DNA from: Balneolales bacterium
GTDB taxonomy: Bacteria; Bacteroidota; Rhodothermia; Balneolales; Natronogracilivirgulaceae
Length of the DNA: 34,002 nt
NCBI GenBank assembly: GCA_007134845.1
Contig: SLKA01000116.1
Coordinates: 1 to 34,002 of the forward strand
Reading direction: 5' to 3'
In this document: in pieces, positions 1 through 34,002 of the stretch
Position numbering within the stretch: position 1 is the first letter of the stretch
How the letters are laid out: the number at the start of each line of letters is the position of its first letter
Translations under genes and position numbers: made by a program
Notes under the pieces: model-generated
What the model was told of the DNA's origin: nothing
The model's database searches: none
Seen by the model: the letters and a program-made list of their open reading frames with translations, nothing else

Positions 1-66
1 ATGAAGTATATCGAAGAGCAAAATGTGGAAGATAAAGACGAAGATTTTCGTATCGAAGACAAGTAG
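1..66 (+). CDS. 3' end of an unidentified gene (partial)
   Basis: An open frame runs from the window edge to a TAG at 64-66 and gives about 21 residues of very acidic, charged sequence (KYIEEQNVEDKDEDFRIEDK). The window happens to begin with ATG, but nothing upstream is visible, so this may be an internal Met. The stop codon lies inside the first of three consecutive palindromes. Such palindromes sometimes follow REP-associated tyrosine transposase genes, and a short charged tail would be compatible with one, but too little is present to identify a family. Confidence 0.4.
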   Translation: MKYIEEQNVEDKDEDFRIEDK

Positions 67-124
67 ACTTTAGTCTACATCACAAAGCTATCGACTTTAG
101 TCGATAGTAGTTTACTTTTAAACT
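63..124. repeat. three consecutive palindromes (REP-like hairpin cluster)
   Basis: Three inverted repeats follow one another. Positions 63-78 have 7-bp arms around TT (gtagact-tt-agtctac). Positions 88-107 have 9-bp arms around TT (ctatcgacttTAGTCGATAG). Positions 109-124 have 6-bp arms around CTTT. The first two share the core GACTTTAGTC. The cluster overlaps the preceding stop codon, so it may act as a terminator, or it may be a REP/BIME-like element mobilised by a RAYT transposase. No second copy was noticed in this window. Confidence 0.6.
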
Positions 125-172
125 GACCCCGGTATAGCTGGTAATTGTCCGGTGATGTACCGGCAGAATCAT

Positions 173-257
173 CCCATCGCAACGTAATCCTCATCGCCAC
201 GTAACTCCCATCGTCACGTAACTCCCATCGCCACGTAATCTCCATCGCCATGTCACT
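173..257 (+). repeat. 17-bp tandem repeat, five units, running into the next start codon
   Basis: Five 17-bp units with consensus cccatcgccacgtaact lie head to tail at 173-189, 190-206, 207-223, 224-240 and 241-257, each with one to four changes. The last, most diverged unit (catcgccATGtcact) carries the ATG at 250 used by the following hydrolase gene. The unit length is not a multiple of three, so copy-number change would not extend a single reading frame. Confidence 0.85.
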
Positions 258-2295
258 GCCCTTCCGCATACGAAAAGAATTTCCCTATCAGATAAGAACC
301 CTTGAAAACGTGTTCATCCCGATGTCTGACGGGACAAAACTCGCCGCCAAGATATGGCTTCCCGAACCCGGACCGGATCAGGAATCCTCTTTTCCGGCCA
401 TTCTGGAATATATCCCGTATCGCAAGCGCGATGTGGAGGCCTGGCAGGACTCTGTGGCGCATCCCTGGTTTGCCGGACATGGTTATGCGGCGGTCCGGGT
501 CGATTTGCGGGGAAGCGGCGAATCGGACGGGGTGCTGCGTGATGAGTACCTGCCGCAGGAGCAGGAAGACGGGCTTGAAGTGCTTCGCTGGATTGCTGCA
601 CAGAAGTGGTGTAATGGCCGGATCGGGATGATGGGCATCTCCTGGGGAGGATTTAACGGGCTTCAGATGGCCGCCTTGCAACCACCCGAGCTCCAATGTG
701 TGATCAGTCTCTGTTCCACGGATGACCGGTATGCCGATGACGTGCATTACATGGGCGGATGTCTGCTTGGGGACAATCTCTCATGGGCTTCCATCATGTT
801 TTCCTTCAACAGCAGCCCTCCGGACCCGGAGCTGATAGGCGATAAATGGCGGGAAATGTGGTTCAATCGGCTCGAAAACAGCGGACTCTGGCTCGACAAT
901 TGGCTGCAGCATCAGCGCCGCGACGACTATTGGAAGCACGGATCCATATGTGAGGATTACAGTGCCATAAAGATTCCGGTTTATGCCATCAGCGGGTGGG
1001 CTGACGGTTACTCCAATGCCGTGTGCCGTATGATGGAGCATCTGGATGTGCCCAGAAAGGGATTGATCGGTCCCTGGAGCCATAAATATCCGCATCTGGG
1101 CGTGCCGGGTCCGGCCATCGGCTTTCTGCAGGAAGCCCTCCGCTGGTGGGATCACTGGCTGAAGGATAAAGATACCGGAATTATGGAAGAGCCCATGTTC
1201 CGGGCATGGATGCAGGATAGTGTGCCGCCGTCAAATACCTATCAGGAGAAACCCGGAAGATGGATAGCCGAACGAAAATGGCCCTCGCCGCATATTTCCA
1301 TGCACAGATACCGTTTGTCGGATGGCAAACTGTTGGCGGCATCAAAAAACGTATCTGTTCCCGAGACCGTGAAAACGATTCAGTCGCCTTTGAGTGTGGG
1401 GCTGTTTGCCGGGAAGTGGTGCTCATACAATGCTCCTCCGGACCTGCCCAATGATCAGCGCGAAGAAGATGGCGGTTCGTTGGTTTACGAAAGCGCCTCT
1501 CTTGGTGAGCCCATGGAGATATTCGGGGCACCCATGCTTGACTTGTACTTCAGTGTGGACCAGAAGGTGGCACAGGTGGCGGTCCGTTTGTCGGATGTCG
1601 CGTCTGATGACAAGGCGACGCGTATCACATATGGATTGCTCAATCTCACGCATCAGCGCAGTGACGAAAATCTTGATTATCTGGTGCCCGGGAAAAAGTA
1701 TTGCATACGAATACAGCTTAATGATGTGGCCCAGCAATTTCCGGCGGATCACCGGTTCCGGATTTCGTTGTCCACTTCGTACTGGCCGTTGGCCTGGCCG
1801 CCGCCCAGGCCGGTCCGCCTGACAGTTTATGAAGGAGAATCGTCGCTTTACCTGCCTGTCCGGCTTCCCGGAAAGGAAGACGGGAATTTGCCGGAGTTTG
1901 CGCCACCGGAGGGGGCTGAGCCGATCAGATTGAAGCAAATGGAACCGCCGCATCACGACTGGGTGGTGAAACGGCATCTGGCCCATGACCTTTCCATGCT
2001 CGAAGTCCATAACGACAGGGGTGTGCTGAAGCTCGAAGATATTGATCTGGAGATGGAAGACCGTGTGTACGAATGCTACTCCTACAGAACAGCCGATTTC
2101 AACTCTGTAAGGGGAGAGGTGAAGGCTCGCCGGGGATTCCGCAGAGGAGACTGGAATGTATACACCAGTACCCGAACCGTCCTGCAGTCCGATGAAACCC
2201 ATTTTTTGCTGCATGCCGAACTGGATGCCTATGAAAATGATCTCAAGGTCTATTCACAGACCTGGAGCCGAAAGATCCCCAGAGATTATGTGTGA
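250..2295 (+). CDS. CocE/NonD-family serine hydrolase (Xaa-Pro dipeptidyl-peptidase, S15-like)
   Basis: The 681-residue protein fits the CocE/NonD (peptidase S15) family in length and order. It has an N-terminal alpha/beta-hydrolase core (about 15-290) opening with the typical V-x-IPMSDGTKLAA strand, then a C-terminal jelly-roll X-Pro domain (about 310-560) and a further 100-residue tail. The nucleophile elbow is GISWGG with Ser131. The probable acid is Asp252 (GWADGY) and the probable base His278 (GPWSHK). Relatives hydrolyse X-Pro dipeptides, cocaine-type esters or beta-lactam-like acyl esters; the substrate here cannot be told. No signal peptide is seen, so it is probably cytoplasmic. The ATG at 250 is chosen because the conserved family N-terminus follows about 20 residues later; no Shine-Dalgarno is present and the start lies in a tandem repeat. 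It converges on the next gene. Confidence 0.9.
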   Translation: MSLPFRIRKEFPYQIRTLENVFIPMSDGTKLAAKIWLPEPGPDQESSFPAILEYIPYRKRDVEAWQDSVAHPWFAGHGYAAVRVDLRGSGESDGVLRDEYLPQEQEDGLEVLRWIAAQKWCNGRIGMMGISWGGFNGLQMAALQPPELQCVISLCSTDDRYADDVHYMGGCLLGDNLSWASIMFSFNSSPPDPELIGDKWREMWFNRLENSGLWLDNWLQHQRRDDYWKHGSICEDYSAIKIPVYAISGWADGYSNAVCRMMEHLDVPRKGLIGPWSHKYPHLGVPGPAIGFLQEALRWWDHWLKDKDTGIMEEPMFRAWMQDSVPPSNTYQEKPGRWIAERKWPSPHISMHRYRLSDGKLLAASKNVSVPETVKTIQSPLSVGLFAGKWCSYNAPPDLPNDQREEDGGSLVYESASLGEPMEIFGAPMLDLYFSVDQKVAQVAVRLSDVASDDKATRITYGLLNLTHQRSDENLDYLVPGKKYCIRIQLNDVAQQFPADHRFRISLSTSYWPLAWPPPRPVRLTVYEGESSLYLPVRLPGKEDGNLPEFAPPEGAEPIRLKQMEPPHHDWVVKRHLAHDLSMLEVHNDRGVLKLEDIDLEMEDRVYECYSYRTADFNSVRGEVKARRGFRRGDWNVYTSTRTVLQSDETHFLLHAELDAYENDLKVYSQTWSRKIPRDYV

Positions 2296-2336
2296 TCGTT
2301 CTTGTTTGATGTTGCTTTTGTTCGTTAAAAGGGGAT

Positions 2337-5300
2337 CTATTTTGCCAGAAGCATTTTTCGTGTCTCCATGTAGTCACCGGCACGGAAGTGGTACAGATAG
2401 ACACCGCTTGAGAGTCGTGAAGCGTCAAAAGAGACCTCATGCCATCCAGCTTGCAATGGTCCGTCAACCAGAGTGGCCACCCTTTGTCCGATGATGTTGA
2501 AAATCTCCAGTTTTGCGTGCATATCCAGCGGAAGTCCGAACTGGATCTGTGTTACGGGGTTGAACGGGTTCGGATAGTTCTGTGCGACGAAGAAGTTATC
2601 CGGCAGTTCCGCATGCCGTTCTGCGCTGACATCCATGGTGCGGAACATCCGTGCATCGCTGAAACTTCCCCATCCAGCAGCGTTTTTCGCCCGGACGCGC
2701 CACCAGTGTTCGGTGTCAAAATACAGCCCGATAACAGCGATCGTGGTATCGGTAAGCACGGAATCCATGAGGATTTGGGTGAACATGTGATCGCCGGCCA
2801 GCTGAAAACCGTAGGCTTCGATTTCCGGCTCGGCGGCATGCCAGAACAGATCGGCATAGTCGGGACCGGTGATTCCGTCGTGATCCGGATAGGCCAGCAA
2901 TACGGTACCTGGCAAATCGGGCAATCCGGTACCGGGATCTTCATCGGGAATGCGACCCAGTTCTGTGGCGATACCAATCTGTGAGAAATGTGTCAGGCCT
3001 TCCGTGCACAGATACAGCATGTTGTCCATTGTCCGAAGGGTGCTGTTGTAGACTTCCCAGGTGTCGCTGCTTTCGGAGCGTTTCGTGATGGCCAGGAAGT
3101 CGGGGTCAATACCCTCAAGTCCGCTGATATTGATGCACAGGTCGTAGGTCATATCTTCCAGGTTTTCGGCCTGGATGGTCCAGTACCGCTCTACGATCAC
3201 GCTGTCCGGGTCCATTTCCCCGCCATAGGCCGTGATACTCACCATGGGCAGATCCTGGCTGTTCTCCGGCTCTTCGTGATACATGGTTGCCGTGACGGAT
3301 CCGCTGGTGCTGCTGGCGTCGGTCACATCCATCATCATGCCGGCCTCGCTCAGGTCCACCATGCCGGTTTCGTCCGCGCTTAAATCGGCCGTTTTCATAA
3401 CGGGATCGCCGCCCTGAACCGTCACTTTGATCGTTGCACGGTTGGATTGCGGGTCGGTTTCAAGGGTGTTGCTGGTGGCCACGGAACTATTGCTCGCGAC
3501 GCCGGAAACCATGGCCTGGGTAGTCATAGTGATTGTTGCAGAAGCTCCGGCAGGCATGGAACCGAGTCCACAGTGTATGGCGCCCTCATCAGCGGTGCAT
3601 TCGCCAATGGTCGATGCAACCGAGAGGAGTTGCTGGTTGGAACCGATCGACTCTGTCAGCCGGACTTCAACAGCCTCATTTGGGCCCTGGTTGGTGACCA
3701 TAACGGTATAGGATATTTCGTCCCCGATATCCGCGGCTGCCTCGCTCAACGATTTTTGAGTCCGCAGGTTCGTTCGCGGCGTGTCAGTCGGTGTGAGCAG
3801 CCAGACGAAGTCGTGCGTACTATCATTCTCATCCACGACCCGGGATTTCGCAAGGATTTGCCCGGCGTTGTTGATATCCACGGCATAATTGAGGGTAAAA
3901 TCGGAACCCATATCCGTCACAAGGCACTCAAGCGGCCAGCTTCCCTCTTCGGTTGTCCGGACGGCCTGGAGGATAGAAAATCCTAGCTCTTCGAATTCGA
4001 ATACGGCCCTGCCGACAATTTCTTCCTGGTCGTTGATGGCCGAGGGATATTGCTGAAAATCACTCAGAAGCGGCGGTCTGGTCATGCTGTAAACGCCATC
4101 TATGAACTTGTAAATCTGCATGGTGCCGCCGGTCCAGGTATTGTGGTTGTTTATGTAGGAAGCGTCTGGCCACATGCCTTCTGCGCGCGGATAGTAGGAG
4201 AGTCCGCGGTCAATAGCGGCTGCCACGTATGGAGTCACAAATGAGGGGGCACCGTATTTTCTTGAACCGATGGCACTAACTCTGCCCGCCTCGTTTATGT
4301 CACGGACTTGAAAAGCGTAGTATTGTGCAAGTGCATCGCTATCTCTTGTCAGAACCTCTGGTTGTCTGCCAGACCAGCGGACCACCACGCTGTTCCAATC
4401 CGGAGTAGTGTAGTTGCCGGCGACCTGGCCCCGGTTGTTTATGGCGGCAACCCTGCCATGGTCGGGATTGACATCGGAGGGAATTGCCAGTTTGTGCCGG
4501 ACGCCATCTTCCCACATGGCGAATTCACGGTTGTAGATACTTTCCCGAACAATACCGGCAAATTGACCCCGGTCATTGAAGCTGCTGATGTTTGCCCGCA
4601 TGCCTTCGGGCACGGGAAAATGCATGGTACGGAACTGGCCGTTTTCCCACAGGATATAGGCACTGTGCTGTTCGGAATAGACAAGCACCTGCCCGGTTTC
4701 ATTCAGCCCGATCGGTTCAACCCATCGGGCTTCCGGGGGCTTTACATCCGAAACGGTGTACTGAACGGGCGGTTTGACCAATGTCAGTTCCTGTGCCAGC
4801 ACCTTCTGCCGGTATCCCACCTGGAAGGGGATGCTTTTGGTAGTGGTCACTGCTGCCGTTATGACCTGGAACGAGGCTGATCTTTCGAATTCGGGAATGA
4901 GCGCCATTGATGGAGTGGTGACAAGGGACGGATCACTGCTGGAAAAAGTGATGATTGCACCATTAGGTGGAGCCTGTCCGTTAAGTTGTACGCGGTAACC
5001 GATAGGGCGTCCGCCTATGGCTTCATTCTCTGCCCAGCGAAGAACACAGGGAGAAAAGATGCCGTAGTCAAGATAAATACGCTCAAGTTCAGCCGGCTTG
5101 AGATGCAGTGTGGCTGAAAGGGTTTGCACCATGGTCCCTTCCACCACGATGTCTCTTGGCTGGGCGATACCGCTGGTTTCGAAATATTCGGTGGTCGTGG
5201 TGTTGCCTGCCCGTATCCAGCTGTTGGCCGGAAGCTCCAGATAATCGGTATCGGTGTACTCAAGCGGCACGGCTATACCTCCTGTCGGGGCGGGACCGTT

Positions 5301-6764
5301 AAGTTCCAGGCGCAGCCTGCCGTTATTCCCTCCAACAAGCGAATCGGGAGTGAAGGACATGGCTATGAGCCGGGGAGGATATATCGTCAGATAACGGCCT
5401 ATGGAGGTGCCTTCTGCTCGTGCCATAATGGTTGCCAGTACCTCTTCGGCCACTGGTGAGGTTGATATTTCAAAGTCTCTTTCCGTGGCACCGGCAGGTA
5501 TGGTAATACTTGGTGGTACGGTTGCCGCTGTACGGTTGCTCGACAGCGTGACAGTAAAGCCGCCGGATAAGGCAGGTTTGTTGATTGTGACGGTCCCGGT
5601 GACTTTGTCTCCGCCCAAGACGGAAAGTCTCTCCGTAGTAAAGCTTTTCAGCTCGGGTTCGGGCTCGGTGACAACCGGACATGTCCCGGCAGCGGTATTT
5701 GGTACAAGGTTGTATAAGGTGGTGCCAATGGTGACTTTATGGTAGGAGTTATCCGTGGCGAAAACCGTATAATCTATGGATGAAAAGCTGTTGTTGTAGA
5801 GGCTGTGCCCGTCTCGTGTCCGGAAGAGCCGGATGCGAACGGGGTGGGGATATGATGGTGTCGCATAGCCAGATTCCTGGATATAAAGTCCCATGACATC
5901 GCCGCATTGGCTGAACCTCCAGAAAGAGGAAACAAGTGTGGTTATGTTGATGTCCGGGTGTGCTTCCTGCGCCGCAAGGTTCACCATCCGGTAGCTGACG
6001 CTATTGTCGCCTGTGGTCCAGGCCAGGACCAGGGTACGGTCGTGGTTATCCCGGCTGAAACCCCAGTTGGCGTTGCGAAAAGTTTGACCTTCCAGGCCGA
6101 TGCCGCTCGAATGGGTGAATGTCGAATTGTGAACCACGGTGCCTGTAGTGTCGACCACGGTGACGGCACTGTTGTTGCTGTGCGTTTCTGAGATGAAAAA
6201 GAGGTAGATGCCTTTCGGACTGAAACGGATCTGGGAAGTGTCGCCGCCCAGATGGGTTTTGTTGAAGGTTTTGGGCGTGGCCACCGGACGCTGCCGCAGG
6301 TCGTACAGTTCCACGGTGTGTTTTCCGGCTGCGATATAGTGAAAGACAAACCGGTGGTCATCCGGACTGAAACCCCATCCCACATTGGTCTGGGTGTAGT
6401 TGATTTTCAGGAGTTCCGCTCCACCTGCCTTGTTTTCAAAAATGGTTATCTGACCGGCTGTGGCAACCAGTCGATACACCTCTTTAGGCGAGGTGCCTTC
6501 TTCAACGGTTTCTGTCTTCGTAGCAATGAGGGTCCCGCGATGCGGTGCCTGATAATCTCCTGTTTTACTGCAAAGGCAGTCGATGCCCTGGACAGGATCA
6601 TTTTCCGCCTGAAGAAGTTGATATGATCCGGCTTTCAGATCAGGGTTGTATCCGGGAATGAACCCGGAAGGAAAGATCACGGCAACAATAAAAAAAGCCA
6701 TGAAAAGTGATGTGAATAGTGATGTGAGTACAGTTCTTGCATTGGATTGTGATCGTTCTTTCAT
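2337..6764 (-). CDS. large multi-domain T9SS-exported surface protein (HAF repeats, DUF11)
   Basis: The protein is about 1475 residues. I place the start at the ATG at 6764 (MKERSQS) because GGGGGA lies about 8 nt upstream; an ATG at 6770 and a frame reaching 6878 are alternatives. A hydrophobic signal segment (about residues 10-35) comes first. Then follow a propeller-like region (60-370) and Ig/Calx-beta-like beta domains (370-665). A HAF-repeat region (670-990) shows recurring INNRGQVAG, INDQEEIVG and INNAGQILA motifs. A DUF11-type repeat (about 998-1110) and a fibronectin-III-like domain (1275-1375) follow. It ends in a type A T9SS sorting domain (about 1386-1475) with QNYPNPFNP and a terminal KMLLAK. 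It should be exported through the Sec and T9SS pathways and anchored or released at the cell surface. HAF and propeller repeats suggest binding rather than catalysis; no catalytic motif was recognised. Confidence 0.88.
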   Translation of the reverse strand: MKERSQSNARTVLTSLFTSLFMAFFIVAVIFPSGFIPGYNPDLKAGSYQLLQAENDPVQGIDCLCSKTGDYQAPHRGTLIATKTETVEEGTSPKEVYRLVATAGQITIFENKAGGAELLKINYTQTNVGWGFSPDDHRFVFHYIAAGKHTVELYDLRQRPVATPKTFNKTHLGGDTSQIRFSPKGIYLFFISETHSNNSAVTVVDTTGTVVHNSTFTHSSGIGLEGQTFRNANWGFSRDNHDRTLVLAWTTGDNSVSYRMVNLAAQEAHPDINITTLVSSFWRFSQCGDVMGLYIQESGYATPSYPHPVRIRLFRTRDGHSLYNNSFSSIDYTVFATDNSYHKVTIGTTLYNLVPNTAAGTCPVVTEPEPELKSFTTERLSVLGGDKVTGTVTINKPALSGGFTVTLSSNRTAATVPPSITIPAGATERDFEISTSPVAEEVLATIMARAEGTSIGRYLTIYPPRLIAMSFTPDSLVGGNNGRLRLELNGPAPTGGIAVPLEYTDTDYLELPANSWIRAGNTTTTEYFETSGIAQPRDIVVEGTMVQTLSATLHLKPAELERIYLDYGIFSPCVLRWAENEAIGGRPIGYRVQLNGQAPPNGAIITFSSSDPSLVTTPSMALIPEFERSASFQVITAAVTTTKSIPFQVGYRQKVLAQELTLVKPPVQYTVSDVKPPEARWVEPIGLNETGQVLVYSEQHSAYILWENGQFRTMHFPVPEGMRANISSFNDRGQFAGIVRESIYNREFAMWEDGVRHKLAIPSDVNPDHGRVAAINNRGQVAGNYTTPDWNSVVVRWSGRQPEVLTRDSDALAQYYAFQVRDINEAGRVSAIGSRKYGAPSFVTPYVAAAIDRGLSYYPRAEGMWPDASYINNHNTWTGGTMQIYKFIDGVYSMTRPPLLSDFQQYPSAINDQEEIVGRAVFEFEELGFSILQAVRTTEEGSWPLECLVTDMGSDFTLNYAVDINNAGQILAKSRVVDENDSTHDFVWLLTPTDTPRTNLRTQKSLSEAAADIGDEISYTVMVTNQGPNEAVEVRLTESIGSNQQLLSVASTIGECTADEGAIHCGLGSMPAGASATITMTTQAMVSGVASNSSVATSNTLETDPQSNRATIKVTVQGGDPVMKTADLSADETGMVDLSEAGMMMDVTDASSTSGSVTATMYHEEPENSQDLPMVSITAYGGEMDPDSVIVERYWTIQAENLEDMTYDLCINISGLEGIDPDFLAITKRSESSDTWEVYNSTLRTMDNMLYLCTEGLTHFSQIGIATELGRIPDEDPGTGLPDLPGTVLLAYPDHDGITGPDYADLFWHAAEPEIEAYGFQLAGDHMFTQILMDSVLTDTTIAVIGLYFDTEHWWRVRAKNAAGWGSFSDARMFRTMDVSAERHAELPDNFFVAQNYPNPFNPVTQIQFGLPLDMHAKLEIFNIIGQRVATLVDGPLQAGWHEVSFDASRLSSGVYLYHFRAGDYMETRKMLLAK

Positions 6765-7078
6765 TGCCATATCCCCCGGAATGATATATGCATAGTAAAC
6801 CACATGACCGGACTGCCCCCTATGTCCGGGATAATTTCTCCATCCCCAAAGCGGTGGATTACATCGGCTTACACACAATAAACCGACGATTAACCAATGA
6901 GTTGCATCGGTTTCCTCGAATGACTGTTTATCTGCTGTTTGAAAACAGCTTCATTAAATAATATAGTGGAGAAAGTATATTAGATAATCATCTAATAAAT
7001 CAATGATATAGATGGTATTATATGCAAATTGTTTATGGGAATACCATAAGGTGAGAGTGGATAAACAAGGTTCGCTGA
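6765..7078. other. intergenic region with two inverted repeats, no gene
   Basis: This AT-rich stretch lies upstream of the large surface-protein gene and downstream of the small membrane-protein gene (both minus strand). It holds two clean inverted repeats: 6934-6949 (gctgttt-ga-aaacagc, 7-bp arms) and 6980-6995 (ttagat-aatc-atctaa, 6-bp arms). They may be operators for the surface-protein gene or remains of a terminator for 7079-7462. No convincing coding sequence or RNA gene was seen. Confidence 0.5.
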
Positions 7079-7462
7079 TCAGATGTCATCGGCAGTTTCG
7101 GCATCACGCGTTATCAACCAAGAGCCGCCAAGCGCCGCAAGTGATGCGGGGAGCGCACCGGTCAGGGCCGTTACGACGAATAGCATCCAGGCATGGGGAA
7201 GCTGAAGCAGTCCGGCCATTCGCGGCAGCAGAACGGTGGATTCGATGAATGCGATGTAAAGCGAAGCTCCCAGCCAGAGTGCACCGATGGCGGCGAAGAC
7301 GATCAGGAAATTTTGCCATGGACGCCGGGCGCTGAGGAGTCCGGTCAGGAATCCGACTACCACCACAATCCACCAGGGCATAATAAACTGAAGCAGAAAT
7401 GCGCTGAAAAGCACGAGAAGAAAAAGCATGTATGCAGAAGAGATATATGGGATTCGTGACAT
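7079..7462 (-). CDS. small integral membrane protein, function unknown
   Basis: The 127-residue protein has about four hydrophobic segments (roughly 8-30, 32-45, 50-72 and 88-115) with an acidic hydrophilic C-terminus (RDAETADDI). Segment two is followed by a basic loop (SARRPWQN). I recognise no family domain and assign no function. It lies 107 bp downstream of the penicillin-acylase gene on the same strand, with two copies of a 34-bp repeat between them, so the two may be co-transcribed. The start at 7462 (MSRIPYISS) gives the first membrane segment a short polar N-terminus; no strong ribosome-binding site is visible. Confidence 0.65.
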   Translation of the reverse strand: MSRIPYISSAYMLFLLVLFSAFLLQFIMPWWIVVVVGFLTGLLSARRPWQNFLIVFAAIGALWLGASLYIAFIESTVLLPRMAGLLQLPHAWMLFVVTALTGALPASLAALGGSWLITRDAETADDI

Positions 7463-7502
7463 CGCTAACCGGTATGGAATGTTGGGATGGATTCGGTGGT
7501 GC

Positions 7503-7570
7503 TATCCAGGTGCTATCTGTAAGTGAGGGTGGATGTTATCCAGGTGCTATCTGTAAGTGAGGGTGGATGT
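7503..7570. repeat. 34-bp direct repeat, two copies
   Basis: Positions 7503-7536 and 7537-7570 are identical 34-bp units beginning tatccaggtgctatctgt, followed by a 4-bp start of a third unit. The array ends at the stop codon of the penicillin-acylase gene (TAA at 7572-7570 on the minus strand). Exact identity of the copies suggests a recent duplication. Confidence 0.9.
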
Positions 7571-10089
7571 TATCTCGGGGCAGGTTCGAGCAGCAGGATG
7601 GATGTGGTTCTTGCCGTATCATCCGATGCGCTTCGCCAGAAATGCAGGTCATGGAATGTCCCGGCAGCCCAGTCCTGCACGGCACGGTCATAGCCCGGAT
7701 GACCGGGGTTCCCTGATTGTCCGCCGGGGAAATGTCCGCGCGCCTGGATTTCCGGACCCAGTTCGACGATCATCCGCCATGAGGGAGCGTGACGGGTGCC
7801 GGTTGCGTTGATGGCATCCGGGGTGCCCGATGCAACAATATGGTCATGGCCGAATCCGGGCAGCATCGCCAGATGGCCGATCCGCATGGCGCGGTCGCGA
7901 CCGTAATGCCACCTGTCCGGGTTGCCTCCATAACGGTTCACAAACCGGTCCACGCTCTCATGAAACGACCGGTTTACAGCCTGGCGGACATCAACCGGGA
8001 AAACATGATGATCGCCATCCAGCAGCAACCGGGACGTCGTAGTGTAGTCCGGGCGACTAAAAAAGGCGTCTATCGGGTTAAATAGAGGATCCCATAATGC
8101 ATTATGGAATTGGCTCTCCCAATAAGTATAAAACAGTGCAATCGGACTATCGGCATCAAACGAATAGTCCCATTGCCCGAGCATATCGGCAATCATATTA
8201 CCGATATGCCTGTCCTTGCTGCCTTTATTGTCTTTATTGCCGTTCCGGCCGCCATCTCCGGCTTCCGGATTCCGGTCGGATTCCGGCGAGACCCGGGAAC
8301 CATCACGATCCAGCATTGAAAGCAGGAAGGGAAGGATTTTTTCTGCGGGAGGGGAATGGTTGTCCATCAGCATTTCCTCAAAAAAACCGGTGGTGATATT
8401 GTTCGATCCGGCAAGGATTTCATTGATGCGCGCTCCCCGTGAAAAGCCGGCATAGTGACGGCCGAGATAGTAGGGGTACTCGCGGCTGGTTGGAGCCTGA
8501 TTCGCCGAGCTGACAAAGCCACGGTCCGGGTTGAAGCTTCTTGGAAGGTGCTCAAAGGGCACGAACCGGTTCCAGTCATAGGCCGGATCCCGGCCATCGC
8601 TGATGTAACTGCCCTGACCAAAGAAGCGGACCGGAAACCTGCCCATATGGCCTATGGAGATATTCCCGTCGCGGTCGGCATAGGTGATGTTTTGGGGAAG
8701 GTTGGTGAAGTGGCGCATTGCCGTTTCGAACTCATCCTGATTGCGGGCACGGTTGTATTTATAGACGGAAAGCAGCACGTTATGGTCGGGCTGGTGCGCA
8801 ATCCATTGAATGGCATGACCCTGGGGAAAACGGTCCGGAGCCGCTTTTTCGTCGAACGGCTGGGTGACCGGCCCGTGATGGGTGTACAGGACCGTGTCGA
8901 TCACAGGATCATCCCCCCGGACATGGATCTCTTCCATCCTCATCCGCATCGGTTTCCACTCCCCGTCATGCAGATACTCGGTGCGGCTTTCATCACGAAA
9001 CTCGATTTCAAATACATCCAGGGTGTTTGATCCGGTATTGGTGGCACCCCAGGCCAGAAATTCGTTGAAGCCGACGATTACACCGGGGGCACCGGGCAGA
9101 CTTACGCCGTAGGAGTTGATGCCCTCACTGTTGAGTTGTATTTCATACCAAATGGATGGAAATGTTACAGACAGATGCGGATCATTTGACAGAATGGGGT
9201 AGCCGCTCTCCGTCTTGCTGCCGTCGACCGCCCAGGAGTTGCTCCCGATACCGGGATCGATATCCCTGAGAGGAAGATCGCGGACTTTGTCCGGAACAAA
9301 ACCGGGATTGGGTGAAGGTGGTTCGATCGGATCGAAGTTCCATTTGTGATCGGGAGGGATGATCGGGTCCACCCACGGAAGTTCATCGGGATAGAGCAGA
9401 TGGTAAATATCCCCGGTAAGCAGGGCACGGGCGTTGGTCTGGGCATGGGCTCTGGTTCCGGATGAGAGGGTCTGCGACATGTTCATGAGAAGAAGTCCGC
9501 AGTCAAGTGGCGAAAATGGCTCCGGATCGGCATCCAGGATCTTGAACTCGACGGGATAATCCTTCGGATTCAGACGTTCGAGCCAGGCATTGTAGCCATC
9601 GGCATAGGCCTGCACCATTTCTGCGGTGCGCGGATCGGCCATGAACGAGGCGGCATTGATCTCGGCGCCGTAGATCATGCCGAGCCGCCGCTGGGCGCGG
9701 TCATAGTTGACGGCATCCGGACCGATAATTTCGGCAAGGCGTCCGGCCGCCGCGCGATTCTGGAAATCGATTTGCCAGAGCCGGTCGCGTGCGGTGACCA
9801 GCCCCTGTGCGAAGTACAGGTCGTAGTCATTGTCGGCAAAGATATGAGGCACCCCGCGTTCGTCGTATCGGACGGTGACAGTTGACCGGAGCTTGTCCGA
9901 TTCCATCAGAAGTTCGGGCACTCCGTCACGTTCCATATTCTGCCAGAATCCCTGCCAGGGGTTGGTGAGGTGGCCTAACGGGGGAATCATGCCGACACGG
10001 ATGCTGAGGGCCCAGGTCAGCAAGGCAGTTGCAGCAAGCAGCAACACCGCATTATAAAGACGTTGACGTTGAGACAGACGTATGGTCAT
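7570..10089 (-). CDS. penicillin acylase family Ntn hydrolase
   Basis: With the ATG at 10089 the protein has 839 residues; a TTG at 10098 would add three. An N-terminal hydrophobic helix (about 13-30) serves as signal or anchor, so the enzyme should be periplasmic. The alpha-chain region has the family signature V-RYDERGVPHIFA with YFAQGLVTARDRLWQ. The autoprocessing site is G-SNSWAV, making Ser283 the likely new N-terminal nucleophile of the beta chain; SSANQ supplies the expected conserved Asn. Relatives hydrolyse amides such as penicillins, acyl-homoserine lactones or N-acyl amino acids; the substrate here is not determinable. A glycine/asparagine/aspartate-rich, low-complexity insertion of about 35 residues near residue 585 (plus-strand 8215-8325) is unusual and probably forms a surface loop. 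The gene diverges from the GGT gene. Confidence 0.9.
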   Translation of the reverse strand: MTIRLSQRQRLYNAVLLLAATALLTWALSIRVGMIPPLGHLTNPWQGFWQNMERDGVPELLMESDKLRSTVTVRYDERGVPHIFADNDYDLYFAQGLVTARDRLWQIDFQNRAAAGRLAEIIGPDAVNYDRAQRRLGMIYGAEINAASFMADPRTAEMVQAYADGYNAWLERLNPKDYPVEFKILDADPEPFSPLDCGLLLMNMSQTLSSGTRAHAQTNARALLTGDIYHLLYPDELPWVDPIIPPDHKWNFDPIEPPSPNPGFVPDKVRDLPLRDIDPGIGSNSWAVDGSKTESGYPILSNDPHLSVTFPSIWYEIQLNSEGINSYGVSLPGAPGVIVGFNEFLAWGATNTGSNTLDVFEIEFRDESRTEYLHDGEWKPMRMRMEEIHVRGDDPVIDTVLYTHHGPVTQPFDEKAAPDRFPQGHAIQWIAHQPDHNVLLSVYKYNRARNQDEFETAMRHFTNLPQNITYADRDGNISIGHMGRFPVRFFGQGSYISDGRDPAYDWNRFVPFEHLPRSFNPDRGFVSSANQAPTSREYPYYLGRHYAGFSRGARINEILAGSNNITTGFFEEMLMDNHSPPAEKILPFLLSMLDRDGSRVSPESDRNPEAGDGGRNGNKDNKGSKDRHIGNMIADMLGQWDYSFDADSPIALFYTYWESQFHNALWDPLFNPIDAFFSRPDYTTTSRLLLDGDHHVFPVDVRQAVNRSFHESVDRFVNRYGGNPDRWHYGRDRAMRIGHLAMLPGFGHDHIVASGTPDAINATGTRHAPSWRMIVELGPEIQARGHFPGGQSGNPGHPGYDRAVQDWAAGTFHDLHFWRSASDDTARTTSILLLEPAPR

Positions 10090-10416
10090 GGCAATCAATT
10101 GGGTGATAAATATCGCATCCTGAAAAAAAATCAGTTTAGAAAATAGTTATTTTCCATAACATATAGTCGCTGTGGCTATACTAAGACGGCATGCAAGCCG
10201 ATGCTGCAATGCTGTTTGTTAATGTCAAAGCTGTGGCAGGCCAGCGGGAATAATGCGATGAAAAATTTGTGATACTTTGATTTTATGATGATACTAATTT
10301 GAATTTATTATAGCGTTTAAAATAAAAGGTAATACGGACAAGTGATGATACATTTTCAGAATACCGTTTCATTAACTTCATTAACTTCTTTTTTAACGTC
10401 GTTAGCTTCATCAACT
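10090..10416. other. divergent intergenic region, penicillin acylase / GGT
   Basis: This AT-rich stretch must hold promoters for both divergent genes. Around 10274-10305 a TTTG is followed by TAATTTGA, one base short of the Bacteroidota -33/-7 pattern (TTTG ... TAnnTTTG), so it is only a weak promoter candidate for GGT. The 10369-10400 stretch (tcattaacttcattaactt) is a small internal repeat that would be coding only if GGT started upstream at 10342 or 10345. No other gene was seen. Confidence 0.35.
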
Positions 10417-12450
10417 ATGTCATTGCGGCTGTTTAAGTTGTTTGTGGTTGTACAGATTATTTCTATTACCGGATGTCATTCTGGTGATACCGGAAGAGAC
10501 ATGGGACCTGATGCTGAGCATAATGCAGATTCACAACCGGCGGTTGCTTATACGATACCCGATCAGCCGGAGATAACGACCGGTTACACACACAAACCGG
10601 GATGGGAGACCTCTGTATTTGCAGTGGCTGCAGGCAATCCACTGGCAACCGATGCCGGGTATCAGGTTCTGCGGGCGGGCGGAACGGCAGCTGATGCTGC
10701 CATTGCCATACAGATGGTGCTTACGCTGGTGGAACCGCAGTCGAGCGGCATCGGCGGCGGTGCCTTTGTGATGCACTGGGACGGTGCCGAAGTGACCGCA
10801 TTCAACGGTCGTGAAACGGCTCCTTCTGCTGCCGGGGAGGATCTGTTTCTGGATGCCGGAGGAGAGCCCATCCCGTTTACGGAAGCCGTGCACAGCGGTT
10901 TGTCGGTTGGCGTGCCTGGAACCGTTGCCGTGCTCAGGAAGGTGCACGAGAAACACGGGAGGCTGCCCTGGTCTGAGTTGTTCCAACCAGCCATCACGCT
11001 GGCGACAGAGGGGTTTGCCATAAGTCCCCGGTTGCATCGTCAGCTGGAGCGTGACCTGCGTCTGCGCGACGATGACATTGCGCGCAGCTTGTATTATGAT
11101 GAGGAGGGAAATGCGCATCCCGTTGGCTACCGGCTTCACAATCCTGCGCTCGCAGAAATCCTGAGCAGAGTGGCCGAGCAGGGTCCGGCAGCATTTTACG
11201 AGGGGTCCGTAGCTGCCAGCATCGTTGACCGCGTTCGCTTTCATCCGCGCCCGGGCGCCATGTCCCGCGATGATTTGTCATCCTATCCGTATCAGGACCT
11301 TGAAACCGATCCGATTTGCACACCCTGGCAGCAGTACACCATTTGCGGATTTCCACCTCCGTCATCAGGACACCTGACCGTCATGCAGATTCTGGGTATT
11401 CTGGAGGAGTCGGATTTGCCTGATCAGTCACTGAAGTTTGTTACGATTCAGGAGGATGCCCGGGAGAATACCGTATCACCATCCCCGGACACGATTCGAT
11501 CACCAGCGGATGCGGTCCCACCACCTGTCGATACCATTTCCGCGCCTGTTTCTACCCAGGTTGTGGTGCAGGAAGAGGAGCCCGGCGATGTTGCTCTGGC
11601 GACGGTGGAAGCCAGATCGGATTCTGTGCCGACGCCGGACTGGCTGCACTACTATTTTGAGGCTTCCAAGCTTGCTTTCGCCGATCGCAACCGCTACATC
11701 GCCGATCCGCGCTATGTCGAAGCGCCGGGTGGCGATTGGGAGACCATGTTGAATCCAACTTATTTGAAAGAGCGGGCTGCACTCATAGAACACTCTGCGA
11801 TGGAGCAGGCCGAGGCGGGTGAGCCGGCGGCGGTGACATCGCTGTATGGTATCCATCCATGGCAGCCTGATGCCGGCACCAGCCACATCAGCATAATCGA
11901 CCGTAACGGTAATGCGGTATCGATGACGACCACCATTGAGCAGGTTTTCGGCAGCCGGATCATGTCCGACGGCGGTACGGGACTGCCGGGCGGGTTCCAT
12001 CTGAACAATGAGCTTACCGACTTTTCACTGGTACCGGAAACAGAAGACGGCGATCCGATCGCCAACAGAGTGCAGCCGGGCAAGCGGCCACGCTCGAGCA
12101 TGGCGCCAAGCCTGATTTTTAACAGCGAAACCGGTGAGCTGGTGGTTGCGGTGGGTTCACCGGGTGGAGCAGGGATCATCCACTTTACGGCCAAAGCCAT
12201 TTTGGGAATGCTGAACTTTGGCCTGAATGCCCAGGAAGCCATCAATCTGCCGAATTTCGTCAACTACAACGGTCCGTCCATTCTGGAAAGGGATCGGTTT
12301 CCACAGGAAATCATTGATGCCCTTGAGGAGCGCGGACATGTGGTGCTGGAGCGGGATCTGATCAGTGGCCTGCAGGCCATCCAGCAAACAGAGCACGGCT
12401 TTTTCGGTGGTGCCGATCCGCGGCGCGAAGGGGTTGTGATGGGTGACTGA
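10417..12450 (+). CDS. ggt: gamma-glutamyltransferase (lipoprotein)
   Basis: This enzyme cleaves or transfers the gamma-glutamyl group of glutathione and similar peptides outside the inner membrane. From the ATG at 10417 the protein has 677 residues and a classic lipoprotein signal (MSLRLFKLFVVVQ...SITGC). A GTG at 10342 or ATG at 10345 is possible but would put about 25 extra residues before the signal, so I prefer 10417. The large subunit carries GGTAADAAIA, EPQSSGIGGG and FNGRETAP. Autoprocessing before GTSHIS makes Thr488 the nucleophile; LNNELTDFS, PGKRPRSSMAP and GSPGG complete the small subunit. The large subunit contains an unusual insertion of about 60 residues (near 11425-11635) rich in Pro/Ser/Asp, with a degenerate 7-residue period (SPxDTI-like), just before the conserved helix ending in FADRNRYIADP. 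The rlpA-like gene follows 35 bp downstream. Confidence 0.93.
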   Translation: MSLRLFKLFVVVQIISITGCHSGDTGRDMGPDAEHNADSQPAVAYTIPDQPEITTGYTHKPGWETSVFAVAAGNPLATDAGYQVLRAGGTAADAAIAIQMVLTLVEPQSSGIGGGAFVMHWDGAEVTAFNGRETAPSAAGEDLFLDAGGEPIPFTEAVHSGLSVGVPGTVAVLRKVHEKHGRLPWSELFQPAITLATEGFAISPRLHRQLERDLRLRDDDIARSLYYDEEGNAHPVGYRLHNPALAEILSRVAEQGPAAFYEGSVAASIVDRVRFHPRPGAMSRDDLSSYPYQDLETDPICTPWQQYTICGFPPPSSGHLTVMQILGILEESDLPDQSLKFVTIQEDARENTVSPSPDTIRSPADAVPPPVDTISAPVSTQVVVQEEEPGDVALATVEARSDSVPTPDWLHYYFEASKLAFADRNRYIADPRYVEAPGGDWETMLNPTYLKERAALIEHSAMEQAEAGEPAAVTSLYGIHPWQPDAGTSHISIIDRNGNAVSMTTTIEQVFGSRIMSDGGTGLPGGFHLNNELTDFSLVPETEDGDPIANRVQPGKRPRSSMAPSLIFNSETGELVVAVGSPGGAGIIHFTAKAILGMLNFGLNAQEAINLPNFVNYNGPSILERDRFPQEIIDALEERGHVVLERDLISGLQAIQQTEHGFFGGADPRREGVVMGD

Positions 12451-12485
12451 CACCAGGGAACGCTTGATATTTTTCCTTTCGTTAC

Positions 12486-13127
12486 ATGGGTATGAAATGT
12501 AAATCGCATAAAATCACAGGCACTGCCGTGCTTGTCGTTCTGCTCTGTTCATGCACGAAAGAGCCCGAGGTTGTGCTTCAGGAAGGCACGGCAAGCTGGT
12601 ACGGACCGGGTTTTCACGGTCAACGCACCTCCAACCGGGAGATCTACAACGAAAACGATTCAACAGCCGCCCACCGGACGCTGCCTTTTGATACGATTGT
12701 AAGGGTCATCAACACGGAAAATGAAAGATCGGTAAATGTGCGCATCAATGACCGGGGGCCGTATGTGGGAGAACGCATCATTGATTTGTCCCGTGCAGCT
12801 GCCGAAGAGCTGGATATGATGGAGTCAGGCACGGCTCATGTCCGGCTTGAACTGGTGGATGCCGGCGGACTCATTCCGGAGGACCTGGATCAGGAACAGT
12901 TTACCATCCAGCTGGCCGAATACAGCGGGCCGTTGTATGCCAACCGTTTTGCCGGGGATGCCATTGAGAAAATCGGGGATGATGTCCGGGTGGAGCAGGT
13001 TTATATGTTTCAGCGGACCAGGTACATGGTCTACTACGGGCAATACGAAAGCATAGGCAGTGCCCGGAACGATCTGGAGCGGCTCAGGGAGATGGGGTAC
13101 AAGGGGTTCGTCAAGCAGATCAACTGA
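12486..13127 (+). CDS. rlpA: RlpA-like lipoprotein with DPBB and SPOR domains
   Basis: The 213-residue protein has a short lipoprotein signal with lipobox LCSC (Cys23). A double-psi beta-barrel domain follows (about 35-120), recognised by GTASWYGPGFHGQRTSN, TAAHRTLPFDT, VNVRINDRGPY and IIDLSRAAAEEL. The Asp of NEND and His of TAAH sit where the RlpA lytic transglycosylase places its catalytic pair. A C-terminal SPOR domain (about 135-213, QFTIQLAEYS ... YGQYESIGSARNDLERL) should bind denuded septal glycan. The likely role is peptidoglycan cleavage during division from the outer membrane. The start may be the ATG at 12486 or 12492; both fit the signal. It is probably co-transcribed with ggt. 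Confidence 0.9.
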   Translation: MGMKCKSHKITGTAVLVVLLCSCTKEPEVVLQEGTASWYGPGFHGQRTSNREIYNENDSTAAHRTLPFDTIVRVINTENERSVNVRINDRGPYVGERIIDLSRAAAEELDMMESGTAHVRLELVDAGGLIPEDLDQEQFTIQLAEYSGPLYANRFAGDAIEKIGDDVRVEQVYMFQRTRYMVYYGQYESIGSARNDLERLREMGYKGFVKQIN

Positions 13128-13137
13128 GTGTCGCTTC

Positions 13138-13290
13138 TGCCGGGCGTGCGGCATCGTACTGTGAATTGAGCTGCTCGTCGTGTCGGTGTATCGTATTGCG
13201 GATCGTACCGAGTACCGGGCGTGCAGTATTGTGCTGTGAATCGTGCTTTGCAGCGTGCTGTGTTGTATGCTGTGAATCGCGCTGTACTGC
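13138..13290. repeat. imperfect tandem repeat of about 75 bp, with internal shorter period
   Basis: The segment starting at about 13140 (ccgggcgtgcggcatcgtac) recurs in diverged form at about 13215 (ccgggcgtgcagtattgtgc), so the period is close to 75 bp. Both copies contain the word ctgtgaat followed by gctg-rich stretches, and this word returns again near 13270. The array fills the gap between the convergent rlpA-like and acyl-CoA synthetase genes. No stem-loop with a T-tract was found. Confidence 0.6.
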
Positions 13291-13297
13291 ATCCAGA

Positions 13298-15367
13298 TCA
13301 AGATGACCTGCGCGATCCTCTGATGTCGATGGCAAACGCGCCGTCGCCTGCTTTGAGAACATAAAGCGGATTCATCTCCATTTCCGTGATTTCGGGATGG
13401 TTGGCGGCGATGTGACTCATCCGGATGAGGATATCGGTGACCACGTCACGGTCACGCGGCGGCATATTGCGCCAGCCCTGCAGCTTGCGTCCGGCGATGG
13501 TGGCATCGATGAGACGGCCGGCCTCGACCGTGTTGAGCGGGGCTATGGCCGTGCACACGTCCTTGTATAGTTCCACTTCGGTCCCACCCGTGCCGAAAAG
13601 AACCAATCCGCCGAACTGGGAATCCTGTTTGATGCCGATTATAAGTTCCTGTCCGTCGTGGAGCATCTGCTGAATGAGAACGCCACTCATATCCGCACCT
13701 GCGCCATCGGCCGCTTCGGCGATTTTGTTCCATGCCTCACGGACGTGTGACTCATCATTCAGATTGACCCGGATGCCGCCGATATCTGATTTATGCGTTA
13801 TTTTTTTGGAGATCAGCTTCATCACGACAGGGTAGCCGATGTTTTCAGCGGCGCGGACAGCCTCATCCGGGTCGCCGGCCACCATCTGTCCGGGCAGGGG
13901 AATGCCGTAGGCGGCAGCCAGTGCATGCCAGTTGCCGTCAGCGATAAGCTTGTCGGCGCCGGAGGGGACGGAAGGCGGGGCCGGGGTGGCGGCCTGTCCG
14001 GAGAGTTTGACGGAATCGAGCCATTCGCGTCTGGCGTTCATCACTTTAAGGATGGAAGCGGCTCTTTCCGGGAAGGCGACATTGGGGATGCTGCGCTTGT
14101 GAAGCAGGTCCAGGGTGTCTTCGGCGGTATCCTTGCCCATCAGGCAGGTAATAACGGGTTTTTTATAAAGTCTGGCGCCTTCCCCGATCACTTCGGCAAC
14201 GCTGGACTGCCGAAACCAGTCCTGCGGTGCCTGGATTACGATCACCGCATCTACCGTTTCGTCGGCCAGCAGCGCATCCAGCACAAGCGCATAGGTGGCC
14301 GGCCCGGTGCCGGCAACGATATCGACCGGGTTGTTGACACTTCCCGCTGCAGGGATCCGCTTTTTCAGCCATGCCTTGGTTTCGCCGGACAGCGGTGCCA
14401 TTTCAAGGCCATATTTCTGAAGGGCATCCACCGCCAGGATGCCGAAACCGCCGGCGTTGGTCAGTATGGCAACGCGTTTGCCTGCGGGGAGCGGCTGCCA
14501 GGCCAGTGCCCGCGCCTGGTCGAACATCTCCTGCATGTTGTTCACCTGCTGGATGCCGGCCTTGCGGAACGCAGCTTCATACGCTTCCATGCTGCCGGAC
14601 AGGGCGCCGGTATGGGAAGAGACGGCATCAGCCCCTTTCTCTGACTGTCCGCCTTTCAGAACCAGGTACGGCTTTTTCAGCGAGATCTCCTGTGATGCCC
14701 TGACAAACTCCTTTCCATCGGTGATGCCTTCGATGTAGGCCGTTATGACGCGGGTGTTCGGACTTTCAGCCACCGCCTGAATGGTTTCTGTGGCAGAAAC
14801 ATCCATCTGGTTGCCCATGGTCACTATGCGGGAAAAGCCGATGCCCTTGCTTTTGGACCAGTCTATCACCGAGACCACGACGGCCCCGGACTGTGAGACG
14901 AATCCGATATCACCCTTATCGGGCTGACCGAGTACAAAAGTGGTATTCAGCGGGGTGTGGGTGTCAATAACGCCGATGCAGTTGGGCCCAAGCACGCGGA
15001 TGCCGTATTTGCGGGCTATCTCTCTGAGTTCCATCTCCCGGGCGCGCCCTTCATCGCCCGTCTCGCTGAATCCGCCGCTCTGGATAATAACGTGCCCGAT
15101 TCCTGCTTCGCCGCAATGCCGCATCACTTCCGGAATGCCCTTGGCCGGGATGATGATGATTGCCAGCTCCACCTTTTCAGGAAGATCCTTTACCGAAGGA
15201 TAGCATATCATCCCTTCAATCTCGTGAGCATTTTTGTTGACCGGATAGATGTTGCCCATGAACCGGAAGCCGATGAGGTTGCGGATCACGTTGTTGCCCA
15301 TTTTGGCGGGATCAGCGGATGCGCCTACGACGGCAATCCGTTTGGGTGTGAAAAAGGGTTCTATCAT
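13298..15367 (-). CDS. acetate--CoA ligase family protein (NDP-forming acyl-CoA synthetase, fused alpha-beta)
   Basis: This enzyme interconverts acyl-CoA plus ADP and phosphate with free acid, ATP and CoA, so it can harvest ATP from acetyl-CoA or from acyl-CoAs made by amino-acid breakdown. The 689-residue protein begins at the ATG at 15367 (MIEPFFTPKRIAVVGAS); a GTG at 15427 would add 20 unconserved residues. Order: CoA-binding Rossmann domain (about 5-125, VVGAS), two succinyl-CoA-ligase-like domains carrying the phosphorylatable His252 in SSHTGALSGS, a linker rich in Ala/Pro (about 470-485), then the ATP-grasp beta domain (485-689) with YPVVMKLISKKITHKSD. It stands alone, divergent from the M48 gene, and lies about 2 kb from the CoA-transferase/thiolase operon whose products it could use. 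Confidence 0.92.
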   Translation of the reverse strand: MIEPFFTPKRIAVVGASADPAKMGNNVIRNLIGFRFMGNIYPVNKNAHEIEGMICYPSVKDLPEKVELAIIIIPAKGIPEVMRHCGEAGIGHVIIQSGGFSETGDEGRAREMELREIARKYGIRVLGPNCIGVIDTHTPLNTTFVLGQPDKGDIGFVSQSGAVVVSVIDWSKSKGIGFSRIVTMGNQMDVSATETIQAVAESPNTRVITAYIEGITDGKEFVRASQEISLKKPYLVLKGGQSEKGADAVSSHTGALSGSMEAYEAAFRKAGIQQVNNMQEMFDQARALAWQPLPAGKRVAILTNAGGFGILAVDALQKYGLEMAPLSGETKAWLKKRIPAAGSVNNPVDIVAGTGPATYALVLDALLADETVDAVIVIQAPQDWFRQSSVAEVIGEGARLYKKPVITCLMGKDTAEDTLDLLHKRSIPNVAFPERAASILKVMNARREWLDSVKLSGQAATPAPPSVPSGADKLIADGNWHALAAAYGIPLPGQMVAGDPDEAVRAAENIGYPVVMKLISKKITHKSDIGGIRVNLNDESHVREAWNKIAEAADGAGADMSGVLIQQMLHDGQELIIGIKQDSQFGGLVLFGTGGTEVELYKDVCTAIAPLNTVEAGRLIDATIAGRKLQGWRNMPPRDRDVVTDILIRMSHIAANHPEITEMEMNPLYVLKAGDGAFAIDIRGSRRSS

Positions 15368-15494
15368 GGTATGTGATGAAGGGTTAGTCGGTGCCTGGTC
15401 GGTGCACTGCAGGTCCTGGATACTCACTCCGGGTTCATATTTTCACCGTATCTGCATTCGTGATGATACAATCAACAATCAGCCGAACACTAAA

Positions 15495-15515
15495 GGGAAA
15501 ATGGGCATTTTTCCC
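15495..15515. promoter_or_regulatory. stem-loop in divergent intergenic region
   Basis: gggaaaa (15495-15501) pairs perfectly with ttttccc (15509-15515) around a 7-nt loop. It lies between the divergent acyl-CoA synthetase and M48 genes, so it could be an operator or a structure in the synthetase leader. No further support. Confidence 0.3.
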
Positions 15516-15628
15516 AACAATCTCATGCAGAAAAAACCACGACAATGCATTTGAAACGAACATGACAGCCACTGGCTGATACACACACATGGGCAAGATT
15601 ACATTCTGTCATGTGAGTTCATTCTGTC

Positions 15629-15657
15629 CATCTGAATAGAAATGATTTATTCAGATG
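15629..15657. promoter_or_regulatory. 10-bp perfect inverted repeat upstream of the M48 gene
   Basis: catctgaata (15629-15638) pairs with tattcagatg (15648-15657) around a 9-nt AT-rich loop. Just before it, cattctgtc occurs twice, 18 bp apart (15602 and 15620). The structure lies 30 bp ahead of the 19-bp repeat array, so it is a candidate operator or leader hairpin for the metalloprotease gene. A T-tract that would make it a terminator is missing. Confidence 0.45.
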
Positions 15658-15687
15658 AAACCTTATATTTACTATGAAGCCTTTAAT

Positions 15688-15782
15688 TTGCCGCATGGCT
15701 GTTCGCTTGCCGCATGGCTGTTTGCTTGCCGCATGGCTGTCAGCTTGCCGTATGGCTGTTTGCTTGCCGCATGGCTGTTTGC
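15688..15782 (+). repeat. 19-bp tandem repeat, five units, upstream of the M48 gene
   Basis: Five contiguous 19-bp units with consensus ttgccgcatggctgtttgc occupy 15688-15706, 15707-15725, 15726-15744, 15745-15763 and 15764-15782; changes are limited to one to three bases. The array ends 42 bp before the preferred ATG of the metalloprotease. An open frame runs through the repeats into that gene, but it precedes the lipoprotein signal and is not expected to be translated. Confidence 0.93.
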
Positions 15783-15824
15783 AGTGATACCCGTTTATAC
15801 AATCACACAAAAATCCGAGTTACC

Positions 15825-17315
15825 ATGTTCCGATTTGTAAGAGATTCGATGGTCTTGCTGCTTGTGGTACTGACAGCAGGATCCTGCACCATCCAGAAAA
15901 ACCCGGTCACGGGAAAATCACGACTACTGGCCTACAGCTGGAGTCAGGAAGTTCAAATCGGCCAGGAAGTTGACCAGGAGCTGACGGCCCAGTTCGGGTT
16001 GTATGATGACGAACGGGTTTCGGAATACGTGAACGATGTCAGTGGAGTGATCCTGGCAAAAAGCCACATGCGCAGAGATGACACCGACCGTCAGTTCCGG
16101 GAAACCGAGTTTTTCTTCCGTGTGCTCGACAGTCCCGTCGTCAACGCTTTCGCTTTGCCCGGCGGTTATGTGTACGTGACGCGCGGACTCCTGGTGCATC
16201 TGAATAACGAGGCGCAGCTGGCAGTGGTGATCGGTCACGAGATCGGTCATGTCGCTGCCCGGCATGCCTCTCAGCGGGCCTTCCGTCAGACGCTCGGGCA
16301 GATTGCCGTTATCGGCGGGGCGGTGCTCGGGCAGGAGCTGCTGGGTCTGCCGGGGGAGAGCATACTGAATCTGAGCAGTCAGGCAGCCCAGCTCATTTTT
16401 CTGAGTTACAGCCGTGATGCCGAACGCGAGTCAGACCGCCTTGGTGTGGAATACGCCGCAATGGCCGGCTATGCGGCCGAAGAAGGCGCGGCATTTTTTA
16501 CCAGCCTGAAGCGGATGTCGGCGCAATCCGGACAAAGCATACCGACGATGCTCTCCAGTCACCCTGATCCGGGGGAACGTGAAAAAGCCATCCCGAAAAT
16601 GGCAGAGGAGTGGGCCAGGGAAGGCTACGAGCAGACCATCCGCAATGAAGATTCCTATTTCGCGATGATCGACGGCATGACGTACGGCGAAAATCCCAGA
16701 GAGGGTTTTGTGGATAACGGACAGTTTGTGCACCCAGAGCTGGCCTTCCGTTTTCCGGTACCTGACAGGTGGCAGCTGATCAATCAGCGCAATGAGGTGA
16801 TTCTTCTGAGCGACTCGCAGGATGCGGTTATGATCTTCCGCATTGACGGATCGTCGGCTACCGCCCGTGAGTCCGTCCAGAGCTTTATCGGGCAGGAGGG
16901 CATCACCGTTAACAGTCAGTCGGAAACCCGGAGCGGTGAGCAGTACACGGCATACCAGGCGGATGTGACCATCCAGCAAAGAGAGGGGAATCTCAGGGCG
17001 CTGATCTATGCCGTTGAGTACGACAATCGAATCTACCGATTCATTAACTACACCCTGGTGACATCGTGGGATACCCACGTTTCCGCTTTCTCAAGCGTGC
17101 CGGAACAGTTCAACAGGCTCACCGACCGCAGTATCCTGCGTATTCAGCCGGTGCGGCTTAATCTGGTTGCAGCTCCGAGGGCGGACCGGTTTCAGAATCT
17201 GCTGCCATCCACGCTTCCCATGAACATCACTCCGGAGGAGGTTGCGATTGTGAATCAGGTGGAACTCGATGAGCAGATCCCCGCCGGCAGAATGCTGAAA
17301 ATACCGGCCCAGTAG
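15825..17315 (+). CDS. M48-family metalloprotease, lipoprotein
   Basis: The 496-residue protein starts at the ATG at 15825, giving a clean lipoprotein signal with lipobox AGSC (Cys21); an upstream in-frame ATG at 15714 lies in the tandem repeat and is rejected. The M48 (BepA/LoiP-like) zinc protease domain spans about 35-270, with HEIGH at 138-142 (His138 and His142 zinc ligands, Glu139 catalytic) and Glu202 of RDAERESD as third ligand. A middle domain (about 300-430) follows, then a C-terminal LysM-like tail (about 455-496, ending IPAGRMLKIPAQ) seen in related periplasmic M48 proteins. It probably degrades or quality-controls envelope proteins from the periplasmic face. It converges on the thiolase gene with a 63-bp gap and no obvious terminator. 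Confidence 0.92.
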   Translation: MFRFVRDSMVLLLVVLTAGSCTIQKNPVTGKSRLLAYSWSQEVQIGQEVDQELTAQFGLYDDERVSEYVNDVSGVILAKSHMRRDDTDRQFRETEFFFRVLDSPVVNAFALPGGYVYVTRGLLVHLNNEAQLAVVIGHEIGHVAARHASQRAFRQTLGQIAVIGGAVLGQELLGLPGESILNLSSQAAQLIFLSYSRDAERESDRLGVEYAAMAGYAAEEGAAFFTSLKRMSAQSGQSIPTMLSSHPDPGEREKAIPKMAEEWAREGYEQTIRNEDSYFAMIDGMTYGENPREGFVDNGQFVHPELAFRFPVPDRWQLINQRNEVILLSDSQDAVMIFRIDGSSATARESVQSFIGQEGITVNSQSETRSGEQYTAYQADVTIQQREGNLRALIYAVEYDNRIYRFINYTLVTSWDTHVSAFSSVPEQFNRLTDRSILRIQPVRLNLVAAPRADRFQNLLPSTLPMNITPEEVAIVNQVELDEQIPAGRMLKIPAQ

Positions 17316-17378
17316 CAGGCGGTCGACAACTGCTGTTCTGTGCGATTGTGGATCCTCCGCAACCAGTCAGAAAACAGG

Positions 17379-18581
17379 TCAGACTTTTTCCATCACCACG
17401 GATATGCCCTGGCCGACACCGATGCACATGGTGCACAGGGCCTTCTTCGCATCCGTGCGCTGCAGCTGCCAGAATGCGGTGGTGACGATGCGTGCGCCGC
17501 TCGCGCCGAGCGGGTGGCCCAGTGCAATGGCACCGCCCAGCGGGTTGATTCTCGGATCGTGATCTTCGAGCCCGAGTTCGCGTATACATCCAAGTGCCTG
17601 AGCAGCAAAAGCCTCGTTCAATTCGATGATGTCGAACGAGTCGAGGGTGAGGTTCAGGCGCGGCAGCAGCTTGTTCGTGGCCGGCACCGGACCCATGCCC
17701 ATCACGCGCGGCAGCACACCCGCCGTTGCCATACCCAGAATCCGGGCTCTGGGTGTCAGTTTGTGCTTTTTAACCGCATCTGCCGAGGCGAGTATGACGG
17801 CCGCAGCACCGTCATTGACACCGGAGGCGTTCCCGGCCGTAACAGACCCGTTCTTGCGTGAAACCGGCCGGAGCGTCGAGAGTTTTTCGACCGAGCTGAG
17901 CCGGGGATGCTCATCGGTATCCACAACGACCGGATCACCCTTGCGCTGCGGAATGACAACGGGCACAATTTCTTCCGCCAGATATCCTTTTTTTTGCGCC
18001 TCTGCTGCCTTCTCCTGACTCCAGTGAGCGAATATGTCCTGATCCTCCCGGCTGATGTTAAAATCGGCGGCGATGTTCTCTGCGGTCTCGATCAGTGGCT
18101 CCGTACCGTACATTTCATCCATTTTTTTGTTGATAAAGCGCCACCCGATCGTGCTGTCGTACATGCTCACCGACCTGGAAAAAGCTTCGGCCGATTTATC
18201 CATCACAAACGGGGCCCGTGACATGCTCTCCACACCACCGGCGACGATGAGATCGGCCTCGCCGGCCCGGATTATGCGCGCGGCATTGCCGATGGCATCC
18301 ATCCCGGATCCGCATAGCCGGTTGACGGTCATGCCGGGGATCGTCTCGGACAATCCCGCCAGCAGAAGCGACATTCGGGCAACATTGCGGTTATCCTCTC
18401 CGGCCTGGTTGGCGCAGCCCAGAATCACATCATCCACTTCAAGCCAGTTTACATCCGGGTTGCGCTCCACCAGTTTGCGGATCGGCATGGCACCCAGGTC
18501 ATCGGGACGGACTTGCGAAAGGCTGCCGCCGTAGCGTCCGACGGGTGTTCGTATGGCATCACAAATAAAAACTTCTCTCAT
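17379..18581 (-). CDS. pcaF: thiolase of the 3-oxoadipyl-CoA (PcaF) type
   Basis: The enzyme cleaves a 3-oxoacyl-CoA with CoA to acetyl-CoA and a shortened acyl-CoA. At 400 residues it matches the PcaF length, and the start [20 protein letters not shown], the motif [15 protein letters not shown] and the end [10 protein letters not shown] are very like 3-oxoadipyl-CoA thiolases as I recall them. Catalytic residues are Cys90 ([10 protein letters not shown]), His356 ([10 protein letters not shown]) and Cys386. It is the last gene of the minus-strand operon, 80 bp after the aminotransferase. No pca ring-cleavage genes are present, so the upstream source of its substrate is probably the other operon genes rather than aromatics. 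Exact acyl specificity is inferred, and an acetyl-CoA acetyltransferase role cannot be excluded. Confidence 0.9.
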
Positions 18582-18661
18582 AGCGGTAACGTAATATCGG
18601 GTAAGGGGTTTAATGATGTCAGATGAGTATCATTCTAAAGTCCGGAGGCGTGCATGGTGCT

Positions 18662-20026
18662 TTAAGGTGTGTCCGGGGTTCCGTTTAGCGCATCCAGTTT
18701 CGGTTTGATGTGGCGGAATCCGTTCAGCATGGCCTGGCTCAGGCGGTCCACCTCGGTCTGAGTGATGGCGGTAGACAGCGTGCAGGTGCCGGTATTTATC
18801 ATCATAATATGCTGATGCACGTGCATGAAGTCCAGGAATTCCCTGAGGATGGCCGTTTCTTCTTTGGGCTGATACGCCTCGCGATATGTATTTGGCGCTT
18901 TGGAACGGAAATGGATGCGGAACATGGATCCGTCACCGGTAAGCGAGATAGGCACTTCGGCAACACGGGCCGCCTCTTCGATCTGCTCAATGGTGATCCG
19001 GGTAAGTGCGTTCAGGTTTTTCACGGTGTCCCGGTCGAACAGCTCCATGGCCAGACGTCCGGCGGTCATGGTAATCGGATTGGCGGAGAAGGTTCCGGAA
19101 TGGGGATAGAGGAGTTTGCTTTCGCGCGGGTCCAGCACCTTCATCACATCCTCCCGGCCTGCAAGGCCGCCCACAGGGAAACCGCCGCCGATGATTTTTC
19201 CGATGGATGTGAGATCCGGCTTCACCGAATAGCTTTCCTGGGCGCCGCCGTAGTTAACGCGCAGGGTGACCACCTCGTCGAATGCCAGCAGCGCTCCGTT
19301 GCGGCGTGTCCAGGCGTACAGCTCATCCACAAATTCATTTTCGGCTCGGAAGAGACCGATGCGATGGGCGACAGGATCAATGATGACGCAGGCGATCTGA
19401 TCGGCGTACTTGTCGAGCAGAGCCAGGGTGCGCTTGGTGTCGTTGTACGGGAAGATAACCACGTTGTCCATGACGCCCTGCGGGGTGCCGTTGACCAGCG
19501 GGACCCGGTTGGGTTCGTCAATATCACCCCAGTTTGAGGGATTGGAAGTCTGACTGACCTCAGCGAAGTCGTATGTCCCGTGATAGGAGCCTTCGGCTTT
19601 GGCGATCATCTTCCGGCCGGTGAAGGCCCGTGCGGCTTTGATCAGAGCCATGACCGCTTCCGTGCCGGAATTGACAAAACGGATCCGTTCGAACGAGGGT
19701 ACCCTTTCGTGCAGCAGCTGCGCAAAAGCGACCTCGGACTCGGTGGCCATGGTGTAGGCGGTGCCGCGCATAAGCTGCTCCACGACGGCGCTGACGATGG
19801 CCGGGTGGGCGTGGCCGTGGATGAGCGAGGCCATGTTGTTGGCGAAGTCGATGTGCTCAACCCCGTCAATATCGGTCACATAGCATCCCGAAGCGTGGGA
19901 GACGTAGAAAGGATGCGGCCTGCGGAATACGGTGTTGCGGCTCACACCGCCAGTAATGACATCGCACGCCTGTTTGTAGATCTGTTCGCCGCTCCGTTTT
20001 TCTTTGATCGAGCCTGCTGCCAGCAT
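18662..20026 (-). CDS. class III PLP aminotransferase, glutamate-1-semialdehyde-aminomutase-like (possible beta-transaminase)
   Basis: The 454-residue protein belongs to fold-type I, class III aminotransferases and resembles the HemL subgroup (DVITGGVSRN, RFVNSGTEAVMALIKAARAFTG). NSGTEA (119-124) forms the phosphate cup, Asp250 in LLAFDEV contacts the PLP ring nitrogen, and Lys277 in TSIGKIIGGGFPVGG is the Schiff-base lysine. HemL-like relatives include beta-amino-acid and 3-aminoacyl-CoA transaminases, which bind the substrate with the amino group at C3. Lying between a CoA-transferase and a thiolase gene, downstream of an aminomutase, it most likely converts a 3-amino acid to a 3-oxo acid (inference). 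A heme-pathway role is unlikely in this context. The ATG at 20026 lies 66 bp after the CoA-transferase B gene. Confidence 0.85.
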   Translation of the reverse strand: MLAAGSIKEKRSGEQIYKQACDVITGGVSRNTVFRRPHPFYVSHASGCYVTDIDGVEHIDFANNMASLIHGHAHPAIVSAVVEQLMRGTAYTMATESEVAFAQLLHERVPSFERIRFVNSGTEAVMALIKAARAFTGRKMIAKAEGSYHGTYDFAEVSQTSNPSNWGDIDEPNRVPLVNGTPQGVMDNVVIFPYNDTKRTLALLDKYADQIACVIIDPVAHRIGLFRAENEFVDELYAWTRRNGALLAFDEVVTLRVNYGGAQESYSVKPDLTSIGKIIGGGFPVGGLAGREDVMKVLDPRESKLLYPHSGTFSANPITMTAGRLAMELFDRDTVKNLNALTRITIEQIEEAARVAEVPISLTGDGSMFRIHFRSKAPNTYREAYQPKEETAILREFLDFMHVHQHIMMINTGTCTLSTAITQTEVDRLSQAMLNGFRHIKPKLDALNGTPDTP

Positions 20027-20092
20027 ATCCGTAATGATTTTAGGGTGTTCCGCGGACCGGTGAGCGTCCGCGGGAGGAATGGGGGAAATAAT

Positions 20093-20752
20093 TCAGGAAT
20101 ACTGATTGAGTTTTGCCTCCGTACGCTCCTGCACATAATCAAAGGTGACACCGGGCGCAAGTTCCCTGATGAAAAGGCCCTTGTCGGTGACATCAATGAT
20201 GGCAAGATCGGTGTAAATGGTGTTCACCACGTTCTTTCCTGTCAGGGGATAGGTGCATTCCCTGACGATTTTCGGTTCGCCGGTTTTGGTTGTATGCCGG
20301 CTGATAACATATATTTTGATATCGCCTGCCACCAGATCCATGGCCCCGCCGACGGCAGGGATGGCGTCCGGCGCTCCGGTTGACCAGTTGGCCAGATCAC
20401 CCTCTTCGGAGATCTGAAGGGCGCCGAGCACGCAGATATCGATGTGATTGCCCCGGATCATCGTAAAACTGTCGGCATGATGAAAAAAGCAGGCACCGGG
20501 AATGGCGGTCACGCACTTCTTTCCGGCGTTGATCAGTTCGGGATCCTCTTTGCCGGGTTCGGGCACCGGGCCCATGCCCAGCAGGCCGTTTTCGGTATGG
20601 TAGATGACTTCCCTGCCTTCGGGGACATAATCGGCCACCAGTTCCGGCATGCCTATACCCAGGTTCACGTACGAGCCGTCGAGAATATCCAGGGCTGCCT
20701 TTTGAGCCATTTCACCTATACTCCAGCCTTTTTTCTCTTCATTGCCTACCAT
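20093..20752 (-). CDS. pcaJ: 3-oxoacid CoA-transferase subunit B (PcaJ-like)
   Basis: This is the 219-residue catalytic subunit of a two-component family I CoA-transferase, which moves CoA from a donor (succinyl-CoA in known PcaIJ) to a 3-oxo acid. Glu54 in HTENGLLGMGPVP is the residue that forms the glutamyl-CoA thioester. CFFHHADSFTMIRGNHID, DLANWSTG, IPAVGGAMDLV and ECTYPLTG follow the PcaJ/ScoB pattern closely. The start ATG overlaps the end of the subunit A gene (ATGGTAG) and has a strong AGGAGG five bases upstream, so expression should be translationally coupled one to one with subunit A. Ketone-body (acetoacetate) transferases are the main alternative identity. Confidence 0.9.
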   Translation of the reverse strand: MVGNEEKKGWSIGEMAQKAALDILDGSYVNLGIGMPELVADYVPEGREVIYHTENGLLGMGPVPEPGKEDPELINAGKKCVTAIPGACFFHHADSFTMIRGNHIDICVLGALQISEEGDLANWSTGAPDAIPAVGGAMDLVAGDIKIYVISRHTTKTGEPKIVRECTYPLTGKNVVNTIYTDLAIIDVTDKGLFIRELAPGVTFDYVQERTEAKLNQYS

Positions 20753-21459
20753 GGATACCTCCTGTCTTCAGCTACAAGTTTCGACTCTTCAGCGGGATTG
20801 GCCACTTCAACCACTTTATTCACAAAGATGCCGGGTGTGACAACGGTTTCGGGATCGATATCACCCAGCCCGACGATCTGTTTGGCCTGAACAATGGTGG
20901 TCTTTGCGGCCGTGCACATGATCGGTCCGAAATTCCGGGCGGTCTTGTTGTAGATCAGGTTGCCGTACCGGTCAGCCGCCTTGCACTTGACCAATGAAAA
21001 ATCGGCCTCAAGGGCATGCTGCATGACATAGGTTTTCCCGTTGAATTCACGCGTCTCCTTGCCTTCGGCCAGCGGAGTGCCGACAGAGGTAGGAGTGTAA
21101 AATGCGGGGATACCGGCGCCGCCGGAGCGGATTCGTTCCGCAAGGGTGCCCTGGGGCACGAGTTCCAGTTCAATTTCGCCATTTTTGTACAGTTCGGGGA
21201 ATACTTTGGAATTGGCGGTCCTGGGAAAGGAACAGATCATTTTGGCCACGCGGCGGTGGGCGATAAGCGCGGCGAGTCCGACATGACCACTGCCCGTGTT
21301 GTTGCTTATGACTGTCAGATCCTTTGCGCCCTGATCAATCAGAGCATGAATGAGTTCGATGGGACTTCCTGCTTCACCAAACCCGCTGATCATTACAACT
21401 GCACCATCAAAAATATCCTCAACTGCTTCAGCCGGTGATGCAAATATTTTATTAATCAT
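20746..21459 (-). CDS. pcaI: 3-oxoacid CoA-transferase subunit A (PcaI-like)
   Basis: The 237-residue subunit pairs with the following PcaJ-like protein. SGFGEAGSPIELIHAL near the N-terminus is the family CoA/glycine motif, and SNNTGSGHVGLAALI, SFPRTANS, VPQGTLAERIR, GTPLAEGKETREF, NFGPIMCTAAKTTIVQ and VTPGIF match 3-oxoadipate CoA-transferase subunit A as I recall it. It starts 31 bp after the KamA-family stop codon and overlaps the B subunit by 7 bp. The first-step substrate is inferred from neighbours to be a 3-oxo acid formed by the aminotransferase. An acetoacetate specificity remains possible. Confidence 0.9.
   Translation of the reverse strand: MINKIFASPAEAVEDIFDGAVVMISGFGEAGSPIELIHALIDQGAKDLTVISNNTGSGHVGLAALIAHRRVAKMICSFPRTANSKVFPELYKNGEIELELVPQGTLAERIRSGGAGIPAFYTPTSVGTPLAEGKETREFNGKTYVMQHALEADFSLVKCKAADRYGNLIYNKTARNFGPIMCTAAKTTIVQAKQIVGLGDIDPETVVTPGIFVNKVVEVANPAEESKLVAEDRRYPW
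20758..20763 (-). promoter_or_regulatory. strong Shine-Dalgarno for the CoA-transferase B subunit
   Basis: AGGAGG on the minus strand lies five bases (TATCC) ahead of the ATG at 20752 and within the last codons of the subunit A gene. It is one of the few strong ribosome-binding sites in the window; together with the ATGGTAG overlap it fixes the start and suggests coupled synthesis of the two subunits. Confidence 0.8.
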
Positions 21460-21490
21460 GTGTTATGGTTACATATTTTTTGTGAGGGGA

Positions 21491-23113
21491 TCAATGCTGT
21501 TCATCTATCTTTTTCTGAAGATTCTGCTCGAGGGTCTGCTCGATTTCGGCGAGCTCGTCTTCGTAGAAATATTTTTCCGTGTCGTACGGTTTCAATTTTT
21601 CAATAGTATTCTCTTTCTCGTCGTATTTGGCCAGGTACACGCGGTCCATCCAATCCATTTTTCTGCCCTCGTTGAACTTCAGCACAAACACTTTTTCGCC
21701 GTTGATGACGGCGGTGCCGATGAGGGAGACTTTTCCGGCCGATGAGGTCATGGTGATGTACCTGGACGGGCGGTTGATTGAAGGCAGCGTGCGGTAGACC
21801 TTGCTGAACACCTTGTCGATGTCGGCAAGCGGAGCCGAGAAGTAGTGGTGCTCGCCGGTCGGACGTGCGCAGTACATTGAGTGGAAACCGACGCCCAGCA
21901 TGCCGAGCGCGTTGCCAAGGTCGATCCAGTTCTGTGCCGAACGGTCCACATCCACCGAACCGTCCACTTTTTTGAAGAGGCTGATGTGGTTCATAATCGG
22001 ACTCTGGCTGCGGATGGTGACTCCGTGTGCCTTGAGTCGCCGGATGGCAGCGATGGTAGAGGGGTTGAGCACTTCGCGCGGAGTGGAGAAGTGGGCCATC
22101 CAGACAACCTGGATGCCGTTGTCGTATAGCTTCTGGAAGAGCTCCAGGAACCGGTTGTAGTCGTTGCTCAGGACCATTTCGGGATGGAAAGTGAGCGCAC
22201 GGGAGCCAAGCCGGAGCGTTTTGATGTGCATCAGGCTATCGTCCTCGATGAACGGTGTGACGTACTCTTCCAGCCGCTGGTAGGGGATGTGGCCGGCATC
22301 GCCGCCGGTGATGAGCATATCAGAGACTTCGGGATGTTTTCTGAGGTAGCTGTGCACCTGGGCAATTTCTTCCTGGACAAACATGTCCTCATCGCCTCTG
22401 ACCTGGGCATGGCGGAAGCAGTAGGTGCAGAATGCAAAGCAGCTTTGCGTGGTTTTGTCGAAAATCAGCTGGCAGGGTGGATATTTATGCTGGCTGCCCT
22501 TGACGATCTCCAGTTCCCCCTCTTCGTTGGTATACCAGGGTTTGTTGAGCAGCTGCTTGCCGTCGTGCGGGTTGATCCGCGTCTGATGCTCCCGCACAAC
22601 CTGCTGCCGTTCTTCTTCGGTTTCGGCTTTGAGGTAGGCCTTCACCACATCCTCCCGGATCATTCCCGGCTGCGGGATCACGAGCTGGAACAGCGGGTCT
22701 TCATGCGGGTCGTTCCAGTTGATTTTGTTCAGCACGTGTTTGGTGGCAAGGAAGCGGTACACATCGATGAACAGCTCACGTTCCTTTATGTGGCCGATAT
22801 CGATGCCGTTTTTTTCCAGGATCTCAATGATCTCGCGAAACCCTTTCATTCCCGAGTAGTGCTGCTTGCCGGTAAACATGAATTCATCTGTTTCCAGAAT
22901 GCCTGAATGTTCGGGATAGCTGGAGTGGAGTCGGGTGAGAACGCCGGCAGGTAGCAGGTTTTCCTGTTCGATATTGGACCGGATGTCATCCGGATACAAA
23001 TAGCGATCCATGATCATGGCAATATCGGCCTTGTCGATGACGTGTTTGCCTTGTGAAGGTATGGCAGTCGGTCGGTCGCTTAGTACCAGGGTGTTTGCGT
23101 TTGATTCGGCCAT
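21491..23113 (-). CDS. KamA-family radical SAM aminomutase, substrate unknown
   Basis: Radical-SAM, PLP-dependent 2,3-aminomutases move an amino group from C2 to C3. The 540-residue protein carries the [4Fe-4S] motif CxxxCxxC (Cys225, Cys229, Cys232), a SAM-binding GGD (270-272), the family's RLGSRA (301-306) and a PLP lysine candidate, Lys461 in SSAGKVS. It is about 120 residues longer than clostridial lysine 2,3-aminomutase, with an extended N-terminus (1-110). Aligned by eye, the two aspartates that bind the substrate epsilon-amino group in that enzyme (Asp293, Asp330) correspond to Ala416 and Thr454, with Arg417 beside the first. So the substrate is probably not lysine. It is the first gene of the operon with the CoA-transferase, aminotransferase and thiolase. 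The start (MAESNANT) follows a good promoter candidate. Confidence 0.85.
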   Translation of the reverse strand: MAESNANTLVLSDRPTAIPSQGKHVIDKADIAMIMDRYLYPDDIRSNIEQENLLPAGVLTRLHSSYPEHSGILETDEFMFTGKQHYSGMKGFREIIEILEKNGIDIGHIKERELFIDVYRFLATKHVLNKINWNDPHEDPLFQLVIPQPGMIREDVVKAYLKAETEEERQQVVREHQTRINPHDGKQLLNKPWYTNEEGELEIVKGSQHKYPPCQLIFDKTTQSCFAFCTYCFRHAQVRGDEDMFVQEEIAQVHSYLRKHPEVSDMLITGGDAGHIPYQRLEEYVTPFIEDDSLMHIKTLRLGSRALTFHPEMVLSNDYNRFLELFQKLYDNGIQVVWMAHFSTPREVLNPSTIAAIRRLKAHGVTIRSQSPIMNHISLFKKVDGSVDVDRSAQNWIDLGNALGMLGVGFHSMYCARPTGEHHYFSAPLADIDKVFSKVYRTLPSINRPSRYITMTSSAGKVSLIGTAVINGEKVFVLKFNEGRKMDWMDRVYLAKYDEKENTIEKLKPYDTEKYFYEDELAEIEQTLEQNLQKKIDEQH

Positions 23114-23142
23114 GGCTGTTACCGGATTTTGGATAGGTTGTT

Positions 23143-23171
23143 CTTATAAACAGGATAGTCCTGAATGTAAA
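23143..23171 (-). promoter_or_regulatory. candidate promoter of the aminomutase operon, with spacer palindrome
   Basis: On the minus strand TTTACA (23171-23166) and TATAAG (23148-23143) are separated by exactly 17 bp, a near-canonical -35/-10 pair; transcription would begin near 23136, about 22 nt before the ATG. The spacer contains a perfect inverted repeat, cagga-cta-tcctg (23151-23163), where a repressor could occlude polymerase. Bacteroidota promoters often differ from this consensus, so the call is tentative. Confidence 0.45.
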
Positions 23172-23181
23172 TATATTATGA

Positions 23182-23197
23182 AAAAAAGCGCTTTTTT
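23182..23197. other. 16-bp perfect palindrome aaaaaagcgctttttt
   Basis: This perfectly self-complementary sequence lies directly upstream of the candidate promoter for the aminomutase operon. It has no loop, so it is more likely a protein-binding or bent-DNA site (an A-tract UP-like element) than a terminator, although the T-run would also suit a weak bidirectional terminator. Confidence 0.35.
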
Positions 23198-23467
23198 GGA
23201 TTTATTTTACGGATTTATCGGGTGATCGGTTCCCACAGTACCGTAACGTGCCGGATAGGAAAAACGGGCGCAGCATGGAATAATAATTGCACCGGTGCTT
23301 TTCGGTATCACTTTGGGGTCCCGTAAAGAAGAGATCATCCCTGTAATTGTAATAACATGTCAATAATCACAAAATGTAATCAATTCGAAATATAGTTAAG
23401 CGCAAGTTCAAAGGAAATTAAAAAATTTCAAATGAACGAGGATTTTATTGGGATGATGAAAGCTGTG
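23198..23467. other. intergenic stretch with an imperfect stem-loop
   Basis: No gene is seen. Positions 23406-23437 form an imperfect stem-loop: gttcaaaggaaatt pairs with aatttcaaatgaac (three mismatches) around AAAA. It lies downstream of the beta-barrel gene at 23619 on the minus strand, beyond the 18-bp array, and could be its weak AT-rich terminator. The rest is unremarkable. Confidence 0.3.
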
Positions 23468-23629
23468 GTCGGGGGTCAGTAAGACGTTCGGGTTAAAAAA
23501 TAGTCGGGGTTCAAAAAGTGGGCAGGGGTCAGAATGATGTCCGGGTTCGGAATGACATCGGGGTTCGGAATGACATCGGGGTTCAGAATGTCGTCGGGGT
23601 TCAGAAAGTGGGTAGGGATCAGAAAGTCC
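23468..23629. repeat. 18-bp tandem repeat, nine units, overlapping a gene's 3' end
   Basis: Nine contiguous units of exactly 18 bp, consensus tcggggttcagaatgaca, run from 23468 to 23629. Units at 23540-23593 are best conserved, the outer ones diverged. The last unit (23612-23629) covers the stop and final codons of the beta-barrel gene. Because 18 is divisible by three, the array stays open in one minus-strand frame as a 6-residue repeat (SEPRCH-like), but that frame is not the frame of the gene. Confidence 0.9.
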
Positions 23630-24443
23630 AGATGAGGCCGAACGGCAGGAAGTTGATCCAGGAGAAGTTGTAGACCTGGTCGACGTCGGCGCCGCCTTCG
23701 AGGACGCGGTAACCGGTGAAGAGAGCCAGATGATCCCGGAGATGGTAATGAACGGTGAGTGCGGCGTCGGTGGCCCGGCCTTGCGGACCGGCGAGCGTTT
23801 CGGCGTCGAGTTGCACCCAGAGCCGATCGGTGAGTGTGCGGGAGGCAAACAGGTGAACCAGCGGGACAAATCCCAGGTCGGTGTCCTGGTCGGACCGCCC
23901 GTCCTGCACCAGCTGCACTTTGGCGTCGCGGATAAGCCCGGCCAGGCCCGCGCCCAGTTTCCAGGGCCCGCGATCGTAGAACGTGTAGCGATAGGTGATG
24001 CGGTAGGTGTTGAATCGGTAGGTGCCTTTCAGTGGTATTCCTGAAGCGAATTCGGAATTTGCAAACAGCACCGGGCCCTCTTGAACAATGATCCCGGTTC
24101 CGCTTTTTGTAAGTGGGGCAAACAAAATACGCACTTTATGGTGCTCCAGGATCTGCATGTTGAGTCGTAGCCGGTAGTAGGGAGCGAAATCGCTTCCGAT
24201 GAGATCGATCATGTCGAAGCGCGTGCCGCCCTCGTTGGGGATGCGCACGTCGTTGCGGCTGAACCAGAGTCCACCCGTTTCGGCCTCCAGGGTGAACGTT
24301 TGCGCTCCGGACTGTTCGGCGGGTGTGAGCAGGAGAACGGCAAGAAGAACCGTTACAAGCGCAGGCAGTCGTGCTGGTCCGGTGCGAAACGGATGGTTGC
24401 CGGTTCGAAAGGGGTGGTTGTCGGTTTGTTTCGTGTTTTTCAT
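23619..24443 (-). CDS. predicted outer-membrane beta-barrel protein, function unknown
   Basis: The 274-residue protein has a signal peptide whose hydrophobic core (about 27-42) ends near SGAQ. The mature part is a run of alternating amphipathic strands rich in Tyr, Phe and Arg (for example YRFNTYRITYRYTFYD and VHYHLRDHLALFTGYRVLEG) and ends in aromatic Phe, all typical of small outer-membrane barrels. The residue just before the signal core is preceded by a duplicated NHPFRTG peptide (a 21-bp in-frame duplication). No family is recognised beyond generic porin-like barrels. The last codons lie in an 18-bp tandem array. It lies 125 bp downstream of the flavoprotein gene and may be co-transcribed with it. 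Confidence 0.7.
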   Translation of the reverse strand: MKNTKQTDNHPFRTGNHPFRTGPARLPALVTVLLAVLLLTPAEQSGAQTFTLEAETGGLWFSRNDVRIPNEGGTRFDMIDLIGSDFAPYYRLRLNMQILEHHKVRILFAPLTKSGTGIIVQEGPVLFANSEFASGIPLKGTYRFNTYRITYRYTFYDRGPWKLGAGLAGLIRDAKVQLVQDGRSDQDTDLGFVPLVHLFASRTLTDRLWVQLDAETLAGPQGRATDAALTVHYHLRDHLALFTGYRVLEGGADVDQVYNFSWINFLPFGLIWTF

Positions 24444-24568
24444 GGCAGATGGACCCGAGGACGGAAATGAAGTGCCGTTTTACCTGACGCTTGAATGTTT
24501 TTTCTTAGCATTGAAACAAGGGATCCGGTTCTTTCGTTTTCGGTTGAACATCTATCGAAAAGGGGGAC

Positions 24569-26107
24569 TCAGATGTCGGAGGCCATTTTGGCGGCATGGA
24601 TTCCGGCCAGGCGTCCGCTCACCCATGCCCAGTAAAAGTTGAACCCGCCTATCCGTCCGAACACATCCATGATTTCCCCGCAGAGAAAGATCCCGGGGGC
24701 GAAGCGCGACTCCATGGTGGCCGGGTTGATTTCGTCCAGCGGCACCCCGCCGCCGGTGACTTCGGCCTTTTTGTAACCCAGATGGCCAGTTGGCACGAGC
24801 AGATACGCAGTTAAGTCGGCGATGAGCCGCTGGCGTTTTTTGGAGGAGAGTTGTGCCGTTTTCCGGTTGGCCAATCCGTTTTCCTCCAGCAGGTTGTCGG
24901 CCAGGCGCCGGGGAAGGTGGCTGCGTAGCAGGGACGTTGTGGTGTGCCTGCCTTCGAGCTGCCCCTGCCACCATTCGGCGGGCCTTCCGGTCCAGTTGAT
25001 GCGCAGGGCGGCGGAGGGATGCAAGGTTGCGGATGGGTGCAAGGTTGCGGGGGGATCCGTTTGCGCAGCGGGCTTGCCGGGTTTGTTGCGTGAGCTGCTT
25101 TCTGGACCGTTTTTCAGCGCCCGGACAATCACATGGGAAATATCGAGCACGGCCGGACCGCTGTACCCCTGGTGGGTGAACAGAAATCCGCTGCGGCGGG
25201 TTTGGAATGGACAGAGGTCCCTGGACACGGGGTGGATGCCGGCGTGCATCAGATTTGCCCCTGGATCCGAAACATCGCGGCCTGATGCGGCCGTATCCAC
25301 AAAAACCGGCTCAAGATCCACATCGAGCGATACGCCGGGAAGCGGCTCACTGCCCGGGTGCGGTCCGGTGAGCGGTGTGAGCGCGGGGTAGGTGGGATGC
25401 AGGGTGTGCCCCAGCGATTCGGCGATGCTGTGTCCGGTGCCGTCGGTCCCGGTGGACGGGATCGAGAGCCCGCCGGTGGCAAAAACGACGACAGGCGCGC
25501 TGAAATGGACGCCGTCGTCGGTGGATACGATCCACATATGGCCCGACCGTCGCACAGAAGCCACGGAGGCGCCGGTGCGGATCTCCACGCCCAGGCTTGC
25601 CGCATGCCGGACCAGCCGGTCGCGCACTTCGCGGGCCGAGTTGCTCTCCGGGAACCATTTGTTGGACTCCTCTTCGCAAGCCAGCCGGAGCCCGATTTTG
25701 TCGGTGAACCAGCGGCGGCAGGCGTCCACCGACCAGGATCGGAAGATGTTGCGCATCCGGTTGCGGGACGATTCGGTCACGAAATCATCAAGGCTGAACG
25801 TAACGGGCAGCACGTTGCAGCGGGTACCGCCGGACATCAGGATCTTGCGTCCGGGCTGCGGGGTGCGTTCCAGCAGCGTCACCCGGGCTTTGCCGGACGA
25901 CGGGGCTGTGCCGGGCGCCGGAGCTGTGCCGGGCGCCGGGGCTGTGCCTGTCGCCGGGGAAGTGCCATGCGTCGGGGCTGAGCCATGCGCCGGGGCTGTA
26001 CCAGTTGACCACGGTGTAGTGGCTATGCCGGGTTCGCGGACGGCAAAGATCGCAGAGGTGAGTCCGGCCGCCCCCGCGCCGATGATGATCACATTGGAGT
26101 AGTGCAT
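24569..26107 (-). CDS. BaiN/HI0933-family FAD-dependent oxidoreductase with repeat insertions
   Basis: The 512-residue protein is a two-dinucleotide-binding-fold flavoprotein of the BaiN/YhiN (HI0933-like) family. It has GAGAAG (10-15) for FAD, RKILMSGGTRCNV, an FATGGLSIPSTGTDG segment, PALTPL, and the C-terminal EVTGGGVPLDEINP plus GIFLCGEIMDVFGRIGGFN. Family members are flavoproteins of uncertain physiological reaction, some reducing steroid or enone double bonds. Two low-complexity segments interrupt the fold. One (about 32-67) lies between the first Rossmann helix and the second strand (VTLLER) and is made of 6-residue GTAPAP-like repeats. The other is ATLHPS repeats near residues 350-370. 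Family proteins are usually about 400-420 residues, so the insertions account for the excess. It starts 18 bp after the upstream membrane-protein gene. Confidence 0.88.
   Translation of the reverse strand: MHYSNVIIIGAGAAGLTSAIFAVREPGIATTPWSTGTAPAHGSAPTHGTSPATGTAPAPGTAPAPGTAPSSGKARVTLLERTPQPGRKILMSGGTRCNVLPVTFSLDDFVTESSRNRMRNIFRSWSVDACRRWFTDKIGLRLACEEESNKWFPESNSAREVRDRLVRHAASLGVEIRTGASVASVRRSGHMWIVSTDDGVHFSAPVVVFATGGLSIPSTGTDGTGHSIAESLGHTLHPTYPALTPLTGPHPGSEPLPGVSLDVDLEPVFVDTAASGRDVSDPGANLMHAGIHPVSRDLCPFQTRRSGFLFTHQGYSGPAVLDISHVIVRALKNGPESSSRNKPGKPAAQTDPPATLHPSATLHPSAALRINWTGRPAEWWQGQLEGRHTTTSLLRSHLPRRLADNLLEENGLANRKTAQLSSKKRQRLIADLTAYLLVPTGHLGYKKAEVTGGGVPLDEINPATMESRFAPGIFLCGEIMDVFGRIGGFNFYWAWVSGRLAGIHAAKMASDI
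25002..25055. repeat. 18-bp in-frame tandem repeat inside the flavoprotein gene
   Basis: Two close 18-bp units (tgcaaggttgcggatggg at 25020-25037 and its near copy at 25038-25055) follow a diverged unit at 25002-25019. They encode the 6-residue repeat ATLHPS/AALRIN-like segment on the minus strand. Confidence 0.75.
25905..26012. repeat. 18-bp in-frame tandem repeat (six units) inside the flavoprotein gene
   Basis: Six contiguous 18-bp units, consensus gctgtgccgggcgccggg, occupy 25905-26012; units 1 and 2 differ by one base, unit 6 is strongly diverged. On the minus strand they encode GTAPAP-type hexapeptides placed in the FAD-binding Rossmann fold between the first helix and second strand. 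Confidence 0.9.
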
Positions 26108-26125
26108 GTATCCTGAGAATATCGA

Positions 26126-27808
26126 TTACAGATGGGCGCCGTCATTTGTGCGCCGCCACCCGAGATGCCCAAGATACACGGAATCCAGTTCAATGGTATC
26201 ACCCGGTTCGAGCCGGATGATGCCGGGATCCGGACCGGTGCCGGGCTCCGTTTCGGGTCCGGACAGCGACTCCAGGAAAAGAATGACGTTGCCTGAATCG
26301 TCCACATCCAACAGAATGACCCGGTAGCGCAGCCCCAGCGTGCCGCGGCTCCAGGGCCACAGGGTGATGTCGTTGTGCGAGGGGCCGAAACGGCCGTCGT
26401 TCCAGACGAGCCGGACGGGGGCACGGTGCATACCGGTATCCTCGACGGGCAGGCCGGTCGTATCGCTGATCTGGATGAGGGCGTGGCCCTGCGGAACGGG
26501 CAGATGGCGCTGCACCTCGAAGAAGCCGCCGGTTTCGGATGCGGGAATGGCGAGGTTGTGCACCGTGCCGGCGGGGTAACCGGGCATGGTGATACAATAC
26601 ATTGAGATATCGCGGAAGATGGGCCGGACGTCCCGGATTACGTGGTTCAGCGCGCGCCAGTCGCGGGCCAGGGCGCGGATGGTATCGGGGTGCATTTCCT
26701 GCTGGGTGCGGCCGTGCCCGTTGCCCGGGCCGGTTGTGTCACGGGTGGATGGGGTTGCTTGCAGGTCGCGGCATGTGGCAGCCTGTTCCGGTCCGGGGCG
26801 GGTGGCGCCGGCCCGCCGCAGTTGCAGGGTGTCGCCGCGCATGCGGGCGTGGATCCTGTCGGAGTGTGCGGTGGGCGGGATGCCGTCCATGACTTGCCGG
26901 ATATCGGCCGGACCGGGCCGGGGGGATATGCCGGCGGCATCGTGATCGATCCGGACCAGGTCCCAGGCCCGGCCGTCGTTACCGGCTGACCAGCTGAGTT
27001 CGGCGAAAGTTTGTCCGTTGCGGGTCATCTGCAGCGTCACCCGGTCTGTGTCGTGGCGGCCGGACAGCCGCGCGAACCGGTCCGCCAGCGAACGAATGCG
27101 CCGAAGCTCCTGGTAGCTGGTCCATTCCGGAGGCAGGGGCCAGGAAAGCTCGGCACGCAGCTCCGGCGGGGAATGCGACCAGTTGACCGTGACATCGTCC
27201 GGGATGAAATGTCTTTGATGATGCCCCATGGCTTCGGTGAGGGTGACCCGGTCGTAGCGGGCATCGCGGTAAGCGTGAATCTGAGTAGCGGCTGTCATGC
27301 CCAGCAGACCGGCGAACAAGGCCGCCAGGATGCGCAGCAGGAAGGTGCTGCGGCGGGCCGGCCTCAGGCCCTCTGCCGGAGCGCGGTACAAGGCAACAAT
27401 GACCACGGCCGGGACCCAGAACAACAGCGTTTGTGCCAGCTGGAAGCCGAGTCCATCCTCAAATCCTCCCACATTCTGGGCGGCACGGTACCAATACAGA
27501 ACGGAGAGAAGGAAGGCGGCGATAAACGGGATGACGAAAGAACGGATCAGACCTGCAGGATCGGCAGACACCGGATCGATTGGAGACACCGGACCGGCTA
27601 TATCCATTTGACCGGTAAGCTTGTCCGGGGAGGGGTCGGATTGTGCCGTGCCCTTGCGTTTTGGTGCAAGGAAAAGTCCGCCGAGGGTTGCCAGCAGGCC
27701 CGCCGCCAGCAGGATGACCAACACATCCTCCCGCAAAAGTCGGGGTTCGGCCAGAAGAATGCCCGCGATCCCGCCGCCAAAAGGGAACAGTGTCCAGATG
27801 CGTCTCAT
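26126..27808 (-). CDS. membrane protein with large extracytoplasmic domain, function unknown
   Basis: The 560-residue protein starts at the ATG at 27808 (MRRIWTLFPFGGG); a GTG at 27820 is weaker because the nearby GGGAG then touches the start codon. Four hydrophobic segments are seen at about 8-24, 30-47, 90-106 and 120-138, plus a fifth near 155-175. A soluble, probably extracytoplasmic part of about 380 residues follows. It has a Thr/Pro/Gly-rich low-complexity linker near residue 340-365 and a beta-rich C-terminal half (WPWSRGTLGLRYRVILLDVDD, LEPGDTIELDSVYLG). No known domain was recognised. It lies 18 bp upstream of the flavoprotein gene and 84 bp downstream of the big T9SS protein gene, so it probably shares an operon with the flavoprotein. 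Confidence 0.75.
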   Translation of the reverse strand: MRRIWTLFPFGGGIAGILLAEPRLLREDVLVILLAAGLLATLGGLFLAPKRKGTAQSDPSPDKLTGQMDIAGPVSPIDPVSADPAGLIRSFVIPFIAAFLLSVLYWYRAAQNVGGFEDGLGFQLAQTLLFWVPAVVIVALYRAPAEGLRPARRSTFLLRILAALFAGLLGMTAATQIHAYRDARYDRVTLTEAMGHHQRHFIPDDVTVNWSHSPPELRAELSWPLPPEWTSYQELRRIRSLADRFARLSGRHDTDRVTLQMTRNGQTFAELSWSAGNDGRAWDLVRIDHDAAGISPRPGPADIRQVMDGIPPTAHSDRIHARMRGDTLQLRRAGATRPGPEQAATCRDLQATPSTRDTTGPGNGHGRTQQEMHPDTIRALARDWRALNHVIRDVRPIFRDISMYCITMPGYPAGTVHNLAIPASETGGFFEVQRHLPVPQGHALIQISDTTGLPVEDTGMHRAPVRLVWNDGRFGPSHNDITLWPWSRGTLGLRYRVILLDVDDSGNVILFLESLSGPETEPGTGPDPGIIRLEPGDTIELDSVYLGHLGWRRTNDGAHL

Positions 27809-27892
27809 GTTACTTTGCACTCCCGTTCAATTATGTGTGTTTATTATTCCAGGTTGGATGGCAACATGAGCAAGGTATTGATTTTTTTCGTA

Positions 27893-30800
27893 TCACTTTA
27901 TGAGCAGAAGCTTTCTGCTTTTCACAAAATCCCCGGCCTGCAGGCGATAGATATAGACACCGCTGGACAGGTGAGAAGCATCGAACAGCACTTCGTGGGA
28001 TCCGGCATGCACCGTTTCTTCCTGAAGCCGGGCCACTCGCTGTCCGAGCGTATTGAAGATCTCAAGACGGACCGGGGACGCCTCGGGAAGATGATACCGG
28101 ATAACGGTTGTGGCATTGAACGGATTCGGGTAGTTCTGGTATAATGCATAACCCGCAGGAAGTTCAACGGGATCAAGGGTCTCATGTGTGCCATCGGTTG
28201 AATATTCACCGTACACCCGGATGCTGTCCTCGAAAACCCCGTCCATATTTCTGTCGATAAGAATCATCATCGGTTCCATGGCAAGTGCCTCCCAATCCGG
28301 TACAAGTTTGTGCTGCGCATTGGCCGGAATGGTTATGTCCCTGAAGACCACAATACCGGATTTTTCATGTTCCGGCTGGTTCACGATTTCCAATTCATAC
28401 TGTTTTTCGGAACCAGAGTTCCGTAACTGCAGGGAGTGGTTGCCGGCCGGCAGAAACTGAAGTGAATCGCCCGGTGAAACCCCGATATTTCTGATCTGGA
28501 ACTGCCTTTCCGCCTGCTCATCCCGGTTAAGAACTTCAAATACTATGTTCATTTCCGTTGGATTCGTATTTACCACCGAAAATCCGTCATGAAGATAAAT
28601 GCGATCGGTCTGATGCATCACCGGGGACAGATTCTGGTATCGGAACAAGGCATCATTCCTGAATATGGAGATATGGGAGTCGGCATTATCGTAATGATGC
28701 TGCTTGATTTGATAGTTGTCAGCCGGTACGAAATAGCCCAGTGGCAATTCGGGTTCAAGATCACCGGTCGGTGGCAGTATGGGAACACTTTCAGGAATGG
28801 AATGAATCAAATCACCATCAAGAAGCCTGCCGATCTGCTGTCCATCCGGATTTTCGAGGATAATTCCGGAATGAGGACTGGTGTAAACAAACATATGGGT
28901 CTGCATCCCATCAGTCTGCAGATGGTGGTCATTGTTACGGGTCACCAGTTGATCGTCCGGCGGAAATTCATAACTGCGCATAATTTCAGGCAGAGTAATG
29001 AAATATTCCAGGTTTGGTGAGGTGAACATTCCGCCGGTTGCGTTTTTGACGTTATATGGCGAGAACGTATACGTCCAGGTATTATCGATCAGGTCGACGG
29101 TCAGCTCCGTGGTGCTGTAATAGTGCGGATCACGGGGATGGTTGCTGTCATAACTGAATATGGTGGCTTTTTTTTCAACAGGATCCCTCACGATTCGGAA
29201 TGGCTGGATGGTGTGCACGCTTTTCCGGCTTTTTGGGTCCATGATCACCAGCGAGAGATGATTCCGGTATTGGTCCAGCGACGCCTCAAGGGCTTCCAGA
29301 GCTTCAATCGGGGTGTTGTTCCATTTGTCAATGTAATGTCGGAAAAAGTCGGACGCTACAGGAAGAAGGAACCGGATCTGGGTGGTATTGATCATTTTCC
29401 TGGCAACATGATTGATCCCAACCTGATGCAGATAGTCATAATCCGGAAATTCCATGGGCACGAAAAGATGATCATTGAAAAACAGCAGACTGGTGATGGC
29501 AAACCCGGAGCAGGATCCCTGATAACCAAACTCCTGCATGATTTTCCAGGTTGTTATCGCACTGATTCTTCGTGTGCCCAGGGAGGTATAGCAAAAGTTG
29601 TCCGTCAGTGCAGCACAAAAGGTTTCCCAATCCGGAAATGGTTCATCAAACGGCCAGAGATTTTCTTCGGAGTGTTGAATCGACCATCCGTCAATTCTCC
29701 TGTGGAACAGCCTGTATGTGCCATTTTCCAGGGGAATCCTGAGCCTGCTGGATATATGTTCTTCTGTGAAAACGGAAAACGGTCCGCTTATATCATGGAT
29801 ATCCGGGGCATCATTGTCACTGATTCTCAGAAAAACACTTTCGTATTCCTGATGGGCAAGCGACAGCAGGTATTCCCCAGTATCCGCCGGCAATACGGCT
29901 ATTAATTCCCAGGGAGCGTTGAGCACTCCATAACGGATTTCGAGCCTTACTTCATTGATCTGAGGGATGTGGTCCCAACGGAGCAATACATCGCTGCCGA
30001 CAGGCACAGCCACTCCTCTGTCGGGTGCCTGCGTAAAGGTCAGCAGATCAAAGTGTCCGGTATCCGGTTCCGTCCATGAACCGAAAAAGAAGGATGGCCT
30101 TCCACCGGCTTCCATAAATAAACCACCAAGGTAGACCCGTTTGTCTTTGGCAGCGATGGCATTTACCATACCGGTCCCATCAAGCATTGTGACACCCTGG
30201 CCCATTGGCGACCATTTACCTCTTTGCAGTTTGGCTATGCTGTTGGTGGTGATGCTACCAGCATTTTCAAAGGTTCCGCCGGCATACAGAATATCGTTGT
30301 CTGTTGCCAGGGCCGTGATCATAGGCCCGTCAAAGCCACCGTCCACATCGTGCCAGACATTACCGTCCCAGCGGGCAATTTTGAGGGCCACTGTTGATCC
30401 CGCATTATGAAAAATCCCGCCGGCATACAGATGGCCACGATGGTCAACGGCCAGGGAAGTCACTGTCAAATTGGTGCCACCCGCCAGGTCGTGCCAAGAG
30501 GCTCCATCCCATCTTGCTATGAAATTGACCGTCTGGCCGGACACTGACTGGAACCTGCCGCCGGCAAACAGATCGTTATCACGGACAGCAAGGGCATGCA
30601 CATGGTCACTGGTTCCCTGGTCCAGGGAGTGCCACTGTTCCCCATCCCATTTTGCGATATGGTTGACAGTGACGGTGGACTGATCAGGGTTGGTGGCCCT
30701 TGAAAAATCCCCGCCGGCATAGACGTTTCCGTCATCATCCACCGCAATGGTCCTGACCCGTCCGTTGACGCCGCCTCCAAGAGCATGCCAGGAAAGTCCA

Positions 30801-32272
30801 TCCCACATGGCTATCTGGTTGACCGTTTGTCCGCCGGCCCGTGCAAAAATGCCTCCCACATAGACTTTGTCATCATGTACGGTTATGGCGTACACACTGT
30901 TGGTAACACCGCCACCAACCTCATGCCATGCGCTTCCGTCCCATCTGGCCAGGTGCGGGATCATGTGGTGACCCACGGTATAAAACGCACCACCGACATA
31001 AACGCCATGACTTGCAATGCCAATGGCTTCAACGATGTAATCCGGACCGAGGTTGCCACCCAGGCCGAGTGGATGCCATTTGAATCCATCCCAGCGAGCG
31101 ATATTTTGAGCTGAGACATCCCCGGCAATACTGAAAATGCCACCAGCATACACATCACCCCGAATCATGGAGATCGTTTTTACTACACCAACGGGTTGGC
31201 CCCACTGGCCTCCCAGGATGCCGCCACCGATATCAGACCATGTTGAACCATCCCACCGGGCAATATGATTGACACTTATCTCGCCGATTTTCTCGAAATA
31301 GGTGCCTCCGATATAGACATGGCTGTCATCGGCCTCAAGGGCGTATACCATGCCGATCAATGATGCCGTGCCCATATCGAGCGCAACCCATTTTGCTCCG
31401 TCCCACATCGCAATGTGAAATGTGTTAATGCCGCCGATCATCATGAAGGAACCGCCGGCATACAGGTTCTCATCCGGTCCAAACACAAGTGCATTTATCG
31501 TCACACCGGGGCCTGGATCCACTTCTAGGGCAGACCATTCGGAACCACTCCATCGTGCGATGGCCGATGCGCTTGCATTTCCTGCTTTTTTGAAGCCTCC
31601 GCCAGCATACAAGGTATTGCCTTTACTGGTGAGTGTTACAACGCGGGAATCCATGCCATCCCCAAGTGCGAACCAGCTGCTTCCGCTCCAGCCGGCAATG
31701 TAGTTGGCCGTAAGCGTTGTACCATCGGGTTGATTGGTCCGGGTGAAACTGCCGGCGATAAACATCGTTCCATCCATGATGTGAATATCCTCAACAGCCC
31801 GGTTTACGCCATTGTTTTGTGCGTCAAGCTGCCCAAGCGGATACCAGTGCGTACCGTCCCATTTTGCGATGTTGTTGGCTCTCATGTAGTTGACATCATC
31901 TTGATACGCCCTTGAAAAACTTCCTCCAACAAAGACCGTGCCGTTGTCATCAACGGATATCGCATGGACAGTTCCATTAATCCCGCCGCCGAGAGAGCGG
32001 AACTTCTCGCCGTCCCATTTCACAATATTGCGCACGTTAAGGTTGTGCGATCCGTCATTGACCAGTTCAAAATCACCGCCAATATAGATATTTCCCTTGT
32101 TGTCTTCGGCGATGGCAGATACCAGTCCATGGATGCCAAGCTTCCCAAAACGTTTGTCCCACGATTCACTGGTGGTATTTTGAAGCTCGTAGGCATGAAC
32201 ACTTTGAATGCAAAATAAAATCGGCATTATGCATAGTACAGCCGTTGCTGTGAACAGGTTCCCGTGTTTCAT
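27893..32272 (-). CDS. T9SS-exported repeat (propeller-like) protein with embedded papain-like cysteine peptidase domain
   Basis: The 1459-residue protein starts at the ATG at 32272 behind a GGGGGG purine run, with a signal peptide to about residue 27. About 13 repeats of 50-60 residues fill about 40-720. Each contains a YAGGxFxxAG-like strand and an IARWDGxxWxxLGGG turn, a pattern of propeller-type extracellular proteins. An Ig/FN3-like domain (725-840) follows. At about 850-1130 lies a peptidase-like domain: GYQGSCSGFA with Cys921, SVHTIQPF with His1020 and IFSYDSNHP with Asp1042 or Asn1044 make a Cys-His-Asp/Asn triad of papain-fold type. Beta-rich spacer sequence leads to a type A T9SS sorting domain (about 1375-1459, QNYPNPFNATT ... 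KLLLIK). It is likely surface-anchored; the peptidase assignment is inferred from motif order and spacing. Confidence 0.88.
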   Translation of the reverse strand: MKHGNLFTATAVLCIMPILFCIQSVHAYELQNTTSESWDKRFGKLGIHGLVSAIAEDNKGNIYIGGDFELVNDGSHNLNVRNIVKWDGEKFRSLGGGINGTVHAISVDDNGTVFVGGSFSRAYQDDVNYMRANNIAKWDGTHWYPLGQLDAQNNGVNRAVEDIHIMDGTMFIAGSFTRTNQPDGTTLTANYIAGWSGSSWFALGDGMDSRVVTLTSKGNTLYAGGGFKKAGNASASAIARWSGSEWSALEVDPGPGVTINALVFGPDENLYAGGSFMMIGGINTFHIAMWDGAKWVALDMGTASLIGMVYALEADDSHVYIGGTYFEKIGEISVNHIARWDGSTWSDIGGGILGGQWGQPVGVVKTISMIRGDVYAGGIFSIAGDVSAQNIARWDGFKWHPLGLGGNLGPDYIVEAIGIASHGVYVGGAFYTVGHHMIPHLARWDGSAWHEVGGGVTNSVYAITVHDDKVYVGGIFARAGGQTVNQIAMWDGLSWHALGGGVNGRVRTIAVDDDGNVYAGGDFSRATNPDQSTVTVNHIAKWDGEQWHSLDQGTSDHVHALAVRDNDLFAGGRFQSVSGQTVNFIARWDGASWHDLAGGTNLTVTSLAVDHRGHLYAGGIFHNAGSTVALKIARWDGNVWHDVDGGFDGPMITALATDNDILYAGGTFENAGSITTNSIAKLQRGKWSPMGQGVTMLDGTGMVNAIAAKDKRVYLGGLFMEAGGRPSFFFGSWTEPDTGHFDLLTFTQAPDRGVAVPVGSDVLLRWDHIPQINEVRLEIRYGVLNAPWELIAVLPADTGEYLLSLAHQEYESVFLRISDNDAPDIHDISGPFSVFTEEHISSRLRIPLENGTYRLFHRRIDGWSIQHSEENLWPFDEPFPDWETFCAALTDNFCYTSLGTRRISAITTWKIMQEFGYQGSCSGFAITSLLFFNDHLFVPMEFPDYDYLHQVGINHVARKMINTTQIRFLLPVASDFFRHYIDKWNNTPIEALEALEASLDQYRNHLSLVIMDPKSRKSVHTIQPFRIVRDPVEKKATIFSYDSNHPRDPHYYSTTELTVDLIDNTWTYTFSPYNVKNATGGMFTSPNLEYFITLPEIMRSYEFPPDDQLVTRNNDHHLQTDGMQTHMFVYTSPHSGIILENPDGQQIGRLLDGDLIHSIPESVPILPPTGDLEPELPLGYFVPADNYQIKQHHYDNADSHISIFRNDALFRYQNLSPVMHQTDRIYLHDGFSVVNTNPTEMNIVFEVLNRDEQAERQFQIRNIGVSPGDSLQFLPAGNHSLQLRNSGSEKQYELEIVNQPEHEKSGIVVFRDITIPANAQHKLVPDWEALAMEPMMILIDRNMDGVFEDSIRVYGEYSTDGTHETLDPVELPAGYALYQNYPNPFNATTVIRYHLPEASPVRLEIFNTLGQRVARLQEETVHAGSHEVLFDASHLSSGVYIYRLQAGDFVKSRKLLLIK

Positions 32273-32387
32273 TGCAGCCCCCCATATGTTTTAGACTGAA
32301 ATATTATGAATCCGAGCCATCCCTTTTCAATACCTCTGTAAATACAACTATGATATATATGATATAATAGTAAGAACTTTTTTCATA
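32273..32387. other. AT-rich leader of the repeat/peptidase-protein gene
   Basis: This short AT-rich stretch upstream of the 32272 start contains tatatatgatataatagt (about 32352-32371) and probably the promoter of that gene. No clear -35/-10 or TTTG/TAnnTTTG pair with correct spacing was found. Confidence 0.3.
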
Positions 32388-32483
32388 TTAGAGCAGAAGT
32401 ATCTTGCCGTTCTGCGAAAAATCGCCTGCGGTAAAGCGGTACACGCACACACTTCCGGGCAGATGTGAGGCATCTAAGAGCAC
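32388..32483 (-). pseudogene. remnant of a T9SS C-terminal sorting domain
   Basis: In the minus strand, 31 codons followed by TAA (32390-32388) read VLLDASHLPGSVCVYRFTAG then DFSQNGKILLL. This aligns with the last 32 residues of the neighbouring T9SS protein (VLFDASHLSSGVYIYRLQAG then DFVKSRKLLLIK). An in-frame TGA at 32486-32484 sits directly before the fragment and no upstream part of the domain is found. It is the orphaned end of a third surface-protein gene, probably left after a deletion or an incomplete duplication. Confidence 0.75.
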
Positions 32484-32545
32484 TCAGCTGATGACATGTG
32501 CGCTTTGTACGTCAAAGCCTAAGGGTGGAACCGGGGAGAATACTG

Positions 32546-34002
32546 TTACCCGGTGACGATAATCCACTGCCCCTCGCGGCGGGTCCAGTCGGAGGCGGCA
32601 TCCATGAACTTGGGTGTAAGGATGAGCAGCACCATCATCACGGTGCTGAACAGGAAGGTCTGGACGATCAGAAAGCTGACCAGCAGGAATCCGGCCACGG
32701 CTACGGCCATCAGGACAAGGTAGCGGATCAGTCCGGCCACCACGCCTGCCCTTGCGATGCTTTCCCAGAGGCTCAGAATGACCGTGAGGCCCATGAGCAC
32801 CATCATGATGCTGAGATACCAGACGGCGAACTCGTGTCCGGCCGGCCAGAGCAGAGGCGTTTCCAGGAAGTTGTAGATCTGCGGTGCGGTGAATGGATAC
32901 ATCACGCCGACAATGAAGCCGATGATCAGGAACAGCAGCACAGGCCATGCGACGCCGGGTGAGTTGTCATTATCGGCCAGGCGCAGCAGCCGGAAATCAA
33001 GGGCGGGATAGAAGATCAGGAACAGCAGGATGAGCAGCAGCGCGGTGAGGGTGAGGATCTGGCTGGAGCGCGTAAACAGGTTCACGTGCTGGCGAAGGAA
33101 AGTGACCAGGGACGGATGTGAAAGGTCCACGACCATCAGATCGTCCAGAGCCACATAGCCGGTGCGTCCGCCGCCGAGGTCTATCTCGATGGCTTCATAG
33201 GGGTAGTAGAGCCCGGTGACCCAGTGGCCCACCGATGTGCGGCGCAGCACGTTGATCAGGGTGCGGTCCGGCGGGATTTCCGTGAACCCGCGGTTTGTGT
33301 CGACGGCCCGCAGCACACGTCCGGAGTAGATGGTGTCGCCGGGGGCCACCGTTCCGATGATGGGGCTGTCGTGGGTCCAGCCGTCCCGGACAACGGTCTC
33401 CGGACGCTTGGGGATGAACGCGATGTGGTTGCGGCCGAAATGCTCGAACGCCGGAGTGCGGGCATCGCGGATGAGTCGGATCTCCTCATCGGAGAGCACC
33501 CTGTTGTAGACGCGAATGTCATCCATCAGACCCCGGAAACTGATGCGCTGGTCCCAGGGGCAGTGTCCGAGCGTCAGATCGGTGCGTCCCGTTGTGATTC
33601 CCGCGGCAGCGCTCCCGCTTACGGTCAGTTTTTCCCCGCCGGCGTGTATGGCGGCGGTCTGGCTGGATTCGCTGAAGGTGACGGCGACGAAGACCCAGTT
33701 GTCCATATCGACCGGCAGGGTTTCGGTCTCTTCGTTGCCAAGGAAGAGGGTGAATGCGGTCTGCCTGGTGTCAGGATCCTCGAGGATGCGCAGGGCCCGT
33801 CCGGCGCGGTTGTCCAGGTTGGAGAAGACACTCATGCGCGGGATGGTGCGCGTGGGCTGGCCGTGCCGCTTGATCCATGCGGTGAAGGTCATCTCGGGCA
33901 TGCGTCCCGGTGTGATGTTCAGCGGAGCTGTGAGCCGGCTGGATGCGGACTGGAAAAGGGCCGAGCCGCGACGCTCGAAAGTGAAGGCATCGCGACCGCG
34001 CC
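32546..34002 (-). CDS. LamG-domain protein with C-terminal membrane segments (5' end outside window)
   Basis: The frame stays open from the right window edge to a TGA-type stop near 32546, so at least 485 residues are present and the start is missing; a Met at 33901 lies inside the LamG domain and is not the start. A concanavalin-A-like LamG_3 fold comes first (MTFTAWIKRHG, WVFVAVTFSES, GLMDDIRVYNRVLSDEEI). An SH3-like beta segment follows (GTVAPGDTIYSG through GYVALDDLMVVD). About five hydrophobic helices occupy the last 190 residues, ending near WTRREGQWIIVTG. LamG domains bind sugars or proteins outside the cell, so an envelope sensor or anchor is plausible, but no function is assigned. 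Confidence 0.75.
   Translation of the reverse strand, partial: RGRDAFTFERRGSALFQSASSRLTAPLNITPGRMPEMTFTAWIKRHGQPTRTIPRMSVFSNLDNRAGRALRILEDPDTRQTAFTLFLGNEETETLPVDMDNWVFVAVTFSESSQTAAIHAGGEKLTVSGSAAAGITTGRTDLTLGHCPWDQRISFRGLMDDIRVYNRVLSDEEIRLIRDARTPAFEHFGRNHIAFIPKRPETVVRDGWTHDSPIIGTVAPGDTIYSGRVLRAVDTNRGFTEIPPDRTLINVLRRTSVGHWVTGLYYPYEAIEIDLGGGRTGYVALDDLMVVDLSHPSLVTFLRQHVNLFTRSSQILTLTALLLILLFLIFYPALDFRLLRLADNDNSPGVAWPVLLFLIIGFIVGVMYPFTAPQIYNFLETPLLWPAGHEFAVWYLSIMMVLMGLTVILSLWESIARAGVVAGLIRYLVLMAVAVAGFLLVSFLIVQTFLFSTVMMVLLILTPKFMDAASDWTRREGQWIIVTG

Follow-up and report, generated by a model that had tools for sequence, protein, structure and literature searches.

A KamA-family radical SAM aminomutase at the head of a conserved five-gene operon: a probable 2-aminoadipate 2,3-aminomutase linked to lysine breakdown

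The stretch of DNA analysed here (the window, 34,002 nucleotides, contig SLKA01000116.1 of a Balneolales bacterium, assembly GCA_007134845.1) carries a KamA-type radical SAM/PLP aminomutase, KAM, as the first of five genes on one strand. KAM is followed by the A and B subunits of a CoA-transferase, a class-III aminotransferase and a thiolase (Table 1). A gap of 31 bp separates KAM from subunit A, the two subunit genes overlap by 7 bp, and gaps of 66 bp and 80 bp precede the aminotransferase and thiolase genes, respectively. The length of about 540 residues given for KAM in a preliminary description of this DNA agrees with the minus-strand reading frame. Promoter-like sites, including the one upstream of KAM, are not clearly more numerous than in shuffled sequence. 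About eight imperfect 18-bp tandem units occupy positions 23472-23642 between KAM and the next upstream gene.

Table 1. Coordinates of the operon and neighbouring features in the window
Feature	Position	Strand	Remarks
Promoter-like site TTGACA-18-GATGAT	23334..23363	(-)	upstream of KAM; consensus match only
KAM, KamA-type radical SAM/PLP aminomutase	21491..23113	(-)	proposed 2-aminoadipate 2,3-aminomutase; 540 aa
KAM residues			CX3CX2C 225-232; R234; GGD 270-272; R417 (Asp293 place); T454 (Asp330 place); K461
CoA-transferase subunit A, PcaI/ScoA subfamily	20746..21459	(-)	TIGR02429, 354 bits, cut-off 128.5
CoA-transferase subunit B, PcaJ/ScoB subfamily	20093..20752	(-)	TIGR02428, 296 bits, cut-off 243.6
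Class-III HemL-like aminotransferase	18662..20026	(-)	PF00202; under hemL equivalog cut-off
3-Oxoadipyl-CoA thiolase, PcaF/PaaJ type	17379..18581	(-)	TIGR02430, 672 bits, cut-off 597
Acyl-CoA synthetase, ADP-forming type	13298..15427	(-)	PF13607, PF13549, PF13380; beyond thiolase, outside conserved block

By its sequence KAM is a remote KamA-family protein. The radical SAM cysteines C225, C229 and C232, the GGD motif and the PLP lysine K461, all listed in the preliminary description, are invariant in an alignment of 50 homologues; since they are kept across phyla, chance is not a tenable source of these features. The KamA-family profile TIGR00238 matches KAM with 78 bits (E 4.8e-22), a significant superfamily match yet one under the curated cut-off of 199. 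None of the profiles for individual enzymes reaches its threshold: lysine 2,3-aminomutase (LAM; TIGR03820) scores 62 bits against a cut-off of 525, glutamate 2,3-aminomutase (TIGR04368) 60 against 650, arginine 2,3-aminomutase (TIGR04468) 59 against 600, and EpmB (TIGR03821) 57 against 369. A Pfam search of KAM finds no LAM_C domain (PF12544), which is present in a true LAM. An AlphaFold2 model of KAM (pLDDT 86.8, pTM 0.88) has LAM 2a5h as its best solved match in Foldseek (E 8e-15, 423 columns, 19% identity), so that the KamA fold is found together with the CX3CX2C motif, the GGD and the PLP lysine of the superfamily. Residues 118-476 of KAM match LAM-profile positions 66-366 in hhalign. An N-terminal extension of about 110 residues had been proposed; the N-terminus is indeed longer, by about 50 residues, and the remainder is an insertion at about 150-195.

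In clostridial LAM, Asp293 and Asp330 bind the ammonium group of the substrate and Arg134 its carboxylate. Both acids had been noted as absent from KAM, and alignment with the structurally characterised LAM, by profile-profile hhalign and by MAFFT with 41 proteins aligned together, LAM, EpmB and a paralogue family among them, places no acidic residue in either column. The Asp330 column holds T454, as first described, with threonine in 44 of the 50 homologues and serine in the other six. The Asp293 place had been read as A416-R417; R417 stands and A416 does not, since the two alignments run without a gap through the region and both give R417. The rejected A416 register arose from anchoring on a shared cysteine. 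R417 is arginine in all 50 homologues, as is R234 at the Arg134 place, and the argument from charge reversal gains strength with R417, rather than A416, in the Asp293 column. EpmB of E. coli, which also acts on lysine, carries Asp and Glu at the two places in the MAFFT alignment. As a predicted binder of an omega-carboxylate, R417 fits 2-aminoadipate, the substrate suggested independently by the gene neighbourhood.

A KamA-family tree, computed without glutamate and arginine 2,3-aminomutases, places KAM outside LAM and EpmB. The 15 KAM rows form one clade (100/100), with the paralogue family KAM2 as sister group (95/82). A split with support of 100/99 divides these two groups from EpmB, LAM and the LAM-like proteins; the EpmB row and one long protein (L175) are long branches whose own places are unsure. 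This separate position, the missing LAM_C domain and the replacement of both aspartates by Arg and Thr/Ser support the earlier proposal that KAM probably belongs to a different substrate class within the family. A separate true LAM scoring above the TIGR03820 cut-off is encoded in five KAM-carrying genomes; in Ancylomarina its gene is clustered with genes of the kce, kdd, kamD and kamE types.

Several further KamA-type proteins were noticed. KAM2 is a single-gene family of Bacteroidota (L002 at G000:C75:2133-3308, L176 and L181-L196) that carries Arg in the Asp293 column and Ser in the Asp330 column; its substrate may be the same as that of KAM or a related one. A high-scoring lysine-ketoglutarate reductase (LKR) co-occurs with it in 12 of 25 KAM2 genomes, whereas 7 of the 223 other genomes have one (p 2e-9, a value confounded by relatedness). 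A third protein of 382 aa (L003:1171-2319, G000:C68) is LAM-like, has Gln at the Asp293 and Asp at the Asp330 place, and adjoins a gene that by eye resembles an ATP-grasp ligase. Radical SAM proteins of ~730-790 aa, such as L175 (G003:C14) and similar ones in other KAM genomes, have weak KamA similarity, and no PLP lysine is seen in their alignment.

A scan of species genomes yields 80 loci with KAM relatives of 59-84% identity. When all open reading frames are clustered, most of these loci show the five genes in an unchanged order. Counted against 81 KAM loci, subunit A is present in 72, subunit B in 68, the aminotransferase in 69 and the thiolase in 63; where a partner is missing, in many cases the locus runs into a contig end or the gene is hidden by spurious reading frames that overlap it. 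According to the record titles, the loci belong to Balneolales, Bacteroidales, Ignavibacteria, Cloacimonadota, Acidobacteria, Edwardsbacteria, Krumholzibacteria, Sumerlaeaceae, Desulfuromusa, Actinobacteria and Eisenbacteria; most come from MAGs, and single taxon labels may therefore be wrong. A small protein with HTH_3 and cupin domains (L020:7374-7928, with related reading frames in 11 other loci), mostly encoded upstream of KAM, is a candidate operon regulator.

The partner enzymes point to a six-carbon dicarboxylic acid. The thiolase passes PRK09050 (690 bits, cut-off 605) as well as the model in Table 1, and among named enzymes of solved structure it comes closest to beta-ketoadipyl-CoA thiolases (553 bits for 6pca compared with 295 for BktB). 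The CoA-transferase is assigned to its subfamily by models that do not separate 3-oxoadipate from acetoacetate CoA-transferases. Solved relatives of the aminotransferase include beta-transaminases, among them enzymes for free beta-amino acids, and it is proposed to act as a beta-transaminase on 3-aminoadipate or on the CoA ester of that acid. Read backwards, the operon becomes sensible if the aminomutase delivers a C6 beta-amino dicarboxylic acid, 3-aminoadipate. The alpha isomer of this compound, 2-aminoadipate, is made by the saccharopine route and is the candidate substrate of KAM. A role of the PcaIJF-like genes in aromatic breakdown is rejected as unlikely, because just one of 22 KAM genomes has an intradiol ring-cleavage dioxygenase and the other 21 have none.

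Genes that lead from lysine to 2-aminoadipate are linked to a minority of the KAM loci. For example, in Draconibacterium, Maribellus and relatives a piperidine-6-carboxylate dehydrogenase (NF050084, 801 bits, cut-off 730) and a saccharopine dehydrogenase directly follow the thiolase. Two Cloacimonadota loci have saccharopine dehydrogenase and LKR genes before KAM, and a Desulfuromusa MAG has a piperidine-6-carboxylate dehydrogenase and an amino-acid ABC transporter upstream of it. The saccharopine dehydrogenase matches fungal saccharopine reductase with 314 bits. At genome level, as judged by family and protein searches, LKR occurs in 19 of 22 KAM genomes compared with 64 of the 246 genomes that serve as background (Fisher p 3e-8), a difference confounded with relatedness, as the KAM genomes come from several phyla and the background from a single one; within the window's own family there is no clear difference (7 of 9 KAM and 5 of 11 non-KAM genomes). 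Piperidine-6-carboxylate dehydrogenase is not enriched (15/22 compared with 126/246, p 0.18), and seven KAM genomes have none over the cut-off. The genome of the window encodes this dehydrogenase (C23) and an LKR that matches the LKR domain of human AASS with 257 bits (C74); at 81% completeness it yields no saccharopine dehydrogenase (PF16653), and the relatives looked at in the same family likewise have LKR without it.

Taken together, KAM is probably a 2,3-aminomutase, with L-2-aminoadipate as the best candidate substrate, that would feed 3-aminoadipate to the enzymes of its operon. Lysine would be converted via saccharopine and 2-aminoadipate semialdehyde to 2-aminoadipate, and from there via 3-aminoadipate, 3-oxoadipate and 3-oxoadipyl-CoA to succinyl-CoA and acetyl-CoA. 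In the predicted mechanism a [4Fe-4S] cluster on C225/C229/C232 cleaves SAM, and the resulting 5′-deoxyadenosyl radical would take a hydrogen from C3 of the PLP aldimine formed with K461, whereupon the amino group would shift from C2 to C3. R234 would hold the alpha-carboxylate, and R417 and T454, in place of the two ammonium-binding aspartates, would bind the omega-carboxylate. The aminotransferase would then convert 3-aminoadipate to 3-oxoadipate, the PcaIJ-like transferase would load CoA onto it, and the PcaF-like thiolase would cleave 3-oxoadipyl-CoA. The acyl-CoA synthetase beyond the thiolase could make ATP from acyl-CoA products, if it is indeed tied to the operon.

Other substrates can be weighed against the same evidence. 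The glutamate 2,3-aminomutase of C. difficile has Lys332 and Asn369 at the Asp293 and Asp330 places. An arginine at the Asp293 place would also suit the carboxylate of glutamate, and the CoA-transferase and aminotransferase families are broad; glutamate would then be broken down via 3-aminoglutarate and 3-oxoglutaryl-CoA. This is nevertheless unlikely, as the glutamate profile stays far below its threshold, the 3-oxoadipyl type of thiolase fits an acid one carbon longer, and the linked genes belong to lysine breakdown, not to that of glutamate. Lysine itself, to which the KamA family and the linked genes might seem to point, would give beta-lysine and then 4-aminobutyryl-CoA and acetyl-CoA. 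It is rejected as a substrate on the residues, the tree and the coexisting true LAM, and we consider it very improbable: both ammonium-binding acids are gone, one of them reversed to Arg, five KAM genomes have a true LAM besides, the operon is devoid of a beta-lysine 5,6-aminomutase, and LKR and saccharopine dehydrogenase would use up lysine first. A sequence cannot give a substrate with certainty and residue 454 is neutral, which leaves some small room for leucine or a non-protein amino acid, but a hydrophobic side chain would be at odds with an invariant Arg and with a thiolase of the 3-oxoadipyl type.

Within the 2-aminoadipate pathway, the order of two steps may differ, and this variant, whose chance is counted inside that of the preferred reading, is possible though doubtful. 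CoA would be transferred to 3-aminoadipate before transamination, in keeping with the CoA-transferase genes preceding that of the aminotransferase and with the HemL-like Kat, an acyl-CoA beta-transaminase of lysine fermentation that acts only on CoA esters (PMC3149608). Against it, relatives of the aminotransferase at E 1e-60 (the query being this enzyme and not Kat) occur in 1 of 40 Cloacimonadota genomes and are missing from the 39 others, where Kat would be expected; orthology with Kat thus finds no support at this threshold. In addition, the solved relatives of the aminotransferase include transaminases that act on free beta-amino acids.

The proposed 2-aminoadipate pathway combines parts of several known systems. 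KAM shares with LAM (KamA; 2A5H) the radical SAM core and its cysteine motif, the carboxylate Arg, the PLP lysine and the closest solved fold, and differs from it in Arg417 for Asp293, Thr454 for Asp330, the lack of LAM_C, extra N-terminal and internal segments and another operon. With glutamate 2,3-aminomutase it shares the replacement of the lysine-binding acids and, presumably, an acidic side chain on the substrate, whereas the thiolase and the linked genes of its operon indicate a six-carbon acid. EpmB, the EF-P lysine mutase, belongs to the same superfamily but retains its acids, stands on a separate branch and has a profile that KAM falls far short of. Lysine fermentation with Kat (PMC3149608) likewise uses a 2,3-aminomutase, a HemL-like beta-transaminase, a CoA-transferase and a thiolase; in contrast to the KAM operon, it starts from lysine, needs kamD, kamE, kdd and kce, and makes acetoacetyl-CoA. 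The steps from 3-oxoadipate to succinyl-CoA and acetyl-CoA are those of PcaIJ and PcaF in the lower beta-ketoadipate pathway, which is fed by aromatic ring cleavage, whereas the KAM operon would be fed by 2-aminoadipate. The saccharopine route (LKR/SDH and piperidine-6-carboxylate dehydrogenase), whose genes are linked to the operon, would supply this compound. Its textbook continuation leads through 2-oxoadipate to glutaryl-CoA; the branch proposed here leads through 3-aminoadipate instead.

On balance, 2-aminoadipate 2,3-aminomutase would be a new activity, and with it the operon would form an undescribed bacterial lysine route that avoids glutaryl-CoA and crotonyl-CoA and is present in many phyla, probably including strict anaerobes. 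No description of 3-aminoadipate in connection with an aminomutase was found in the literature covered, which left out most subscription journals, and a prior description is possible. If the proposal is true, it provides a substrate for a widespread group of 'KamA family' proteins of unknown function and a chemically distinct, oxygen-independent route of lysine breakdown joined to the lower steps of the beta-ketoadipate pathway. The same genes would then represent an enzyme set for the C6 dicarboxylates 3-aminoadipate and 3-oxoadipate, relevant to adipate chemistry.
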